Assembly: GCF_016907835.1 (NCBI RefSeq) | Contig: NZ_JAFBCT010000001.1 | Span: 3,658,001-3,722,000, forward strand | Reading direction: 5' to 3' | Length of the DNA stretch: 64,000 bases | Source of the DNA: Agromyces cerinus | GTDB lineage: Bacteria; Actinomycetota; Actinomycetes; Actinomycetales; Microbacteriaceae | Part shown: piece by piece, positions 1-64,000 of the stretch | How positions within the stretch are numbered: position 1 is the stretch's first letter | Layout: each line of letters begins with the position of its first letter | Translations under genes and position numbers: made by a program | The notes under the pieces: model-generated | The model's database searches: none | What the model saw: the letters and a program-made list of their open reading frames with translations, nothing else | Told to the model about the DNA's origin: nothing

Positions 1-41
1 CCGATTCCGACTCGCACACGACTCGTGGGTTCTGCGAGAGG

Positions 42-446
42 TCAGGCCGCGGCGTCGGCCGCGAACACCGGGATCTCGTCGATCGAGCGGTAGACCGGGA
101 TGCCCCTGGCCTCCGCGATGCGCACGTCCTGATCGGCGCCGTGCGAGGCGCCCTCGAGGCGCAGCACGGCGTCGCAGTGCTGCAGCAGGCGGTGGGCGGT
201 CGTGTACATGACGTCGCCCTCGACGGGCGATGAGCCGGCGGATGCGTCGTGGCCCGAGGCATCCGTCGACGCCACGCGCAGGATGGGGAGCGCGACCCAT
301 TCGCCGATCATCGGCACGTGGCCGCGTTCGTAGATCGGCCAGGAGGCCTGCTCGAGGCGTTCGAGGTTGCGGGCGATGCGGGCGGGGTCGCCGTCGGTGC
401 CCGAGCGGTAGGGGCCGGCGATGAGAATGAGCAGTGGTTTCGACAT
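42..446 (-). CDS. DUF4406 family protein (nucleoside deoxyribosyltransferase-like fold)
   Basis: A 134-residue soluble protein opening with a glycine-rich strand and loop (LLILIAGPYRSGTDGDP) followed by GEWVALPI, the pattern of DUF4406 proteins, which are distant relatives of nucleoside 2-deoxyribosyltransferases. The substrate is unknown. The ATG at 446 is preferred because TATGGT (454-459, minus strand) lies 7 nt before it, as in a leaderless transcript; an in-frame ATG at 458 is the alternative. It is divergent from the DeoR-type gene with only 49 bp between them, so the two may share control. The family call is by motif recognition and the function is unassigned. Confidence 0.8.
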   Translation of the reverse strand: MSKPLLILIAGPYRSGTDGDPARIARNLERLEQASWPIYERGHVPMIGEWVALPILRVASTDASGHDASAGSSPVEGDVMYTTAHRLLQHCDAVLRLEGASHGADQDVRIAEARGIPVYRSIDEIPVFAADAAA

Positions 447-453
447 GCTCGAC

Positions 454-459
454 ACCATA
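454..459 (-). promoter_or_regulatory. Leaderless-type -10 element TATGGT
   Basis: TATGGT on the minus strand is separated by 7 nt from the ATG at 446, so transcription would begin at or next to the start codon. This fits the TAnnnT rule seen before several other genes here. Confidence 0.5.
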
Positions 460-495
460 ACGTGCAAGAATGTGTAGAAACAAGGAGGAACGTGC

Positions 496-1254
496 ATGCT
501 GACCGCGCAACGCCGTGAACTGCTGCTCGAACTGCTGCAGCGCGACGGCCGCATCGTGGCCGCCGATGCCGCGGCCGATCTGGGCATCTCCGAGGACACG
601 ATCCGCCGCGACCTCCGCGAACTCGCGGCGGCGGGCCTCTGCCAGCGCGTGTACGGCGGAGCGCTGCCGGCCTCGCCGGCCACCTCGCCCTACGAGGCGC
701 GCACCCGCATCGAGCCCGAGAGCAAGCACCGCATCGCCGCGGCCGCCGCCGCACTCATCGAACCGGGCGCGACCGTGCTGCTCGACGGCGGTACGAGCAC
801 GCTCGCCCTCGTCGGTGCGCTCCCGCGCTCACTGCACGCGACCGTCATCACGCACAGCCCGACCATCGCCGTGGCGCTCGCCGAGCACGAGCACATCGAA
901 CTGCAGCTCATCGGCGGCCGCGTCTACCGGCACTCGATGGTCACGTGCGGCGCGATCGCCGTCGAGGCCCTGCGCGATGTGAGCGCCGACCTGTTCTTCC
1001 TCGGCGTCACCGGGGTGCACGCCGAGGCCGGCCTCACTACGGGCGATGCGGAGGAGGCGGCCATGAAGCGCGCGCTCGCGCGCTCGGCCGCCGAGACCTA
1101 CGTGCTCGCGAGCACCGAGAAGATCGGTGCGGCCTCGACGTATCGGGTGCTGCCCCTCGACGAGGTGGCGGGAGTCGTCACCGATGCGGATGCCGCTTCG
1201 CCGGCGATGCTCGAGCTCGACCGCGCCGGGGTCAGGCTCCTGCCGGCGAGCTGA
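496..1254 (+). CDS. DeoR/GlpR family transcriptional regulator
   Basis: A 252-residue repressor-type regulator. The N-terminal helix-turn-helix (residues about 1-55, LGISEDTIRRDLREL) is the classic DeoR signature, and the rest is a DeoR sugar-phosphate sensor fold with LLDGGTSTLALV and LIGGRVYRHS. Family members are usually released from DNA by a sugar phosphate. An AGGAGG-like site at 483-489 supports the ATG at 496. No sugar operon is adjacent: the neighbours are a divergent DUF4406 gene and an EF-G-like gene, so the target is unclear. The DUF4406 promoter only 40 bp away is a possible one. Confidence 0.92.
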   Translation: MLTAQRRELLLELLQRDGRIVAADAAADLGISEDTIRRDLRELAAAGLCQRVYGGALPASPATSPYEARTRIEPESKHRIAAAAAALIEPGATVLLDGGTSTLALVGALPRSLHATVITHSPTIAVALAEHEHIELQLIGGRVYRHSMVTCGAIAVEALRDVSADLFFLGVTGVHAEAGLTTGDAEEAAMKRALARSAAETYVLASTEKIGAASTYRVLPLDEVAGVVTDADAASPAMLELDRAGVRLLPAS

Positions 1255-1273
1255 GCCGCGCCGACTCGCGGAG

Positions 1274-1369
1274 GGCTGGCGCTCGCGGCCCGCCGGGTAC
1301 ACGCGGCGACCGCCGTTTCGTCGGGTCGAGCCCGCAGAAGGCTGGCGCTCGCGGCCCGCCGGGTACACG
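1274..1369 (+). repeat. Two direct copies of a 30-bp intergenic repeat
   Basis: The 30-bp sequence beginning GGCTGGCGCTCGCGGCCCG and ending CCGGGTACACG occurs at 1274-1303 and identically at 1340-1369, 66 bp apart, between the DeoR-type gene and the EF-G-like gene. The flanks before each copy also match loosely (CGCGGAG versus CGCAGAA). It has no coding frame of its own and may be a copy of a dispersed genomic repeat. Confidence 0.85.
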
Positions 1370-1406
1370 ATGGGACGGACAGCACCGCACCGGCGCGGGA
1401 GGCCAC

Positions 1407-3455
1407 ATGAACTCGGCATCGACCCCCACCCACCGGACCGTCGCCCTCGTGGGCGCCGCAGGTTCCGGCAAGACGAGCCTGCTCGAAGCGCTGCTGCTGC
1501 GCGCCGGCGCGATCCCGAGGGCGGGCAGCGTCGAGCAGGGCACCACGACCGGCGACCACGAGCCCGAGGAGATCGCGAGAGGCATGACCCTCGGGCTCTC
1601 GCTCGCCCACCTGGGCTGGGCGGCACCCGACGGCGTCGAGCACACGATGACCCTCGCCGACGCGCCGGGCCACCCCGATTTCGTCGGCGGTCTCGACACG
1701 GCGCTCGCGGTGGCGGATGCCGCGTTGCTGACCGTGAGCGCGGTCGACGGCGTGACCGCCGGCACGCGCTTCGCGGCGGCCGCCGCACAGGCGGCCGGGG
1801 TGCCGCTCATCGTCGTCATCACCCAGGAGGACAAGGCGCGGGCCGACTTCCGTCGGGTGCTGGGGGAGCTCCGCGAGGTGTTCGGCGACCGACTCGTGGC
1901 GCTCGAGCTGCCGCTCGGCGAGGAGCACGACTTCACCGCGCTCGCCGACGTGCTGAGCGAGCAGGCTCTCGTCTACGACGACACGGGCCATCATCGCGAT
2001 GAAGCGCTGCCCGCCGCGGTCGAGCCCGAGGAGCACCGGCTGCACGTCGAGGTGACCGAGGAGATCGTGTCCCACGACGACGAGCAGCTCGAGGCGTACC
2101 TCGACGGGCGCGAGCCCGCGGCATCCGATCTCGAACGCACGCTCGCACGCGAGGTCGCGGCGGGCCGGGCGATCCCGGTGGTCGTGTGCTCGGCGCTGAC
2201 CGGCGCCGGCGTCGACCGGGTCGCCGACCTCGTGTGCGCGCTCGCGCCGTCGGCGCTCGACCACGACAGCCGCATCGTGATGGGCGGCACCGCGGTCGCC
2301 GTGGCGCCGAACCCCGATGGCGACACCGTGCTGCACGTCTTCCGCACCGTCGCCGACCCGTTCGTCGGGCAGGTGTCGATGTTCAAGGTGCTCTCGGGCG
2401 TCGTGCACCCGAGCGATCGGCTGGTCAATGCCACGACCGGCGCCGACGAGCGCCTGCACGGGCTCTTCCGCCTGCGCGGGGCGGAGCACCTGCCCGCCGA
2501 TGCGCTTCGGGCCGGCGAGGTCGGTGCAGTGGCCAAGCTCACCGGGTCGCCGACCGGCACCCTGCTCTGGACTCGCGCGAGCGGCAGTGCCGAGCCCGCG
2601 CCGCTGCCGCATCGCGAGCCGGTCTTCGCGCTGAGCCTCACGCCGGCCACGCAGTCCGACGACGAGAAGCTCATGACCTCCCTCGGCCGCATCGTCGCCG
2701 AGGATCCGACGCTCGTGATCGACCGAACCGGAGGCCACGCGATCCTCCGCGGCCTCGGTGACACGCATCTCGACGTCGCCGTCGAGCGGCTCGCGCGCGT
2801 CTTCGGCGTGCACGTCACGACCGCGGCGGCGCCGATCGCGTACCGCGAGACGATCGCGGGCAGGGCCGAGGTCGAGGGGCGGCTCAAGAAGCAGTCGGGC
2901 GGGCACGGCCAGTTCGCCGTCGTGCAGCTGCGGGTCTCGCCGCTGCCGCTCGGCGGCGGCTTCGAGTTCGTCGACTCCGTCGTCGGTGGGGCGGTGCCGC
3001 GCTCGTACATCCCGGCCGTCGAGAAGGGGGCACGCGATGCCCTCGCGGCAGGCGGTCCGCAGGGGCATCCGGTCGTCGACGTTCGGGTCGAGCTGGTCGA
3101 CGGCAAGTCGCACTCGGTCGACTCCTCCGACATGGCGTTCCGCACCGCGGCCTCGATCGGCGCGAAGGCGGCGCTCGCCGAAGCGGGCACGGTGCTGCTC
3201 GAGCCCGTGTCGCTCGTGACCGTCACGGTGCCGAGCGACCTGCAGGGCACGGTGCTGACCGATCTCTCGGGTCGCCGCGGGCGGGTCAGCGCCACCGAGG
3301 TCGTCGGCGACGGCCGCGCCCGCATCGTGGCGAACGTGCCGGAGGCCGAACTCGGGCGCTACGTGCTCGACCTGCGCTCGATCACGGGCGGTCGGGCCGA
3401 GCTGACGATGAGCGCCGACCACTACGCACGGGTGCCGAGCAGCGCGAAGGCGTGA
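1407..3455 (+). CDS. Elongation factor G-like GTPase (EF-G2 type)
   Basis: A 682-residue translational-GTPase homologue with domains in EF-G order: an N-terminal G domain, a beta-barrel domain II near residues 285-370, then EF-G III-V-like domains containing KKQSGGHGQFAVV and the C-terminal PRSYIPAVEKG region. G1 is GAAGSGKT (residues 16-23), G2 is RGMT and G3 is DAPGHPDF. The G4 position reads TQED where canonical EF-G has NKxD, and G1 lacks the usual AHxDxGKT form. This matches the second, EF-G-like paralogue found in many actinobacteria (mycobacterial FusA2 type), whose cellular role is not settled. The ATG at 1407 starts the GTPase fold directly; an upstream extension of the frame is unsupported. 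Confidence 0.9.
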   Translation: MNSASTPTHRTVALVGAAGSGKTSLLEALLLRAGAIPRAGSVEQGTTTGDHEPEEIARGMTLGLSLAHLGWAAPDGVEHTMTLADAPGHPDFVGGLDTALAVADAALLTVSAVDGVTAGTRFAAAAAQAAGVPLIVVITQEDKARADFRRVLGELREVFGDRLVALELPLGEEHDFTALADVLSEQALVYDDTGHHRDEALPAAVEPEEHRLHVEVTEEIVSHDDEQLEAYLDGREPAASDLERTLAREVAAGRAIPVVVCSALTGAGVDRVADLVCALAPSALDHDSRIVMGGTAVAVAPNPDGDTVLHVFRTVADPFVGQVSMFKVLSGVVHPSDRLVNATTGADERLHGLFRLRGAEHLPADALRAGEVGAVAKLTGSPTGTLLWTRASGSAEPAPLPHREPVFALSLTPATQSDDEKLMTSLGRIVAEDPTLVIDRTGGHAILRGLGDTHLDVAVERLARVFGVHVTTAAAPIAYRETIAGRAEVEGRLKKQSGGHGQFAVVQLRVSPLPLGGGFEFVDSVVGGAVPRSYIPAVEKGARDALAAGGPQGHPVVDVRVELVDGKSHSVDSSDMAFRTAASIGAKAALAEAGTVLLEPVSLVTVTVPSDLQGTVLTDLSGRRGRVSATEVVGDGRARIVANVPEAELGRYVLDLRSITGGRAELTMSADHYARVPSSAKA

Positions 3456-3510
3456 CGGGCGGCTCCTGCACGCCGGCTCGCCGTGGATGCCGCGTCGGGG
3501 AGGCGCCCGG

Positions 3511-4959
3511 TCAGTACCCGCCCGCGACCACGTGCTGCGCCGCCGTCGCGAGCGCATCCGCCACCTCGTCGACGTCGTCGCGCACCATGCCGACCGTCAC
3601 CCGCACGTAGTCACCGCCGGGCCGGGAGCGGCCGTTCCCGGTGGTGCTCGTGCCGTTCCCCGAAGCGGCGAGGAACGGCGTGCCCGCCGCGACCCGCACG
3701 CCCGACGCCGCGAGCTGCACGAGCGCCGACCGCTCGCTGAGCACGGGCATCCACAGGTTCACGCCGTCGGCGGGGGCGACCGGCACGCCCCGCGATCGCA
3801 GCGCATCGCCGAGAGCGCGCTGCCTCGTGAAGTACTGGCGCCGCGCCTCGGCGACCGCGTCGAGCGAGGCGCCGTCGGTGAGCAGGTCGAGCAGGATCGT
3901 CTGCAGCATCCGCGAGGTCCAGCCGGGGCCGAGCATGCGCCGCGCGGCGATGCGGTCGACGAGGTCGCGCGGCCCGCCGACCGCGGCGATGCGCAGGTCG
4001 GGGCCGTGCGACTTCGAGAAGCTGCGCACGTGCACGACCTGCTCGGGCAGCCACGTGCCGAGCGTCACGTCGCCGGCGGTCGAGATCATGCCCGAGTGGT
4101 CGTCTTCGATGACGACCACATCGCCCGCGCGTTCGGCCGAGCGGATGACCCGCGCCAGCGCCTCGGCACGGCCGACCGTCATCGACGCCCCGGTGGGATT
4201 CTGCGCCCGGGGCTGCAGCAGTACCGCGACCGGCTGCTGGTGCAACGCCCGGGCGAGCCCCTCGGGCGTCATGCCCGCCTCGTCGACCGCGACCGGCACG
4301 GCCTCGGCGCCGAGGAGGTCGAGCAGGTCGAGGAACGGCGGGAAGCCGGGGCTCTCGACGACGACCCGGTCGCCGTAGCGCACGAGCTCGTCGAGGGTGC
4401 GCGAGATCGCGTCGAGGGCGCCGTCGACGACCATGATCGTCTCGACCTCCGACGGCCACGAGTCGGCGAGCACTGCCGCGAGCCCCGGGATCACGGGCTC
4501 CGCCTGGTAGCTGCCCGTCTCGGCGCGCGCCGACACCCGCGAGAGCGCCGGGCCGAGCGCCGGCAGCAGCAGCGGGTCGGGCGTGCCGCGTGAGAGATCG
4601 AGGCGCACGGGATCGTTCGGGGCGGCCATGCCGCGCATGCGGGGCGCGAGCCAGCCCTGCGAGAGCGGACGCACGAAGCTGCCGGCCCGCCCGCGCGACT
4701 CGATGAGCCCCGTGCGCGAGAGCGCCTGCCAGGCCTGGCTCACCGTGGCGGGGCTGACGCCGAGCTCGCTCGCGAGTTCGCGCACGGTCGGCAGCCGGGT
4801 GCCGGCGGCGAGCTCGCCCGAGTTCACGAGCCGCGCGATCACCCCGGCGATGCCGCGCGGGGTCGTTTCGCCGAACTCCGCGAGCGCGATGAGCTCCGCG
4901 CCCTCGAGTCGAATCGCAGTCATCCGAGATCCATTCACATGAATACCTGACACGACCAT
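3511..4959 (-). CDS. MocR/PdxR-type regulator (GntR HTH + aminotransferase domain)
   Basis: A 482-residue two-domain protein. An N-terminal winged HTH of GntR type (about residues 36-105, LPTVRELASELGVSPATVSQ) is joined to a fold-type I aminotransferase domain with NPTGASMT and a PLP-lysine motif SFSKSHGPDLR. Family members use PLP or a PLP adduct as effector. The ATG at 4959 has a strong GAGGAGG site 5 nt upstream, so it is preferred over the internal ATG at 4923. The gene is divergent from the pyrimidine-catabolic operon across a palindrome-rich 228-bp gap and is the natural candidate to regulate it. The operon contains a PLP transaminase and produces beta-alanine, so an amino compound bound to PLP is a plausible inducer (inference). 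Confidence 0.93.
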   Translation of the reverse strand: MVVSGIHVNGSRMTAIRLEGAELIALAEFGETTPRGIAGVIARLVNSGELAAGTRLPTVRELASELGVSPATVSQAWQALSRTGLIESRGRAGSFVRPLSQGWLAPRMRGMAAPNDPVRLDLSRGTPDPLLLPALGPALSRVSARAETGSYQAEPVIPGLAAVLADSWPSEVETIMVVDGALDAISRTLDELVRYGDRVVVESPGFPPFLDLLDLLGAEAVPVAVDEAGMTPEGLARALHQQPVAVLLQPRAQNPTGASMTVGRAEALARVIRSAERAGDVVVIEDDHSGMISTAGDVTLGTWLPEQVVHVRSFSKSHGPDLRIAAVGGPRDLVDRIAARRMLGPGWTSRMLQTILLDLLTDGASLDAVAEARRQYFTRQRALGDALRSRGVPVAPADGVNLWMPVLSERSALVQLAASGVRVAAGTPFLAASGNGTSTTGNGRSRPGGDYVRVTVGMVRDDVDEVADALATAAQHVVAGGY

Positions 4960-5187
4960 TGCCTCCTCACGACGTGAGGGACAAGATAAGTAACCACAAC
5001 GTCACAGTGTGAAACACAAGAGAAATGTTCACGCCGAACAATAACAGAACGGGTCGCGCACCCGTTCGGAAGCTCCGGACGACGCAGTCCGCAGCACAGC
5101 CTCGGCGTCACAGCACCACCCGGTGAGCACCTCTGTTCCACGCCCATCGAGTGCACGGCAACGACGCCGACCGACTCAGGAGGCAAC
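4960..5187. promoter_or_regulatory. Divergent control region with three inverted repeats
   Basis: This 228-bp gap between the MocR-type gene and the pyrimidine operon is noticeably richer in A+T than its surroundings. It holds three short palindromes: CCTCAC-GAC-GTGAGG (4965-4979), TCACA-G-TGTGA (5002-5012) and TGTTC-ACGCC-GAACA (5026-5040). They are good candidates for operator sites. A purine-rich SD (CAGGAGG, 5177-5183) precedes the operon's first ATG. Confidence 0.6.
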
Positions 5188-6036
5188 ATGACGATCGTCC
5201 GAGCGGCCATCACGCAGACGACCTGGACCGGCGACAAGGAGTCCATGCTCGACAAGCACGAGCAGTTCGCCCGTGATGCGAAGGCGCAGGGCGCCCAGGT
5301 CATCTGCTTCCAGGAGCTCTTCTACGGCCCGTACTTCGGCATCACCGAAGACGTGAAGTACTACGACTACGCCGAACCCGCCGACGGCCCGATCGTGCAG
5401 CGCTTCGCCGCACTCGCGAAGGAGCTCGGCATGGTCATGGTGCTGCCGATCTACGAGGAGGAGCAGCCGGGCGTCTACTACAACACCGCGGTCGTCGTCG
5501 ATGCAGACGGCACGATCCTCGGCTCGTACCGCAAGCACCACATCCCGAACCTCGACAAGTTCTGGGAGAAGTTCTACTTCCGCCCCGGCAACCTCGGCTA
5601 CCCGGTGTTCAACACCGCCGTCGGCCCGATCGGCGTCTACATCTGCTACGACCGGCACTTCCCCGAGGGCTGGCGCGAGCTGGGCCTGAACGGCGCGCAG
5701 ATCGTCTTCAACCCGAACGCGACGAAGCCCGGCCTCTCGAACCGGCTCTGGGAGATCGAGCAGCCGGCCGCCGCCGCAGCCAACGGCTACTTCGTGGCCG
5801 CGGCCAACCGCGTCGGCCTCGAAGACAACGAGTACGGCGACCTGGCGGTGAACTTCTACGGCAAGAGCCAGTTCTGCGACCCCCAGGGCAACATCGTGGG
5901 CGGGTACGGCTCCGAGACCGACGAGGAGGTCGTCGTGCGCGACCTCGACATGGACATGATCCGGGGCGTCCGCAACGCCTGGCAGTTCTACCGCGACCGC
6001 CGGCCCGACTCCTACACCTCCATCCCCAAGCCGTAG
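5188..6036 (+). CDS. Beta-ureidopropionase / N-carbamoyl-beta-alanine amidohydrolase (nitrilase superfamily)
   Basis: A 282-residue cytosolic amidase of the carbon-nitrogen hydrolase superfamily. The catalytic triad is visible as E43 (FQELFYGPYF), K116 (YRKHHIPN) and C153 (YICYDRHFPE). It should hydrolyse N-carbamoyl-beta-alanine, or the 2-methyl homologue from thymine, to the beta-amino acid, CO2 and ammonia. It heads the operon, 27 bp before dihydropyrimidinase, the enzyme that would supply its substrate, and that context fixes the substrate class. N-carbamoylputrescine amidases are close relatives, but no polyamine genes are nearby. A good SD (AGGAGG) lies before the ATG. Confidence 0.92.
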   Translation: MTIVRAAITQTTWTGDKESMLDKHEQFARDAKAQGAQVICFQELFYGPYFGITEDVKYYDYAEPADGPIVQRFAALAKELGMVMVLPIYEEEQPGVYYNTAVVVDADGTILGSYRKHHIPNLDKFWEKFYFRPGNLGYPVFNTAVGPIGVYICYDRHFPEGWRELGLNGAQIVFNPNATKPGLSNRLWEIEQPAAAAANGYFVAAANRVGLEDNEYGDLAVNFYGKSQFCDPQGNIVGGYGSETDEEVVVRDLDMDMIRGVRNAWQFYRDRRPDSYTSIPKP

Positions 6037-6063
6037 TCCGACGAGCCACGCGAAGGAGCGAGC

Positions 6064-7500
6064 ATGACCACCACCCTCATCACCGGCGGCACCGTCGTGA
6101 GTGCCACGGGCCGCGCCGCCGCCGATGTGCTCGTCGACGGCGAGACCATCCGCGCCGTGCTCGAGCCGGGCTCGACCATCCTGGGCACGGATGTCGCGGC
6201 ATCCGTCGACCGGGTGATCGATGCCACCGGCCGGTACGTCATCCCCGGCGGCATCGACGCCCACACCCACATGCAGCTGCCGTTCGGCGGCACCGAGGCA
6301 TCCGACACCTTCGAGACCGGAACCCGCGCGGCCGCGTGGGGCGGCACGACCTCGATCATCGACTTCGCCGTGCAGACCTACGGGCAGCGCATCGAAGACG
6401 GGCTCGCCGCATGGCACGAGAAGGCCGCGGGCAACTGCGCGATCGACTACGGATTCCACCAGATCGTCGGCGACGTCAACGAGGCATCGCTCGCGACGCT
6501 GCGGCGCCTGCCCGACGAGGGCATCACGAGCTTCAAGATGTTCATGGCCTACCCGGGCGTCTTCTACTCCGACGACGCGCAGATCCTGAAGGCCATGCAG
6601 GTCTCGCGCGACACGGGCATGCTCACGATGATGCACGCCGAGAACGGCCCCGCGATCGACGTGCTCGCCGCCCAGCTCGTGGAGCAGGGCAAGACCGACC
6701 CGTTCTACCACGGCGTCGCCCGCGCCTGGGAGATGGAGGAGGAGGCGACGCATCGCGCGATCATGCTCGCGAAGCTCACCGGCGCACCGCTCTACGTCGT
6801 GCACGTGTCGGCGAAGCAGGCCGTCGAGCAGCTCGCCTGGGCGCGCGACAAGGGGCAGAACGTCTACGGCGAGACCTGCCCGCAGTACCTCTACCTCTCG
6901 CTCGAGGAGCAGCTCGGCGCATCCAGCGAGCAGTGGGGTCACTTCGAGGGCGCGAAGTGGGTGTGCTCGACCCCGCTGCGCTCGCACGAAGAGGGCCACC
7001 AGCAGTCGATGTGGCAGGCGCTGCGCACGAACGACCTGCAGATGGTCTCGACCGACCACTGCCCGTTCTGCATGAAGGACCAGAAGGAGCTCGGCCTCGG
7101 CGACTTCCGCAAGATCCCGAACGGCATCGGCTCGATCGAGCACCGCATGGACCTCATGTACCAGGGCGTCGTCACCGGCGAGATCACGCTCGAGCGGTGG
7201 GTCGAGCTCACGAGCACCACTCCCGCGCGCATGTTCGGCCTGTACGGCACGAAGGGCGTGATCCAGCCGGGCGCCGACGCCGACATCGTCGTCTACGACC
7301 CGAACGGCCACACCTCGATCGGGCTCGACAAGACCCATCACATGAACATGGACTACTCCGCGTGGGAGGGCTACGAGATCGACGGCCACGTCGACACCGT
7401 GCTCTCGCGGGGCAAGGTCATCGTCGACGGCGACCAGTACCTCGGCGCCAAGGGCGACGGCCGGTTCCTGAAGCGGGGCCTCAGCCAGTACTTGATCTGA
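6064..7500 (+). CDS. hydA: Dihydropyrimidinase / D-hydantoinase
   Basis: A 478-residue amidohydrolase that opens the dihydropyrimidine ring to N-carbamoyl-beta-amino acid. The binuclear metal site is complete: H67 and H69 (DAHTHMQLPFGG), the carboxylated K158 (SFKMFMAYPG), H191 (MMHAENG), H247 (YVVHVSA) and D331 (STDHCPF). Length and motif order match family norms. It sits between the ureidopropionase and the LLM oxidoreductase with short gaps, and an SD-like GAAGGAG precedes the ATG. The product is passed to the upstream gene's enzyme, giving two consecutive steps of the reductive pyrimidine pathway. Confidence 0.95.
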   Translation: MTTTLITGGTVVSATGRAAADVLVDGETIRAVLEPGSTILGTDVAASVDRVIDATGRYVIPGGIDAHTHMQLPFGGTEASDTFETGTRAAAWGGTTSIIDFAVQTYGQRIEDGLAAWHEKAAGNCAIDYGFHQIVGDVNEASLATLRRLPDEGITSFKMFMAYPGVFYSDDAQILKAMQVSRDTGMLTMMHAENGPAIDVLAAQLVEQGKTDPFYHGVARAWEMEEEATHRAIMLAKLTGAPLYVVHVSAKQAVEQLAWARDKGQNVYGETCPQYLYLSLEEQLGASSEQWGHFEGAKWVCSTPLRSHEEGHQQSMWQALRTNDLQMVSTDHCPFCMKDQKELGLGDFRKIPNGIGSIEHRMDLMYQGVVTGEITLERWVELTSTTPARMFGLYGTKGVIQPGADADIVVYDPNGHTSIGLDKTHHMNMDYSAWEGYEIDGHVDTVLSRGKVIVDGDQYLGAKGDGRFLKRGLSQYLI

Positions 7501-7557
7501 CCCGGCACCTCGCCGGCGCACGCCTCATCTGACCCGACACGACGAAAGGGAGCACGG

Positions 7558-8574
7558 ATGGAATTCGGAGCGGTCCTGCAGACCAACCCCCCGGCATCGC
7601 GCACCATCCAGCTCGCGAAGCTCGCCGAGAACCACGGGTTCACGCACGTGTGGACCTTCGACTCGCACCTGCTCTGGCAGGAGCCGTACGTCATCTACAG
7701 CCAGATCCTCGCCGAGACCCGCAAGGTCAAGGTCGGACCGTTCGTCACCAACCCGGCGACGCGCGACTGGACGGTGACGGCGTCGATCTTCGCGACCCTC
7801 AACGAGATGTACGGCAATCGCACGATCTGCGGCATCGGTCGCGGCGACTCCGCCGTGCGTGTCACGAACGGCAAGCCGACGACGATCGCCGAGCTCCGCG
7901 AGGCGATCCACGTCATCCGCGAGCTCGCGAACTCGCGCCCGGTGGAGTACCACGGCTCGCAGCTGCAGTTCCCGTGGAGCCACGGCTCGGAGCTCGAGGT
8001 GTGGGTCGCCGCGTATGGCCCGATGGCGCTGAAGCTGACGGGGGAGGTGGGCGACGGATTCATCCTGCAGCTCGCCGATGTCGACATCGCCGCCTGGATG
8101 ATCAAGCACGTGCGCGACGCGGCCGAGGCCGCCGGGCGCGACCCGATGTCGATCAAGTTCTGCGTCGCCGCGCCCATGTACATCGGCGACGACTGGGAGC
8201 ACATGCGCGAGCAGTGCCGCTGGTTCGGCGGCATGGTCGGCAACCACGTCGCCGACATCGTCACGAAGTACGGTGCGCACGGCGCGGTGCCCGACGCGCT
8301 CACCGACTACATCAAGGCCCGTGAGGGCTACGACTACAACGAGCACGGTCGCGCCGGCAACGTGCACACGAGCTTCGTGCCCGACGAGATCGTCGACCGG
8401 TTCTGCGTGCTCGGCACCGCCGAGCAGCACATCGAGAAGCTCGAGCAGCTGAAGGCGCTCGGCGTCGACCAGTTCGCCGGCTACCTCCAGCACGACAACA
8501 AGGAGGAGACGCTGCGGGTCTACGGCGAGACCGTGATCCCGGCGCTCTCCGAGCACCTCACGGCGAAGGCATGA
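7558..8574 (+). CDS. LLM-class (luciferase-like, F420/flavin) oxidoreductase, candidate pyrimidine reductase
   Basis: A 338-residue TIM-barrel oxidoreductase of the luciferase-like / F420-dependent class (MEFGAVLQTNPP start, FTHVWTFDSHLLWQEPYV, GIGRGDSAVR, WVAAYGPMALKLTGEVGDGF). It resembles the TIGR03842-type group in my recollection. It lies between dihydropyrimidinase and the importer in an operon that otherwise has every step after ring reduction, but no PreA/PreT-like dihydropyrimidine dehydrogenase. Reducing uracil or thymine with reduced F420 or FMN is therefore an attractive role, but this is inference. The downstream permease start overlaps its stop (ATGA), so translation is coupled. 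RutA-type ring opening is less likely because the hydantoinase and ureidopropionase would then be redundant. Confidence 0.85.
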   Translation: MEFGAVLQTNPPASRTIQLAKLAENHGFTHVWTFDSHLLWQEPYVIYSQILAETRKVKVGPFVTNPATRDWTVTASIFATLNEMYGNRTICGIGRGDSAVRVTNGKPTTIAELREAIHVIRELANSRPVEYHGSQLQFPWSHGSELEVWVAAYGPMALKLTGEVGDGFILQLADVDIAAWMIKHVRDAAEAAGRDPMSIKFCVAAPMYIGDDWEHMREQCRWFGGMVGNHVADIVTKYGAHGAVPDALTDYIKAREGYDYNEHGRAGNVHTSFVPDEIVDRFCVLGTAEQHIEKLEQLKALGVDQFAGYLQHDNKEETLRVYGETVIPALSEHLTAKA

Positions 8575-9530
8575 TCGAGACCGGCGTGCGCGAGACGAGG
8601 GCGACGGATGCCGCGGCGCCGGCGTCGGGCCCGCGCGCGCCGCGTCGCCCGGGGCGGGCGGGCCGCGAGCTCGGCCGCTGGGCCTGGGGGCTCGCCGGCA
8701 TCCTCGTCATCGCGCTCATCTGGGAGGGCTACAAGCTGCTCGGGCCCGCCGACGGCGTCGTGCTCGGCGGCCTCAGGGTGCTGCCGCGCACGACCGATCT
8801 CGCGATGCCCCACATCTGGGACATGGGCGCTCGCCTCGCCGCACCCGTCACCCGGGCCGACGGCGCGCTGCCGCTCTGGAGCGTGGTCGCGCTGGCCGCG
8901 CTCACGACGCTCGGCATCGCCGCGGCCGGATGGCTCGTGGGCGTCGTCGTGGGCATCGGGCTCGCGCTCGTGATGCAGCGCTGGCGCCTCGCCGAGTGGG
9001 GCCTGCTGCCGTGGATCGTGATCAGCCAGACCGTGCCGCTCATCGCGTTCGCGCCGGTCGTGAAGAGCTGGGGCTCCCGCGTCGAGATCGGCTCGTTCGA
9101 GTGGCAGGACTGGATGTCGGTCGCCCTCATCGCGAGCTACCTCGCGTTCTTCCCGATCGCCATCGGCGCGCTGAAGGGGCTGCAATCGCCCGACCGCATC
9201 CACGAGGAGCTCATGCAGACCTATGCGGCGGGCTACTGGACGACGCTCGTGAAGCTGCGGTTCCCGGCATCCGTGCCCTACCTTCTGCCCGCTCTCCGGC
9301 TCGGCGCGGCCAACGCCGTGATCGGCGCGGTCGTCGCCGAGGTCTCGACGGGCCTGCAGGGCGGCATCGGTCGCATCCTCATCCAGTTCGCCGGGCAGGC
9401 CTCCGGCGACCCGGCCAAGGCGTGGGCGCCGATCTTCGGCGCGATCGTGCTGGGCCTCGTGGCCGCCGGCTCGATCGCCCTGCTCGGCGTGATCCTCAGG
9501 AACTACCGACGAACGGAGGAGGCCGCATGA
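8571..9530 (+). CDS. ABC transporter permease (pyrimidine-type importer)
   Basis: A 319-residue inner-membrane permease of the BPD-transport type, related to the ThiX/SsuC/TauC group. It has about six membrane segments and a cytoplasmic coupling loop around ELMQTYAAGYWTTLVKLRFPASVPYLLPALR. The ATG overlaps the stop of the LLM gene (ATGA), and its own stop overlaps the ATP-binding gene. A second permease follows two genes on, so the complex is probably heterodimeric. The N-terminal 35 residues are a basic, Ala/Pro/Arg-rich cytosolic tail. Confidence 0.9.
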   Translation: MIETGVRETRATDAAAPASGPRAPRRPGRAGRELGRWAWGLAGILVIALIWEGYKLLGPADGVVLGGLRVLPRTTDLAMPHIWDMGARLAAPVTRADGALPLWSVVALAALTTLGIAAAGWLVGVVVGIGLALVMQRWRLAEWGLLPWIVISQTVPLIAFAPVVKSWGSRVEIGSFEWQDWMSVALIASYLAFFPIAIGALKGLQSPDRIHEELMQTYAAGYWTTLVKLRFPASVPYLLPALRLGAANAVIGAVVAEVSTGLQGGIGRILIQFAGQASGDPAKAWAPIFGAIVLGLVAAGSIALLGVILRNYRRTEEAA

Positions 9531-10378
9531 GCGAGCCCCAGGTCACCGCCCCCGCAGCTTCGACCGCCGCCGTCGAGGTGCGCGGCGTTGACAAGGTCTT
9601 CGAGACCCGCACCGGCCAGGTGCAGGCGCTCGATTCGATCGACCTCACGGTCGCCGCGGGCGAGTTCGTCTCGCTCATCGGTCCGAGCGGCTGCGGCAAG
9701 TCGACGCTCATGCGCCTCGTCGCCGACCTCGACGACCCCTCGAGCGGCACGCTCGCGGTGTTCGGTAAGAGCGCACGACAGGCGCGCCTCGACCAGGAGT
9801 ACGGCATCGCGTTCCAGTCGGCCGGGCTCCTGCCGTGGCGCACGGTCGCGGGCAACGTCGCGCTGCCGCTCGAACTGCACGGCGTGGCATCCGCTGCTCG
9901 CAGTGCCCGCGTGGCCGAACTGCTCGACATGGTCGGGCTCGCCGACTTCGCCGACCGCTACCCCGACCAGCTCTCGGGCGGCATGCAGCAGCGCGTCGCG
10001 ATCGCCCGCTCGCTCGCCGAGCAGCCGCGACTGCTGCTCATGGACGAGCCGTTCGGCGCCCTCGACGAGATGACGCGCGAGAAGATGCAGTCCGACCTCG
10101 TGCGCATCTCGGCCGAGACGGGTGCGGCCGTCGTGTTCGTGACCCACTCGATCCCCGAGGCCGTATTCCTCTCCGACCGGGTCGTCGTGATGTCGCCCCG
10201 CCCCGGCCGCATCCGCGAGATCGTGCCGATGCGCCTCGGCGCCGATGCCAAGCGCGCGGCCCGCACCGATGAGCTCCGCGAGGAGCGCGCGTTCTTCGAC
10301 ATGGTCACCGCGGTGCGCGAGGCGCTGCACGGCGGCGCACCCGTCGGCACCGGCCCGCGCGGAGTGGAGATGCGCTGA
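9527..10378 (+). CDS. ABC transporter ATP-binding protein
   Basis: A 283-residue ATPase of the nitrate/sulfonate/taurine/pyrimidine importer branch. The motifs are intact: Walker A GPSGCGKST, Q-loop FQSAGLLPW, signature LSGGMQQR, Walker B LLLMDEPFGALDE and switch histidine VTHSIPEA. It overlaps the upstream permease by ATGA, and its TGA shares an A with the next permease ATG. It energises uptake for the operon. Confidence 0.95.
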   Translation: MSEPQVTAPAASTAAVEVRGVDKVFETRTGQVQALDSIDLTVAAGEFVSLIGPSGCGKSTLMRLVADLDDPSSGTLAVFGKSARQARLDQEYGIAFQSAGLLPWRTVAGNVALPLELHGVASAARSARVAELLDMVGLADFADRYPDQLSGGMQQRVAIARSLAEQPRLLLMDEPFGALDEMTREKMQSDLVRISAETGAAVVFVTHSIPEAVFLSDRVVVMSPRPGRIREIVPMRLGADAKRAARTDELREERAFFDMVTAVREALHGGAPVGTGPRGVEMR

Positions 10379-11214
10379 TGAGCGCCACCGCCGCACCGAC
10401 CGGTACGAGGCGACGGGCCCGCCCCGCGCGCATGAGTCCGCGCACCGAGACGACGCTGCGCATCGTCGCGCCCATCGCGGTGGGGCTCATCGTGCTCGGC
10501 GCGTGGCAGTTCCTCGTCAGTGTGGTGGGCGTCTCCGACTACCTGCTGCCGAGCCCGGCCTCGATCATCGAGGAGTTCATCGCCTATTGGCCCTCGATCG
10601 CTCAGGCGATGCTCATCACCGGCACCAACGCGCTGGTCGGCCTCGTGGTCGGGTCGATCCTCGGCATCCTGCTGGCCGCCGTCGCGGCGCGGTGGCGGCC
10701 GATCGACCAGATGAGCGCCCCGGTCGTGGCCTCGCTCGCGGTCATCCCGATCGTCGCACTCGCCCCCGTGCTCAACTCGATGTTCGGCGCCGACAGCCAG
10801 TTCGGCCGCCAGGCGATCGCCGCGATCGCGTCGTTCGTGCCGGTCTTCATCAACACGCTGCGCGGGTTCCGTCAGACGACGCCGGTGCACCGCGACCTGA
10901 TGAAGGCCTACGCGGCGAGTTCCGGCCAGGTGCTGCGCACGCTCACGCTGCCGACCGCACGGCCATTCATCCTCACTGGCATCCGCATCGCCTCGTCGCT
11001 CGCCGTGATCTCCGCCCTCGTGGCCGAGTACTTCGGCGGCCCGCGCGGCGGCCTCGGCGGACTCATCTCCACCTCGGCCGCATCGAGCGCCTACGCACGC
11101 GCCTGGGCGTACGTGCTGGCGTCCATCGCCCTCGGGCTCCTCTTCTACCTCGCGACGCTCGCGCTCGAACGACTGCTGCAGCGCCACACACCCCAGGCGC
11201 GACGACGCCCCTGA
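10378..11214 (+). CDS. Second ABC transporter permease
   Basis: A 278-residue permease with the same fold as the first but clearly diverged, beginning with a basic cytosolic tail and about six membrane spans. The coupling loop is recognisable (DLMKAYAASSGQVLRTLTLPTARPFILTGIR). Start and stop are tightly packed after the ATPase gene (TGATG). Having two different permease subunits suggests an asymmetric transport channel. Confidence 0.9.
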   Translation: MSATAAPTGTRRRARPARMSPRTETTLRIVAPIAVGLIVLGAWQFLVSVVGVSDYLLPSPASIIEEFIAYWPSIAQAMLITGTNALVGLVVGSILGILLAAVAARWRPIDQMSAPVVASLAVIPIVALAPVLNSMFGADSQFGRQAIAAIASFVPVFINTLRGFRQTTPVHRDLMKAYAASSGQVLRTLTLPTARPFILTGIRIASSLAVISALVAEYFGGPRGGLGGLISTSAASSAYARAWAYVLASIALGLLFYLATLALERLLQRHTPQARRRP

Positions 11215-11294
11215 CCCCGACCACCGCGGCCCGTGCCCGGCGGAACCAGCACCACCGCACCACCGCACGCACCGAGAACCACGAAAGGACTGAC

Positions 11295-12449
11295 ATGAAC
11301 CACAGCAGACGTCGCCTCGCGACGATCGGCGGGCTCGCCCTCGCGGCGGCGCTCGCACTCACCGCATGTTCTGGATCCGGCGGCGGGACCGGGGAGACCG
11401 ACGGAGGCGGCGACGGCGACCTCACCCCCGTGAAGCTCCAGCTCCAGTGGCTGCCGCAGGGCCAGTTCGCCGGCTACTTCGCCGCCGTCGACCAGGGCTT
11501 CTTCGAAGAGGAGGGGCTGGACGTCGAGATCATCCCCTCGGGCGGCGACATCGTGCCGCAGGACGCCCTCGCGAACGGCGACGTCGACTACGCGATCGCC
11601 TGGGTGCCGAAGGTGCTCGGCTCGATCGAGCAGGGCGCCGAGCTCACCGACATCGCCCAGATCTTCCAGAGGTCGGGAACGCTGCAGGTCTCGATGGCCG
11701 ACTCGGGCATCGACTCCGTCGCCGACTTCGAGGGCAAGAAGATCGGTTCGTGGGGCTTCGGCAACGAGTGGGAGATCTTCGCGGCCATGGCTGCGGAGGG
11801 CCTCGACGCCACGACCGTGCAGATCATCACGCAGGACTTCAACATGAACGCCTTCCTGCAGGGCGACATCGATGCGGCCCAGGCGATGACCTACAACGAG
11901 TACGCGCAGCTGCTCGAGACGGTGAACCCCGACACGGGCGAGCTCTACCAGCCCGAGGACTTCAACGTCATCAGCTACGAGGACACCGAGGGCGCCATGC
12001 TCCAGGACGCCATCTGGGCCGACACTGCACGGCTCGCCGACGACACCGACTACCAGGACACGACGGTCAAGTTCCTGAAGGCCGTCATCAAGGGCTGGGT
12101 CTACGCCGCCGAGAACCCCCAGGAGGCGTCGGACATCACGATCGCCGCGGGCTCCGGATGGGGCCCGAGCCACGAGCTCTGGATGGTCAACGAGACGAAC
12201 GAGCTCATCTGGCCGTCGCCCGACGGCATCGGCATCATCGACCAGGACGCGTGGGACAAGACCGTCGCCGGCGCCCTCGCGGCCGTGAACGAGTCGGGAG
12301 CGCACCTCATCACCGAGGAGCCGCCGTCGACCGCGTACACGAACGACTGGATCCAGCAGGCGCTCGACGAGCTCGAGGGCGAAGGAATCGACCTCACCGG
12401 CGAGGGCTTCGAACCCATCGAGGTCACGCTCGAGGAGGGCGGCAACTAG
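11295..12449 (+). CDS. NMT1/THI5-like solute-binding lipoprotein
   Basis: A 384-residue lipoprotein. The signal peptide ends in a lipobox LTAC with C25 as the lipidation site, followed by a Ser/Gly/Asp linker. The mature domain is of the NMT1/THI5/ThiY type (LQWLPQGQFAGYFAAVDQGFF), a fold whose known members bind pyrimidine- or flavin-like ligands. In this operon it most likely captures uracil, thymine or a dihydropyrimidine for the four-subunit importer (inference). An SD-like GAAAGGA precedes the ATG. A strong hairpin follows the gene. Confidence 0.92.
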   Translation: MNHSRRRLATIGGLALAAALALTACSGSGGGTGETDGGGDGDLTPVKLQLQWLPQGQFAGYFAAVDQGFFEEEGLDVEIIPSGGDIVPQDALANGDVDYAIAWVPKVLGSIEQGAELTDIAQIFQRSGTLQVSMADSGIDSVADFEGKKIGSWGFGNEWEIFAAMAAEGLDATTVQIITQDFNMNAFLQGDIDAAQAMTYNEYAQLLETVNPDTGELYQPEDFNVISYEDTEGAMLQDAIWADTARLADDTDYQDTTVKFLKAVIKGWVYAAENPQEASDITIAAGSGWGPSHELWMVNETNELIWPSPDGIGIIDQDAWDKTVAGALAAVNESGAHLITEEPPSTAYTNDWIQQALDELEGEGIDLTGEGFEPIEVTLEEGGN

Positions 12450-12454
12450 CGAGC

Positions 12455-12498
12455 GGATGCCGCGCGGCCGGTGCGTCCCGGCCGGTCGCGCGGCATCC
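12455..12498 (+). other. Intercistronic hairpin between binding protein and transaminase genes
   Basis: GGATGCCGCGCG (12455-12466) pairs perfectly with CGCGCGGCATCC (12487-12498), with further G/C pairing in the loop. There is no U-tract and the same-strand operon continues, so it is more likely a transcript-stabilising or attenuating structure than a full terminator. Such a hairpin could help keep the binding-protein message more abundant than downstream genes. Confidence 0.6.
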
Positions 12499-12549
12499 AT
12501 CACCACCCCGATCACCGAGACGGAACGGACAGGAAAGGGCCCCGACGCC

Positions 12550-13893
12550 ATGACCGACACGAACACCGGAGGCAGCCTCACCGAGGGCCTCGACGACCTC
12601 GCCCGTGAACTCGACCGAGACCACGTCTTCCACTCCTGGTCCGCGCAGGCGAATCCGTCGAGCCTCGTGATCGCGAGCGGTCGCGGCAGCCGGGTGTGGG
12701 ATCACTCGGGCCGCGAGTACCTCGACTTCTCGAGCCAGCTCGTGAACGTCAACATCGGCCATCAGCATCCGTCGGTCGTGCAGGCGATCCGGGAGCAGGC
12801 CGAGCTGCTCACCACGGTCGCCCCGTCGATCGTGAACCTCGCCCGCGGCGAGGCCGCCAAGCGCATCGTCGAGCGCGCGCCATCCGGGTTCCGCAAGGTC
12901 TTCTTCACCAACGGCGGCGCCGACGCGAACGAGAACGCCATCCGCATGGCGCGCCTGCACACCGGGCGCGACAAGGTGCTCTCGACGTACCGCTCGTACC
13001 ACGGCAACACCGGAGCGGCCATCGTCTCGACGGGTGACTGGCGCCGCATCCCCAACGAGTTCGCGCGCGGACACGTGCACTTCTTCGGCCCCTACCTCTA
13101 TCGCTCCGAGTTCTGGGCGACGACGCCCGAGCAGGAATCCGAGCGGGCGCTGCAGCACCTTCGCCGGGTGATCGAGGCCGAGGGGCCCTCGTCGATCGCG
13201 GCGGTCCTGCTCGAGACGATCCCCGGCACCGCCGGCATCCTCGTGCCGCCGCCCGGGTACCTCGCCGGTGTGCGTGAACTCTGCGACCGGCACGGCATCC
13301 TGCTGATCCTCGACGAGGTCATGGCGGGGTTCGGCCGCACCGGCCGATGGTTCGCCTTCGACGGCTACGACGTGCGGCCCGACCTCATCACCTTCGCCAA
13401 GGGCGTGAACTCGGGCTACGTGCCCGTCGGCGGTGTGATCATCTCCGATCCGATCGCCGCGACGTTCGACGACCGGGTGTTCCCCGGCGGCCTCACCTAT
13501 TCGGGGCATCCGCTCGCGATGGCCTCGATCGTCGCCGCCCTCGATGCGATGGAGTCGGAGGGAATCGTCGACAACGCCCGCGAGATCGGGGCCACGATCA
13601 TCGGCCCGGCGCTCGCCGAGCTCGCCGAGCGGCACGCCGCGATCGGCGAGGTGCGCGGCGAGGGCGTGTTCTGGGCGATCGAGCTGGTCGCCGACCCGGT
13701 GACCCGCGAGCCGCTGCCGGCGGCCGCGATGGGCCGCCTCAAGTCCGCGCTCATCGAGCGCGGGCTCCTGCCGTTCGTGCAGGACAACCGCATCCACGTC
13801 GTGCCGCCGTGCGTCGTCACGGCCGACGAGGTCGCCGACGCGATGGTGATCTACGACGACGTACTCCGCACCGCACTCGAAGGAGAGGGCTGA
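12550..13893 (+). CDS. Class III aminotransferase, probable beta-alanine:2-oxoacid transaminase
   Basis: A 447-residue PLP enzyme of the omega-amino acid transaminase group. The PLP lysine is K284 (TFAKGVNSGY), with the cofactor Asp in LILDEVMAGFGRTG (D255). In this operon it would convert beta-alanine (from uracil) or 3-aminoisobutyrate (from thymine) to malonate or methylmalonate semialdehyde, the substrate of the next gene's product. The ATG at 12550 has a GGAAAGG SD; an upstream in-frame extension reads through the hairpin and is rejected. The exact amino acceptor cannot be told from sequence. Confidence 0.9.
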   Translation: MTDTNTGGSLTEGLDDLARELDRDHVFHSWSAQANPSSLVIASGRGSRVWDHSGREYLDFSSQLVNVNIGHQHPSVVQAIREQAELLTTVAPSIVNLARGEAAKRIVERAPSGFRKVFFTNGGADANENAIRMARLHTGRDKVLSTYRSYHGNTGAAIVSTGDWRRIPNEFARGHVHFFGPYLYRSEFWATTPEQESERALQHLRRVIEAEGPSSIAAVLLETIPGTAGILVPPPGYLAGVRELCDRHGILLILDEVMAGFGRTGRWFAFDGYDVRPDLITFAKGVNSGYVPVGGVIISDPIAATFDDRVFPGGLTYSGHPLAMASIVAALDAMESEGIVDNAREIGATIIGPALAELAERHAAIGEVRGEGVFWAIELVADPVTREPLPAAAMGRLKSALIERGLLPFVQDNRIHVVPPCVVTADEVADAMVIYDDVLRTALEGEG

Positions 13894-13896
13894 CCC

Positions 13897-15483
13897 ATGA
13901 GCCAGACAGACCAGGCAGACCAGAACGACCGGACGGACCGGAGCGCCGCGCAGGCCGCGTCGCTCGTCGAGACCCAGCCGTTCGATGGAGCACTCGCGTC
14001 GATCGAGCACTGGATCGACGGGGCATCCGTCGCCGGTGACGGAGCCCGCAGCGGACCCGTCTACAACCCGGCCCGCGGCGTCGAGCAGAAGCGCGTGCGC
14101 TTCGCCTCGACCGACGACGTCGACGCCGCCGTGCAGGCGGCGGCCCGCGCGTTCCCCAAGTGGCGCGACACCTCGATCGCCAAGCGCCAGCAGGTGATGT
14201 TCGCCTTCCGCGAGCTGCTGAACGCCCGTAGCGGCGAGCTCGCCGCGATCCTCACGAGCGAGCACGGCAAGGTACTCTCCGACGCCGCCGGCGAGATCGC
14301 CCGCGGGCTCGAGGTCGTCGAGCTCGCCTGCGCGATGCCCGGCTACACGAAGGGCGAGTACTCCGAGAACGTCTCGACGGGCGTCGACGTGTACTCGATG
14401 CGGCAGCCCGTGGGGGTCGTCGGCATCATCAGCCCGTTCAACTTCCCGGCGATGGTGCCGCTGTGGTTCTTCCCGCTCGCGATCGCGACGGGCAACACGG
14501 TCGTGCTGAAGCCCTCCGAGAAGGACCCGTCCGCCGCGATCTGGCTCGCCCGGCTCATGCAGGAGGCCGGACTGCCCGACGGCGTGCTGAACGTCGTGCA
14601 CGGAGACAAGGTGGCCGTCGACGCGCTGCTCGAGCACCCCGTCGTGCGCTCGATCTCGTTCGTCGGCTCGACGCCGATCGCGAAGTACATCTACGCGACC
14701 GCGACCGCGAACGGCAAGCGGGTGCAGGCGCTCGGCGGTGCGAAGAACCACATGCTCGTGCTGCCCGACGCCGACCTCGACCTCGCCGCCGACGCCGCCG
14801 TCAACGCCGGCTTCGGCTCGGCGGGGGAGCGCTGCATGGCGGTCTCGGTCGTGCTCGCGGTCGACTCGGTCGCCGACGAGCTGGTCGCCAAGATCAGCGA
14901 GCGGATGTCGCGGCTCACCACCGGCGACGGCACCCGCGGCTGCGACATGGGGCCGCTCATCACCCGCGAGCACCGCGACAAGGTCGTCGGCTACCTCGAC
15001 GTGGCGTCCGCCGATGGAGCGACGGTCGTGGTCGACGGACGCGAGACGCCGATCGACGGGGACGACGCCGGGTTCTGGCTCGGCCCGACCCTCGTCGACA
15101 AGGTGTCGCTCGAGTCATCCGTCTATCGCGACGAGATCTTCGGGCCCGTGCTCGGCATCGTGCGCGTCGACGGCTACCAGGAGGGGCTCGACGTGATCAA
15201 CGCCTCGCCCTACGGCAACGGCACGGCGATCTTCACGAACGACGGCGGTGCCGCCCGACGGTTCCAGCGTGAGGTGACGGTCGGCATGATCGGCATCAAC
15301 GTGCCGATTCCGGTGCCGGTCGCGTACCACTCGTTCGGCGGTTGGAAGGACTCGCTGTTCGGTGACGCCAAGGCCTACGGCGCGCGCGGCTTCGACTTCT
15401 ACACGCAGGAGAAGGCGGTCACCTCGCGCTGGCTCGACCCGAGCCACGGCGGGCTGAACCTGGGGTTCCCGCAGCACGACTGA
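13897..15483 (+). CDS. mmsA: CoA-acylating methylmalonate/malonate-semialdehyde dehydrogenase
   Basis: A 528-residue aldehyde dehydrogenase that converts (methyl)malonate semialdehyde to acetyl- or propionyl-CoA. The catalytic cysteine is C313 (GSAGERCMAV). The usual ALDH general-base region reads LGGAKNH, with Asn in place of Glu, the hallmark of the CoA-dependent MMSDH family. It is a little longer than usual because of a polar N-terminal tail of about 35 residues rich in Asp/Gln (QTDQADQNDRTDR). It starts 3 nt after the transaminase stop and completes the pathway from pyrimidine base to central metabolism. Confidence 0.94.
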   Translation: MSQTDQADQNDRTDRSAAQAASLVETQPFDGALASIEHWIDGASVAGDGARSGPVYNPARGVEQKRVRFASTDDVDAAVQAAARAFPKWRDTSIAKRQQVMFAFRELLNARSGELAAILTSEHGKVLSDAAGEIARGLEVVELACAMPGYTKGEYSENVSTGVDVYSMRQPVGVVGIISPFNFPAMVPLWFFPLAIATGNTVVLKPSEKDPSAAIWLARLMQEAGLPDGVLNVVHGDKVAVDALLEHPVVRSISFVGSTPIAKYIYATATANGKRVQALGGAKNHMLVLPDADLDLAADAAVNAGFGSAGERCMAVSVVLAVDSVADELVAKISERMSRLTTGDGTRGCDMGPLITREHRDKVVGYLDVASADGATVVVDGRETPIDGDDAGFWLGPTLVDKVSLESSVYRDEIFGPVLGIVRVDGYQEGLDVINASPYGNGTAIFTNDGGAARRFQREVTVGMIGINVPIPVPVAYHSFGGWKDSLFGDAKAYGARGFDFYTQEKAVTSRWLDPSHGGLNLGFPQHD

Positions 15484-15506
15484 GGCCGGGCGAGAAGAAT
15501 GGAGTC

Positions 15507-15817
15507 GTGCGCGTAGAGATCCTCCACATCGACGACTGCCCCAACACAGCGAAGGCGGGGGCTACCGCCAGAGTGGCGCTCGACGTAGCTGGGCTCGCCG
15601 AGGTGCCGGTGGATTTGTGCTGCTGACGACGCCCGAAGCGGCTCGCGAGACGCCGTTCGCGGGCTCGCCGACCATCGCCGTGGACGGACGGGATCTCTTC
15701 CCCTCGAAGGATGCGACCGATGCGCTCGCGTGCCGGGTCTACCCGACGCCGCCCGGCCTCGCGGGCGTGCCGACGGTCGAGCAGGTCGCCGAGGCGCTTC
15801 GCGCGCCGTCGAGCTAG
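15507..15817 (+). pseudogene. Frameshifted thioredoxin-like protein gene
   Basis: From a GTG at 15507 the frame reads VRVEILHIDDCPNT and runs to a stop at 15624-15626. The family's conserved second half (LLTTPEAARETPFAGSPT, then FPSKDATDALACRVYPTP) continues in another frame to the TAG at 15815. One missing nucleotide near 15613 would restore a single protein of about 103 residues resembling small thioredoxin/alkylmercury-lyase-like proteins. It may be a real pseudogene or an assembly error. Its stop overlaps the convergent enoyl-CoA hydratase stop. Confidence 0.75.
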
Positions 15818-16614
15818 TTCGAGCGGCTCGACCGCCCGAAGGCCGCGATGCGGGCGGCGGCCTCGGGCGTAGCGAAGGCGGCGCCGATCGTGCGCGCCTC
15901 GTCGTCGAGCGCCGTCTGGAAGTCGCGGGTCAGCCCTGAGCGCACGAGGCGCTTGGCCTGTCCGAAGGCCGCGGTCGCCCCGTCGATCCAGCTCTGCGCG
16001 ATCTCGCGCGCCCGGGCCTCGAGCGCGTCGGGCGCGACGACCTCGGTGACGAGTCCCCAGTCGAGTGCCTCGGCGGCGGTGAGCGTGCGCGAGGTCAGCG
16101 TGAGCTCGAGCGCGCGACGGGTGCCGACGGCCTCGGGCAGCAGCGTGCTGACGCCGCAGTCGGGCGTGAGCGCGACATCCGCGTATCGGCTCGCGAACGT
16201 CGCGTGCTCGGAGGCGATGACGAGGTCGGCGACGAGCATGAAGCCGAGTCCGCCGCCGGCGACCGGCCCCTGCACCGCTGCGACGATCGGCTTCGAGCTC
16301 TCGCGGAGCGTGCGGTGGCCGTCGTGGATCGCGTCGGCGAGCGCCGTGATCGTGGCCGACGCGGACTCCGCGCCGCTCGACTCGGCCGCGGCCGCGAGCT
16401 CCGACATCGCCCGCACGTCGCCGCCCGCGCAGAACGCGCGACCGTTGGCGTCGAAGAGCACCGCGCCGATGTCGTCGCGCTCGGCGATCTCGTGGGCGAG
16501 CGCCTGCCAGCGCCCGATCGCCTCGGGGTCGACGGCGTTCAGCCGGCTCGGGCGGTTGAGGGTGAGGCGGGCGAGCCCGTCGGAGACCTCGAACAGGATC
16601 GCTTCGTCGCTCAT
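15814..16614 (-). CDS. Enoyl-CoA hydratase/isomerase family protein
   Basis: A 266-residue crotonase-fold protein with the oxyanion-hole motifs FCAGGDVRAM and AGGGLGF and the PDCGVSTLLPEAVG segment of the active-site region. The PD arrangement resembles acyl-CoA hydratase/isomerase members, but specificity cannot be assigned. The ATG at 16614 begins the typical beta-strand (ILFEVSDGLARLTLN), and longer N-terminal readings are unsupported. It is convergent with the frameshifted gene, overlapping it at CTAG. Confidence 0.88.
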   Translation of the reverse strand: MSDEAILFEVSDGLARLTLNRPSRLNAVDPEAIGRWQALAHEIAERDDIGAVLFDANGRAFCAGGDVRAMSELAAAAESSGAESASATITALADAIHDGHRTLRESSKPIVAAVQGPVAGGGLGFMLVADLVIASEHATFASRYADVALTPDCGVSTLLPEAVGTRRALELTLTSRTLTAAEALDWGLVTEVVAPDALEARAREIAQSWIDGATAAFGQAKRLVRSGLTRDFQTALDDEARTIGAAFATPEAAARIAAFGRSSRSN

Positions 16615-16723
16615 GGACGTGGAGTCTACTTCGCCCTCGTTGGCACCTCCGACGACGCCTTGCGGCGTGGAGGACGGGCCGCAGATGCACTCCAGGGCGC
16701 AAACCGTCGCGGGAAGGGAGGGT

Positions 16724-17641
16724 TCAGGCGGCGGCGTGCGCCTGCTCGAGCCGCGAGGCGCGCGCCACGAGCACGTCGAGCACCGTGCGCACGGCGAGGC
16801 GCTCGGCGACATCCGGCCGCACCAGTGCCACGATCTGCCGAGCGGATGCCACGCCGCGCAGCGGCTTCAATACGATCGAATCGGGCACGGCGCCGCTCGT
16901 GAACCGCGGCACGAAGGCGATGCCGAGGCCCGCCTCGATGAAGGCCTCGATGATGCGCATGTCGCTGAAGCGCTGGCTGACCGTGGCCCGCTGCCCTGCC
17001 TGCTGCTCGATCGCGTGCAGGATGCGCTCGAAGGGGAACCCGGGCGGCACCCCGAGCCAGGTCTCGTCGACGAGGTCGGCGGGGGTCAGGTGCGCCCGCC
17101 CGGCGAGACGGTGGTCGGCGGGCAGGCCGATGTCGAGCGGCTCGGTCAGCAGCGGCACGGCCTTCAGGCCGCGGCCGCCCCAGGGCAGCACGCCCGGCAT
17201 GGTGTGCGCGAGCACGATGTCGAAGTCGGAGGTGAGGTCGGCGAACTCGGCCGCCTCGGGGTCGAGGTCGGTCGCGCGCACGACGAGCCCGGCGACCTCG
17301 GCGAGGTCGGTGAGCACGGCGGGCAGGAGCGTCGCGCCGACCGTCGGGAAGGTGACGAGCGACACCTCGCCGCTCGGGTGGTTGCGGAACTCGTCCCACA
17401 GGGCGGTGGCACGTTCGAGGGCGACGGCGACATCGGCGGCGCTGCGGGCGAGGGCGTGGCCGGCGCTCGTCAGCACGACGCCGCGGCCACTGCGCTCGGT
17501 GAGCGGCATGCCGGCCTCGCGCTCGAGCACCTTGAGCTGCTGCGAGACCGCCGAGGGCGTGCGGCCGGTGGCCTCGGCGACCGCCGTCACGCTGCCGCGT
17601 TCCGCGAGCTCTCGAAGCAGGTCCAGTCGTCGAACGTCCAT
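16724..17641 (-). CDS. LysR family transcriptional regulator
   Basis: A 305-residue LysR-type protein. An N-terminal winged HTH (residues about 1-60, VAEATGRTPSAVSQQLKVLE) is followed by a periplasmic-binding-like effector domain. Its start codon overlaps an inverted repeat and it is divergent from a 38-residue membrane peptide gene. LysR proteins commonly control their divergent neighbour and themselves, so the peptide gene is a candidate target. The effector is unknown. Confidence 0.93.
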   Translation of the reverse strand: MDVRRLDLLRELAERGSVTAVAEATGRTPSAVSQQLKVLEREAGMPLTERSGRGVVLTSAGHALARSAADVAVALERATALWDEFRNHPSGEVSLVTFPTVGATLLPAVLTDLAEVAGLVVRATDLDPEAAEFADLTSDFDIVLAHTMPGVLPWGGRGLKAVPLLTEPLDIGLPADHRLAGRAHLTPADLVDETWLGVPPGFPFERILHAIEQQAGQRATVSQRFSDMRIIEAFIEAGLGIAFVPRFTSGAVPDSIVLKPLRGVASARQIVALVRPDVAERLAVRTVLDVLVARASRLEQAHAAA

Positions 17642-17667
17642 GTAGCCAGCCTACATTGTTATTGTAG
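17641..17667. promoter_or_regulatory. LysR-type operator candidates upstream of the LysR gene
   Basis: TGTAG-CCAGC-CTACA (17641-17655) is a perfect inverted repeat beginning at the LysR start codon. CTACA-TTGTTAT-TGTAG (17651-17667) forms a second, overlapping inverted repeat with the same half-site. Three TGTAG/CTACA half-sites in 27 bp fit a LysR recognition plus activation site. Confidence 0.65.
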
Positions 17668-17776
17668 AATCGTGAGCTTGTGCTGCACTATCATTCGCGA
17701 TTCAATTGACGTATCGAACTCGTGCAATGGGGCATCGATCGCTCGATCTCCCGCTCGTACTTCGAAAGGAATCACC

Positions 17777-17893
17777 ATGGTCTTCGTGCTCCTCGGCGCC
17801 GTTTCCGTCGTCGCCATCATCGGCTCGATCGTCGTCACCGCTCGTGACGGCTACCGTCGTCAGCCGCGAGAGACGTTCGCGCGCACCGTCTAG
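17777..17893 (+). CDS. 38-residue single-span membrane peptide
   Basis: An ATG with SD GAAAGGA (17764-17770) opens a 38-codon frame. Residues 2-21 (VFLLGAVSVVAIIGSIVVT-like) form one hydrophobic helix, followed by a basic tail ARDGYRRQPRE. It is too short for routine gene calling. It is divergent from the LysR gene and followed by hairpins, so it looks like a complete transcription unit. The function is unknown. Confidence 0.65.
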   Translation: MVFVLLGAVSVVAIIGSIVVTARDGYRRQPRETFARTV

Positions 17894-17903
17894 GTCCGCG
17901 AAT

Positions 17904-17924
17904 TCCGGGGGTCCGTTCCCCGGA
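17904..17924 (+). terminator. Hairpin just after the 38-residue peptide gene
   Basis: TCCGGGG (17904-17910) pairs with CCCCGGA (17918-17924) around a 7-nt loop, 10 nt after the peptide stop codon. No clear U-tract follows. Confidence 0.5.
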
Positions 17925-18008
17925 GCACCCGGGTCGCCGCGCCGGTGAGGGGCAATCCTCGACCGGCTGCGCTGCCCGAGTACCGGGCTGCATGCGCGGC
18001 CCGATCGC

Positions 18009-18050
18009 AGGGCCGCCGCGCGGGGGAGGGACACCCCGCGGGGCGGCCCT
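18009..18050 (+). terminator. Strong GC hairpin, probable terminator
   Basis: AGGGCCGCCGCGCGGGG (18009-18025) pairs with CCCCGCGGGGCGGCCCT (18034-18050) with one mismatch, followed by TCGTC. The remaining space to 18186 holds only an 18-bp direct repeat (18093-18110 and 18114-18131) and a small ATCGGGAT/ATCCCGAT inverted repeat. Confidence 0.65.
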
Positions 18051-18150
18051 TCGTCATGCGTATCGGGATGTACTGGGGGGATCCCGATGCGTGCCGCCGC
18101 GCCTCCCGACTCGGCCGCCGCGCCTCCCGACACCGCCGACGATCTCCCGC

Positions 18151-18156
18151 TAGCGT
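18151..18156 (+). promoter_or_regulatory. -10 element TAGCGT for the peptidase E operon
   Basis: TAGCGT lies 30 nt before the ATG at 18187 in a gene-free stretch, and a TGGGGGA ribosome site falls between them. It is the best promoter match before the three-gene operon. Confidence 0.4.
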
Positions 18157-18186
18157 GTGCCCGAAGGTTCGACGTTTGGGGGAACG

Positions 18187-18927
18187 ATGGCGCATGTGGT
18201 TGCGACCGGCGCAGGCAAGGCGATGATGGAGCGGCGGGCCGACCCGACGCACGACTACATCCTGAAGCTCACCGGCAAGGAGCGCCCGCGCGTGCTCTTC
18301 GTCGGCACGGCGACCGGCGATGATGCCGCGTACATCGTGAGCTTCTACACGACGTACGACTCCGACCGCTGCGCACCGCATCACCTGCCCCTCTTCCACC
18401 GGGCGGTCGACGACCTCGCGGGCTTCGTGAAGGGCTTCGACGTGATCCACGTCGGCGGCGGCAACACGGCCAACATGCTCGACGTCTGGAAGCGCCAGGG
18501 TCTCGACGAGATCATGCGCGAGATGTGGGAGGACCCGAACTCGAACACGGTCTTCACCGGCGGCTCGGCCGGCGGCATCTGCTGGTTCGAGGGCGGCACC
18601 ACCGACAGCTACGGGCCCACCCTGCAGGTGCTGCCCGAAGGCCTCGGCTTCCTGCACGGCAGCTTCTGCCCGCACTACGACGCCGAAGACCAGCGCCAGC
18701 CGTTGTTCCACGCCTCCCTGCTCAGCGGCGAGCTCGCCACGGGCTACGCGGTCGGCAACCTGCAGTCGCTGCATTTCGAGGGCTCGGAGTTCGTGACGGC
18801 GATCAGCCCCGTCGAGGATCCGCTCGCCCTCAGGGTCGAGGCGATCGACGGCAGGATCGTCGAGACGCCGCTCCCGACGCAGGTGCTCGCCAGTACCGGC
18901 CCCATCGTGAAGGGCCCCTCGTCGTGA
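18187..18927 (+). CDS. pepE: Peptidase E-like dipeptidase (family S51)
   Basis: A 246-residue cytosolic serine dipeptidase with a glutamine-amidotransferase-like fold. The nucleophile is S127 in FTGGSAGGICWF, and HVGGGNTANML is the second conserved loop. Known peptidase E enzymes cleave dipeptides with N-terminal aspartate. A reading starting earlier at 18157 is possible, but MAHVVATGAG with its GGGGGA SD is better. The next gene, a Dcu-type carrier for C4-dicarboxylates and aspartate, starts inside its stop codon (GTGA), which ties Asp-peptide cleavage to C4-acid transport. Confidence 0.88.
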   Translation: MAHVVATGAGKAMMERRADPTHDYILKLTGKERPRVLFVGTATGDDAAYIVSFYTTYDSDRCAPHHLPLFHRAVDDLAGFVKGFDVIHVGGGNTANMLDVWKRQGLDEIMREMWEDPNSNTVFTGGSAGGICWFEGGTTDSYGPTLQVLPEGLGFLHGSFCPHYDAEDQRQPLFHASLLSGELATGYAVGNLQSLHFEGSEFVTAISPVEDPLALRVEAIDGRIVETPLPTQVLASTGPIVKGPSS

Positions 18928-20279
18928 ACGACAACGTCTGGATCCTCGTCGCCGAACTGATCGTCGTCGTCCTCGCGATCTACATGGGCACCCGCACGAG
19001 CGGGATCGGCCTCGGCGTCTGGGGGCTCGTCGGCGTCGCGGTACTCGTCTTCGTCTTCGGCGAGGCGCCGGGCGCCGCCCCGGTCGACGCGGTGTTCATC
19101 GTCATCACCGTCATCACCGCGGCATCCGTCATGCAGGCCGCCGGCGGTATCGACTGGATGGTGTCGGTCGCGTCGAAGGTCATCAAGAAGCGGCCGAAGT
19201 CGGTCGTCTTCCTGGCGCCGGCGATGTCGTTCCTCTTCACCGTGGGCGCCGGTACCGGCAACATCTTCTACCCGCTGCTGCCCGTCATCTACGACGTGTC
19301 GTACCAGCAGAAGATCCGGCCCGAGCGGGCGCTGTCCGTCTCGGCCGTCGCCTCGCAGGTCGGCATCCTCTGCAGCCCGGTCTCCGCGGCCACCGCGTCG
19401 ATGGTCGTGCTGCTCGCGCCGCAGGGCGTCGACCTCGGCAAGCTCCTGCTCATCATGTGGCCGGCCTCGATCGTGGGCCTCGGCATCGCCGCGCTCGTCA
19501 TGGTGAAGCACGGCAAGGAGCTCGAGGACGACCCCGAGTTCCAGCGCCGCCTCGCCGAGCACCTGGTGAAGCCGGCCGTCGTGGTCGACGCCGACAAGAA
19601 GCTGCCGCGCAGCGCCGTGCTCTCGGCGTCGATCTTCCTCACCGGCGTCGGCGTGATCGTGCTGTTCGGCCTGTTCGAGGGTCTCCGCCCGGTGATCGGC
19701 ACGGATGACGCGGGCGACCCGGTGCGGGTCAGCATCACCGTCATCATCGAGGTCATCATGGGCGTCATCGCGGCGCTCATCTTCCTCACCTGCAAGGTCA
19801 AGGCAGCGGATGTCCCGAAGCAGTCGACCTTCCCGGCCGGCATGGTCGGCGCGATCGCCCTCTTCGGCATCGCGTGGCTCGCGAACACGTTCGTCGCCGC
19901 GAACAACACGCTCATCGTCGACGGTCTCGGCTCGCTCGTCTCCGGGTCGACGGCGTTCCTCGGCGCCCTGCTCTTCGCGCTCGCGCTCTTCCTCGTCGCG
20001 ATGCTCACGACGAGCCAGTCGAGCGCCACGAACGCGATCGTGCCGATCGGCATCACGATCGGCCTGCCCGCCCCGCTCCTCGTCGGGCTCTGGCCGGCGG
20101 CGATGGGCATCTACACGCTGCCCGCGAACGGCAGCCAGGTCGCGACGGTCGCGTTCGACCAGACCGGCACGACCAAGATGGGCAAGTTCGTCTTCGACCA
20201 CTCGTTCCAGCTGCCGAACCTCGTCTACGTCGTCGTCGCGATCCTCGTGGGCGTGGCGCTCTCCTTCGTCATCGTCTGA
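18924..20279 (+). CDS. DcuA/DcuB-type C4-dicarboxylate transporter
   Basis: A 451-residue membrane protein with about 11-12 hydrophobic segments. The signature stretch GTGNIFYPLLPVIYDVSYQQ followed by KIRPERALSVSAVASQVGI and CSPVSAA matches the anaerobic C4-dicarboxylate carriers DcuA/DcuB, which exchange aspartate, fumarate, malate and succinate. The start is a GTG overlapping the peptidase stop (GTGA). Its stop shares a base with the next ATG (TGATG), so three genes are translationally coupled. Which acid it moves, and in which direction, is not visible. Confidence 0.85.
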   Translation: MNDNVWILVAELIVVVLAIYMGTRTSGIGLGVWGLVGVAVLVFVFGEAPGAAPVDAVFIVITVITAASVMQAAGGIDWMVSVASKVIKKRPKSVVFLAPAMSFLFTVGAGTGNIFYPLLPVIYDVSYQQKIRPERALSVSAVASQVGILCSPVSAATASMVVLLAPQGVDLGKLLLIMWPASIVGLGIAALVMVKHGKELEDDPEFQRRLAEHLVKPAVVVDADKKLPRSAVLSASIFLTGVGVIVLFGLFEGLRPVIGTDDAGDPVRVSITVIIEVIMGVIAALIFLTCKVKAADVPKQSTFPAGMVGAIALFGIAWLANTFVAANNTLIVDGLGSLVSGSTAFLGALLFALALFLVAMLTTSQSSATNAIVPIGITIGLPAPLLVGLWPAAMGIYTLPANGSQVATVAFDQTGTTKMGKFVFDHSFQLPNLVYVVVAILVGVALSFVIV

Positions 20280-21703
20280 TGGCGGAGGCGGCCGAGCAGG
20301 CGCTGCTCCGCAGGTTCCTCCTCGGACTCGCGGAGGGCATGAACGCGGCCGCCGACTCGACCGACAAGATCCGCGACACGCTCGTGACGGTGTCGAGCGC
20401 CTACGGGCGCGACGACACCGACATCGTGGTGCTGCCGACCGTGATCCTCATCGAGACGGGTGCGGGAAACGAGGGCAGGGTCGCGATCCGGTCTTCGGTG
20501 AACGCCTCGTTCCGCTTCGACCAGATCGCGGCGCTCTACCGCCTGATCGAGGTCGCCCGTCGCGCCGAGATCACCCCGCTCGACGGCATCTCGCGGCTGA
20601 ACGAGATCGGTGCGATGAAACCGTCGCACGGATGGCTCGTGCGCACCTTCGGCCACGCCGTGCTGACGACCGGGCTCGCGCTGCTGCTCGCGCCGACCTG
20701 GCAGGGCGCGGTCGTCGCCTTCGTGCTCGGCGCCTTCATCGGCGTCGCGAAGCTCGTGCGTTCGCCGACGCTCCAGATCGTCTTCCCCGTGTTCGCGGCG
20801 TTCGCCTGCGCCACGGCCGTGTTCCTGATCGCCCCGTACTTCGCAGTGGGAGACCCGATCAGGCTGCTCATCGCCCCGCTCGCGACGTTCCTGCCCGGCG
20901 GGGTGCTGACGACCGCGGTCGTCGAGCTCGCCGCGGGCCAGATGCTCGCGGGCGCCTCCCGTCTCGTGTTCGGGCTCGTGCAGCTCTCGCTGCTCGCCTT
21001 CGGCATCCTCGCGGCGGGCACACTCGTCGGGGTCGCCAGTTCCTCGTACGTGCCGCTCGACTCCGGCGAGGCCTTCCCCTGGTGGGTCGCCGTGTTCGGA
21101 GTGCTGCTCTTCGCGATCGGCAACTACCTGCACTTCTCCGCCCCGCCGCACACGTTCGGATGGGTGCTGCTCGTGCTGCTCGTCGCCTACACCGGCCAGG
21201 TCGTGGGCGGGGCGCTGATCGGCGCATCCGTGAGCGGGTTCATCGGCGCCCTCGCCATGACCCCGGTCGTGCTGTGGATCGCGACGCTGCGCAAGGGCGC
21301 CCCGTCGCAGCTCACCTTCCTGCCGGCGTTCTGGCTGCTGGTGCCCGGGGCCGCCGGTCTCGTCGGTCTCACCGAGGCGATCGGCACCACGCGCGGCTAC
21401 GAGGACTTCGCCGAAGCACTCGTCTCGATCATGTCGATCGCGCTGGGCGTGCTCATCGGCACGGCGCTCTACCGGGTCGTGCATCAGGGCGCGGAAGAGA
21501 TCGCCGACTTCCACATCGACGTGCCCGCAGCGCTCGTCGAGGAGGAGACGCCGCCGTTCTGGGCCCGACTCGTTCCGGGCACGCCCCGCTCGTTCTGGGG
21601 TGGTCGCCGGCGCCGTTCCCAGGGCGAACGGCGAGCGGATGCGTCGTCGCCGACGTCGCCCGTCGCAGAATCCGCCCCTTCCTCTCAGGCAAGCGGGTCG
21701 TAG
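20279..21703 (+). CDS. Threonine/serine exporter (ThrE) family protein
   Basis: A 474-residue membrane protein. The cytosolic N-terminal part (residues about 1-115, LLRRFLLGLAEGMNAAADSTDKI and VLPTVILIE) and the following roughly ten membrane spans match the two-part ThrE family, in which DUF1212-like and DUF3815-like halves are fused. It ends in a basic, Ser/Ala-rich tail. Its coupling to peptidase E and the Dcu-type carrier suggests one module handling peptide-derived amino and C4 acids. The substrate is inferred from the family only. Confidence 0.83.
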   Translation: MAEAAEQALLRRFLLGLAEGMNAAADSTDKIRDTLVTVSSAYGRDDTDIVVLPTVILIETGAGNEGRVAIRSSVNASFRFDQIAALYRLIEVARRAEITPLDGISRLNEIGAMKPSHGWLVRTFGHAVLTTGLALLLAPTWQGAVVAFVLGAFIGVAKLVRSPTLQIVFPVFAAFACATAVFLIAPYFAVGDPIRLLIAPLATFLPGGVLTTAVVELAAGQMLAGASRLVFGLVQLSLLAFGILAAGTLVGVASSSYVPLDSGEAFPWWVAVFGVLLFAIGNYLHFSAPPHTFGWVLLVLLVAYTGQVVGGALIGASVSGFIGALAMTPVVLWIATLRKGAPSQLTFLPAFWLLVPGAAGLVGLTEAIGTTRGYEDFAEALVSIMSIALGVLIGTALYRVVHQGAEEIADFHIDVPAALVEEETPPFWARLVPGTPRSFWGGRRRRSQGERRADASSPTSPVAESAPSSQASGS

Positions 21704-21706
21704 AGT
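21701..21706 (+). promoter_or_regulatory. Leaderless-type -10 element TAGAGT for pyrE
   Basis: TAGAGT sits exactly 6 nt before the GTG of pyrE, overlapping the end of the upstream gene. No SD precedes the GTG, so a leaderless pyrE transcript is likely. Confidence 0.6.
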
Positions 21707-21712
21707 ATTCGG

Positions 21713-22285
21713 GTGACCCTCCGAGAGCCTCAGCCCATCGACGCCGTGCGCGCCCAGTTGATCGACTTCATCGCGGCAGACGCCGTGTTCCACGGGGACT
21801 TCACCCTCACCAGTGGCAAGAAGGCGACCTATTACGTCGACCTCCGCAAGGTGAGTCTCGACCACCGGGTCGCTCCGCTCATCGGTCAGGTCATGATCGA
21901 TCTCATCAAAGATGTGCCCGACGTGGTCGCCGTCGGCGGCATGACCATGGGCGCCGACCCGATCGCCTCGGCGATCCTGCACCAGGGCGCGGCCCAGGGC
22001 CTCGCCTACGACGCCTTCGTCGTGCGCAAGGAGCCGAAGGACCACGGTCGCGGCAAGCAGGTCGAGGGTCCCGACCTCGCCGGCAAGCGCGTGATCGTGC
22101 TCGAAGACACCTCGACCACCGGCGGTTCGCCGATCAAGGCGATCGAGGCGCTCCGCAAGGTCGGCGCGGAGGTCGTGGCGGTCGCCGTCGTGGTCGACCG
22201 GGCGACCGGTGCCCGCGAGGTCATCGAGGCCGAAGGCGTGCCCTACCTGTACGCCATCGGGCTGGAAGACCTGGGGTTGGCCTGA
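21713..22285 (+). CDS. pyrE: Orotate phosphoribosyltransferase
   Basis: A 190-residue enzyme that makes orotidine 5'-phosphate from orotate and PRPP in de novo UMP synthesis. The PRPP-binding motif is RVIVLEDTSTTGGSP (residues 126-140), with the flexible loop KEPKDHGRGKQVEG ahead of it. The GTG start has a TAGAGT -10 six bases upstream and no SD. The large Pro/Ala-rich membrane protein gene starts within its stop (TGATG). No other de novo pyrimidine genes lie in the window. Confidence 0.95.
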   Translation: MTLREPQPIDAVRAQLIDFIAADAVFHGDFTLTSGKKATYYVDLRKVSLDHRVAPLIGQVMIDLIKDVPDVVAVGGMTMGADPIASAILHQGAAQGLAYDAFVVRKEPKDHGRGKQVEGPDLAGKRVIVLEDTSTTGGSPIKAIEALRKVGAEVVAVAVVVDRATGAREVIEAEGVPYLYAIGLEDLGLA

Positions 22286-25200
22286 TGAGCGGCGACGGGC
22301 AGGGTCTGGGGGGCGACGGAGCCGATTGGCTGCTCGCCCAGTTGGCGGGCGGCGATGCGCCGCGCCGCGACGTCCCGTCACCGCCCGTCGCACCGCCCGT
22401 CCAGCCGGCACTGCCGGCGCAGCAGGCAACTCCTCCCGCCGCACCGCGCACCCCGGCCCCACGCCGTGAAGAGGTGCTCGACTGGTTCTCCGAGGCGCCG
22501 GCACCCAGAGCGGATCCCGCCACGAGCGCGCTTCCCGTCGTCGGTTCCCCGGCTCCGCGCACCCCTGAGGTGCCGCAGCAGCATGCGCCGATGACCGATG
22601 CGGCCGGTTCGCCGACGCCGTCGTGGACCCCGCCGTTCGCGGTCGGCCTGCCGCATCAGCCGCCGGCGGGCGCCCCGGTGCACCTGACCGCGGTCGAGCC
22701 GCCCGTCGGCACGCCTGCGGTTGCCCCGACCTCTCCCGTCGCGCCGGTGCAGCCGCCCGCGGCCGTGCAGCCGGTCGTGCCGCCTGCCGCTGCGTGGCCG
22801 CCGGTCGCGCCCGCTGCGCCCGTCGCACCCGTGGCGCCGGTCGCACCCGTGGCGCCGGCCGCCGCCTGGCCGCCTGCCGCGCCCGTGGCGCCCGCGGCGC
22901 CGGCCGCCGCCTGGCCGCCGGTCGCGCCGGTCGCGCCTGCCGCGCCCGCCGCGCCCGCCGCGCCCGCCGCACCCGCCGCCGCGTGGCCGCCGGTCGCTCC
23001 TGCTGCGCCGGTCGCGCCCGCGGCTCCGACCGCTGCCCCGGCGATGCCGACGACTCCGCCCGGGCCGGTCACGCCGACCGCGCCGTTCGCACTCACCTGG
23101 GGCTCGCAAGAGGAACTCTCCTCCGAAGACGCGATCCGGGCGGCGTTCCGGAGCCTTTCCGAGCCGACGAGCGACAACCCAGGCGCCGTGGCCTCAGCAA
23201 CGCTGCCCGCCGAGCCGCAGGCTCCGGCCGCCGCCCAGGCTCCGGCTGCCCCGCAAGCGCCGGCCGAGTCGTCGGTTCCGGCCGAGTCGCCCTTCGCCGG
23301 CTTCGCGCCCCCGCCCGTGGCACGGCAGTCGTTCACCCCCGTGCAGCCGGCAGCACCGGTCGCACCCGAGCCGCCGGCCGCGCCCGTCGTGCCGGTGCAT
23401 CCGACCGCATCGTCGACCGCGCCGGCCGCGTGGGACACCCGTGGCCCTGCGACCCAGCCGGCGGTCACGTCGTCGGCGTCACCGGCCTCGCCGTTCGACG
23501 ACGAACTGTGGGCGGCGCTCCAGGAACCCGAGCAGCCGTCTGCGGCCCCGGTTCCGCCCGTGGTCCAGGCTCCGGTCGCCCCGGTGCGCATGGAGGCTCC
23601 GGTCGCCCCGGTGCCTCCGGCGGCCCCGTTCGAGCAGATCCGGCCGGCTGTTCCGGCTGCCGAGGTCGCCCCCGAGGCGCCGCTCGAGCAGCCGCGTCCC
23701 GAGCGCGACCGGTTCGCGGCATTCGCCGCCGACACCACCGATCCGTTCGCCGCACTCACCGCCACCCGGGCGATTCCGATCCAGCCAGCAGCAGCCGCAG
23801 CCGCAGCAGCGGCGTCGGCGTCGGCGCAGACGGCACCGGCACCGGCGGAACCCCCGGTGCCGCAGTTCGGGCGTGGCGCGAGCTCGGTCGCGCCCGAGTC
23901 CGCGCCCCGGACCGAACCCGAGGCCCGCAGCGGGTTCCCCTTCCTCGAGGTGCGCGGCACGGCCGCAGCGCAGGAGGACGCCGTGGTCGGTGTTCCCGCT
24001 CGCGAGGCGAGTGCGTTCAACACGACCCCGTTCCCGGCATTCGCCTCGGCGACCGGAGGCGACGACGACCCGACGCGAGAGCCGCCGGCCCCGGTCGACG
24101 ACCTGCTCGCGTCGCTCGGCGGCGGTGCACCACGTTCCCGCTCCGCGGAGCCGACACTCCCTCCGGGTGGCACCACCCCGGTGGCCCCGGCCGGGCCGAC
24201 GGGTCTCGACGCGCTCGGGCTGGGCTTCGGCGACGATGACGATGACGATGACGATGACGTTTCCGAACCTCCCGCGCCGGTCGCGGACGACCGGGCGTCC
24301 TCCGGCATCCGGGGTCGATTCTTCCGGGGCGCTCGCGACGATGACGAGCCCGCCCCCGCCCCCGGGCACGACGGCATCGAGGCTGAAGGCGCCGACGACG
24401 AGTCGTCGATCGCACGTGAGATGGCCGACACCGGGTACTTCTGGAATCTGACGCCGGATCCGAACGCCGAAGACCCGAAGGACACCCCCGTCTCGGTGGC
24501 GACCGCGTTCCTGGGCGACGCCGCGGCCGAGGGCCCGGCCCCGACCGACCTGTTCGCGGCCGACGACGCGGAGCCCGCGTGGGACGACGAAGCCGGCGTC
24601 GGGACAACCGATCCGGAGTGGTCGTTCACCGGCGACACGGCACCCGGCGACACGGCACCCGGCCCCGACGACACGGCGCCGTATGGCGACGACCTCCGTC
24701 TCCCCGCAGCAGCGGCGGAGTCCGACCAGCGGCACGCGTACGAGGCGTCCGACGATGACGAGCTGAGCGCGCTGTTCGGCGGGGCCGCCGCAGCCTCGGC
24801 GGCCCCAAGCGATCCGTTCGGCGCTCCGAGCGGCCGGCAGCCCGTGGCATCCGGCTTCGCGGCGGCCCCGTCGCAGGGCTCCGGCGGCGGCATCGGTCCG
24901 CAGCGCAATGGCGGTGCCGGAGGCGTCGGAGGCACGGCCGGCAACGACGGCCCCGGCCGCGGCGGTGCCGGCGGTGGTGCCGGCGGTGGCGCCTCGAAGC
25001 CCCCGACAGGCGGCAGCCGCACCACGCGCACGCTGATCTGGGTCGCCGGCGGACTCGTCGCGCTGCTCGTGCTCGCCGGGCTCTACTTCTTCGGCACCCA
25101 GCTCGCCGGTGGGGGAGGCGGGCAGGCCAGTGACAGCCCGTCCGCGAGCACCTCCGAGACGCCCGTCGCCGCGCCGACCGCCCCGCAGCCCGCCGGTGCG

Positions 25201-25575
25201 CACGCGTGGGACACCCTCTTCGGCGGCGAGTGCATCGAGCCGTTCGAGTCGGTCTGGGCCGAGGAGTTCACCGTCATCGACTGCGCGACGCCGCACGCCG
25301 CGCAGCTCGTGTATCGCGGTACACTGCCGGGCGACGAGGCGGCACCCTTCCCGGGTGAGGCCGCGCTCGCCGAGCAGATGCCCGGACTGTGTCGCGCGGT
25401 CGGCGTCTTCGACCCCGCGCTCGTCGCCGGCATTCCCGACCTGCAGGTGCAGGGCAGCTTCCCCGTGACCGAGGAGCAGTGGGCCGAGGGTCAGCGCACC
25501 TACTACTGCTTCGCCAATCGCGCCGGCGGCGAACCGCTGACCGCGTCGATCATGGGCCCCGGCCCGACGGCCTGA
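22285..25575 (+). CDS. Large Pro/Ala-rich one-span membrane protein with C-terminal septum-formation-like domain
   Basis: 1,096 residues in three parts. First comes a long low-complexity cytosolic region, including PVAPAA/AAAWPP repeats at about residues 160-255 and a nine-Asp run at 650-658. A Gly-rich stretch then leads to one transmembrane helix at about 917-937 (LIWVAGGLVALLVLAGLYFF). Last is a roughly 140-residue extracellular domain with four cysteines (GGECIEPF, VIDCATPHAAQLV, GLCRAV, YYCFANR), like the actinobacterial septum-formation domain. Short motifs such as ADWLLAQL, REEVLDWF, DDELWAALQE and DDELSALFGG are islands in the disorder that could bind partners. Translation is coupled to pyrE. 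The role is unknown; cell-envelope or division scaffolding is a guess. Confidence 0.85.
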   Translation: MSGDGQGLGGDGADWLLAQLAGGDAPRRDVPSPPVAPPVQPALPAQQATPPAAPRTPAPRREEVLDWFSEAPAPRADPATSALPVVGSPAPRTPEVPQQHAPMTDAAGSPTPSWTPPFAVGLPHQPPAGAPVHLTAVEPPVGTPAVAPTSPVAPVQPPAAVQPVVPPAAAWPPVAPAAPVAPVAPVAPVAPAAAWPPAAPVAPAAPAAAWPPVAPVAPAAPAAPAAPAAPAAAWPPVAPAAPVAPAAPTAAPAMPTTPPGPVTPTAPFALTWGSQEELSSEDAIRAAFRSLSEPTSDNPGAVASATLPAEPQAPAAAQAPAAPQAPAESSVPAESPFAGFAPPPVARQSFTPVQPAAPVAPEPPAAPVVPVHPTASSTAPAAWDTRGPATQPAVTSSASPASPFDDELWAALQEPEQPSAAPVPPVVQAPVAPVRMEAPVAPVPPAAPFEQIRPAVPAAEVAPEAPLEQPRPERDRFAAFAADTTDPFAALTATRAIPIQPAAAAAAAAASASAQTAPAPAEPPVPQFGRGASSVAPESAPRTEPEARSGFPFLEVRGTAAAQEDAVVGVPAREASAFNTTPFPAFASATGGDDDPTREPPAPVDDLLASLGGGAPRSRSAEPTLPPGGTTPVAPAGPTGLDALGLGFGDDDDDDDDDVSEPPAPVADDRASSGIRGRFFRGARDDDEPAPAPGHDGIEAEGADDESSIAREMADTGYFWNLTPDPNAEDPKDTPVSVATAFLGDAAAEGPAPTDLFAADDAEPAWDDEAGVGTTDPEWSFTGDTAPGDTAPGPDDTAPYGDDLRLPAAAAESDQRHAYEASDDDELSALFGGAAAASAAPSDPFGAPSGRQPVASGFAAAPSQGSGGGIGPQRNGGAGGVGGTAGNDGPGRGGAGGGAGGGASKPPTGGSRTTRTLIWVAGGLVALLVLAGLYFFGTQLAGGGGGQASDSPSASTSETPVAAPTAPQPAGAHAWDTLFGGECIEPFESVWAEEFTVIDCATPHAAQLVYRGTLPGDEAAPFPGEAALAEQMPGLCRAVGVFDPALVAGIPDLQVQGSFPVTEEQWAEGQRTYYCFANRAGGEPLTASIMGPGPTA
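22780..23050 (+). repeat. Degenerate coding repeat (PVAPAA / AAAWPP units)
   Basis: Imperfect GCGCCCGTGGCGCCG-like units encode alternating Pro-Val-Ala-Pro and Ala-Ala-Ala-Trp-Pro-Pro blocks within the large membrane protein. Near-identical copies suggest slippage or recombination-driven length change. Confidence 0.75.
24232..24258 (+). repeat. GATGAC microsatellite encoding nine aspartates
   Basis: Alternating GAC/GAT codons give an uninterrupted run of nine Asp (residues 650-658 of the large membrane protein). It is a 6-bp tandem array in frame, so unit changes would not break the protein. Confidence 0.85.
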
Positions 25576-25579
25576 CGAC

Positions 25580-26536
25580 ATGACCTCCGATGACGGCGAC
25601 TCCCGTGGCCGGGTCGTCGTCGTCGGCTCGCTGAACGTCGACTCGACGAGCTACGTCGCAGCGTTCCCCGAGCCCGGCGAGACGATCCGCGCGCACGGCT
25701 TCCAGGTCGCACTCGGCGGCAAGGGTGCGAACCAGGCGGTCGCGGTGCACGTCGCCGGCGTGCCGGTCGAGTTCATCGCCTGCATCGGCGACGACGCGAA
25801 CGGGGCGTTTGCGCAGGGAACGCTCGAACGCCTCGGGCTACCGGTCGATGCGCTCCGGCGGATCCCGGAAGCCCCGACCGGCGCCGCCCAGATCACGGTC
25901 GCCGACTCGGGCGAGAACACCGTGATCATCACCGGTGGTGCGAACCTCGCCCTCACCCCGGCCGTCGTCGACGCCGCCCGTGATCGGGTCGCCGCTGCGG
26001 CGGTCGTGCTCACGCAGGGCGAGCTCCCCGGGGCGACCATCGATCGCCTCGCGGAGGTCGCGATCGAGCTCGGCACGCGCTTCGTGCTGAACCTCGCGCC
26101 GCCGACGCCGGTCTCCGCGGCCACGCTCGGCGCCGCCGATCCGCTCGTGCTGAACGAGCACGAGGCTCGGGCGGTCGGCATCGGCACGGATGCCCCGGCC
26201 GGCGCGACCCTCGACGCGTGGCGGGTCGTCGCGGCATCCGCTGCCGGCGGCATCGCCCGCTCGGTGGTCGTGACGCTCGGCGCGGCCGGTGCCGTCGCCG
26301 CCGACACGACCGGCTCGTGGGTCACGGCAGCGCCGCGCGTGACGGCGGTCGACACGACCGGGGCCGGCGACGGGTTCACCGGAACGCTCGCGGCCTGCAT
26401 CGCCGAGGGCCGTTCCCTGCCCGAGGCGCTCGGCATCGCCGTCGCGGCCGGTGCCCTCGCCGTGCAGACGCGCGGCACGGTCGACTCCTACGCCCCCCGC
26501 GCCGTCGTGCTCGCCGCGGCCGGCGTCGCCGGCTGA
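25580..26536 (+). CDS. rbsK: Ribokinase-like PfkB carbohydrate kinase
   Basis: A 318-residue kinase that phosphorylates ribose (or a close sugar) at O5. Substrate-side motif GGKGANQA is at residues 46-53, NEHE (192-195) follows, and the catalytic base is D264 in DTTGAGDGF. It starts 4 bp after the large membrane protein gene and is followed 79 bp later by a nucleoside hydrolase, whose product is ribose. This makes a compact nucleoside-salvage pair. Deoxyribokinase activity is an alternative. Confidence 0.93.
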   Translation: MTSDDGDSRGRVVVVGSLNVDSTSYVAAFPEPGETIRAHGFQVALGGKGANQAVAVHVAGVPVEFIACIGDDANGAFAQGTLERLGLPVDALRRIPEAPTGAAQITVADSGENTVIITGGANLALTPAVVDAARDRVAAAAVVLTQGELPGATIDRLAEVAIELGTRFVLNLAPPTPVSAATLGAADPLVLNEHEARAVGIGTDAPAGATLDAWRVVAASAAGGIARSVVVTLGAAGAVAADTTGSWVTAAPRVTAVDTTGAGDGFTGTLAACIAEGRSLPEALGIAVAAGALAVQTRGTVDSYAPRAVVLAAAGVAG

Positions 26537-26615
26537 GCGGCCGCCCACGCCGAGTAACCCACCTCAGCCGGTTACCTCCGACCATCTGCCGACCCGACGA
26601 GAGAACGAGACCTGC

Positions 26616-27548
26616 ATGCCCCTCCCCGTGATCATCGACTGCGACCCCGGACACGACGACGTCTTCGCGCTCTGGCTCGCCGCGGGGCATCCGACGCTCG
26701 AGCTCGTCGCCGTCACGACCGTCGGCGGCAACGTGCCGCTCGAGCACACGACGCGGAACGCCCGCATCGCGCTCTCGGTCGCGGGGGTGACCGACGTGCC
26801 GGTCGCGGCGGGCGCGGCCGGACCGCTCGTTCGCCCGCTGCAGACCGCCGAGTGGATCCACGGCGAGAACGGGCTCGGCGGGCCCGAACTGCCCGACCCG
26901 ACCGTGCCGCTCGATCCACGTACCGCGACCGAGCTCATGGCCGACGTGCTCGAATCGTCGGCCGAGCCGGTCGCGATCGTCGCGACGGGACCGATCACCA
27001 ACGTCGCGATCCTGCTGCGCGATCGGCCCGAGCTCGCCGGCCGAATCCGCGAGATCGTCTGGATGGGCGGCTCGACCGAGCGCGGCAACGCGACACCGTA
27101 CGCCGAGTTCAACGCCCTCGTCGACCCCGAGGCGCTCGACCTCGTCGTGACGAGCGGCGTGCGGTTCACGATGGTGGGGCTGAACGTCACGCACCTGGCA
27201 CTCGTCACGCCGGCCGTGCGCGAGCAGATCTCGTCGCTCGGCACGGGTACCGCGGCGTTCGGTGCCGAGCTCTTCGACTTCTTCTGCCGCACGAACGACG
27301 AGGTCTTCGGCATGCCCGACGGGCCGTTGCACGACCCCGTCGCCGTCGCGGTGCTCGCCGACCCCGGCTGCGTCGAGGTGCGGCGGGCCAGACTCGACGT
27401 CGAGCTCGCCGGCACCGAGACGGCCGGCGCGACGAGCGTCGACCTCGACGGCATGCTCGGGCGCGAGCCCAACGCGTGGGTCGCGGTCGGACTCGACGTC
27501 GAGCGGTTCTGGGCGGGCGTCGCGGCATCCGTCGCCCGACTCGCCTAG
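26616..27548 (+). CDS. Inosine-uridine preferring nucleoside hydrolase
   Basis: A 310-residue N-glycosidase that splits ribonucleosides into base and ribose. The Ca-binding N-terminal motif DCDPGHDD (residues 8-15) is the family hallmark, with VGGNVPLEHTTRNA, IVWMGGS and C-terminal LHDPVAVAV also present. Upstream ribokinase would use the ribose, and the released uracil could feed the catabolic operon at 5-15 kb (inference). An ATG at 26616 is chosen over an upstream extension that overlaps ribokinase. The preferred base is not evident. Confidence 0.93.
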   Translation: MPLPVIIDCDPGHDDVFALWLAAGHPTLELVAVTTVGGNVPLEHTTRNARIALSVAGVTDVPVAAGAAGPLVRPLQTAEWIHGENGLGGPELPDPTVPLDPRTATELMADVLESSAEPVAIVATGPITNVAILLRDRPELAGRIREIVWMGGSTERGNATPYAEFNALVDPEALDLVVTSGVRFTMVGLNVTHLALVTPAVREQISSLGTGTAAFGAELFDFFCRTNDEVFGMPDGPLHDPVAVAVLADPGCVEVRRARLDVELAGTETAGATSVDLDGMLGREPNAWVAVGLDVERFWAGVAASVARLA

Positions 27549-27603
27549 CGGGCGCGCCCCAGCCCGGTTCGAAATCGCCCGACCGGAACGCCCCGACCGC
27601 GCG

Positions 27604-27609
27604 TAGAGT
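27604..27609 (+). promoter_or_regulatory. -10 element TAGAGT before the twin small membrane proteins
   Basis: TAGAGT lies 22 nt before the ATG at 27632, and a GGAGGGGG ribosome site follows at 27620-27627. This gives the small genes their own promoter. Confidence 0.45.
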
Positions 27610-27631
27610 GACGGATATCGGAGGGGGCGAC

Positions 27632-27817
27632 ATGGACGGAGCCGTCTGGATCGGGATCGTCGTCATCATCGTGGTCGCCGTGGCGTCGGTGCTCGCGATC
27701 GTGTTCCTTCGCATCACCGGCAAGCGGCTCGGTGCCGAGCCCGACGGCGAGGAGGCGAAGGCCGAGGCCGAGCGTCTCAAGGATCAGGGCCGTCGCGACG
27801 GCGGATGGATGGTCTGA
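27632..27817 (+). CDS. Small single-span membrane protein A
   Basis: 61 residues: an N-out hydrophobic helix (AVWIGIVVIIVVAVASVLAI), a short basic stretch RITGKRL and an acidic/basic helical tail EEAKAEAERLKDQGR. It has a strong SD and its own -10 element. It shares the W-x-GIVVI start, basic juxtamembrane segment and K(D/E)QGR end with the next gene, so the two look like diverged tandem duplicates. The function is unknown. Confidence 0.75.
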   Translation: MDGAVWIGIVVIIVVAVASVLAIVFLRITGKRLGAEPDGEEAKAEAERLKDQGRRDGGWMV

Positions 27818-27850
27818 GGTCTCGTCTGAGGCCCCGGGAAGGAGACGACC

Positions 27851-28036
27851 ATGGACTGGACCTTCTGGCTGGGCATCGTCGTCATCGCCGTGCTGTGGGG
27901 TGTGACGCAGTGGGTGTTCTCGCTGCGGCGGCACTCCGAGAAGACGCGCGGCGCGAATCGCGAGGCCGCTGATGCGATGAACGACGTCGAGCGCGGCAAG
28001 GAGCAGGGCCGCTATTGGTCCGGCTTCGGCGACTGA
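27851..28036 (+). CDS. Small single-span membrane protein B (paralogue of A)
   Basis: 61 residues with one membrane helix (FWLGIVVIAVLWGVTQWVF), then a charged tail ending GKEQGRYWSGFGD. A GAAGGAG ribosome site precedes the ATG, 33 bp after the stop of paralogue A. No known domain is recognised. Confidence 0.75.
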   Translation: MDWTFWLGIVVIAVLWGVTQWVFSLRRHSEKTRGANREAADAMNDVERGKEQGRYWSGFGD

Positions 28037-28043
28037 TCAGCCG

Positions 28044-28937
28044 TCAGCCGTCAGCTGCCGGCCGTTGCGCAGCACTCGCGAGGTGGATCGTCGCAGCTCC
28101 GGCGACGCAGACGAGCACGATGCCCGCGATGGTGAGCGGGTCGAGGAGCTGACCGAGCAGCAGCATGCCGATGATGGCGGCGAGGGCCGGGTCGAAGGAG
28201 AAGAGCACGGCGACCGTGCGGGCCGACGTCAGCCGCACCGCGAGCATGTCGCAGCCGAACGCGATCAGCACGCCGAGCACCGCGGCGACGCCGAGCGGTG
28301 CGAGATCGCCCGTCTCGACCGCGGGCAGTGCGGCGACGCCGAACGGAGCCGTGAGCACCGCCGCCACGACGACGGCGATCGTGAGGTCGTGCAGCGGGTT
28401 GGAACGCGGACGATCGGCGGGCGCGGTGCGCCCGATGCGCTCGGCGAGCAGGGTGTACGAGGCGAGCGAGACGCCCGCCACGCCGGCGGCGATCAGGCCG
28501 ATCGGGTTCACCTCGGGCGTCGGGCGGGCGATGAGGGCGACTCCGCCGAGGCCGAGCAGTGGGAAGACCACGAGGCGAAGTCGCCGCACCCCGAGGGCGG
28601 CCAGGAGGAAGGGCCCGAGGAACTCGACGGTGATCGCGACCCCGAGCGGCACGAACTCGAGTGCGACGTGGAAGCACACGTTCATCGCCGCGATCGACGT
28701 GCCGTAGGCGAGGAGGGCGAGCCATTCGGCGCGAGTCCTGCCGGTCAGTCGCGGGCGGATGAGTACTGCGGCGAGCACCGCCGCGATCGCGAAGCGCAGC
28801 CCGCTCACGCCGAGCGGGCCCAGTCGATCGAACATGCCGTGCGAGATGACGGCCGACACCTGGACCGAGGTCGAGGCGATGAGGAGCACGCCGAAGCCGA
28901 GCAGCGCGCGACGGAGGGTCGTTCGGGAGGTTCGCAT
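28044..28937 (-). CDS. EamA/RhtA-type DMT-superfamily transporter
   Basis: A 297-residue protein with ten predicted membrane spans in two EamA repeats (for example FVPLGVAITVEFLGPFLLAAL in the first and TSARTVAVLFSFDPALAAIIG in the second). This organisation and the ITVEFLGP motif resemble the RhtA threonine/homoserine exporters. The true substrate is unknown. It is convergent with the small membrane protein pair. The 219-bp gap upstream, to the MocR stop at 29157, shows no feature I can support. Confidence 0.88.
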   Translation of the reverse strand: MRTSRTTLRRALLGFGVLLIASTSVQVSAVISHGMFDRLGPLGVSGLRFAIAAVLAAVLIRPRLTGRTRAEWLALLAYGTSIAAMNVCFHVALEFVPLGVAITVEFLGPFLLAALGVRRLRLVVFPLLGLGGVALIARPTPEVNPIGLIAAGVAGVSLASYTLLAERIGRTAPADRPRSNPLHDLTIAVVVAAVLTAPFGVAALPAVETGDLAPLGVAAVLGVLIAFGCDMLAVRLTSARTVAVLFSFDPALAAIIGMLLLGQLLDPLTIAGIVLVCVAGAATIHLASAAQRPAADG

Positions 28938-29156
28938 GATTCGAGCTGATTTCGTCGAGTAGGGTCAACGGGCCCGGGGTCACCGGGCGGTGCTCGCTGT
29001 GCAGGGGAAACCAGTCGCTCTCGGTGGAGAGCCGGACGCAACCCGTGCGACGCTACGGACCGGTTCGGGCCTCTGCCTCGGGGTCGGCCCGGGCGTCTGA
29101 TCAGTGCGGGCACTGAGACGGCGAGGTTCGCGCCGAACCCGTGCGCCGCAGCCGGT

Positions 29157-30671
29157 TCAGGCGAGCGAGCGGATGACGCCGGCGAGCCGCGCGACGGCCT
29201 CGTCGACGAGCACGTCGGAGAGGTTGCCGTAGCCGATCACGAGCGCCTCGACGTTCGGCGTCGCGCCGGATGCGCGGTACCCGGTCAGGTCCGAGACGGC
29301 GATCTCCGCGTCAGCCGCCGCGCGTCGAACCGCGCCGGCGTCGATTCCGGGCGGCAGCTGCAGCACGGCGTGCATGCCGGCGGCGATGCCGGTGACGGCG
29401 AGGCCGGGGAGCTCGCGCTCCAACGCGGCCAGGAGGGCCGCGCGACGTCGACGGAACCGGCCACGAGCTGCACGCAGGTGCCGCTCGAGGTCGCCGGCGA
29501 TGATGAACTCCGCGAGCGCGACCTGGTCGAGTGCCGACGGTCGCGCTCGATCGGCGAGCTGCACGCGTTCACGGAGCCCGTGCGGCATGACCGCCCAGCC
29601 CAGCCCGAACGCCTGGGCCATCGACTTCGACAGGGAGCCGACGAGCACGACGTGCTCGGGCGCGAGCCCCTGCAGTGCCGCGATCGGCCGGCGGTCGTAG
29701 CGGAACTCGGCGTCGTAATCGTCTTCGATCAGCACTCCGTCGACCTCGCGGGCCCACTGCGCGATCGCTTCACGCCGGGCGGGCGACAGCGCCGCGCCGA
29801 GCGGGAACTGGTGGGCCGGCGTGATGAGCGCCGCGCGTGCGCCGGTGCGCCGGGCGGCGTCGACGAGCGCGTCGACGTCGACCCCGGCGGCGTCGACTCG
29901 TACCGGCACCGGGGTGAGTCCCGTCGCGGCGGCGATCTCACGCAGCCGCGACCAACTCGGGTCCTCGACGAGGAGCGCCGTGTGGCCGGCCGAACGGAGA
30001 CCCGCGGCGACCCCGGCCATGGCATCGGTCGCGCCGTGCGTGATCACGATGTCGTCGGGGGCGGCATTCACGCGACGCGATCGCGAGAGGTAGTCGGCGA
30101 CGGCCGTGCGGGCGAGCGGATGCCCCAGCCGGTCGACCACGGTGAACTCGGCATCGGGGAGGCGGTCGAGCGCGCGTCGCACCGCGCCTGCCCACCTCGC
30201 TCGAGGCACGTGGCGCAGGTCGGGCACTCCCGGTCCCAGATCGAAGCGCGGCCGACGGTACTCCGCCCGAAGCGGCACGACGGCCGGCTCGCGGTCCACC
30301 GTTCGCACGTCGTGCGCCCCGGGCGCGAGCGGATGCCGCCGGCGCGCCGGCACCCGCGTACCGGACCCGACCTGCGCCTCGAGGAACCCCTCGGCGACGA
30401 GCTGCCCGTAGGTCTCGGTCACGACCCAGCGGGAGATCCCGAGCGCCTCGGCGAGCGCGCGGCTCGGCGGGAGGTCGGCGCCGGGCGGAATCCGTGCGGA
30501 GCGCACCGCATCGCGGATCGCCCGTTCGAGACGATCGCGGAGCGGCGCCGGGCCGGGGCCGAGGTCGAGCAGGGTCTCCCAGGCGAGAATCGGGCCTGAT
30601 CGCAATTCCCGCCTCCGTTCTTCGCCGGTCGGGGGCTGCGCTGCCCGTCGCGAATTGGTCTGGTGAAGCAT
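29157..30671 (-). CDS. MocR/PdxR-type regulator (GntR HTH + aminotransferase domain)
   Basis: A 504-residue second MocR protein. The GntR winged HTH is at about residues 30-105 (LPPSRALAEALGISRWVVTETY), joined by an RRRHPLAPG linker to an aminotransferase-like domain with LIEDDYDAEFRYDRRP and PLP-lysine motif GSLSKSMAQAFGLGWAV. These features match PdxR-like members. It is divergent from an aldo/keto reductase with 77 bp between them, so that gene is its likely target. If the pair concerns vitamin B6, the reductase could act on pyridoxal, but this is only inference. Confidence 0.92.
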   Translation of the reverse strand: MLHQTNSRRAAQPPTGEERRRELRSGPILAWETLLDLGPGPAPLRDRLERAIRDAVRSARIPPGADLPPSRALAEALGISRWVVTETYGQLVAEGFLEAQVGSGTRVPARRRHPLAPGAHDVRTVDREPAVVPLRAEYRRPRFDLGPGVPDLRHVPRARWAGAVRRALDRLPDAEFTVVDRLGHPLARTAVADYLSRSRRVNAAPDDIVITHGATDAMAGVAAGLRSAGHTALLVEDPSWSRLREIAAATGLTPVPVRVDAAGVDVDALVDAARRTGARAALITPAHQFPLGAALSPARREAIAQWAREVDGVLIEDDYDAEFRYDRRPIAALQGLAPEHVVLVGSLSKSMAQAFGLGWAVMPHGLRERVQLADRARPSALDQVALAEFIIAGDLERHLRAARGRFRRRRAALLAALERELPGLAVTGIAAGMHAVLQLPPGIDAGAVRRAAADAEIAVSDLTGYRASGATPNVEALVIGYGNLSDVLVDEAVARLAGVIRSLA

Positions 30672-30748
30672 CCGCTGATTGGAGTGTAGTACCGAGCCGA
30701 ATGGTTCGTACGCTCGATCCCGTCACCCCACCACGTCACGGAGGAACC

Positions 30749-31783
30749 ATGCGATACCGCACGATCGGCAACGGCACGACGAGCTTCGACGTCTCGACGA
30801 TCTGCCTCGGCACCATGCAGATGGGCACCAGGATCGACGAGGCCACCTCGTTCGCGATCCTCGACCGCTTCGTCGAGGCGGGCGGCACGTTCATCGACAC
30901 CGCCAACAACTACAGCTTCTGGGACGACGGCCACGGCCGCGACAGCGAAGACGTGATCGGCCGCTGGCTCGCGAGCCGAGGCGGTCGCGACCGGCTGCGC
31001 ATCGCCACGAAGCTCGGCGCGGCGAAGAAGGACCCGGCGCTGCCCCTCTCCAACACCGAGCCGACGAACTTCCAGGGCCTCGGTGCCGAGGTCATCGGCC
31101 GGGAGGCGCGCGAGAGCGCGAAGCACCTCGGAGTCGACCACCTCGACGTCGTCTACGGTCACGTCGACGACCTCGAGACGCCGCTCGCCGAGACCGTCGG
31201 CGCATTCGGCGCGCTGCAGGAGGAGGGGCTGATCGGCACCTCGGGCATCTCGAACGTCGCCGTGTGGCGCGTCGTCGAGGCGCGCGAGGAGGCGCTGCGC
31301 CAGGGCGTCGCACCCTATGGCCTCGTGCAGCAGCAGTACAGCTACGTCTACCCGCAGCCGAAGCTCGGCCGGCAGAACTTCGTGACGCCCGAGCTGCTCA
31401 GCTATGCTGCGTCGACCGGGGTCGACGGGCGCCCGCCGCTCGCGGTCACCGCCTACTCGCCGCTGCACCAGGGGGCGTTGACGCGAAGCGACAAGCCGCT
31501 CTGGGGCGGAGTGAACCACCCGACGACCGTCGCGCGCATCCAGCTGCTGCACGACGTCGCCCGCGAGGTCGGCGCGACCCCGAACCAGGTCGCCCTCGCC
31601 TGGCTGCTCGGCCGCGAGGTGCCCGTGATCCCCGTCGCAGGTCCGTCGAGCGTCGCGCAGCTCGAGGAGGTGCTCGGCGCCGCCGAACTCGACCTCGATC
31701 CCGAGGTGCGCGAACGGCTCGACGCCGAACCCGAGGAGCGGCCCGCGGCGGAGCGGCCCGCGGCGGAGCGCGATGCGGCCTAG
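30749..31783 (+). CDS. Aldo/keto reductase
   Basis: A 344-residue NADPH-dependent AKR. The catalytic tetrad is recognisable as D and Y in FIDTANNYSFW, K in IATKLGAAK and H in VVYGHVDD. The C-terminal cofactor site includes VPVIPVAGPSS. It ends in a tandem AERPA repeat encoded by duplicated GGAGCGGCCCGCGGC units. The ATG at 30749 has a GGAGGA site. Divergent from the PdxR-like regulator and convergent (4-bp overlap) with the acidic protein gene. The substrate is unknown. Confidence 0.9.
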   Translation: MRYRTIGNGTTSFDVSTICLGTMQMGTRIDEATSFAILDRFVEAGGTFIDTANNYSFWDDGHGRDSEDVIGRWLASRGGRDRLRIATKLGAAKKDPALPLSNTEPTNFQGLGAEVIGREARESAKHLGVDHLDVVYGHVDDLETPLAETVGAFGALQEEGLIGTSGISNVAVWRVVEAREEALRQGVAPYGLVQQQYSYVYPQPKLGRQNFVTPELLSYAASTGVDGRPPLAVTAYSPLHQGALTRSDKPLWGGVNHPTTVARIQLLHDVAREVGATPNQVALAWLLGREVPVIPVAGPSSVAQLEEVLGAAELDLDPEVRERLDAEPEERPAAERPAAERDAA

Positions 31784-32313
31784 TCGGCGTCGGGTCGCGG
31801 CTCGGTGCTGATGGCGTCGAGGAGGGCGTCGACGGAGTCGAACTCGACGGACTCGACTCCGTCGTCGTCCTCGTCCTCGTCCTCGTCTGCATCGGCCTCT
31901 GCGACGCTCAGGTCGTCGATCGCGAGCTGCTCGTCGAGCTGGCAGTACACGACCATGTCGGGGTACTGGCTCGGCGCCTCGTAGACGAGCACGAGCGTGG
32001 CGTCGGCGGAGACGATGACGCCCTGCAGCTCGAGTTCGCGGGCGAGGAGGTCGAAGTCGTCGGCCGTCACCGCGTGTCCGGTTCCCTCGTACGCCGAATC
32101 GGTGAGCTCGCGCACCACTTCGCCGTCGATGCGAGCGAGGTCGTCGGCGGTCGGGAGGCTGAGCGCCCGCTCGACGATGGCGCGCATCTCGGCGGGTTCG
32201 ACCGGCTCGTCGTCGACCGCGAACAGCACGGCCACCTGACGGTCGCCCGGCAGCACGGTCGCGGCGACCAGCTCGCCGTCTTCGTCGTAGTCGACGTCGG
32301 TCAGCTCGATCAT
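31780..32313 (-). CDS. Acidic protein of unknown function
   Basis: 177 residues, strongly acidic, with no signal peptide or membrane helix. The N-terminal part opens MIELTDVDYDEDGELV and the C-terminal third is a Glu/Asp run (ADADEDEDEDDDGVESVE). I do not recognise the family. It lies 28 bp downstream of the HAD phosphatase on the same strand and is probably co-transcribed with it. Its start has an AGGAGA site. Confidence 0.7.
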   Translation of the reverse strand: MIELTDVDYDEDGELVAATVLPGDRQVAVLFAVDDEPVEPAEMRAIVERALSLPTADDLARIDGEVVRELTDSAYEGTGHAVTADDFDLLARELELQGVIVSADATLVLVYEAPSQYPDMVVYCQLDEQLAIDDLSVAEADADEDEDEDDDGVESVEFDSVDALLDAISTEPRPDAD

Positions 32314-32341
32314 GATGGTCTCCTCGTCTCGCCGAGCGGCC

Positions 32342-33139
32342 CTACAGCTCGGTCTCGACCGGCGCCTTCTCGACGAGGTCGGCCACGCCGCCGAGGATCT
32401 CGTCGGGCCGGAACGGGTACTTCTCGATCTCGGCCTGGTCGCTGATGCCGGTCAGCACGAGGATCGTGTGCAGGCCGGCTTCGATGCCCGCGACGATGTC
32501 GGTGTCCATGCGGTCGCCGATCATCGCCGTGTTCTCGGAGTGCGCGCCGATCTTGTTGAGCGCCGAGCGGAACATCATCGGGTTGGGCTTGCCGACCACG
32601 TAGGGCTCCTTGCCCGTGGCCTTCGTGATGAGGGCGGCGATCGCGCCGGTCGCGGGCAGCGGACCGTCGACTGATGGCCCCGTCGCGTCGGGGTTCGTGA
32701 CGATGAAGCGGGCGCCGGCCCCGATCAGGCGGATCGCCTTGGTGATCGCCTCGAACGAGTAGTTGCGGGTCTCGCCGACGACGACGAAGTCGGGCGCGGT
32801 CTCGGTCATCACGAACCCGGCGTCGTGGAGCGCCGTGAGGATGCCGGCCTCGCCGATCACGAAGGCCGTGCCGCCCGGCAGCTGGGACTTCAGGAAGTCG
32901 GCCGTCGCGAGGGCGCTCGTCCAGAGGCGGTCCTCGGGCACGTTGAGGCCCGAGGAGCGGAGGCGGGCGGAGAGGTCGCGCGCGGTGAAGATCGAGTTGT
33001 TCGTGAGCACGAGGTACGGCGTGCCCGCGTCCTCCCACTGCTGCAGCAGCTCGGCGGCGCCCGGCAGCGCGTGGTTCTCGTGCACGAGCACGCCGTCCAT
33101 GTCGGTCAGCCAGCACTCGACTTCTTCACGTCGTGACAT
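32342..33139 (-). CDS. HAD-IIA family sugar/nucleotide phosphatase (NagD-like)
   Basis: A 265-residue HAD hydrolase. Motif I is DMDGVLV, motif II-like LTNNS, motif III GKPNPMMF and motif IV GDRMDTDIVAG, with the IIA cap between. Substrates in this class range over sugar phosphates and nucleoside monophosphates. It is followed by the acidic protein gene on the same strand and preceded by a terminator hairpin that isolates it from the TPR gene. Confidence 0.9.
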   Translation of the reverse strand: MSRREEVECWLTDMDGVLVHENHALPGAAELLQQWEDAGTPYLVLTNNSIFTARDLSARLRSSGLNVPEDRLWTSALATADFLKSQLPGGTAFVIGEAGILTALHDAGFVMTETAPDFVVVGETRNYSFEAITKAIRLIGAGARFIVTNPDATGPSVDGPLPATGAIAALITKATGKEPYVVGKPNPMMFRSALNKIGAHSENTAMIGDRMDTDIVAGIEAGLHTILVLTGISDQAEIEKYPFRPDEILGGVADLVEKAPVETEL

Positions 33140-33230
33140 GCTCCCAGCCTAGAGCGCGCAGGTCACGGCACGATGTCGAGCGGATGTCGGGCAGGCTCGC
33201 CTCCCGATCATGCAGCATTCCGCGGGGCCC

Positions 33231-33262
33231 GCCGCGGCGCACCGGTCGTGGTGCGCCGCGGC
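33231..33262 (-). terminator. Hairpin terminator downstream of the TPR gene
   Basis: GCCGCGGCGCACC (33231-33243) and GGTGCGCCGCGGC (33250-33262) form a perfect 13-bp stem around a 6-nt loop, starting 17 nt after the TPR gene stop (33279, minus strand). It likely ends the mntH-mntR-HSP90-TPR stretch. Confidence 0.7.
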
Positions 33263-33278
33263 GATCGACCGAAGCCGA

Positions 33279-36146
33279 TCAGGCCTCTTCGGCGAGGCGT
33301 CGCGCCTCGGCGGCCTCGGCGAGACGTCCGAGCGCCTCGAGCGAGTCGGCGAGGACGATCCGGCCGAGCGAGACGGCGTCGGCCTGCCCGTCGAACCGCT
33401 CGATCGCCTGCCCGATGAGCACGAGCGCCTCGTCGTGGCGGCCCTCCGACTGCAGCACTCGGCCGGCGAACAGCATCGACCCGCCGGCCGGCCGCGTCGC
33501 GCCGACGGCTTCGAACAGCTCGGCTGCGGTCAACGCGGTCGCGACGGCCTCCTCGGGGCGGGAGAGCGCGGCGAGGCCGCGCGCACGCGAGTCGACGACA
33601 TCGGCGAGCAACCAGTCCGCGCCGTGCTCGCGGGCGAGCGCGGCGACCTCGTCGAGCCGGTCGAGACCGGTCGCTTCGCCGTGCTCGAGGCTGACCTGGC
33701 CGAGCAGGTGCAGCGCATCGGCGAGCGAGGCGACCGTCTCGGGGTCGCGGCGGGCATCGGCGACGGCGCGTTCGAGCACCTCGATCGCCTCCTCCGCGTA
33801 GCCGAGGCCCGCGAACAGACGGCCGAGGTCGGCCAGCACGGCGACCGCGCCCGGCCACGCCTCGGCCTCCTCGAACAGGTCGGCGGCGGCGTGCCAGGCA
33901 CCGGATGCCGCGGCGAACTCCTCTTCGCCGCGAAGCGCGGTGCCGAGCAGGTGCAGGGTCTCGGCGCGTGCGGCCGGCGGTGCGCCCGCGGCATCCTCGG
34001 CTTCGTAGACCTCCTGCAGCAGCTCGACGGCCTCGCCGGAGCGACCGGCGCGGAGGAGCTGCCGGCCGAGGCCGTAGCGCACGCCGACGAGCCCGGGCGA
34101 CTCCGCGAGCTCGGCGTGCTGCACCGCGAGCCGGAGCCTGGCGACGGCATCGTCGGGCCGCGCGAGGTCGTCGAGGATCGCGGCGGAGAGCTGGCAGTCC
34201 TCGACGACGCGCATCCGCGCGTCGACCGCGAGGTCGAGTTCGAGCGCCGCCTCCGATGCGGAGAGGGCCGCCTCGAGGTCGCCGCCGCCGGCGAGCAGTC
34301 GGGCGCGCAGCCGGTGCGATTCGGCGCGGCGGACCCGCGTCGGTTCGGCGGCGATCGCGCGGTCGAGGAGAGGCAGGGCGGTCGCGGGCTCGTCGCCCTG
34401 GGCTGCGAGGTAGGCCGCCAGTTGGAAGGCCGCGCCGACGAGCATCGGTTCGGGCTCGGGTGCCCGGTCGAGCACGGCGATCGCGGTATCGGCCGCCGTG
34501 CCGGCGCCCTCGACGTCGCCCGCCTCGGCACGCACCGCGGTGATGCGCAGGGCGACGCGGGCGGCGAGGTCATCGGCTCCCGACTGCAGCGCGGCGCCGA
34601 GCTCCTGCTCGAGCGCCGGCAGGTCGGCCGCCGTGGCGGAGCCGGCGAGCAGGAGGCCGTGGCGTGCGAGCGCATCGGCGAGCGACTCGTCGCCCGTGGC
34701 GCGCAACGCGGCGATGCGGGCGGGCAGCTCCTGTTCGGCCTCCTCGGGTCGTTGGGCGCCGACGAGCACCGCCAGGCGGATTCCGACGAGCTCGGCCCGG
34801 CGGGCATCGGCGACGGATGCCTCGGCGGTGCCCTGCTCGGGCGCGGCATCCGCGGCATCCGCCTCGAGTGCGGCGAGTCCGCGCTCGGCCGCTGCGAGCG
34901 CCCGGTCGATCTCGCCGAGCGCGGCGAGTTCACGGGCGCGGTCGACCCAGCCGCCGGCGTCGACCGGTTCGGCTGCGGCGACGGGCATGGGAGCCGCGAA
35001 CGTCTCGCCGGTGATCGCCACGTCGTAACGCTCGGTGCGGAGGGCGCGCGTCGCCTGCAGCCGATCGGCGAGGTGCCGGTTGCCGTTGCGACGGTCGAAC
35101 TCGTCGCCGATGGCGGCAGCCGCGGCCCACGCGACCGGGCTGAGCTCGGCGGCGGTCCACGGCCCCGAGTGCGAGCCGAAGAAGGGCTCGAGCTCGGCGG
35201 AGTCGGCGCCGCGCACCACGGCATCGCCGTGTCCGGCGTCGACGACGGTGTCGAGCAGCAGGCCGGTCGCGGCGAGGGCGCTGAACTGCGCGCGCTGGTT
35301 GAGGCGGTCGTGCGCGATCCACGCGATGTGGCGCTCGAGCATCGCGAGGCCGCGGGCCTCGTTGCCGGTGATCGCGCAGAAGGCCAGGTGGTTCGCGATG
35401 ATGCCGATGTTGTCGGCGTTGCCGCGGGCGTCGCGGTAGCTGCGCAGGTGGAAGGACTTCGCCCGGTCGAGGCGGCCGGCGCGGAGGTACGGCAGCAGCG
35501 CGTCGGAGAGGGCGTGCTCCGGCTCCTCGCCGCAGCTGAATCCGCCATCGACGATCTCCTCGTAGAGGGCGATGGCCTCGTCTTCGCGTCCGGTCGCGGC
35601 GAGGTAGGCCGCGCTCTCGCTGCGCACGCAGGCGTCGCAGTGGCTGTAGTCGTCGCGCTCGGTGGTGGTCAGCACGCGGTAGGCCTCGGCGGCCTCGTCG
35701 AGCCATCCGTTGGCGAAGGCCGCACCGAAGCGCGCCATCGCGACCCCGCTCTGGCCGACGCCGGCGCGTTCGTACCGCGACTGCATGTCGTCGAGCACAC
35801 CGCGGATGTCGGCGGCGGGGAACGCGGGGCTCGCCGACAGCGTGCCCGCCATCCACTTGTACTGCCAGAGCAGGTCGGTGGCGCTGTCGTCCGGCTTCGC
35901 GGGGAAACGGGCCGCGTCGGCGTCGTGCTTGCCGAGGCACCAGGCGAACGAGCTCAGCAGCGCGTCGGTGTCGCCGGTCATGTTGGCCGACGACGCCAGC
36001 CGCATGCGCGCGCGATACTCCGAGAACTCGTCGCCCGACTCGACCGCGAGCGCGATCGCCTCGTCGATCAGGGCGCGCTCCTCGGGTCCGAACGGCGTCT
36101 GGTCGACCTGCTCGAGCAGTTCGTCGATGCGGATGGTTTCGGACAC
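33279..36146 (-). CDS. Large tetratricopeptide-repeat protein partnered with an HSP90-like gene
   Basis: 955 residues, acidic and nearly all helical, with many TPR-like pairs (for example GYAEEAIEVLERAVADAR and GDLEAALSASEAALELD). A Cys-containing N-terminal part (SHCDACVRSESAA, GGFSCGEEPEHA) may form a metal site. No enzymatic motif or signal is seen. It directly follows the HSP90-like gene on the same strand after a 97-bp gap holding a 13-bp tandem repeat. TPR proteins are classic HSP90 co-chaperones in eukaryotes, so a physical partnership is a reasonable inference. The MSETIRIDELL start is chosen for its GGAGAA site. Confidence 0.82.
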   Translation of the reverse strand: MSETIRIDELLEQVDQTPFGPEERALIDEAIALAVESGDEFSEYRARMRLASSANMTGDTDALLSSFAWCLGKHDADAARFPAKPDDSATDLLWQYKWMAGTLSASPAFPAADIRGVLDDMQSRYERAGVGQSGVAMARFGAAFANGWLDEAAEAYRVLTTTERDDYSHCDACVRSESAAYLAATGREDEAIALYEEIVDGGFSCGEEPEHALSDALLPYLRAGRLDRAKSFHLRSYRDARGNADNIGIIANHLAFCAITGNEARGLAMLERHIAWIAHDRLNQRAQFSALAATGLLLDTVVDAGHGDAVVRGADSAELEPFFGSHSGPWTAAELSPVAWAAAAAIGDEFDRRNGNRHLADRLQATRALRTERYDVAITGETFAAPMPVAAAEPVDAGGWVDRARELAALGEIDRALAAAERGLAALEADAADAAPEQGTAEASVADARRAELVGIRLAVLVGAQRPEEAEQELPARIAALRATGDESLADALARHGLLLAGSATAADLPALEQELGAALQSGADDLAARVALRITAVRAEAGDVEGAGTAADTAIAVLDRAPEPEPMLVGAAFQLAAYLAAQGDEPATALPLLDRAIAAEPTRVRRAESHRLRARLLAGGGDLEAALSASEAALELDLAVDARMRVVEDCQLSAAILDDLARPDDAVARLRLAVQHAELAESPGLVGVRYGLGRQLLRAGRSGEAVELLQEVYEAEDAAGAPPAARAETLHLLGTALRGEEEFAAASGAWHAAADLFEEAEAWPGAVAVLADLGRLFAGLGYAEEAIEVLERAVADARRDPETVASLADALHLLGQVSLEHGEATGLDRLDEVAALAREHGADWLLADVVDSRARGLAALSRPEEAVATALTAAELFEAVGATRPAGGSMLFAGRVLQSEGRHDEALVLIGQAIERFDGQADAVSLGRIVLADSLEALGRLAEAAEARRLAEEA

Positions 36147-36174
36147 GGTTCTCCCTAGGCGGTCGATGGTCGGA

Positions 36175-36226
36175 GGTCTGAATCGGGGGTCTGAATCGGA
36201 GGTCTGAATCGGGGGTATGAATCGAG
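36175..36226 (-). repeat. Four tandem copies of a 13-bp unit
   Basis: GGTCTGAATCGGG repeats head to tail at 36175-36187, 36188-36200, 36201-36213 and 36214-36226 with one or two changes per copy (GGTATGAATCGAG in the last). It occupies most of the gap between the HSP90-like and TPR genes. Confidence 0.9.
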
Positions 36227-36243
36227 GGTCCGGGCGGGCCCGG

Positions 36244-38088
36244 TCAGCGGGCGAGGCTCAAGGCGACGAGGTCGGTGAGCGCGCCCGTCAGCATGGCCCG
36301 TTCGCTCGCACGGAGTGGTCGATGGCCGGCGAGCAGCGCCTGCACGTACAGCAGACGGATGGTGCGGTCGAACACGGCGTCGTCGACATCGCCGGCGAGG
36401 GTGTGCACGAGGGCGTTGTCCCAGTTGAGGCAGAGCTTCGCACGGGCAGCGCCGCCGCCGCTCGCGAGGCTCGGCATGCTCTCGTCGATCCTGCCGAGCA
36501 CCCCGCTCCAGAGCGGGCCGGTCAGGTCGCGTGCTGCGCCGCGGGTGATCGAGCGCAGCACCTCGGCGTCTGCGAGGTAGAGGCTCGCGAGGTCGCTCGG
36601 CGCGAAGCGGCGCACGCTCGGCTCGCAGCCGACCTCGGCGAGCACTGCACCGGCCCGGGCTTCGAGCGCGAGTGCCGTCGCGCGATCGGCCAGCGGCGGC
36701 GGGTCGAGCGAGTCGAGCTCGCCCGAGACGGTCACCCGTTCGACCGTGACGCCCTCGAACAGCAGCGGCAGGCGGCGCAGGATGTCGGCCTCGTGCACGT
36801 AGCCGCCGTTGACCACGGCGCGCGACGCCGGCACGATGCCCGCGATCTGACGGAACTCGTCGACGGTCTCGGTGAACCGCACGTGCGGGTGGGCCCGCAC
36901 GAGCTCGTCGATGGTCATCACGCCGACCGAGGTCTCCACGGTGAGCCAGCGCGTGATGAAGCCCGCGAGCTCGTCGTCGTGCAGCAGCAGCGACTTCAGC
37001 CCGAGGTGGTGGATGCCGACGAACTCGGCGAGACGGGCGGGCCGCTCGACGGCGAGCCGCATCACCCAGGCGCGGATCGCGGCACCGAGCTCGCCCCGGG
37101 TCGCCTCGAGCGATTCGTCCTCGATGAGGTGCTCGCGCGACGCCGTGGGCCGCAGTCCGTTCGAATCGACGACGGCTCGCGCGAAGAAGGCCCAGTCGGG
37201 CAGCAGTTCGTCGGCGCGGGGGTCGACGAGCATGCCGCCGAGGTAGACGCGGTTCGCCTGTCGGGCGCCCGGCGTCGGCGGGAACGGCAGCACGTAGGCG
37301 GTGCCATGGGTGTCGGTGGCCGTGGAGTGCAGCTCGATGACCTCGAACGGCGCCCCGCCGACGACCTCGCGCCCGAGTTCGGCGATGCCCCCGTGGGCCT
37401 CGGCGCGCGCCTCGCCCGTGAGGGCGAACACCGCCGGCCGGCCGATGCCGTCGAAGCTCCCATCGCCCGTGCCGACGAGGATCGGGATCGGCAGGTACTC
37501 GGCGTACCGGCGTGCGAGCTCGCGCAGGCTCGCCGGTGAGCAGAGCTCGGCCTCGTCGGCGCGCGGCACGAGCGAGACGGTGGTGCCGACGGCGACTCCG
37601 GATGCCTCGTCGCCCTCGAGCACCCGCACCGTGAAGGTGCCGTCGGTGCTGCCGACCCACTCGACGGGGTCGCCGCCGCGTGCGGAGCGGGAGCGCACGA
37701 CGATGCGGTCGGCGATCATGAAGCAACTGAGCAGTCCGATGCCGAACTGGCCGAGGAACCCGGCGCGGGGCAGGTCGAACAGGTCGCGCTTCGAACTGCG
37801 GCCGACCGTGGCGAGCAACTCGCCGACCTCGTCGGCGGTGAGGCCGACGCCGTCATCCTCGAAGCGGAGCGCCGGCTGGTCGGCCGTCGGCGGGTGGATG
37901 CGCACGCCCCACGAGGCATCCTGCCGGCCCTCGTGCTCGGCGCGACCCGTGATGGCGTCGCGGCCGTTCTGGATGAGTTCGCGGAGGAAGACGTGCGGGC
38001 CCGAGTAGATGTGCCGGCTCAGGAGGTCGACCACGCCGCGCAGGTCGACGAGGAACGGTCGCACCTCGGGCGTGTGCTCGCCGGTCAC
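36244..38088 (-). CDS. HSP90-family (HtpG-like) GHKL ATPase
   Basis: 614 residues. The N-terminal GHKL ATP site is complete: N-box FLRELIQNGRDAI (E37, N41, D44), G1 box EDDGVG (78-82) and the lid motif GFLGQFGIGLLS (110-121). The middle and C-terminal parts only loosely resemble HtpG, so it is a divergent HSP90-type ATPase rather than the standard chaperone. Its GTG start overlaps the mntR stop (GTGA), giving translational coupling to a manganese regulator. The TPR gene follows. Function is likely protein folding or regulation of a client, unknown. Confidence 0.88.
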   Translation of the reverse strand: MTGEHTPEVRPFLVDLRGVVDLLSRHIYSGPHVFLRELIQNGRDAITGRAEHEGRQDASWGVRIHPPTADQPALRFEDDGVGLTADEVGELLATVGRSSKRDLFDLPRAGFLGQFGIGLLSCFMIADRIVVRSRSARGGDPVEWVGSTDGTFTVRVLEGDEASGVAVGTTVSLVPRADEAELCSPASLRELARRYAEYLPIPILVGTGDGSFDGIGRPAVFALTGEARAEAHGGIAELGREVVGGAPFEVIELHSTATDTHGTAYVLPFPPTPGARQANRVYLGGMLVDPRADELLPDWAFFARAVVDSNGLRPTASREHLIEDESLEATRGELGAAIRAWVMRLAVERPARLAEFVGIHHLGLKSLLLHDDELAGFITRWLTVETSVGVMTIDELVRAHPHVRFTETVDEFRQIAGIVPASRAVVNGGYVHEADILRRLPLLFEGVTVERVTVSGELDSLDPPPLADRATALALEARAGAVLAEVGCEPSVRRFAPSDLASLYLADAEVLRSITRGAARDLTGPLWSGVLGRIDESMPSLASGGGAARAKLCLNWDNALVHTLAGDVDDAVFDRTIRLLYVQALLAGHRPLRASERAMLTGALTDLVALSLAR

Positions 38089-38744
38089 GCGGTCAGCCAG
38101 ATCGCGCTGGCAGCGCCGTTCGGCAGCTCGTGGGTCTCGCCGGCGATGCGCACGCGGGCGTTCGAGTCGCCGTCGAGGGCTTCGATCTCGAGCTCCACCC
38201 CCGGGTGCACGCCGGCGGCCTCGAGGTCGCGCAGCAGGCCGGGGTCGCGATCGCTGATGCGGATCACGCGTCCGCGATGCCCGGTGGCGGCCTCGTCGGC
38301 GCGCACGAACGGTTCGGCGGCGATCGAGCCGTCGGCGGTGGGGATCGGGTCTCCGTGCGGGTCGCGCAGGGGCCGGCCGAGTCGCGCGTCGATCGCCTCG
38401 AGCAGGCGGTCGGAGATGGCGTGCTCGAGGATCTCGGCCTCGTCGTGCACCTCGTCCCAGCCGTAGCCCATCTCCTGCACGAGCCACGTCTCGATGAGCC
38501 GGTGGCGGCGCACGACCGCGAGTGCCTGCACGGCGCCGGCCTCGGTGAGGCGCACCGCGCCGTAGGGCACGTGCGAGACGAGGCCCTGCGCGGCCATCTT
38601 CTTCACCATCTCGGTGACCGACGAGGGGGCGACCCCGAGCTTGCCGGCGAGCACCGACGGCGTGATGGGGTCGGGCTGCCATTCGGTGTGCGAGTACACC
38701 GTCTTGAGGTAGTCCTCGACCGCGGGATTCTTGCTGCTGGGCAT
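38085..38744 (-). CDS. mntR: Manganese-responsive DtxR/MntR family regulator
   Basis: 219 residues with three parts: a winged HTH (residues about 5-65), a dimerisation/metal domain with VHDEAEILEHAIS, and a C-terminal SH3-like domain. At the primary metal site it has Asp in AVEDYLKTVY where iron-type DtxR has Met, and Glu in DEAEILEH where DtxR has Cys. Both substitutions match manganese-sensing MntR. It follows mntH on the same strand. The start at 38744 is favoured by TAGTCT seven nt upstream; a 15-codon longer reading is unlikely. Confidence 0.88.
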   Translation of the reverse strand: MPSSKNPAVEDYLKTVYSHTEWQPDPITPSVLAGKLGVAPSSVTEMVKKMAAQGLVSHVPYGAVRLTEAGAVQALAVVRRHRLIETWLVQEMGYGWDEVHDEAEILEHAISDRLLEAIDARLGRPLRDPHGDPIPTADGSIAAEPFVRADEAATGHRGRVIRISDRDPGLLRDLEAAGVHPGVELEIEALDGDSNARVRIAGETHELPNGAASAIWLTA

Positions 38745-38751
38745 CGGCCCC

Positions 38752-38757
38752 AGACTA
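38752..38757 (-). promoter_or_regulatory. Leaderless-type -10 element TAGTCT for mntR
   Basis: TAGTCT on the minus strand, 7 nt before the ATG at 38744, gives mntR a promoter independent of mntH. Confidence 0.55.
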
Positions 38758-38807
38758 TCGGGAGCCCGCCCGCCGCGCCGGGTGCCCACGACGTAGCGGG
38801 CCCCTCG

Positions 38808-40211
38808 TCAGGCCCCGGTGAACACGAGCCAGAGCAGCACGCCGTTCAGGGTGATCAGGAACACGGATGCCGCGATGCCGGCCGACGTCGTCGCCCAGTG
38901 GTTCTTCCACCGACCGAGCACGCCGGCCTTCGCGGTGAGCGCCACGAGCGGGATGAGGGCGAAGGGGATGCCGAACGAGAGCACCACCTGGCTGAGCACC
39001 AGCGAGATGGTCGGGTCGAACCCGAGCCAGAGGATCGTGAGCGCCGGGATCAGGGTCACGAGCCGGCGGAAGATGAGCGGCACCCGAATGTGCAGCAGCC
39101 CGTGCATGATCTCTGCGCCGGCGTAGGCGCCGACCGAGGTCGACGCGAGGCCCGAGGCGAGCAGGCCGACGGCGAAGAGGGTCGCGATGACCGGCCCGAG
39201 CGCGACGCCGAGCGCCGAGTAGGCGCCCTCGAGGCTGTCGGTGCCCTCGACGCCCGCGAGGTTGACGGCGGCGAGCAGCAGGATGCAGAGGTTCACGGTG
39301 CCGGCGATCGCCATCGCGATGGAGACATCCCACCGGGTCGCGCGCAGCAGCAGCCCGGTCGGCACGTCGGTCGCCGTGCCGGGCAGCAGCTCGGGCGCCT
39401 CCGAGCGGCGACTGATGCCGAAGCCGTGCCACGCGGGCTTCGGCGTCGCTGCCGACGGGGAACTCGACAGCGACGCGGCGCGCCGCGTGACGAAGCGGTC
39501 GCGGCTGAGCGCGGAGTGGGCGTAGATCGCGTGCGGCATGATCGTGGCGCCGAGGATGGACGCGGCGAGCAGCACCGAGTTCGCGTCCGCGAAGCGCGGC
39601 ACGAGCCCGCCGAGGAGGCCGGCCGGGTCGGGCGGTGCCACGAACACGCCGACGGTGAAGCCGATCGCGATGATGATGAGCAGCCCCATGATGACGAACT
39701 CGAAGGTGCGCGGCCCGCGCCGCGACTGCAGCACGAGCAGCCCGATCGAGACGGCGCCCGTGATGAGCCCGCCCCACACGAGCGGCACGCCGAACAACAG
39801 GTTGAGCGCGACGGCGCCGCCGATGACCTCGGCGAGGTCGGTCGCCATCGCGACGAGCTCGGCCTGCAGCCAGTAGGCACGGCGTCCCCAGCGGTTGTGG
39901 ATGGTGCCGCCCAGCACCTCGGGCAGGCTCCGGCCGGTGACGATGCCGAGCTTGGCCGAGAGGTACTGGATGAGCCACGCCATGACGTTGCCGAGCACGA
40001 CCACCCAGACGAGCAGGTAGCCGTACTGGGCGCCGGCCGTCATGTTGCTCGCGACGTTGCCGGGGTCGAGGTAGGCGACACCGGCGACGAGGGCCGGACC
40101 GATCAGCCACGCGACGCGGGGCACGGATGTCGCGCGCCCGTGCTGCCCGGCGGACTCGCCCTCGGGTGCTGGTTCGTTCGTGGTCGTCTCGTCGTCGAGC
40201 GTTTTCGGCAT
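38808..40211 (-). CDS. mntH: Nramp-family divalent metal transporter
   Basis: 467 residues with about eleven membrane spans. The metal-binding motifs are both present: DPGN in VAYLDPGNVASN (span 1) and MPHAIYAHSAL (span 6). Nramp carriers import Mn2+ (and sometimes Fe2+) with protons. A His/Gly-containing polar insertion follows span 6 (ASLSSSPSAATPKPAW), which is unusual. The ATG sits inside a palindromic operator and has TAGGTT six bases upstream, so the message is likely leaderless and repressed directly at the start site. mntR follows 63 bp downstream. Confidence 0.95.
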   Translation of the reverse strand: MPKTLDDETTTNEPAPEGESAGQHGRATSVPRVAWLIGPALVAGVAYLDPGNVASNMTAGAQYGYLLVWVVVLGNVMAWLIQYLSAKLGIVTGRSLPEVLGGTIHNRWGRRAYWLQAELVAMATDLAEVIGGAVALNLLFGVPLVWGGLITGAVSIGLLVLQSRRGPRTFEFVIMGLLIIIAIGFTVGVFVAPPDPAGLLGGLVPRFADANSVLLAASILGATIMPHAIYAHSALSRDRFVTRRAASLSSSPSAATPKPAWHGFGISRRSEAPELLPGTATDVPTGLLLRATRWDVSIAMAIAGTVNLCILLLAAVNLAGVEGTDSLEGAYSALGVALGPVIATLFAVGLLASGLASTSVGAYAGAEIMHGLLHIRVPLIFRRLVTLIPALTILWLGFDPTISLVLSQVVLSFGIPFALIPLVALTAKAGVLGRWKNHWATTSAGIAASVFLITLNGVLLWLVFTGA

Positions 40212-40220
40212 ACCGAAAAC
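40201..40220 (-). promoter_or_regulatory. MntR-type operator 1, spanning the mntH start codon
   Basis: GTTTTCGG-CATA-CCGAAAAC is a perfect 8-4-8 palindrome that contains the mntH ATG. Binding here would block the transcription start of a leaderless message. Confidence 0.75.
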
Positions 40221-40223
40221 CTA
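40218..40223 (-). promoter_or_regulatory. -10 element TAGGTT of mntH
   Basis: TAGGTT (minus strand) is 6 nt before the mntH ATG and lies between the two palindromes, overlapping the edge of operator 1. Confidence 0.55.
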
Positions 40224-40229
40224 TCAAGA

Positions 40230-40245
40230 TTTCGGCGCACCGAAA
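40230..40245 (-). promoter_or_regulatory. MntR-type operator 2, upstream of mntH
   Basis: TTTCGG-CGCA-CCGAAA is a second palindrome with the same half-site as operator 1, centred 27 bp from it, near the expected -35 region. Confidence 0.7.
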
Positions 40246-40272
40246 AGTCCCGGATCGACGACCGCATGCACC

Positions 40273-41493
40273 TCAGGACTCGAGTCGCCTTGCGCGGGCG
40301 GTCAGGTAGTCGCGTTCGGGGATCGAGAGGGTCCGCTGTGCAGCGTCACGGTACTCCTCGATGGCTTCCGCGGTCCTGCCTGCGCGCTCGAGCAGGTGCG
40401 CTCGCACTGCGGCGATCCGCTTGCGATCCGTGATCCGTCCGAGGTCGACGAGCGCATCGATGGTCGACAGCCCGGCTTCGGGACCGTGCACCATCGCCTC
40501 CGCCACGGCACCGTTGAGCGTGGCGACCGGGTTCTGGGTGGTGTAGTCGAGCAGGCGGTACAGGGCGAGGATCTGCGGCCAGTCGGTGGTCTCGGTGCTG
40601 GGGGCCTCGTCGTGGAGCGCTGCGATGGCGGCCTGGATCGCATACGGGCCGGGCGTGCCTCTGGTCAGCGACTCGTCGAGGATGCTCGTCGCCTCGGTGA
40701 TCGCATCACGATTCCAGAGCGAGCGATCCTGCTCGTCCAGCGGAATGAGTGCACCGCGAGCGTCGGTGCGCGCGGCACGTCGGGCGTCGGTGAGGATCAT
40801 CAACGACAGCAATCCGGCCGTCTCGACGTGGTCGGGCTGGACCTCGTGGACGAGTCGCCCCAGTCGTATCGCCTCGTCACTGAGCCGGATGTCGCTGGGA
40901 TCGGTGCCGGAGCTGGAGGTGTGCCCCTCGGTGAACATCACGTAGATGACATCGAGCACCTGGTCGAGACGATCGCCGGGCCCGAGCGGCGGTGGGAAGT
41001 TCGTTCCAGCTGAGCGGATGCCGGCCTTGGCGCGGCTGATGCGCTGGGCGATCGTCGCTTCGGGGAGCAGATACGCGTGGGCGATCTGCGCCGTGGTGAG
41101 GCCGGCGACCGCGCGGAGCGTCAGCGTCACCTGCGCGGTGCGGCTGAGAGCGGGATGGCAGCACAACCGGAGGAGCCAGATGCTCTCGTCGGCGTGAACG
41201 GTCGATGCGTCGGCGAGCGGCTGCCACAGCTCGGCGTAGGCCAGTTCCCGGTCGCGCCGGTGGTGGTCGCTCCGGATGCGGTCGATCATGCGTCGACGCG
41301 CACTCGTCAGCAGCCAGGCGAACGGGTCGTCGGGTCTGCCGTCGCGCGGCCATTGGCGATGCGCCGCGAGCAGGGCTTCCTGCACGGCGTCCTCGCAGAC
41401 GTCCAGCTGACCCGCGCCGTAACGGCGCAGGAGCGCGGCGAGGACCTGCGGCGCGTGAGCGCGCAGCAGGTCCTCATCCGGTGCGTGCGTCAG
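40273..41493 (-). CDS. ECF42-type RNA polymerase sigma factor with TPR-like C-terminal extension
   Basis: About 406 residues if started at a CTG (41493); a GTG at 41385 would remove part of region 2. Region 2 includes DEDLLRAHAPQVLAALLRRYG, then WLLTSARRRMIDRIR. Region 4 contains LTTAQIAHAYLLPEATIAQR. The last 230 residues form a helical TPR-like extension (ALYRLLDYTTQNPVATLNGA). This arrangement plus an upstream DGPF-motif gene is diagnostic of ECF42. The CTG overlaps the stop of that gene (CTGA). No ATG, GTG or TTG lies in frame just upstream to give a full-length protein. Confidence 0.85.
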   Translation of the reverse strand: MTHAPDEDLLRAHAPQVLAALLRRYGAGQLDVCEDAVQEALLAAHRQWPRDGRPDDPFAWLLTSARRRMIDRIRSDHHRRDRELAYAELWQPLADASTVHADESIWLLRLCCHPALSRTAQVTLTLRAVAGLTTAQIAHAYLLPEATIAQRISRAKAGIRSAGTNFPPPLGPGDRLDQVLDVIYVMFTEGHTSSSGTDPSDIRLSDEAIRLGRLVHEVQPDHVETAGLLSLMILTDARRAARTDARGALIPLDEQDRSLWNRDAITEATSILDESLTRGTPGPYAIQAAIAALHDEAPSTETTDWPQILALYRLLDYTTQNPVATLNGAVAEAMVHGPEAGLSTIDALVDLGRITDRKRIAAVRAHLLERAGRTAEAIEEYRDAAQRTLSIPERDYLTARARRLES

Positions 41494-41858
41494 ACGTCTG
41501 CTCCGGCCGAGAACATCACGGGCCGGATCTCGAGGGCGAGACCGTCGATGCTCGCATCGGGGAGCTCGCTGGCGAGTTCGATCGCGCGCTCCTCGGACTC
41601 GACATCGAGCAGGTAGTACCCGCCCATGAACTCCTTGGTCTCCGCGAACGGTCCGTCCACGGTCTCCGGTCGGCCGTTCCGACTGCGCACGACCTTCGTC
41701 TGGCTCGGGGCGCCGAGCGCGTGCGTGCTGAGCATCTCTCCCGTCTCAGTGGTCTTCGCCATGAACGCCTGGTGGCCGTCGCCGATGGTCTGCTGCTGCT
41801 CGAGGCTCAGCGAGGCCATGACCTCGGGGTCCACGTGCATCAGGATCAGGTACTTCAC
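41490..41858 (-). CDS. YCII/DGPF-domain protein, partner of ECF42
   Basis: 122 residues in the YCII fold, with ETVDGPFAETKEFMGGYYLL, the DGPF signature, and the opening MKYLILMHVDPEV. Such proteins are habitually encoded next to ECF42 sigma factors and are their usual regulon members. The start is a GTG with AAGGAGA eight nt upstream. The sigma factor gene begins at its stop codon, so the two are co-translated. The biochemical role is unknown. Confidence 0.92.
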   Translation of the reverse strand: MKYLILMHVDPEVMASLSLEQQQTIGDGHQAFMAKTTETGEMLSTHALGAPSQTKVVRSRNGRPETVDGPFAETKEFMGGYYLLDVESEERAIELASELPDASIDGLALEIRPVMFSAGADV

Positions 41859-41939
41859 GATTCGTTCTCCTTCGTCGTGCTTCGTGGCGGCACGGTGCCG
41901 CTTCCCTTGTCGGTCGGAGTCATGTCGGGATTCTCGACG

Positions 41940-43511
41940 CTAACGCCCGAACGGTTCGATGTGGCGCAATTTCACGGCGGTGATCACGGCGAGGACCGCC
42001 ATGATCGCGGCGGCGATCAGCGCCGCCGTCTGTATGCCGGAACTGTAGGCGGTCGCCGCTGCGGCGCGCAGTGCGTCATCACCCGACGACGTCGCGAGCT
42101 CGACGGCTCGGGCGATGCTCTCCGAAGCGATGGCACGGTCAGCAGGACTCAGGCCGGGAATGGGCGGAAAGCCGAGGCGGTACACCGCGGTCACGATGCT
42201 CCCGATCACGGCGATCCCGAGCGCGTATCCGAGCTGCCCGCTGGTTTCGGAGGTGGATGCCGCGGATGAAGCCTGTTCCAACGGTACGGATCCGATGATC
42301 AGGTTGGTGCCGAGCGTGGGCAGCGGGGTGGCGCCGAAGCTCACGATGCTGAAACCGAGGACGAGTGGCCACGGTCCGCTCGCCGGACTGACCTGGGTCA
42401 TGACGACGAGGCCGACGACGGTCAGCGCCAGCCCGGCGCTGATCACGATTCCTGGCCGGATGCGCCGCGCGATCAACGGCATCACGATGAACCCGGCGAT
42501 GCTCACGATCGCGGGCGGCACGGTGAGGATGCCGGCTGCGAGCACGTCGACTCCCGAGACCAGTTGGAAGAACTGCGTGTTGAGCATCATCATCGGTCCC
42601 GTGAGCATCGTCATCGCGAACAGGCTGAACAGCACCAGTCCGAAGCCGCGGGTGCGGAACATCGTCAGATCGAGCAATGGCGCCCGGCGTGCGTCGCCGT
42701 CGAGCTGCTGCTGACGTCGGATGAACACCGCCGCGAACATGACGCCGAGCAGGATCGCGAGAGCGGGACTCCACTGGATGCCGGCTCGCGCGAACTCCTT
42801 GAGGCCGTACACCACTGGGAGGATCGACGCGAGGGAGAGTGGCACGCTGACCCAGTCGACCCCGCGTCGTGGCTGCCCGGCATCGACAGCCGCTCCGACG
42901 TTCGCGCCCGTCTGGTGACGTCGCTCCGGAACCAGGAACGGGAACATCGCGAGCACGAGCGCCATGACGGGCACCGCGAGCAGGAACACCGATCCCCATC
43001 GGAACGAGCTCAGCATGACGCCGCCGACGAGCGGTCCGATGATCATGCCGCCCATGAGGCAGGTCATGAACACGCCGAGAGCTGCCGACCGCTGCCGGTC
43101 GTCGCGGAACAGCCCGGTCAGCAGTCCGTACAGCGATGGAGTGAGTGCCGCGGCCCCGATGCCGGTGATCGCACGCGCGGCGATCAGCACTTCGGGCGAC
43201 GGCGCGAACGCCGCCACGGCCGAGGCGACCCCGATCGTCGCGGCGCCGATCACTGCCATCCGGCGCCGCCCCAATCGGTCGGCGAGGCTCCCGAACGCCA
43301 CGAGGAATCCTGCAAGGGCGAACCCGTACGCGTCGACGATCCACAACTGCTCGCTGGCGTCGACGTCCAGATCCGCCGCGATGCTCGGCAACGCCAGCAG
43401 CACCACCGACGTGTCGATGGCGACGACCAGGGCCGCGAGTGCGAGGACCGCCAGCCCAGACCACTCTCGTATTCCCGCCCGCTCGTGCACTCCCGTTGTC
43501 GTCGCCGTCAT
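41940..43511 (-). CDS. MFS drug exporter (DHA2, EmrB/QacA type)
   Basis: 523 residues with about fourteen membrane spans. Motif A is GSLADRLGRRRM, and the antiporter motif C region lies in span 5 (GVFMTCLMGGMIIGPLVGG). It probably exports hydrophobic compounds by proton antiport. The ATG at 43511 has an AGGAGG site, better than an upstream in-frame codon at 43544. The gene starts just inside a long palindrome (43531-43562), a likely operator, although no regulator gene is adjacent. Confidence 0.9.
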   Translation of the reverse strand: MTATTTGVHERAGIREWSGLAVLALAALVVAIDTSVVLLALPSIAADLDVDASEQLWIVDAYGFALAGFLVAFGSLADRLGRRRMAVIGAATIGVASAVAAFAPSPEVLIAARAITGIGAAALTPSLYGLLTGLFRDDRQRSAALGVFMTCLMGGMIIGPLVGGVMLSSFRWGSVFLLAVPVMALVLAMFPFLVPERRHQTGANVGAAVDAGQPRRGVDWVSVPLSLASILPVVYGLKEFARAGIQWSPALAILLGVMFAAVFIRRQQQLDGDARRAPLLDLTMFRTRGFGLVLFSLFAMTMLTGPMMMLNTQFFQLVSGVDVLAAGILTVPPAIVSIAGFIVMPLIARRIRPGIVISAGLALTVVGLVVMTQVSPASGPWPLVLGFSIVSFGATPLPTLGTNLIIGSVPLEQASSAASTSETSGQLGYALGIAVIGSIVTAVYRLGFPPIPGLSPADRAIASESIARAVELATSSGDDALRAAAATAYSSGIQTAALIAAAIMAVLAVITAVKLRHIEPFGR

Positions 43512-43530
43512 GGTGTTCCTCCTCTTCGCC

Positions 43531-43562
43531 GGTGTCTCCGACACGTCGTGGTCGGAGACACC
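43531..43562. promoter_or_regulatory. Perfect 12-8-12 inverted repeat upstream of the MFS gene
   Basis: GGTGTCTCCGAC (43531-43542) and GTCGGAGACACC (43551-43562) flank ACGTCGTG. Located 20 nt before the MFS ATG, it could be an operator for an unlinked TetR-like protein, or a hairpin in the leader. Confidence 0.65.
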
Positions 43563-43626
43563 GCGCCGTGCTCGACATGGTCGGCCGAGATGGGGTGTGC
43601 GCCATGGTCGAGCTGAGAGCCGCGAG

Positions 43627-44559
43627 CTACGCGGCAGGCCGCCGGGCTGCGAGTGCTGCAGCGTCGTGGACCGCTTCCCCGAACGCGAGCGGCGCCTCCT
43701 GCGGGAGGTTGTGGCCGGCGTGCGGCACCTGTCGATGCTCGTGCGGGCCGACGAAGCGAGCGCCGGCGGTGGCGGCGTCTCGTGCAGGGAAGTTGCCGTC
43801 GGCGAGTCCGTCGAGCGTGATCGCAGGCACGGTGATCGAGGGAAGCTGCGCCAACTGCGCCTCGAGACGGGAGTACTCCGGTGCGCCTGGCACGTGGAAG
43901 AGCCGGTGCCGGTAGGAGTGGATCACGACATCGACGAAGTCGGGGTTGTCGAATGCCGACGCGGCACGGTCGAGTTCAGCATCGTCGAAATCCCAGTCGG
44001 GGGAGTTGCGTCGCCAGATCACCTCCGCGATTCCGCGACGGTTCTCGGTCAATCCGGCGCGGCCGCGCTCGGTGAGGAAGTAGAAGAAGTACCAGAAGCC
44101 CGCCTCGAGTTCCGGGCGAATGGGCTGCAACGAGGCGCTGATGTCCTGGATGAGGTATCCGTTGACGGAGACGAGGGCGGTGACGCGTTCGGGCCGGAGT
44201 GCCGCGACGACGCACGCCGCGCGACCGCCCCAGTCGTACCCCGCGAGGATCGCCTCGGGAATCCGGAGGGCGTCCATGAGTTCGATGACGTCCTGTCCCA
44301 GTGCGGCCTGCTGCCCGCTGCGTGGGACGTCGGTGGTGCGGAAGCGGGTGTCGCCGTGCCCGCGGAGGTAGGGCACGATGACGCGGAAGCCTGCGGCGGC
44401 CAGGCTCGGTGCCACGTCGACGTAGCTGTGGATGTCGTAGGGGAATCCGTGCAGCAGCAGTACCGGCTGCCCGTCTTCGGGCCCCGCTTCGAAGTAGGCG
44501 ACGTCGAGGTGCGTCGTCTCGACGTGTCGCAGCGGCTCGAGTCGACATGTCGCGCTCAT
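43627..44559 (-). CDS. Alpha/beta hydrolase (epoxide hydrolase/dehalogenase-like)
   Basis: 310 residues. The oxyanion turn is HGFPYDIHSY, the nucleophile elbow AGYDWGGRAA with Asp as nucleophile, and the catalytic histidine lies in HAGHNLPQEAP. An Asp nucleophile is typical of epoxide hydrolases and haloalkane dehalogenases. The substrate is not known. It has an ECF41-like promoter at 44638-44663, sharing the divergent gap with the hydrolase at 44795. Confidence 0.88.
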   Translation of the reverse strand: MSATCRLEPLRHVETTHLDVAYFEAGPEDGQPVLLLHGFPYDIHSYVDVAPSLAAAGFRVIVPYLRGHGDTRFRTTDVPRSGQQAALGQDVIELMDALRIPEAILAGYDWGGRAACVVAALRPERVTALVSVNGYLIQDISASLQPIRPELEAGFWYFFYFLTERGRAGLTENRRGIAEVIWRRNSPDWDFDDAELDRAASAFDNPDFVDVVIHSYRHRLFHVPGAPEYSRLEAQLAQLPSITVPAITLDGLADGNFPARDAATAGARFVGPHEHRQVPHAGHNLPQEAPLAFGEAVHDAAALAARRPAA

Positions 44560-44637
44560 GGTGTGCTCCTTCTCGTTGCATCGGATCTCAGCGGTGTCTT
44601 GGGCCGGCAGGTTCCGACGGAACCCGTCAGGAGCTTC

Positions 44638-44663
44638 GACCGGACAGGGCGCGCGGTTGTGAC
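44638..44663 (-). promoter_or_regulatory. ECF41-type promoter for the hydrolase at 43627-44559
   Basis: GTCACA (44663 to 44658) - 14 nt - CCGGTC (44643 to 44638), reading on the minus strand, ends about 79 nt before the ATG. It has the same architecture as five other sites in this island, including the one before sigJ. Confidence 0.7.
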
Positions 44664-44700
44664 GCTCGGGCGGTGGGGCCGGCTCCGCTGCGCCCGCGGC

Positions 44701-44726
44701 GTCACAGAGCGGTGCGCCGCCCGGTC
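44701..44726 (+). promoter_or_regulatory. ECF41-type promoter for the hydrolase at 44795-45745
   Basis: GTCACA (44701-44706) - 14 nt - CCGGTC (44721-44726), ending 68 nt before the ATG. It is back to back with the minus-strand copy 38 bp away, so both divergent hydrolase genes would be switched on together. Confidence 0.7.
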
Positions 44727-44794
44727 GTAGTGGGCAGGGGCATCCGCCGGATGCGCCCGGTCACACGACCGACTCGATCTGAAGGGCACCGATC

Positions 44795-45745
44795 ATGAAC
44801 ACGCACGTTCTCGACAGCGAGGCGCAGGCGATCGCCGACGCGACCTCGACACCCCCGTTCCTCTACCAGCTCGGCGCGGACGGCGCCCGGAAGGTCCTCG
44901 ACGACCTGCAGGCCGCCCCGATCGCGAAGCCCGATGTCGACGAGGAGTGGATCACCGTCCCCGCCGCCGTCGGCGACGTGCAGGTGCGGATCGTCAAGCC
45001 GGTCGGCTCGACCGGCCTGCTGCCGACGATCCTCTACATCCACGGCGGTGGCTGGGTCATCGGCAACGCAGCGACCCATGACCGACTCGTGCGCGAGATC
45101 GCCGTGGGGGTCGACGCCGCGGTGGTCTTCGTCGAGTACGACCGCTCGCCGGAGGCGAAGCATCCGGTCGCCATCGAACAGGCGTACGCCACCGCCCAGT
45201 GGATCACGCGTTCCGGCGCCGAGAAGGGGCTCGATGCGACGCGTCTGGCCGTGGCCGGCGACTCGGTCGGCGGGAACATGACCGCGGTGGTCGCCATCCT
45301 CGCGAAGGAGCGCGGCGACGTGTCGTTCGTGCACCAGTCGCTCTACTACCCCGTGACCGACGCCGCCCAGGACACCGACAGCTACCGCGAGTTCGCCGAC
45401 GGCCCGTACTTGTCGGCCGCAGCCATGGCGTGGTTCTGGGACAGTTACCTGCCGGATGTCGCGAAGCGGGCGGAGATCACGGCCTCGCCGCTTCGCGCGA
45501 CCATCGAGCAGCTGACGGGCCTCCCCGAGGCGTTCCTGATCACCGACGAGAACGACGTGCTCCGCGATGAGGGCGAAGCGTATGCGCGGCGCCTCTCCGA
45601 GGCCGGCGTGCGCACCACGAGCGTGCGCTACAACGGCACGCTGCACGACTTCATGATGCTGAACCCGCTCCGCCCTTCGCCCGCCGTCACGGCAGCGGTC
45701 GAGCAGGCGGTGCACGTGCTCCGGAAGGCCCTCGGCCGCGCCTGA
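44795..45745 (+). CDS. Alpha/beta hydrolase of the hormone-sensitive-lipase type
   Basis: 316 residues. The oxyanion motif HGGGW and nucleophile GDSVGGN are typical of HSL-family esterases, with acid EAFLITDENDVLRDEG and histidine NGTLHDFMML. It likely hydrolyses short-chain esters in the cytosol. It has a GAAGGG site and an ECF41-type promoter. A strong hairpin follows the stop. Confidence 0.92.
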   Translation: MNTHVLDSEAQAIADATSTPPFLYQLGADGARKVLDDLQAAPIAKPDVDEEWITVPAAVGDVQVRIVKPVGSTGLLPTILYIHGGGWVIGNAATHDRLVREIAVGVDAAVVFVEYDRSPEAKHPVAIEQAYATAQWITRSGAEKGLDATRLAVAGDSVGGNMTAVVAILAKERGDVSFVHQSLYYPVTDAAQDTDSYREFADGPYLSAAAMAWFWDSYLPDVAKRAEITASPLRATIEQLTGLPEAFLITDENDVLRDEGEAYARRLSEAGVRTTSVRYNGTLHDFMMLNPLRPSPAVTAAVEQAVHVLRKALGRA

Positions 45746-45754
45746 GCACGATGA

Positions 45755-45786
45755 CGACCCGGTGGGCGATCGTGCCCACCGGGTCG
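45755..45786. terminator. Bidirectional terminator hairpin
   Basis: CGACCCGGTGGGC (45755-45767) and GCCCACCGGGTCG (45774-45786) form a perfect 13-bp stem around GATCGT, between the convergent esterase (ends 45745) and acetyltransferase (ends 45830). Confidence 0.75.
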
Positions 45787-45829
45787 AGCTCGTTCACGCA
45801 CCGGAGCCCATGAACGAGCGTCACTTCGC

Positions 45830-46282
45830 CTATGTGCTCGCCCGGTTCGGTCCCAACAGGTCTGCGTACTCGCGATGCTCGGCGATGAACGCCGCGACGA
45901 CCGGACACCGCACGGTGATGCGCAGCCCCCGTTCGCGGATGTCGTCGAGCGCGTCCGCGATGAGGTCGTCGGCGATGCCGCGCCCGCGGAACTCGGGCAC
46001 GACGGTCGTGGTGAGCACGATGATGCGGTCGTCCGCGACGTCGTAGCGGAAGCTCGCGATCTGCCTGCCGTCGATGGTCGCGGCGTAGACCCGCTCATCG
46101 ACGTGGTGCAGCACCCGGATCTCGGATTCGGTGTCCGCCGAGGGTCGGTCGACCTCGTGGACGGTGCGGGCCGTCGCCTCGTCGATGACGGCCACCGTGC
46201 CCTCGTCGAGGAAACCGGTGCCATCGGGGTAGCCGGCCGAATCGGGATACTCGATCGGCCCGATGTCGTTGCCTGCGTTCAT
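45830..46282 (-). CDS. GNAT-like N-acetyltransferase (YjdJ type)
   Basis: 150 residues. The acetyl-CoA motif VVPEFRGRGIADDLI, followed by CPVVAAFIAEHREYADLL, is typical of the small YjdJ-type GNATs. The N-terminal 60 residues are a non-conserved acidic extension. The ATG at 46282 has a GAGGAGG site. A minus-strand ECF41-type promoter lies about 155 nt upstream. The substrate is unknown. Confidence 0.85.
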   Translation of the reverse strand: MNAGNDIGPIEYPDSAGYPDGTGFLDEGTVAVIDEATARTVHEVDRPSADTESEIRVLHHVDERVYAATIDGRQIASFRYDVADDRIIVLTTTVVPEFRGRGIADDLIADALDDIRERGLRITVRCPVVAAFIAEHREYADLLGPNRAST

Positions 46283-46436
46283 CGCGTCCTCCTCTGTCCG
46301 AAACACTGGTCGTGACAGGCATCGGCGGCGGGTGGGACCAGCCGTGCTCTGCTTGGCGCATACCTCCGGAGAGGCCGCCTGAAACCCGGTGCTCCCGCTC
46401 TTGCCTCACGGCTCGGCCGAGCCTGTCACGAGCAAT

Positions 46437-46462
46437 GACCGAGTGGACGTGCGAGTTGTGAC
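46437..46462 (-). promoter_or_regulatory. ECF41-type promoter for the acetyltransferase
   Basis: GTCACA (46462 to 46457) - 14 nt - TCGGTC (46442 to 46437) on the minus strand. The gap to the start is longer than at the other sites (about 155 nt). Confidence 0.6.
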
Positions 46463-46486
46463 GCGGCGACCCGAAACCCGGTCCCG

Positions 46487-46512
46487 GTCACAATCCGCCG
46501 CCGTGCCCGGTC
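46487..46512 (+). promoter_or_regulatory. ECF41-type promoter for the hydrolase at 46567-47304
   Basis: GTCACA (46487-46492) - 14 nt - CCGGTC (46507-46512), 54 nt before the ATG. It is divergent from the minus-strand copy only 25 bp away. Confidence 0.7.
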
Positions 46513-46566
46513 TGAGCTGATATCGCGTCCGCACCGGGTGGATGCGGTTCGAGAAGGGGAACAGCC

Positions 46567-47304
46567 ATGTCAGATCAGAAGCCGACCGTCGTGCTCGTGC
46601 ACGGCGCTTTCGCCGAGTCCGCCAGCTGGAACGGCGTCATCGCGGCGCTCTACGCCGAGGGGATGACCTCGGTCGCGGTCGCCAACCCGCTCCGCAGCCT
46701 CGCCGGTGACGCCGCCTACGTGCGCGATGTCATCGCCTCGATCGACGGGCCCGTGGTGCTCGTCGGCCACTCGTACGGCGGCCTCGTGATCAGCGAGGCA
46801 TCCGCAGGCAACGACCAGGTCGCCGGCCTCGTGTACGCCGCGGCGTTCGTGCCAGAACCCGGCGACAGCGCCTTCTCGCTCTCGGCGAGCGAGCCCGGCT
46901 CGACGCTGGGCGACGCCCTCGACGCGCGCCCCATCTCGACGGGCGGCAACGAGTTCGTGATCCGCCGCCCCGCCTTCCACGACCAGTTCGCCGCCGACGT
47001 GCCCGTGCAGGTCGCGGGCCTGATGGGTGCGACCCAGCGTCCGGTGACCGAGGCGGCGCTGACGGACGCCGTGCAGGCGACGATTCCCGGTTGGAAGGAC
47101 CGCCCGTCATGGCACGTCTTCGGCAGCGAGGACCGCAACATCCCGGTCGCCGTGCACCGCGCGGGCGCCGAGCGCGCGGGCTCGCGCGGCACGACCGAGC
47201 TCACGGGTACCTCCCACGCCGTCAGCGTCTCGCAGCCCGAGGCGGTGGCCGCCACGATCCTCGACGCCGTGCGCGAGGTGAGCGGCAATCGAGTGGCCGC
47301 GTAG
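46567..47304 (+). CDS. Alpha/beta hydrolase (serine esterase type)
   Basis: 245 residues. The opening VVLVHGAFAESASWNGV and nucleophile elbow VGHSYGG show a serine hydrolase of the EstA/methylesterase-like group. Catalytic His is in GTSHAVSVSQPEAV. The ATG has a GAAGGGG site. It carries an ECF41-type promoter and lies just upstream of sigJ. Confidence 0.9.
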   Translation: MSDQKPTVVLVHGAFAESASWNGVIAALYAEGMTSVAVANPLRSLAGDAAYVRDVIASIDGPVVLVGHSYGGLVISEASAGNDQVAGLVYAAAFVPEPGDSAFSLSASEPGSTLGDALDARPISTGGNEFVIRRPAFHDQFAADVPVQVAGLMGATQRPVTEAALTDAVQATIPGWKDRPSWHVFGSEDRNIPVAVHRAGAERAGSRGTTELTGTSHAVSVSQPEAVAATILDAVREVSGNRVAA

Positions 47305-47325
47305 GCGGCGTTCGTGAATCGCTGC

Positions 47326-47360
47326 CGGGTGCGCGGTCGACTGCCGGTCCCGCGCACCCG
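47326..47360 (+). terminator. Hairpin after the serine hydrolase gene
   Basis: CGGGTGCGCGG (47326-47336) pairs with CCGCGCACCCG (47350-47360) around a 13-nt loop, 22 nt past the stop and ahead of the sigJ promoter. Confidence 0.6.
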
Positions 47361-47408
47361 CACCACGCGATGCATGTCAGAGATCCTGAATGGAATCTCG
47401 CGGATCTC

Positions 47409-47434
47409 GTCACAACTGCGCGGGCTCTCCGGTC
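47409..47434 (+). promoter_or_regulatory. ECF41-type autoregulatory promoter of sigJ
   Basis: GTCACA (47409-47414) - 14 nt - CCGGTC (47429-47434), 50 nt before the sigJ ATG. Identical architecture to the other five sites points to autoregulation. Confidence 0.75.
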
Positions 47435-47484
47435 TCAGTTGGAAAGGACTGCTGTCGTCCTCCACCGACTGACAGGATCAGAAC

Positions 47485-48366
47485 ATGGAAGCGAACCTCG
47501 ACGAGGCGCTCGCCGCCTTCCAAGCCGTGCGCGGGCGGCTCTTCGGCATCGCATACCGCATGCTCGGCAGCGCCAGCGAGGCCGAGGACATCGTGCAAGA
47601 GGCGTGGTTGCGATGGCAGGGCACCGACCGCACGGTCGTGCAGGACCCGCCGGCCTTCCTCGCGACGGCAACGACTCGCCTTGCGATCAACGCCTTGCAG
47701 TCGGCGCGCAGCCAGCGTGAGACCTACATCGGCCCGTGGCTGCCCGAGCCGGTCGATACGAGCGCGGACCCGACGCTCGGCGCCGAGCGTGCCGAGGCGT
47801 TGGGCTTCGCCGTGCTCGTCATGCTCGAGCGCCTCACCCCGACGGAGCGGGCCGCCTACGTGCTGCGCGAGGCGTTCGCGTACCCGTACGAGCAGATCTG
47901 CGAGATCGTGCAGGTCTCCGAGGCTGCGGCCCGCCAGCTCGTCTCGCGTGCGCGGAAGCACCTCACCGGTGAACGCCGACGCGAAGTGCCCCAGTCCGAA
48001 CAGCGGCGGCTCCTCACCGCGTTCCTGGCCGCGGCGAAGACCGGCGACCTCGTGCAGCTGGAGCGTTTGCTCTCCGAGGACGTCGTGTCGTACACCGATG
48101 GCGGCGGGGTCGTGCGCGCCTCCAAGTTCCCCGTGGTCGGTCGCGAGCGTGTCGCGAAGTTCGTGCGCGCCTTCCACACGCATTTCTGGAACGGCGTGGA
48201 CATCATCGAGGCCGAGACGAACGGCCAGGCGTCGGTGATGCTCTCGAAGGACGGCGCCACCTTCGCCGTGATCACCCTGGTGATCGGTGCACAGGGCATC
48301 GATCAGGTCCTGTGGATGATGAACCCCGGCAAACTCGGGGCTGCGACCGCTCGTGCCGCCGGATGA
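47485..48366 (+). CDS. sigJ: ECF41-type RNA polymerase sigma factor
   Basis: 293 residues. Region 2 includes FGIAYRMLGSASEAEDIVQE, and region 4 contains YPYEQICEIVQVSEAAARQL. The C-terminal roughly 120 residues are a SnoaL/NTF2-like domain with DGGGVVRASKFPVVG and the final NPGKL motif, both diagnostic of ECF41, where this domain controls activity in place of a separate anti-sigma factor. A small NTF2-like gene overlaps its stop. Nearby genes (oxidoreductases, NmrA-type epimerase-like proteins) match the usual ECF41 context. A copy of the six-site motif precedes it. Confidence 0.94.
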   Translation: MEANLDEALAAFQAVRGRLFGIAYRMLGSASEAEDIVQEAWLRWQGTDRTVVQDPPAFLATATTRLAINALQSARSQRETYIGPWLPEPVDTSADPTLGAERAEALGFAVLVMLERLTPTERAAYVLREAFAYPYEQICEIVQVSEAAARQLVSRARKHLTGERRREVPQSEQRRLLTAFLAAAKTGDLVQLERLLSEDVVSYTDGGGVVRASKFPVVGRERVAKFVRAFHTHFWNGVDIIEAETNGQASVMLSKDGATFAVITLVIGAQGIDQVLWMMNPGKLGAATARAAG

Positions 48367-48718
48367 CCTCGCCGCTCGTCTCCTCGTCGCATGGGAACGA
48401 CGGGACGAGGTCGCACTCTCGAGCGTGCTGCACCGCGATGTCGTGCTGATCGTCGACTCCGGCGATGAGACCGGCGGCGAACTCTGCGGCCGCGTCCGCG
48501 TGATCCGCGCGCTCGGTGCGCAGCTGACCCGGTATGCGGATGTCTCGCTGCAACCCGTGCACGTCAGCGGGCGCTCCGGCATCGCCCTCCGCCGCGACGG
48601 CGGCGAGGTGGTGGGAGTGCTGAGCCTCGACGGTGCGGAGCCGATCGGTGCACTCTGGCTCTCGACGGCGCCTGCGAAGCTCGCGCACTGGAACCGTCGA
48701 CGCCCCGACATCTGCTGA
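48353..48718 (+). CDS. NTF2/SnoaL-like protein encoded at the end of sigJ
   Basis: 121 residues from a GTG at 48353 that overlaps the sigJ stop by 14 nt. The pattern LAARLLVAWERRDEVALSSVLHRDVVLIVDSGDE and the later VLSLDGAEPIGALWLS match an NTF2/SnoaL-like alpha+beta fold, similar to the sigJ regulatory domain. Translational coupling suggests it works with SigJ, perhaps as a ligand sensor or decoy of the C-terminal domain (inference). Confidence 0.7.
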   Translation: MPPDDLAARLLVAWERRDEVALSSVLHRDVVLIVDSGDETGGELCGRVRVIRALGAQLTRYADVSLQPVHVSGRSGIALRRDGGEVVGVLSLDGAEPIGALWLSTAPAKLAHWNRRRPDIC

Positions 48719-48743
48719 TACCCGGCGACTCCTCATGCGCGTG

Positions 48744-49253
48744 TCAGCCGCGCGCGTTCCTCCCGGCGCCACCCGCTGCCGACCGGGGCGGCTGCGCGCG
48801 CATGACCGCCGAGACGAGACCGAGCAGTCGGGAGAGCTCCTCGCGGTCCGTCGGGTCCAGCGCATCGACGAGCACCGCTCGGACGACCTCGATGTGCCCG
48901 GGAAGCACGCGTTCGAGCCGGGCGACGCCCTCCGCAGTGAGGATCACGTTGACGCTTCGCTCGTCGTCGGAGGACGGTTCGCGCACCACGAGTCCGGCTT
49001 GCTCGAGTCGATCGACCTGGTAGGTCAGACCGCTGCGGCTGTGCACCAGCCGGTCGGCGAGTGCGGTCATCGTGCTCCGCCTCGATGCGTCCTCACCGAG
49101 GATCGCGAGGATCTGGAACTGCGTGAAGCTCAGACCGCCGTCATCGCGCAATTGTCGTGCCACGCCGTGCTGCACGAGGGAGCTCACCTCGAGGAGCGAG
49201 AAGTAGACGCCGAACTCGGGAGGCAGCGCAGGAGGCACGGTTGGGGCGGACAT
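48744..49253 (-). CDS. MarR family transcriptional regulator
   Basis: 169 residues with the MarR winged HTH (MTALADRLVHSRSGLTYQVDRLE and the beta wing PSSDDERSVNVILT). It is divergent from the Old Yellow Enzyme gene, with palindromic operators in the 98-bp gap, and therefore very likely represses that gene and itself. Ligands are often phenolic or quinoid compounds. Cys is absent, so it is not an OhrR-type redox sensor. Confidence 0.93.
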   Translation of the reverse strand: MSAPTVPPALPPEFGVYFSLLEVSSLVQHGVARQLRDDGGLSFTQFQILAILGEDASRRSTMTALADRLVHSRSGLTYQVDRLEQAGLVVREPSSDDERSVNVILTAEGVARLERVLPGHIEVVRAVLVDALDPTDREELSRLLGLVSAVMRAQPPRSAAGGAGRNARG

Positions 49254-49275
49254 AACGCGATCCTACGAAGAAGTT

Positions 49276-49300
49276 CGTTCGAATTGGAAATAATCGAACG
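49276..49300. promoter_or_regulatory. MarR operator candidate near the MarR gene
   Basis: CGTTCGA (49276-49282) and TCGAACG (49294-49300) form an inverted repeat with an 11-bp spacer, just upstream of the MarR start. Confidence 0.6.
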
Positions 49301-49311
49301 AGCATCACTGT

Positions 49312-49343
49312 TTCGAATTCGTAGCAAGTAATTCGAATTCGAA
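49312..49343. promoter_or_regulatory. Paired TTCGAATTCG palindromes upstream of the Old Yellow Enzyme gene
   Basis: TTCGAATTCG (49312-49321) and TTCGAATTCGAA (49332-49343) are self-complementary and spaced 20 bp start to start, so they lie on the same helix face. The second overlaps the ribosome site (GAAGGAG) before the ATG at 49352. Confidence 0.65.
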
Positions 49344-49351
49344 GGAGTGTC

Positions 49352-50434
49352 ATGACGAAGACAGACATCGAGACCACGCAGGCGTTGTGGGCGCCGACGC
49401 GACTTGGCCGCATCCCGCTCGCCCACCGCCTCGCGATGGCACCGATGACCCGGAGCCGGGCCACAGGCGACGGGCTCGTGACCAGGCTCACGCAGACCTA
49501 CTACGCCCAGCGCGGGTCGCTCGCGATGCTCATCACCGAGGGGACCCAGCCGTCGGAAGACGGGCAGGGCTACCTGGCGACGCCCGGCATCCACAACGAG
49601 GCCCAGGCCGAGGCCTGGCGTGACGTCGCCACCGCGGTCCACGAGGCTGGATCGACGCTCGTCATCCAGCTCATGCACGTCGGCCGAGTCGCCCACCCCT
49701 CCAACACGCCGCACGGCCGGGCTCCACTCGCCCCATCGGCGATCGCCGCACAGGGCGACATGTTCACCGCGGCCGGGCCGCAGCCCATGGCCCTGCCGCG
49801 TGAGATGAGCGGAGCCGACCTCGAGCAGACGATCGCCGACTTCCGGCATGCCGCCCGTCTCGCGGTCGACGCCGGAGCCGACGGCGTCGAGATCCACGGC
49901 GCGAACGGCTACCTCCTGCACCAGTTCGTGAGCACCAACGCCAACCGCCGCGTCGACGGATACGGCGGAGACATCTCGGGCCGCGTCCGCTTTCCGGTCG
50001 AGGTCGCGACCGCGGTCGCCGAGGAGATCGGTGCCGACCGGGTCGGCTATCGCATCAGCCCCGGCAGCCCGCTCGGCGACATCGTCGAGGACGACGTCGC
50101 CGAGATCTACGGCGCGCTCGTCGACGCGCTCGCTCCGCTCGGGCTCGCCTACCTGCACGTCGTGCATCTCGGCGACGAGGTGCTGCTGCGCGACATCCGC
50201 GATCGCTGGGCAGGAGGGCTCGTGCTCAACCGAGCCGGCGCCGACATCGACCGCCGCGTGCAGGACCTGCGCGACGGACTCGCCGACGTCGTGAGCGTCG
50301 GTGCCCTCGCGCTCGCGAACCCGGATCTGCCCGCCCGCATCCGGGCCGGAGCATCGATGAACGCGCCAGACCTGTCCGCTCTCTACGGCGGTGGAGAGCG
50401 CGGGTACACCGACTACCCGCGGCTCGCCGCCTGA
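49352..50434 (+). CDS. Old Yellow Enzyme family alkene reductase
   Basis: 360-residue FMN enzyme of the OYE/NemA group. The substrate-binding pair is in VEIHGANGYLLHQF, and NANRRVDGYGGDISGR and the N-terminal MAPMTRSRA are also typical. Such enzymes reduce activated C=C bonds of electrophiles with NADPH. The divergent MarR gene and the operator palindromes suggest induction by an electrophile. It is followed closely by a quinone-oxidoreductase-like gene. Confidence 0.95.
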   Translation: MTKTDIETTQALWAPTRLGRIPLAHRLAMAPMTRSRATGDGLVTRLTQTYYAQRGSLAMLITEGTQPSEDGQGYLATPGIHNEAQAEAWRDVATAVHEAGSTLVIQLMHVGRVAHPSNTPHGRAPLAPSAIAAQGDMFTAAGPQPMALPREMSGADLEQTIADFRHAARLAVDAGADGVEIHGANGYLLHQFVSTNANRRVDGYGGDISGRVRFPVEVATAVAEEIGADRVGYRISPGSPLGDIVEDDVAEIYGALVDALAPLGLAYLHVVHLGDEVLLRDIRDRWAGGLVLNRAGADIDRRVQDLRDGLADVVSVGALALANPDLPARIRAGASMNAPDLSALYGGGERGYTDYPRLAA

Positions 50435-50470
50435 TCATCCACGAACCATCCAGACGAAAGGAACCGCATC

Positions 50471-51406
50471 ATGCGCGCCATCCGATACTCCGCCTACGGC
50501 ACCCCGACCGTGCTCGAAACCGTCGAGGTACCCCGTCCCGTCGCCGGCCCCGGCGAGGCCCTCGTGCGAGTCGCGGGCACCACGTTCAACCACGTCGACG
50601 CGACCATCCGCACCGGCGCCCTGGCGAACGCCTTCCCGATCGAGCTGCCCCACACTCCCGGCATCGACCTCAGCGGCACCGTCGTCGCCATCGGACCGGG
50701 TGTGGCCGGCGACCTCGTCGGCCGGAACGTCATCGCGTTCCTGTCCATGACCGCCCCGGGTGCGGCGGCCGAATACGTCACCGTGCCGGCCGATTCGCTC
50801 GCCCCGGCTCCGGAGTCCGTTCCCCTGCCGGACGCGGCCTCGCTCGCGTCGAGCGGACTCACCGCATGGCAAGCCGTCGAGTCGGCCGGTGTGCGCCCCG
50901 GCCAATCGGTGCTCGTGAACGGTGCCGGCGGCGGGGTCGGCGCCTTCGTCGTGCAACTCGCCGCACGGGCCGGTGCGACGGTGATCGCGACGGCCGGTGC
51001 GCGCAGCCGCGACGCCGTGCTCGCGCACGGTGCGAGCGAGGTGATCGACTACACCGAACGCTCCGTGGTGGACACGATGAGCCGGCCGGTCGACGTCGTC
51101 GTGAATCTCGTGCGAACGACGCCCGAGGAGACCGCGGCGCTCGTCGCGCTCGTCGAGCCGGGCGGCGCGTTCGTCTCGACGACGACACCGGGCGTCGCGC
51201 CCGCAGGCACGGGGATTCGCACCGTGAGCGTCTTCGCACGCAGCGATGCCGCCCAGCTCGCTCGGCTCGCGGACCTGGTCGATGCAGGGGAACTGCACCT
51301 CGATGTGAGCGCTCGCCACCCGCTGAAGGACCTTGCCCGGGTGCACACGCTGGCTCAGGCCGGGGCACTGCGCGGAAAGGTGCTCCTCACGCCGACCGAG
51401 TGGTGA
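50471..51406 (+). CDS. NADPH:quinone oxidoreductase-like MDR protein
   Basis: 311 residues of the MDR family lacking the structural zinc cysteines, with the Rossmann motif NGAGGGVGAFVVQLAARAGA and the closing HPLKDLARVHTLAQAGALRGKVLL. It probably reduces quinones or enones with NADPH. It is co-transcribed with the OYE gene (36-bp gap and a GAAAGGA site). Confidence 0.9.
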   Translation: MRAIRYSAYGTPTVLETVEVPRPVAGPGEALVRVAGTTFNHVDATIRTGALANAFPIELPHTPGIDLSGTVVAIGPGVAGDLVGRNVIAFLSMTAPGAAAEYVTVPADSLAPAPESVPLPDAASLASSGLTAWQAVESAGVRPGQSVLVNGAGGGVGAFVVQLAARAGATVIATAGARSRDAVLAHGASEVIDYTERSVVDTMSRPVDVVVNLVRTTPEETAALVALVEPGGAFVSTTTPGVAPAGTGIRTVSVFARSDAAQLARLADLVDAGELHLDVSARHPLKDLARVHTLAQAGALRGKVLLTPTEW

Positions 51407-51439
51407 CAGAGGGCGGCGACGGCGAATTCACTCACACTC

Positions 51440-51465
51440 GTCACAGATCGGATGGGAGTCCGGTC
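51440..51465 (+). promoter_or_regulatory. ECF41-type promoter for the NmrA-like pair
   Basis: GTCACA (51440-51445) - 14 nt - CCGGTC (51460-51465), 52 nt before the ATG at 51518. It would drive the two NmrA-like genes and perhaps the SDR gene. Confidence 0.7.
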
Positions 51466-51517
51466 AGAGTTCGTGACGGCAGCGGAATGACCGCTGCCCT
51501 GACGGAAGGCACCAGTC

Positions 51518-52279
51518 ATGAAGATCGTCGTCATCGGAGGCACCGGCCTCATCGGCTCGAAGGTCGTCGAACACCTCATCGAGCACGGCCACGAAGCCGT
51601 CGCCGCCTCTCCGAACTCGGGCGTGAACACCATCACCGGCGAGGGCCTCGCCGAAGTGCTCGTGGGCGCGAACGTCGTCGTCGACGTGTCGAACTCGCCG
51701 TCGTTCGCCGACGACGACGTGCTCGCGTTCTTCACCACGTCGACCTCGAATCTGCTCGAAGCCGAAGGTGCTGCCGGCGTGACCCATCACGTGGCGCTCT
51801 CGATCGTCGGCGCCGAACTCCTGCCGAACAGCGGATACCTGCGCGCCAAGGTCGCGCAGGAGCAGCTCATCGAGGAGTCGGGGCAGCCGTACTCGATCGT
51901 GCGCGCGACGCAGTTCTTCGAGTTCGTCGGACGCATCGCCGACGAGGCGACCGTCGACGGCGTGGCACGTCTCAGCACGGGACTCATGCAACCGATCGCG
52001 GCAGCGGATGTCTCGGCCGCCGTCGCCCGCGTCGCCGCCGGCGACCCGATCAACGGCACCCTCGAGATCGGCGGGCCCGAGCGCTTCGGCCAGGACGAGT
52101 TCGTGCGCGTCGGCATGGCAGCCAAGGCCGACCCCCGCACCGTCATCGGCGACCCTGAGGCACCGTACTTCGGCACGAAGCTCACCGGCACCGAACTCGT
52201 GCCCCTGAGCGAGGGCGCGCAGCTCTCGACGACGAGGTTCAGCGACTGGCTCGCAGGCCAGTCGGCGCCGGTGAAGTAG
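51518..52279 (+). CDS. NAD(P)-binding NmrA/epimerase-like protein 1
   Basis: 253 residues of an extended-SDR (NmrA-like) fold with nucleotide motif GGTGLIGSKV and conserved HHVALSIVG and QPYSIVRATQFFEF. Proteins of this type act as NAD(P)H sensors or small-molecule reductases. The next gene is a clear tandem paralogue 6 bp later. It is a likely ECF41 target through the upstream promoter. Confidence 0.88.
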   Translation: MKIVVIGGTGLIGSKVVEHLIEHGHEAVAASPNSGVNTITGEGLAEVLVGANVVVDVSNSPSFADDDVLAFFTTSTSNLLEAEGAAGVTHHVALSIVGAELLPNSGYLRAKVAQEQLIEESGQPYSIVRATQFFEFVGRIADEATVDGVARLSTGLMQPIAAADVSAAVARVAAGDPINGTLEIGGPERFGQDEFVRVGMAAKADPRTVIGDPEAPYFGTKLTGTELVPLSEGAQLSTTRFSDWLAGQSAPVK

Positions 52280-52285
52280 CCCGCC

Positions 52286-53071
52286 ATGCGCATCTCGGTC
52301 ATCGGCGGCACCGGTCTCATCGGCACCCGACTCGTGGCGCGGCTCATCGGCGCCGGCCACGACGTCGTCGTGGCGTCGCGCGCGACCGGCGTCAACTCCT
52401 ACACCGGCGAGGGGCTCGAGGAAGCACTCGCCGGTGCGGAGGTGCTCATCGACGTCTCCAATTCCGACTACCTCGACGAGGCGGCCGCGAACGAGTTCTT
52501 CTACGGCTCGACGCTGAACCTGCTCACCTACGGCGCCGCGGCGGGTGTCGCCCACCACGTGGCGCTCTCCGTCGTCGGCACCGACCGGCTCGCCCGCACC
52601 GAAGGAGGGTACTTCGCCGCGAAGGCGGCGCAGGAGCGGCTCATCCGACAGTCGGGTCGTCCGTACTCGATCGTGCACGCGACCCAGTTCTTCGAGTTCA
52701 TCGCGAACATCGCCGATGCGGGTACGAGCCGCAACGTCGTGCGGCTCTCCCGGGCGCTGTTCCAGCCGATGGCCGCCGACGACGTCGCCGCCGCCGTCGC
52801 GACGGTCGCCGTCGGGGCACCGGTGAACCGGGTCCTCGAGTTCGCCGGCCCCGAGCAGTTCCGGCTCGAGGAACTCGTCCGCCGTCGGCTGCGCGATCGC
52901 AACGACCTGCGCGACGTGAAGGTCGACCCGCTAGCCCGCTACTTCGGCACCGACCTCGAGGAGCGCGAGTTGCTTCCCGGCCCCGACGCGACGATCGCAA
53001 CGACCCGATACGAGGACTGGATCGATGCCGGTGGCCGCCCGAACGTCGCACTCGAAGGCAGGTCGGCGTAG
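52286..53071 (+). CDS. NAD(P)-binding NmrA/epimerase-like protein 2 (tandem paralogue)
   Basis: 261 residues, similar to the upstream protein throughout: GGTGLIGTRL, then GVNSYTGEGLEEALAGAEV and HHVALSVVG. It diverges most at the C terminus, where it is longer. The tight spacing suggests a recent duplication followed by divergence, giving either a heterodimer or two substrate ranges. Confidence 0.88.
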   Translation: MRISVIGGTGLIGTRLVARLIGAGHDVVVASRATGVNSYTGEGLEEALAGAEVLIDVSNSDYLDEAAANEFFYGSTLNLLTYGAAAGVAHHVALSVVGTDRLARTEGGYFAAKAAQERLIRQSGRPYSIVHATQFFEFIANIADAGTSRNVVRLSRALFQPMAADDVAAAVATVAVGAPVNRVLEFAGPEQFRLEELVRRRLRDRNDLRDVKVDPLARYFGTDLEERELLPGPDATIATTRYEDWIDAGGRPNVALEGRSA

Positions 53072-53109
53072 CCGCGTCGCCGAAGAACACTCCGCTGGAA
53101 GGATCCGCA

Positions 53110-53871
53110 ATGAACTCCGAAGAGACGCTCGAGGCGCAACGCCCGCTCGAGGGGAGGGTCGTCCTCGTCACGGGGGCGTCATCCGGCATCGGCCGGGAGA
53201 CCGCCCTGGCACTGTCGAGGGCCGGCGCTCGCGTCGCCATCGGCGCCCGCCGCATCGACCGGCTCGCCTCCCTCGTCGACGAAGCGTCCGGCGAGGTCGT
53301 GCCCCTGCAGCTCGATGTCACCGACTCGGCGTCGGTGCAGCGCGCCGTCACCGAGACGGTCGGCCACTTCGGCAGGCTCGACGCGCTCGTGAACAATGCC
53401 GGGCTCATGCAGAGCGGCCTGATCCTCGGGGCGGACGTGCGCGAGTGGCAGCGCATGGTCGACACGAACCTGCTCGGCTCGATGTACGCGGTGCACGCCG
53501 CGCTGCCGCACCTCCTCGAGACGAAGGGTGCGGTCGTGCAGGTGTCGTCGACCGCCGCACGGTCGGCCTCCCTCGGCAGTGGCGTCTACGCCGCCACGAA
53601 GTTCGGCATCGGCGCATTCGCGGAGTCGCTGCGTCAGGAGGTCACCCGTCAGGGCGTTCGCGTGATCGTGATCCAACCGGGCTTCGTCGACACCGAGCTC
53701 ACGAGCCACATCACCGATCCGACCATGCAGGCCGCGGCGGCCGACATCGCCGCGTCGATGCGCACGCTCCGGCCCGACGACATCGCCGCGGCGATCGTCT
53801 ACGCGCTCGGCCAGCCCGAGCACGTCTCGGTCAACGAGATCCTGGTGCGCCCGACCGACCAGGTGCGCTAG
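53110..53871 (+). CDS. SDR family NAD(P)-dependent oxidoreductase
   Basis: 253 residues of a classical SDR. TGASSGIG is the nucleotide motif, NNAG is present, and the catalytic Ser-Tyr-Lys is in VSSTAARSASLGSGVYAATK. The GARRIDR stretch after strand 2 suggests NADP preference. Probably part of the same operon as the NmrA-like pair (38-bp gap). The substrate is unknown. Confidence 0.93.
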   Translation: MNSEETLEAQRPLEGRVVLVTGASSGIGRETALALSRAGARVAIGARRIDRLASLVDEASGEVVPLQLDVTDSASVQRAVTETVGHFGRLDALVNNAGLMQSGLILGADVREWQRMVDTNLLGSMYAVHAALPHLLETKGAVVQVSSTAARSASLGSGVYAATKFGIGAFAESLRQEVTRQGVRVIVIQPGFVDTELTSHITDPTMQAAAADIAASMRTLRPDDIAAAIVYALGQPEHVSVNEILVRPTDQVR

Positions 53872-53888
53872 CGGGACCCGAAGGCGGA

Positions 53889-53894
53889 TAGCGT
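53889..53894 (+). promoter_or_regulatory. Leaderless-type -10 element TAGCGT for the RNA methyltransferase gene
   Basis: TAGCGT is 6 nt before the GTG at 53901, overlapping the SDR stop region. No SD is seen. Confidence 0.6.
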
Positions 53895-53900
53895 GGCAGG

Positions 53901-54563
53901 GTGGATGCAGAACCGGATGAGTCGAGCGGTGTCGAGCCGGTGCTGACCCACGGCGTCGGGCCGTGGCCGGGCGGCGAGGCCGAGTGGCCCGAAGAGCCGC
54001 ACTTCGACCCCGAGCTGCTCGAGCACGGCGACACGCGCAACGTCATCGACCGGTACCGGTACTGGCGCATGGACGCGATCGTCGCCGATCTCGACGAGCA
54101 TCGGCACCGGTTCCACGTGGCCATCGAGAACTGGCAGCACGACATGAACATCGGCTCGATCGTGCGGAGTGCGAACGCCTTCGCGGCCGACACCGTGCAC
54201 ATCATCGGCCGTCGCCGCTGGAACAAGCGGGGCGCGATGGTCACCGACCGCTACCAGCACGTCGTCTACCACCCGGATGTCGCGGCCTTCGCCGAGTGGG
54301 CGCACGAGGCATCCGTGCCCGTGATAGCCGTCGACAACGTCGAGGGCTCCGTGCCGATCGAAGCCTTCGCGTGGCCGGAGCGCTGCGTGCTGCTCTTCGG
54401 CCAGGAGGGACCGGGGCTCTCGCCCGAGGCGACCGCAGCGGCGGACGCGATCGTCGAGATCACGCAGTACGGCTCGACCCGCTCGCTCAACGCGAGCGCC
54501 GCCGCTGCGATCGCCATGCACTCGTGGGTGCTGACGCATGCTGTGCCGCCCGCTGCAGGTTGA
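53901..54563 (+). CDS. SpoU/TrmH-family RNA 2'-O-methyltransferase
   Basis: 220 residues with a SPOUT knot: NIGSIVRSANAF (motif 1), LFGQEGPGLSPEA (motif 2) and GSTRSLNASAAAAIAMHSW (motif 3), which together bind SAM. It transfers a methyl to a ribose 2'-OH in tRNA or rRNA, and the target site is not evident. The N-terminal 60 residues are acidic and variable. A leaderless-type -10 lies 6 nt before the GTG. Confidence 0.9.
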   Translation: MDAEPDESSGVEPVLTHGVGPWPGGEAEWPEEPHFDPELLEHGDTRNVIDRYRYWRMDAIVADLDEHRHRFHVAIENWQHDMNIGSIVRSANAFAADTVHIIGRRRWNKRGAMVTDRYQHVVYHPDVAAFAEWAHEASVPVIAVDNVEGSVPIEAFAWPERCVLLFGQEGPGLSPEATAAADAIVEITQYGSTRSLNASAAAAIAMHSWVLTHAVPPAAG

Positions 54564-54676
54564 GCCTGTCGAAACCGGAGCCCGTCGAAACCTGAGCCTG
54601 TAGAAACCTGAGCCGCCGAAACCTGTGCCTGCCGGAACCGGAGCCCGCTCACGACCGGGTTTCGGCGAGCTCAACC
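54558..54676 (+). repeat. Repeat element with 16-bp units and terminal inverted repeats
   Basis: Begins GGTTGAGCCTGTCGAAACC (54558-54576) and ends GGTTTCGGCGAGCTCAACC (54658-54676), which are imperfect inverted repeats. Between them a degenerate unit resembling GGAGCCCGTCGAAACC repeats about five times. It fills most of the space between the methyltransferase and corA genes and could act as a terminator or a REP-like element. Confidence 0.85.
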
Positions 54677-54702
54677 GGCAGATGCCTGACAGACTGGGCC
54701 CG

Positions 54703-55719
54703 ATGACGGTCATCGACAACGCGATCTACCGCGACGGCACGCGCGTCGCGACCCCGACGTCCCTCGACGAGACGTTCGAGCGGCGCGCCGAGCACGGCGG
54801 CTTCGCGTGGATCGGGCTCTACCGGCCGACCGACGCCGAACTCGATGCGCTCGCGCAGGAGTTCGGCCTGCACCCCCTCGCGGTGGAGGACACGCGCAAG
54901 GGCCACCAGCGGGCCAAGCTCGAGCGCTACGGCGACACCCTCTTCGTGGTGCTGCGCCCTGCGCGCTACCTCGACGAGGTGGAGCAGGTGGAGTTCGGCG
55001 AGCTGCATGTGTTCATCGGACCCGACTTCGCGATCACCATCCGCCATGCCGAGTCCCCGAACCTCGCGCGCGTGCGCAATCGGCTCGAGTCCGCGCCGGA
55101 ACTGCTCGCGAAGGGCCCCGAGGCGGTGCTCTACGCCGTGCTCGACGAGGTCGTCGACGAGTACTCGCCGGTCGACCTCGGGCTCGAGAACGACATCGAC
55201 GAGATCGAGGAGCAGCTCTTCTCGGGCGATCCCGAGGTCACCCGGCGCATCTACGACCTCGCGAGCGAGGTCATGGAGTTCCAGCGCGCCACCCGGCCGC
55301 TCGTGGGCATGTTCGACGCCCTCGAGCGCGGCTTCGAGAAGTACGCCATCGACCTCGAGCTGCAGCGGTACCTGCGCGACGTGAAGGACCACGTCATCCG
55401 CATCGTCGAGCGCGGCGACACGTTCCGCCAACTGCTGCAGAACGCCCTGCAGGTGCACTCCACGCTCGTCGCGCAGCGGCAGAACGAGGAGACGAAGGTG
55501 CTCTCCGAGGCCGCCGTCGCCCAGAGCGAGCAGGCCAAGAAGGTCTCGAGCTGGGCCGCGATCATCTTCGCGCCGACGCTCGTGGCCGGCATCTACGGCA
55601 TGAACTTCACGCACATGCCCGAACTCGACAAGCCGTGGGGCTATCCGTTCGCGGTCGCGCTCATGCTCGCCTTCGCGGGCGTGCTGTACGGACTCTTCAA
55701 GCGCAAGGGCTGGCTCTGA
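54703..55719 (+). CDS. corA: CorA-like magnesium/cobalt transporter
   Basis: 338 residues. The signature YGMNF (in AGIYGMNFTHMPELD) sits between the two C-terminal membrane helices and forms the channel entrance. The rest is the long cytosolic funnel typical of CorA. CAGACT seven nt before the ATG may be a weak leaderless -10 element. A longer start upstream, inside the repeat element, is rejected. Confidence 0.93.
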   Translation: MTVIDNAIYRDGTRVATPTSLDETFERRAEHGGFAWIGLYRPTDAELDALAQEFGLHPLAVEDTRKGHQRAKLERYGDTLFVVLRPARYLDEVEQVEFGELHVFIGPDFAITIRHAESPNLARVRNRLESAPELLAKGPEAVLYAVLDEVVDEYSPVDLGLENDIDEIEEQLFSGDPEVTRRIYDLASEVMEFQRATRPLVGMFDALERGFEKYAIDLELQRYLRDVKDHVIRIVERGDTFRQLLQNALQVHSTLVAQRQNEETKVLSEAAVAQSEQAKKVSSWAAIIFAPTLVAGIYGMNFTHMPELDKPWGYPFAVALMLAFAGVLYGLFKRKGWL

Positions 55720-55763
55720 CCGTCGTCTTCGCGCGGCCTCTTCCCGCAGCATCCGATCGCGGT

Positions 55764-55769
55764 TACCGT
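55764..55769 (+). promoter_or_regulatory. Leaderless-type -10 element TACCGT
   Basis: TACCGT lies exactly 6 nt before the ATG at 55776 and no SD is evident. Confidence 0.55.
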
Positions 55770-55775
55770 TGGGGC

Positions 55776-56144
55776 ATGACCGAGATCACCGATGATCTGC
55801 CCGCTCGACTCATGCACGAGGAACACGCCGGATGGCGGGCGATCGTCGAGGGCCGGGGCGGCGAGCACTATCAGCGCGCGATGACCCGCGACGCACTCAT
55901 GATCGTCGACGGCGCCGCGTTCGGGCGCGACGAGATCCTCACGGCGATGCGGAGCGCGCCGCCGTGGGACGAGTACCACCTGCACGAGCCGGCGGTGATC
56001 CGGCTCGGCGATCGTGCCGGGATCCTCGTCTATCGTGCAGAGGCGCGCCGGGGCGACGACACCGTGAACCTCCGCATGTCGACGACCTACCTCATCGAGG
56101 GCGGCTCGTGGCGGGTGGCGGCGCACCAGCAGACCGCCGCCTGA
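55776..56144 (+). CDS. NTF2-like (DUF4440/SnoaL type) protein
   Basis: 122 residues. LMHEEHAGWRAIVEGRGGEHYQRAMTRDALMIVDG and the closing STTYLIEGGSWRVAAHQQT are the typical DUF4440-like pattern of a small alpha+beta barrel. Its function is unknown. It appears to be transcribed as a leaderless message. Confidence 0.8.
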   Translation: MTEITDDLPARLMHEEHAGWRAIVEGRGGEHYQRAMTRDALMIVDGAAFGRDEILTAMRSAPPWDEYHLHEPAVIRLGDRAGILVYRAEARRGDDTVNLRMSTTYLIEGGSWRVAAHQQTAA

Positions 56145-56148
56145 CCCG

Positions 56149-56177
56149 GGGCGTGTCCCCCGGTTTGGGGTACGCCC
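56149..56177 (+). terminator. Hairpin after the NTF2-like gene
   Basis: GGGCGTGTCCCC (56149-56160) pairs with GGGGTACGCCC (56167-56177) around CGGTTT, with one bulged or mismatched position, 5 nt past the stop. Confidence 0.55.
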
Positions 56178-56194
56178 GCCACCGTGCATCGGCC

Positions 56195-56200
56195 TACCCT
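56195..56200 (+). promoter_or_regulatory. -10 element TACCCT upstream of the small secreted protein gene
   Basis: TACCCT lies about 100 nt before the ATG at 56300. A GTG at 56207, 6 nt downstream and in frame, could begin a leaderless form, but it would place 31 residues before the signal peptide. Confidence 0.4.
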
Positions 56201-56299
56201 TCAGGTGTGCGCGGTACCGGCGACGTCGGCACTCGCACCGGGTGCGTCGCTCCCTCTGGCAGCGGCACCCGAGACCCGAGTCGAGGGGAGACTCAACCG

Positions 56300-56638
56300 A
56301 TGTCCACCAGCACACGCCGTCTGACGGCAGGGCTCGCCGCAGTGCCGTTCATCGCGCTCAGCGTGCTCGGAGCCGGCGTCGCCGCCAACGCGACGTCGCC
56401 GGTCGACGGCGACCACAAGGTGCCGTACTGCCACGCGACGCACAGCGCCAAGAACCCGTTCGTCTACATCGAGACCGACAAGATCGCCGTCGTCAAGGCG
56501 CACGCGAAGCACCAGGACGAAGAAGACGTCTATCCGGGATTCTGGTACGACGACCACGGCACGCCGACCTGGTTCGCGGGTCGCGGCGACCCCGACTTCG
56601 CCGAGAACGGCTGCACCGGGGAACGTCCTCCGAGCTGA
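56300..56638 (+). CDS. Small secreted protein
   Basis: 112 residues. An N-terminal signal peptide (RRLTAGLAAVPFIALSVLG, cut near ANA) precedes an 80-residue mature part with two cysteines (KVPYCHATHS, ENGCTGE) and several histidines (KAHAKHQDEED). The CHATxSxxNP pattern recurs in actinobacterial secreted proteins of unknown role. A GAGGGGAG site supports the ATG. Confidence 0.75.
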   Translation: MSTSTRRLTAGLAAVPFIALSVLGAGVAANATSPVDGDHKVPYCHATHSAKNPFVYIETDKIAVVKAHAKHQDEEDVYPGFWYDDHGTPTWFAGRGDPDFAENGCTGERPPS

Positions 56639-56749
56639 GCTACTGCCCGGCTCGGCGGTCGATCAGCAGGGGGAAGCGATCGACAGCTCGGGTGGGCCGC
56701 CCGGGGGGACGGCTCGCCCGAGTGATCTCGCGCCTCGGGCTCGCGCGCC

Positions 56750-58234
<1,485 letters not shown>

Positions 58235-58379
58235 CTAGCCCTGCCGCACCTTCGGCAATAGACTCGCGCCACCGGCCGCGCGGCATCAACGTTGCCTCCG
58301 CTCGTCGCACCCTCTGGACGGGCCGGTCCGCCTGCCGACCCGGCCGGCGGTACTCCACTCGTGTCGAACGGAGACAGGG

Positions 58380-59840
58380 ATGAACAAATCCAGACTGGTC
58401 GGGGTGGCCTCAGCCGCCGCCCTGGCGATCGGCCTCATCGGGGCAGCTGCGGGACCCGCAGTGGCGGCGCCTGCCGCGGCCACCGGGCCGGAGACCGGCT
58501 ACCTCGTGCTCGCGCCGCAGGGCAAGAGCGTCGCGAAGGCGGCGGCACGCGTCGCCGCTGCCGGAGGCACGGTCGTGGCCTCGTACGACCAGATCGGCGT
58601 GCTCGTGGTGCGCTCGACGAACACGGCGTTCACCACCGCCGTCGCAGGGGCGGGCGTCCAGTCCGTCGCCTCGACCGACGGGCTCGGCACGACGCTCGTC
58701 GACGACGAGGAGTCCGTCGCCCTCGACGCATCCGCGGTCGAAGCCGCCGGTGACCCGACTGGCGAGCAGTACTGGGGCCTGCAGTGGGACATGACCCAGA
58801 TCGACGTCGACAAGGCGCACGAGATCACGACGGGCGACCCGTCGGTCGTGGTCGGCGTGCTCGACTCGGGCATCGACGCGACCCACCCCGACCTCGCGAC
58901 GCAGGTCGCGAAGGACCAGAGCGCCTCGTGCATCGGCGGCGTGGCGGACACGAGTGAAGCGGCATGGAGCCCCACCACCTCCGACCACGGCACGCACGTC
59001 GCCGGCACGATCGCCGCCGCCATCAACGGCGTCGGCATCGCGGGCGTCGCCCCGGGCGTGAAGGTCGCCTCGGTCAAGGTCGTCGACGACGACGGCTTCA
59101 TCTACCCCGAGGCCGCGATCTGCGGTTACCTCTGGGCCGCCGACCACGACATGCCCGTCACCAACAACAGCTACTTCATCGACCCGTGGGAGTTCAACTG
59201 CGTGAACGACCCGCGTCAGCGGCCGGTCTGGCAGGCCGTGCAGCGCGCACTCGCGTACTCCACGGCGCAGGGCACCCTCACGGTGGCCTCGGCGGGCAAC
59301 AGCAACGTCGACCTGCAGCACAAGTTCATCGACTCGAGCAGCCCGAACGACGGCAGCTACCCGGTCGAGGATCGCACCATCACGGGCGCATGCCGCGACC
59401 TGCCTGCTGAGGCACCGGGTGTCGTGACGGTCTCGGCCGTCGGCCCGAACGAGCAGAAGAGCTACTACTCGTCGTACGGCCTGGGCGTCGTCGATGTGAC
59501 GGCTCCCGGCGGCGACACCCGCTTCCGCACCGGCGGCGTCTCCCCGACCCCCGCCGACGGCGTGCTCTCGACCGTCTACCCGGGCGGCGGCTGGGGCTAC
59601 AAGCAGGGCACCTCGATGGCTGGCCCGCACGTGGCAGGCGTCGCGGCGCTCGCCGTGTCGGCGCACCCGGGCATGAAGCCGGGCGCACTCGCCTCGCTGC
59701 TCGAGCGCACCTCCGAGTCGCTGCCGTGCCCCGACGGCGTCTTCGAACCGCGCCCGGGATGGCCGGCCGTCTGCACCGGTGGTGAGCGCAACGGCTTCTA
59801 CGGAGCCGGCAACATCAACGCGCTCAACGTCGTGCAGTAG
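58380..59840 (+). CDS. Secreted S8 family subtilisin-like protease
   Basis: 486 residues. A signal peptide (about residues 1-29) and an inhibitor-like propeptide precede the protease domain with D162 (VLDSGIDATHP), H203 (SDHGTHVAGT), oxyanion-hole N307 (ASAGNSNVD) and nucleophile S412 (GTSMAGPHVAG). Six cysteines in the mature part suggest disulfides. It probably degrades peptides outside the cell. A strong terminator follows. Confidence 0.95.
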   Translation: MNKSRLVGVASAAALAIGLIGAAAGPAVAAPAAATGPETGYLVLAPQGKSVAKAAARVAAAGGTVVASYDQIGVLVVRSTNTAFTTAVAGAGVQSVASTDGLGTTLVDDEESVALDASAVEAAGDPTGEQYWGLQWDMTQIDVDKAHEITTGDPSVVVGVLDSGIDATHPDLATQVAKDQSASCIGGVADTSEAAWSPTTSDHGTHVAGTIAAAINGVGIAGVAPGVKVASVKVVDDDGFIYPEAAICGYLWAADHDMPVTNNSYFIDPWEFNCVNDPRQRPVWQAVQRALAYSTAQGTLTVASAGNSNVDLQHKFIDSSSPNDGSYPVEDRTITGACRDLPAEAPGVVTVSAVGPNEQKSYYSSYGLGVVDVTAPGGDTRFRTGGVSPTPADGVLSTVYPGGGWGYKQGTSMAGPHVAGVAALAVSAHPGMKPGALASLLERTSESLPCPDGVFEPRPGWPAVCTGGERNGFYGAGNINALNVVQ

Positions 59841-59860
59841 CAGTCCGAGCGGATTCGCCG

Positions 59861-59892
59861 CGAGGGGCCGGACCGAATGGTCCGGCCCCTCG
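59861..59892 (+). terminator. Terminator hairpin after the subtilase gene
   Basis: CGAGGGGCCGGACC (59861-59874) and GGTCCGGCCCCTCG (59879-59892) form a perfect 14-bp stem with a GAAT tetraloop, then TGGGTTTC, 20 nt past the stop. Confidence 0.8.
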
Positions 59893-59944
59893 TGGGTTTC
59901 GAGAAGCCGCTTCGCACCTCCTCAACCCGCGAGTGCCCCCGCGA

Positions 59945-59950
59945 TAAGGT
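59945..59950 (+). promoter_or_regulatory. Leaderless-type -10 element TAAGGT
   Basis: TAAGGT precedes the DUF3151 GTG (59956) by 5 nt, slightly closer than the other examples. Confidence 0.5.
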
Positions 59951-59955
59951 TGAGT

Positions 59956-60507
59956 GTGACTCCAGACCAATCAGCACCGGAGCCCGAGGCCTCGCTCGCC
60001 GATGAACCAGAGGTGCGCCAGGCGATCGCCGACGGCGATCGGGCGTCCGTCGCGGCGGTCGTCACGGGACATCCGTCGTCGCCGCTCGCCTGGACCGAGC
60101 TCGCCGACCTCGCCGATTCCGAGGGGCGAACGATCGAGTCCTACGCCTTCGCCTCCGTCGCCGCCGACCTCGCCCGCGAGCAGCTCACCGCCGGTGGCTG
60201 GCAGCCGGGCGACCCCGTCTCGTGGTCCGACGAGCCCAACCGCGCCTATCTGCGCGCCCTCGACACCCAGCGCCGTGCCGCCGAGGGCCTCGGCCTCGAC
60301 GAGCGCGCCGCCCGACTCGCCGATGAGCTCGCCACCGCCGACCCCGAGGCCCCGGCGCGCATCGCTTCCGAGTTCACGCCGACCCAGCTGATCACGATCG
60401 TGGGCGGTGCTGCGGTGCTGTTCGAGCCCGCGGCATCCGCTGAGGCGATCGTCGGCGACCCGATTGCAGAACCCGCCGCGACCGACGCGGCGGCAGGAGA
60501 GGACTGA
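59956..60507 (+). CDS. DUF3151 family protein
   Basis: 183 residues, acidic, without membrane helices. The patterns [25 protein letters not shown] and [22 protein letters not shown] are the DUF3151 hallmark. In actinobacteria this family is found near purA and fructose-bisphosphate aldolase genes. Here purA follows after 1 bp. The function is unknown. A leaderless-type -10 precedes the GTG, and longer in-frame readings are rejected. Confidence 0.9.
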
Positions 60508-60508
60508 C

Positions 60509-61795
60509 ATGCCCGCGGCCGTACTCATCGGTGCACAGTGGGGCGACGAGGGCAAGGGCAAGGCGACCGACCTGCTCGGCTCGCGCCTCGACTACGTCGT
60601 CAAGTTCAACGGCGGCAACAACGCCGGCCACACCGTCGTCATCGGCGACGAGAAGTACGCCCTGCACCTGCTGCCGTCGGGCATCCTGACACCCGGCGTC
60701 ACCCCGGTCATCGGCAACGGCGTCGTGGTCGACGTCGAGGTGCTCTTCGAAGAGCTCGAGGGCCTCGAGGCGCGCGGCGTCGACGTCTCGAAGCTGCGCA
60801 TCTCGGCCAACGCCCACCTCATCACGCAATACCACCGCACGCTCGACAAGGTGACGGAGCGCTTCCTCGGCAAGCGCCAGATCGGCACCACCGGCCGCGG
60901 CATCGGCCCGGCCTACGCCGACAAGATCAACCGCGTCGGCATCCGCATGCAGGACCTGTTCGACGAGAACATCCTGCGGCAGAAGGTCGAGGGCGCGCTC
61001 GACCAGAAGAACCACCTGCTCGTGAAGATCTACAACCGTCGGGCGATCTCCGTCGACGAGATCGTCGACGAGATGCTGGCGTACGTCGACCGACTGCGCC
61101 CGATGGTCACCGACACCGCGCTGCTGCTGCACCAGGCGCTCGAGCGCAACGAGACGGTGCTCTTCGAGGGCGGCCAGGCGACGATGCTCGACGTCGACCA
61201 CGGCACCTACCCGTTCGTCACCTCGTCGAACGCGACGAGCGGCGGGGCGATCACCGGTTCGGGCATCGCGCCCAACAAGATCGACCGCGTCATCGCGGTG
61301 ATCAAGGCGTACACGACCCGTGTCGGCGCCGGCCCGTTCCCGACCGAGCTCTTCGACGAGTGGGGCGACTTCCTCACCGAACAGGGGCACGAGTTCGGCA
61401 CGACGACGGGGCGCAAGCGCCGTACCGGCTGGTACGACGCGCCGATCGCCCGCTACTCGGCGCGCATCAACGGCGTCACCGACTTCGTGCTCACCAAGCT
61501 CGACGTGCTCACGGGCATCGAGCGCATCCCCGTCGCCGTCGCGTACGACGTCGACGGTCAGCGCTTCGACGAGGTGCCGGTCTCGCAGTCCGACTTCCAC
61601 CACGCGAAGCCGATCTACGAGGAGTTCCCCGGCTGGACCGAGGACATCTCGGGTGCCCGCGAGTTCTCCGACCTGCCCGCGAACGCCCAGTCCTATGTGC
61701 GCGAGCTCGAGGCCATGAGCGGCTCCCGCATCTCGGCCATCGGCGTCGGCCCCGGCCGCGACGAGATCGTCACGCTGCACGACCTGCTCGGCTGA
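60509..61795 (+). CDS. purA: Adenylosuccinate synthetase
   Basis: 428 residues. The GTP loop is [16 protein letters not shown], with [16 protein letters not shown] and [15 protein letters not shown] further on. It converts IMP, aspartate and GTP to adenylosuccinate, the first committed step to AMP. Probably co-transcribed with DUF3151 upstream (TGA-C-ATG spacing). Confidence 0.97.
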
Positions 61796-61803
61796 CGCCG
61801 ACG

Positions 61804-61846
61804 CGCCGACGCGCCGAGGGCCGAACGCCGACGCGCCGAGGGCCGA
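61804..61846 (+). repeat. Two copies of a 22-bp tandem repeat
   Basis: CGCCGACGCGCCGAGGGCCG(A) occurs at 61804-61824 and 61826-61846 after the purA stop, preceded by a partial copy. It is non-coding. Confidence 0.8.
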
Positions 61847-61970
61847 CGGCGGTCGGCGAGCCCTTCCCTCTCCCCGTTCACGCTCGATAGGGTCGAAATC
61901 GGGTGCCCCCGTTCGGGGGTACTCGAATCAGCCCGGGGGCGGCCGCACGGCCGAGGGCGAGGGGGAGTAG

Positions 61971-64000
61971 ATGTCGGTCATACGTCGTACGCTCGCGGGC
62001 GTCGTGGCAGCCGTGTTCGCGATCGGGCTCACGGCTCCGGCCGTGCTGCCGGCCGTCGCCGCACCGGATGACGCTGTCTTCCTCCTCACGAAGACGGTCA
62101 ACCCCGATACCTCTCCGTACGAGCCGGGTGAGCAGTTCAGCTACACGATCGAGCTGACCTGCAACAGCAACCTCGCCTCCACCTGCTACGACGCGGAGCT
62201 CACCGACACGCTGCCCGAGCCCCTGATCCTCGACCCCTCAGTGACGCCCCCCGTCTCCGTGAGCGGCGGCGGCACGAGCACGCTCGAGTACGCCACCTCG
62301 GACTTCACCGTCGACTTCACCACGCAGGGCGGTTCCGGCACCGGGCAGCCGGCCGGAACCAAGGCCTCGATCACGGTCTTCGTGCAGGTACCCGACGACA
62401 TCAGCGCCGATTACAACGGTGCGAGCATCGTGAACACGGCCTCGGCGACCGGCACCAACGCGCTGCCGAAGGATGCCTCGGCGACGATCACGCTCGAGGT
62501 GCCCGAGGTGCTCGACTCGACGGTGCAGAAGTCGGTCGACGACCACCAGACCGACGGCTCGCCCGGCATCCCCGCGCTGCCCGGCCAGCCCGTCGACTAC
62601 ACGATCGGCGGCGGAAACGCCTCGAACCGATCGGTCGACGAGATCGTCGTGCAGGACCCGGCCGACGGGGCCTCGAGCCCGTTCGACTCCTCCTTCGACT
62701 TCACCGGCATCACCTCGATCACCCCACCGGCGGGTGCCGACCAGGTCGAGATCGAATGGCTCGACGAGAACGGCGACTGGCAGGTCGCCTACGCGACCGG
62801 GCCGATCCCGACCGACTTCACGGACATCCCCGACGTCGATCCGCTCTCGGATGTGAAGGGACTGCGGTTCACCTTCAGCTCGACGACCGGCCAGTTGCCG
62901 CCGACGCCCGCCGGCGAGGAGGCCTCCATCGGCATCGGCGCCGAGACGAACGACACCGTCGAGAGCATTCCGAGGGACCAGTCGGTGACGGTGCCGAACA
63001 CCGCGTCGTCGAACATCGTCGTGCACGGCGACTCGAGCACACCGAAGACCGCCCCTGGCGACGCCGTCGTCTCGAACACCGGGCCGTTCGTCGACACCGA
63101 GAAGTCGTTCGCCAACCCGAATCTGCTCGCCGGTCAGCAGACCACCGCGACGATCACGTCGACCAACGGCTTCCGCCCCGTCACCTCCATGGTCGTCCAG
63201 GAGCCGACGCCCGGTTCGCCCGACCTCGGTGAGCAGGGCCTCGACTTCGACGGGTTCACCGACGGCGTCGTGTGGCCGCCGAACGCCACCGGCGCGACCG
63301 TCACGTACGTCTACGACGACGGCACCGACGAGACCCTCGACGCGGATGCCCCGAACACCCTGCCCGACCCGACGAAGGATGGCGTCGTGGGCTTCACGGT
63401 CACCTTCACCGGGCCGATCATCCAGAACGCGGCCGCGACCCTGCCCTTCACCGTGACGGCCCAGCCCGTCGACACCGAAGACGTCGTGAGCACCAACGAC
63501 ACGACGACGACCGTCACCGACGAGGTCGGCCTGTCGGGCACCGACGAGGACTCGGCCGACATCACGCGGCAGCCCGGCCGGGTCTCGACGACGATCGAGA
63601 AGAACATCGCGCGCGATGAGATCTGGGCCGTGCCCGGCTCGACCACCGATGTGAGCTTCCACGGCACCGTCAACAACCAGGCTCCGAACCCGTCGACGAT
63701 CGGCTCCGAGTACCTCATCGTGAGCGACCCGCCGAACCCGCAGCCCGGCGACCCGGTGACGCCCTTCTGGAACACCTTCGACGCGAGCCGGATCGTCGCC
63801 GGCGTGCCGGCGAATGCCGACCTTCAGGTGCAGTACTGGAACGGGGAGGAATGGGTCGACCTCCCGGGCGGGCAACTCGACGGCGAGGGCAACCTGGTCG
63901 TGGCGATTCCCGCCGACCTTCAGGACGACATCGAGGGCATCCGCTTCGTCTACACCCCGAAGCCCGGCGAGCTGCTGCCGCCCGGATTCCAGGTCACGCC
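61971..64000 (+). CDS. Large secreted DUF11-like repeat protein (partial, runs off the window)
   Basis: At least 676 residues and incomplete at the right edge. A signal peptide (about residues 1-31, VVAAVFAIGLTAPAVLPAVAA) is followed by repeated beta-sandwich domains of roughly 150-160 residues, each opening with a KTV/KSV/EKSF-type strand (LLTKTVNPDTSPYEPGEQFS; TVQKSVDDHQ; VDTEKSFANPN; TTIEKNIARD). Acidic, Thr/Pro-rich, nearly Cys-free. Such domains are common in actinobacterial surface proteins. The C-terminal anchor, perhaps LPxTG, would lie outside. A GGGGGAG site precedes the ATG. Confidence 0.85.
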   Translation, partial: MSVIRRTLAGVVAAVFAIGLTAPAVLPAVAAPDDAVFLLTKTVNPDTSPYEPGEQFSYTIELTCNSNLASTCYDAELTDTLPEPLILDPSVTPPVSVSGGGTSTLEYATSDFTVDFTTQGGSGTGQPAGTKASITVFVQVPDDISADYNGASIVNTASATGTNALPKDASATITLEVPEVLDSTVQKSVDDHQTDGSPGIPALPGQPVDYTIGGGNASNRSVDEIVVQDPADGASSPFDSSFDFTGITSITPPAGADQVEIEWLDENGDWQVAYATGPIPTDFTDIPDVDPLSDVKGLRFTFSSTTGQLPPTPAGEEASIGIGAETNDTVESIPRDQSVTVPNTASSNIVVHGDSSTPKTAPGDAVVSNTGPFVDTEKSFANPNLLAGQQTTATITSTNGFRPVTSMVVQEPTPGSPDLGEQGLDFDGFTDGVVWPPNATGATVTYVYDDGTDETLDADAPNTLPDPTKDGVVGFTVTFTGPIIQNAAATLPFTVTAQPVDTEDVVSTNDTTTTVTDEVGLSGTDEDSADITRQPGRVSTTIEKNIARDEIWAVPGSTTDVSFHGTVNNQAPNPSTIGSEYLIVSDPPNPQPGDPVTPFWNTFDASRIVAGVPANADLQVQYWNGEEWVDLPGGQLDGEGNLVVAIPADLQDDIEGIRFVYTPKPGELLPPGFQVT

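Follow-up and report, generated by a model that had tools for sequence, protein, structure and literature searches.

In this study, we analysed a 64,000-nt window (the whole stretch of DNA examined here) of contig NZ_JAFBCT010000001.1 of Agromyces cerinus, in which the gene of a SigJ-type sigma factor is surrounded by hydrolase, acetyltransferase and NmrA-like genes. The original prediction had described six promoters of the form GTCACA-N14-YCGGTC at this locus, each preceding a particular gene and four of them forming two back-to-back pairs. All six sites were found exactly where they had been placed, the single TCGGTC variant being the site at 46437; the ORF list and Pfam annotations returned the downstream genes as claimed, and the paired arrangement was confirmed. 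In the list below, distances run from the end of the -10 element to the start codon, and counts give the genus stretches with the gene in which a site precedes it (32 stretches in total, made up of 30 ortholog loci, the window among them, plus two more from two of those genomes).

43627..44559, minus strand: HydA, alpha/beta hydrolase (Pfam PF00561, E 7.5e-22)
44638..44663, minus strand: predicted SigJ-type promoter of HydA (-35 GTCACA, N14, -10 CCGGTC; 79 nt); 8 of 13 stretches, the other 5 having no site before HydA
44701..44726, plus strand: predicted SigJ-type promoter of HydB, back to back with that of HydA (69 nt); 7 of 7 stretches
44795..45745, plus strand: HydB, alpha/beta hydrolase of the hormone-sensitive-lipase family (Pfam PF07859, E 6.5e-69; LipP1 model, E 3e-84, under that model's cut-off)
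45830..46282, minus strand: GNAT acetyltransferase (Pfam PF14542, E 3.6e-20)
46437..46462, minus strand: predicted SigJ-type promoter of the GNAT gene (-10 TCGGTC; long leader, 155 nt); 11 of 13 stretches
46487..46512, plus strand: predicted SigJ-type promoter of HydC, back to back with that of the GNAT gene (55 nt); 18 of 19 stretches
46567..47304, plus strand: HydC, alpha/beta hydrolase (Pfam PF12697, E 4.4e-22)
47409..47434, plus strand: predicted SigJ-type promoter of sigJ (51 nt); 24 of the 30 ortholog loci of the genus, 6 lacking a site right before the sigma gene
47485..48366, plus strand: SigJ, ECF41-type sigma factor by sequence, with a fused SnoaL-like C-terminal domain (TIGR02957, PRK09636, PDB 5XE7)
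48353..48718, plus strand: standalone SnoaL-like protein, putative free copy of the ECF41 regulatory domain (GTG start; 14 bp overlap with the end of sigJ)
48744..51406, listed without strand: MarR, OYE and quinone-oxidoreductase-like (QOR) block (MarR and Oxidored_FMN by Pfam, third ORF by name only)
51440..51465, plus strand: predicted SigJ-type promoter of NmrA1-NmrA2-SDR (53 nt); 29 of 29 stretches with NmrA1
51518..52279, plus strand: NmrA1, NmrA-like NAD(P)-binding protein (Pfam PF13460, E 2.9e-9)
52286..53071, plus strand: NmrA2, NmrA-like NAD(P)-binding protein, 6 nt past NmrA1 (Pfam PF01370, E 1e-6)
53110..53871, plus strand: short-chain dehydrogenase (SDR)-like ORF, named from sequence reading only

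Gene spacing suggests that NmrA1, NmrA2 and the SDR-like ORF form one operon. The SDR-like ORF also follows NmrA2 in locus L014 (88% identity) and probably closes the NmrA transcript as its third gene. The interval 44638..51465 had been presented as a putative regulon; it does contain the six sites, but the MarR-OYE-QOR block inside it carries no SigJ-type site when the window is scanned with one mismatch allowed. Nor did the seven closest named loci (L008-L014) show this block at the corresponding position, and it appears to have been inserted after the sigJ operon and ahead of the NmrA promoter. A part for MarR in the regulon was rejected because the block is siteless and was not seen there in these seven loci.

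SigJ and the other ECF41 sigma factors of the genome

SigJ exceeded the cut-offs of TIGR02957 (340 bits against 323; protein residues 11-286) and of the PRK09636 SigJ model (284 bits against 271), and PF04542 and PF08281, corresponding to the sigma2 and sigma4 regions of a sigma-70 factor, were also above cut-off. The fused SnoaL-like C-terminal extension of about 100 residues is present by TIGR02957 and PRK09636; PF12680 alone scored 21.2 bits on SigJ, under its 27-bit cut-off. The WLPEP linker motif, as defined in PMC3426412, occurs as YIGPWLPEP, the extension contains DGGG and an NPxKL-type motif (NPGKL), and a COE-type neighbour, NmrA1, lies under the site at 51440. PDB 5XE7 matched residues 9-237 of the window protein with an E-value of 2.9e-49. 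By these sequence features, the window protein is an ECF41-type sigma factor.

The genome encodes four such factors, SigJ and three others. TGTCACA-N16-YGTC occurs five times in the genome, always near the three other ECF41 sigmas, with one site 6.4 kb off. The paralogue at 2,555,926 has the -10 element TGTC, whose first base is frequent in the SigJ clade as well; crosstalk is therefore conceivable. On the sigma tree the three own-genome paralogues sit on very long branches, and their placement was not used.

Distribution of the promoter motif

GTCACA-N14-YCGGTC matched exactly six times in the window, where 0.08 matches were expected, and none of 100 shuffles gave six. The genome search proposed in the original prediction found six matches in 3,977,730 bases, all within one 6.8 kb cluster of the window, with no scatter of the motif at similar frequency. 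GTCACA-N15-CKGTC returned those six sites only, and the reversed control patterns of both searches gave no genome match. Allowing N13-15 added one match (position 3152170, N13), and allowing up to one mismatch added 21, none of them in the window; the reversed control gave 15, so these near-matches are about background. The original prediction had the sites fit TGTCACA about 16 nt from CGTC. The core GTCACA-N16-NGTC is indeed present in all six, but two positions are off, since the base preceding GTCACA is C, C, C, G, C and C (the consensus T in 0/6) and the -10 element is GGTC (CGTC in 0/6). The published TGTCACA-N16-CGTC, not matched exactly by the window sites, is a statistical consensus and not a defining one.

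Among 60 genomes of the genus, 153 sites were counted in the 30 with a sigJ ortholog and 26 in the 30 without (Mann-Whitney p 7.6e-11, a value that overstates independence because genomes of one genus are related). From genome to genome it is the same genes that have a site in front of them, as a rule 50-60 nt from the start codon; the genus target table holds 106 sites, 7 of them without an assigned gene. Single scattered motif matches turn up in other genomes, and 91 of 199 family genomes have one or more.

For the wider clade, we used as named loci the best 80 of 574 confirmed relatives, a non-random sample. GTCACA-N16-[G/T]GTC occurred 215 times near these 80 sigJ genes against once for the reversed pattern, and CGTC at N16 spacing once. 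The sole other enriched spacing in this best-80 set, N11 (TGTC 26, CGTC 12), belongs to the same extended motif. Across 81 loci based on the same best 80 of 574, a start codon lay 30-69 nt downstream for 129 of the 209 sites with a called gene, and a site stood right before the sigma gene in 22 loci and was missing there in 59. The commonest target in this selection was the NmrA-like family, with 71 sites in 60/81 loci (cluster names in the target list come from one scanned representative per cluster). A clean -10 'dialect' for each sigma factor, true of this genome and partly of the genus, was rejected for the clade as a whole, because GGTC and TGTC coexist within many of its loci (sigma tree compared by eye).

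The free SnoaL-like domain

The second gene of the sigJ operon, ORF 48353-48718, had been missed by the original prediction. Its product matched positions 168-280 of TIGR02957 (E 4.8e-7), and the closest solved sequence to its family profile was SigJ 5XE7, residues 176-298 (E 4.8e-13). No sigma2 or sigma4 region was detected in this ORF or its counterparts in L008-L014, which consist of the C-domain only. The AlphaFold2 model (pLDDT 90.7) predicts an NTF2-like fold. SigJ had the top query TM-score, 0.70, among the 50 Foldseek matches listed; by E-value many other NTF2-like chains outrank it, and in the structure comparison by Z it ranked 14, tied with many. The free domain retains the KL of the NPDKL element, an element that PMC7730460 reports to bind the linker of the sigma factor in ECF41.

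The 30 of 60 genus genomes with a strong free-domain match are exactly those with sigJ, and the two genes adjoin end to end; two of these matches, in G219 and G248, have one TGA each within the matched stretch. Eight more genus genomes gave weak matches, scoring at most about 32 bits, which were left uncounted. In the wider set (best 80 of 574 relatives), a free domain directly follows the sigma gene in 32/81 loci and was not found there in 49/81, including L034, which is cut by a contig end; its presence changes at least nine times on the sigma tree. The NPxKL motif of the sigma factor did not clearly differ according to whether a locus has the free domain. DGNG was commoner in loci with it (19/32) than in those without (13/48).

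Elsewhere in the Actinobacteria, diverged ECF41 sigmas without a DAED-like motif or without any sigma4 can occupy this slot or neighbourhood. The DAED-like motif was found in 1 of 11 diverged sigmas against 79 of 80 SigJ proteins. In the C-domain tree, built on a single domain of about 115 residues and with many unresolved forks, one branch with 99% SH-aLRT support united all 32 free domains, the C-domains of 11/11 diverged sigmas, seven further free copies and two of the six other sigmas, the 'diverged' and 'other' sigmas having been sorted by hand with the standalone profile in view and not blind. The domain table of the diverged sigmas was built from whole open frames. Excluded from the tree were four sigma ORFs whose C-domain matched only in part (L053 14179, L067 11122, L080 3010 and L086 3214), the cut L034, and two ORFs with a weak C-domain (L046 and L081 11747). 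A second ECF41 sigma probably shed its sigma2 and sigma4 and survives as the free domain, the direction of decay presumably running from sigma factor to control domain. The literature searched, which was partially covered, contained no report of a free ECF41 regulatory domain or of decayed ECF41 sigmas.

Discussion

The comparisons made here lend good support to the proposed ECF41/SigJ regulon: the family models score above their cut-offs, the sites are confined to the surroundings of the sigma gene, they follow it in the genus, and they return in front of the same genes. On these sequence grounds, the window probably holds a self-contained local SigJ (ECF41) regulon. SigJ would direct RNA polymerase to the six predicted promoters, [C/G]GTCACA-N14-YCGGTC, and thereby turn on the three hydrolases, the acetyltransferase, the NmrA-NmrA-SDR transcript and its own operon, the last through putative autoregulation at 47409..47434. 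The genes are of detoxification type, and the regulon may serve in handling reactive small molecules.

Other readings of the six sites were weighed. Chance or local composition could invoke the single scattered matches in family genomes, but the low expectation for the window, the single cluster in the genome and the recurrence before the same genes in relatives led us to reject it as practically negligible. We consider it very improbable that an ordinary transcription factor uses GTCACA as its operator half-site: back-to-back sites can give TGTGACGTCACA palindromes, and in L184 and L185 two GTCACA boxes abut with zero gap, but the 50 divergent pairs counted have gaps from 0 to 125 nt, the sites have an orientation and keep a single spacing to [G/T]GTC, and their distances to the start codon peak narrowly; that single spacing is the ECF41 architecture mapped by 5'-RACE in PMC3426412. 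Slightly more room, though still little, is left for ECF41-type promoters read by one of the three other ECF41 sigmas. The four factors coexist in one genome, and SigJ-clade promoters have both GGTC and TGTC, the latter shared with the sites of the 2.56 Mb paralogue; against this, the six YCGGTC sites all lie around SigJ and the five TGTCACA-N16-YGTC sites near the other three, and 25 of the 30 genus genomes without an ortholog have another SigJ-like match (E <= 3.3e-37), yet these 30 carry just 26 CKGTC sites.

For the standalone protein, the competing role is that of a small pathway enzyme or ligand scavenger. Structure matches show that NTF2/SnoaL folds also occur in enzymes and ligand binders, so a non-regulatory role is conceivable, but we consider it unlikely: the nearest solved sequence is the SigJ regulatory domain, the KL of the linker-binding element (PMC7730460) is retained, the gene overlaps sigJ and co-occurs with it in 30/30 genomes, and its clade holds the C-domains of diverged sigmas. 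A regulatory subunit that acts in trans on SigJ seems the somewhat better supposition. Expressed as the second gene of the sigJ operon, the free domain would pair with the fused SnoaL domain or the WLPEP linker of SigJ, and the pairing would set or reset sigma activity. Taken jointly, and only tentatively, a possible history is that a duplicated ECF41 sigma repeatedly decayed, losing the RNAP-contact motif, then sigma4 and then sigma2, while its SnoaL remnant was kept in the sigJ operon and pairs in trans; sensing would then need two different SnoaL domains, and small promoter differences would insulate a private multi-gene regulon from the three paralogues.

ECF41 sigmas are widespread, and we know of no signal to which they respond. 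This locus and those related to it speak for local regulons of several genes under these factors, and in the free domain they supply a specific candidate for a second protein, one whose evolutionary path from sigma factor to regulator is visible. The two non-overlapping promoter sets of the genome may also offer an orthogonal promoter/sigma system with natural controls.

Comparison with known systems

The ECF41 sigmas of B. licheniformis and R. sphaeroides, as described in PMC3426412, share with SigJ the sigma2-sigma4 core, the WLPEP linker, the fused C-terminal extension, a promoter close to GTCACA-N16-NGTC and a COE-type oxidoreductase/epimerase neighbour. The same paper reports an ECF41-type motif upstream of some ECF41 genes as well. 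Each of those two factors is reported to control one gene or operon, whereas A. cerinus has six predicted promoters, with a -10 GGTC and no leading T in the -35 element, and an extra free regulatory domain in the sigma operon. Control of one target is a behaviour described for ECF41 sigmas, and does not define the group. A regulon beyond the usual single neighbour, as originally proposed, agrees with these six promoters; PMC4821874 and PMC8999054 indicate that the effect of some ECF41 sigmas is already known to extend beyond one gene. M. tuberculosis SigJ (PDB 5XE7), whose SnoaL domain is, of the solved relatives, the one nearest to the free domain, has been reported to regulate sigI (PMC4821874) and thus acts beyond its own neighbour. 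An ECF41 sigma of Azospirillum brasilense, of the same sigma group, controls motility and lateral flagella according to the title of a work cited in PMC8999054, and by that title its effect is broader than one neighbour. RpoE9 of Sinorhizobium meliloti is an ECF41 sigma with a matching promoter motif; according to PMC6180224 it has a single target, a carboxymuconolactone decarboxylase, unlike the six predicted promoters here. In the ECF56 pair SigG1-RsfG of Streptomyces tsukubaensis, a SnoaL-fused ECF sigma is likewise accompanied by a small partner gene, and RsfG is co-transcribed with SigG1 and binds it as an anti-sigma factor; PMC7730460 gives RsfG no conserved Pfam domain, whereas the A. 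cerinus partner is SnoaL-like and related to the C-terminus of the sigma factor itself.

Sites of the SigJ Type in the Window and the Genome

Motif search of the window returned the six exact copies of GTCACA-N14-YCGGTC claimed by the original prediction, against 0.08 expected. The genome search that it proposed was also run, and the whole genome (3,977,730 bases) contains just these six, all clustered at window 44.6-51.5 kb and none scattered. The pattern GTCACA-N15-CKGTC recovered the identical six sites only, and relaxing the spacer to 13-15 added one genomic match, at 3152170. When one mismatch was allowed, the window yielded zero further sites and the rest of the genome 21, compared with 15 for the reversed pattern, so near-matches are approximately at background. 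The sites stand before HydA, HydB, GNAT, HydC, sigJ and NmrA1 in the following locus.

Genes of the locus (window coordinates where listed)
MFS-transporter-like ORF, 41940-43544, HydA strand, 82 bp downstream of HydA; named from reading
HydA, minus, alpha/beta hydrolase (Pfam/NCBIfam)
HydB, plus, hormone-sensitive-lipase family (Pfam/NCBIfam)
GNAT, minus, acetyltransferase (Pfam/NCBIfam)
HydC, plus, alpha/beta hydrolase (Pfam/NCBIfam)
SigJ, 47485..48366, plus, ECF41-type sigma; exceeds the cut-offs of TIGR02957 and the SigJ model PRK09636
Standalone SnoaL-like ORF, 48353..48718, plus, directly after SigJ in gene order
MarR, minus (Pfam/NCBIfam)
OYE-type FMN oxidoreductase, plus (Pfam/NCBIfam)
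Quinone-oxidoreductase-like ORF (QOR), precedes NmrA1; named from reading the sequence only
NmrA1 and NmrA2, plus (Pfam/NCBIfam)
SDR-like ORF, after NmrA2; named from reading the sequence only

The HydA promoter may also drive the MFS-transporter-like ORF, in one transcript with HydA. The closest named sigJ genes (88-90%) belong to an Agromyces species and to Leaf264, a strain recorded under Leifsonia sp., pointing to Agromyces as the probable genus. Of the seven closest named loci, six have NmrA1 directly behind the sigJ operon and one, L011, has NmrA1-NmrA2 ahead of sigJ; in the window, the sigJ operon and NmrA1 are separated by the MarR-OYE-QOR block, apparently an insertion. This block contained no SigJ-type site in the one-mismatch search of the window. 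Between MarR and OYE lies an AT-rich stretch (49255-49350) with repeated TTCGAATTCGAA-like palindromes, which is probably a MarR operator and separate from the SigJ regulon.

Co-occurrence of Sites and sigJ in the Genus

A sigJ ortholog (at least 75% identity, E 1.2e-140 or better) was present in 30 of 60 genomes of the genus; in the remaining 30 the best match was 1.0e-63 or weaker, three of them having no match at all. GTCACA-N15-CKGTC occurred 153 times in genomes with the ortholog and 26 times in those without, and the reversed control gave 28 over all 60 genomes (13 with, 15 without). The Mann-Whitney p of this comparison (7.6e-11) overstates independence since genomes of one genus are related. 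Per-gene counts covered 32 stretches, namely 30 loci including the window and two extra stretches of two genomes. Among stretches with the gene in question, a site preceded NmrA1 in 29/29, HydC in 18/19, HydB in 7/7, GNAT in 11/13 and HydA in 8/13, and sigJ had one in 24 of the 30 loci. Seven of the 106 sites in these stretches had no assigned gene, and distances were mostly 50-60 nt (NmrA1 35-61, HydC 39-64, HydB 50-69).

Promoter Motif and Targets in the Wider Clade

ECF41 promoters are described as TGTCACA, 16±1 bp and CGTC, with two mapped -10 elements reading TGTT or CGTC (PMC3426412). The original prediction had fitted the window sites to this consensus. Its geometry held, because GTCACA-N14-CCGGTC equals GTCACA-N16-GGTC, but two bases differ: GTCACA is preceded by C, C, C, G, C and C at the six sites instead of the published T, and the -10 reads GGTC instead of CGTC.

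Among the 80 nearest named sigJ loci (best 80 of 574 confirmed relatives; 1.556 Mb), GTCACA-N16 was followed by GGTC 152 times, TGTC 63 times and CGTC once. Other spacings from 10 to 23 gave 0 to 6 of each tail, N11 excepted (TGTC 26, CGTC 12), where the matches belong to an extended -10 of approximately [T/C]G[T/C]CC[G/T]GTC. GTCACA-N16-[G/T]GTC totaled 215 sites against one for the reversed pattern, and the base preceding the -35 was T in 66% and C in 23% of them. These counts of tail, spacing and leading base suggest that the SigJ clade recognizes [T/C]GTCACA-N14-(C)C[G/T]GTC, of which the six window sites are typical members.

The 80 loci and the window together hold 221 sites, and a plausible gene start, as placed by a simple custom gene caller, was found within 350 nt of 209, at 40-59 nt in 85 and at 30-69 nt in 129.

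Targets of the sites (identities from scanning one representative of each unnamed cluster)
NmrA-like genes: 71 sites, 60 loci; commonest cluster
Sigma genes, all kinds: 36 sites, 31 loci
HydC family: 14 sites, 13 loci
Two oxidoreductase families: 11 and 10 sites
LtrA: 8 sites
HydB: 7 sites
CMD and cytochrome b: 5 sites each

A site immediately before the SigJ relative itself was present in just 22 of 81 loci; 19 of 81 have at least four sites, some of these with more than one sigma, and GGTC and TGTC are mixed within loci. The -35 boxes of divergent SigJ-type promoters abut (gap 0 or 1) at L184:10316-10367, where they form TGTGACGTCACA, and at L185:2448-2499, as well as in L026, L028, L033, L037, L056 (Kribbella) and L077; two polymerases could hardly bind such promoters simultaneously.

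Other ECF41 Sigmas of the Genome

The genome encodes four ECF41-type sigmas: SigJ, those at 2,555,926 and 876,541, which exceed the TIGR02957 cut-off, and one at 3,936,855, which falls below it (214 bits). Canonical TGTCACA-N16-YGTC occurs five times genome-wide, once beside 876,541, twice by 2,555,926 (0.7 and 6.4 kb off) and twice by 3,936,855. Since all canonical sites are near the other three sigmas, the two promoter sets do not overlap in this genome, which may insulate the sigmas from each other. The genes behind the five canonical sites are CMD-like and cytochrome-b-like, by resemblance to scanned proteins, and epimerase-like, NmrA-like and the sigma itself, as named by reading. Seven TGTCACA...GGTGTC sites were present in the genus stretches, and one precedes a sigma that shares 41% identity with SigJ.

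At genome 3937700-3937761 (L188), two canonical sites face each other, 8 bp apart, with a sigma gene on one side and an NmrA-like gene, divergent from it, on the other. At genome 2563169 (L186:11628-13097), about 6 kb from the ECF41 sigma at 2.56 Mb, an ECF41-type promoter precedes a cytochrome-b-like gene, and a cluster of five cytochrome-b-like genes lies behind SigJ-type sites in five other loci.

Origin and Possible Role of the Free SnoaL-Like Domain

Models of sigma2, sigma4 and the C-domain were built from 80 sigmas (L034 being cut by its contig end), and all frames of at least 60 aa were scanned. In the slot after sigJ, 33 loci have the C-domain alone (weak in L046), two (L025, L038) have sigma2 and the C-domain but lack sigma4, and three (L039, L041, L048) have a sigma that is diverged yet complete. 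Other positions in the loci yielded four further sigma2 plus C-domain proteins without significant sigma4 (L067, L074, L082, L086), and ordinary second sigmas as well as diverged ones, for example in L053 and L060. The six proteins without sigma4 are apparently sigma-dead paralogues, from several actinobacterial genera.

When 136 C-domains were placed in a tree, a single branch, supported at 99% SH-aLRT, united 32/32 standalone domains, 11/11 diverged sigmas (chosen by the author, not blind), 7 further free copies and 2/6 other sigmas, and all 80 SigJ C-domains fell outside it. The motif PxKLxxW was present in 30/32, 10/11, 4/7 and 1/6 of these groups, respectively; SigJ has V, A, L, I, Y or F at its final position in 74/80. 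Residues K109-L110 and W113 of the free domain are invariant. DAED is reported to contact RNA polymerase (PMC8999054), and a DAED-like motif in sigma2 was found in 79/80 SigJ proteins vs 1/11 diverged sigmas, and WLPEP in 2/11 of the latter. On the simplest reading of these sequences, a duplicated sigma may have shed its sigma parts more than once and kept the SnoaL domain; repeated gain is the less probable course, although we infer the direction and the 11 diverged sigmas were a non-blind choice. We found no report of a free domain as a decayed sigma in the searchable literature, and priority is uncertain.

The fused domain of ECF41 sigmas restrains them: partial truncation raised activity about 20- and 120-fold, and a sigma stripped of the entire extension was inactive (PMC3426412). 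The free domain, made from the gene overlapping sigJ by 14 bp, could repress SigJ, lift its inhibition through competition or supply the second half of a ligand site made of two domains. We lean towards a regulatory subunit acting on SigJ in trans, either as brake or as relief. Given the site before sigJ, the circuit would feed back positively on itself, and the partner would serve as its built-in brake or trigger. The types of target enzyme (hydrolases, NmrA/SDR-type reductases, acetyltransferase) suggest a role in handling reactive or xenobiotic small molecules.

Comparison With Known ECF41 Systems

SigJ is an ECF41 member by all protein features tested, and its predicted six-promoter regulon is a variant of the known ECF41 arrangement. 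ECF41 sigmas are reported to control generally one gene or operon, with a figure legend (Figure 2) mentioning hypothetical genes that carry the motif (PMC3426412), and a single target was found for RpoE9 (PMC6180224); in contrast, SigJ of the window is predicted to serve several promoters. On the other side from single-gene control stand M. tuberculosis SigJ, which is reported to regulate sigI (PMC4821874), and an Azospirillum ECF41 sigma that controls motility, according to a title cited in PMC8999054.
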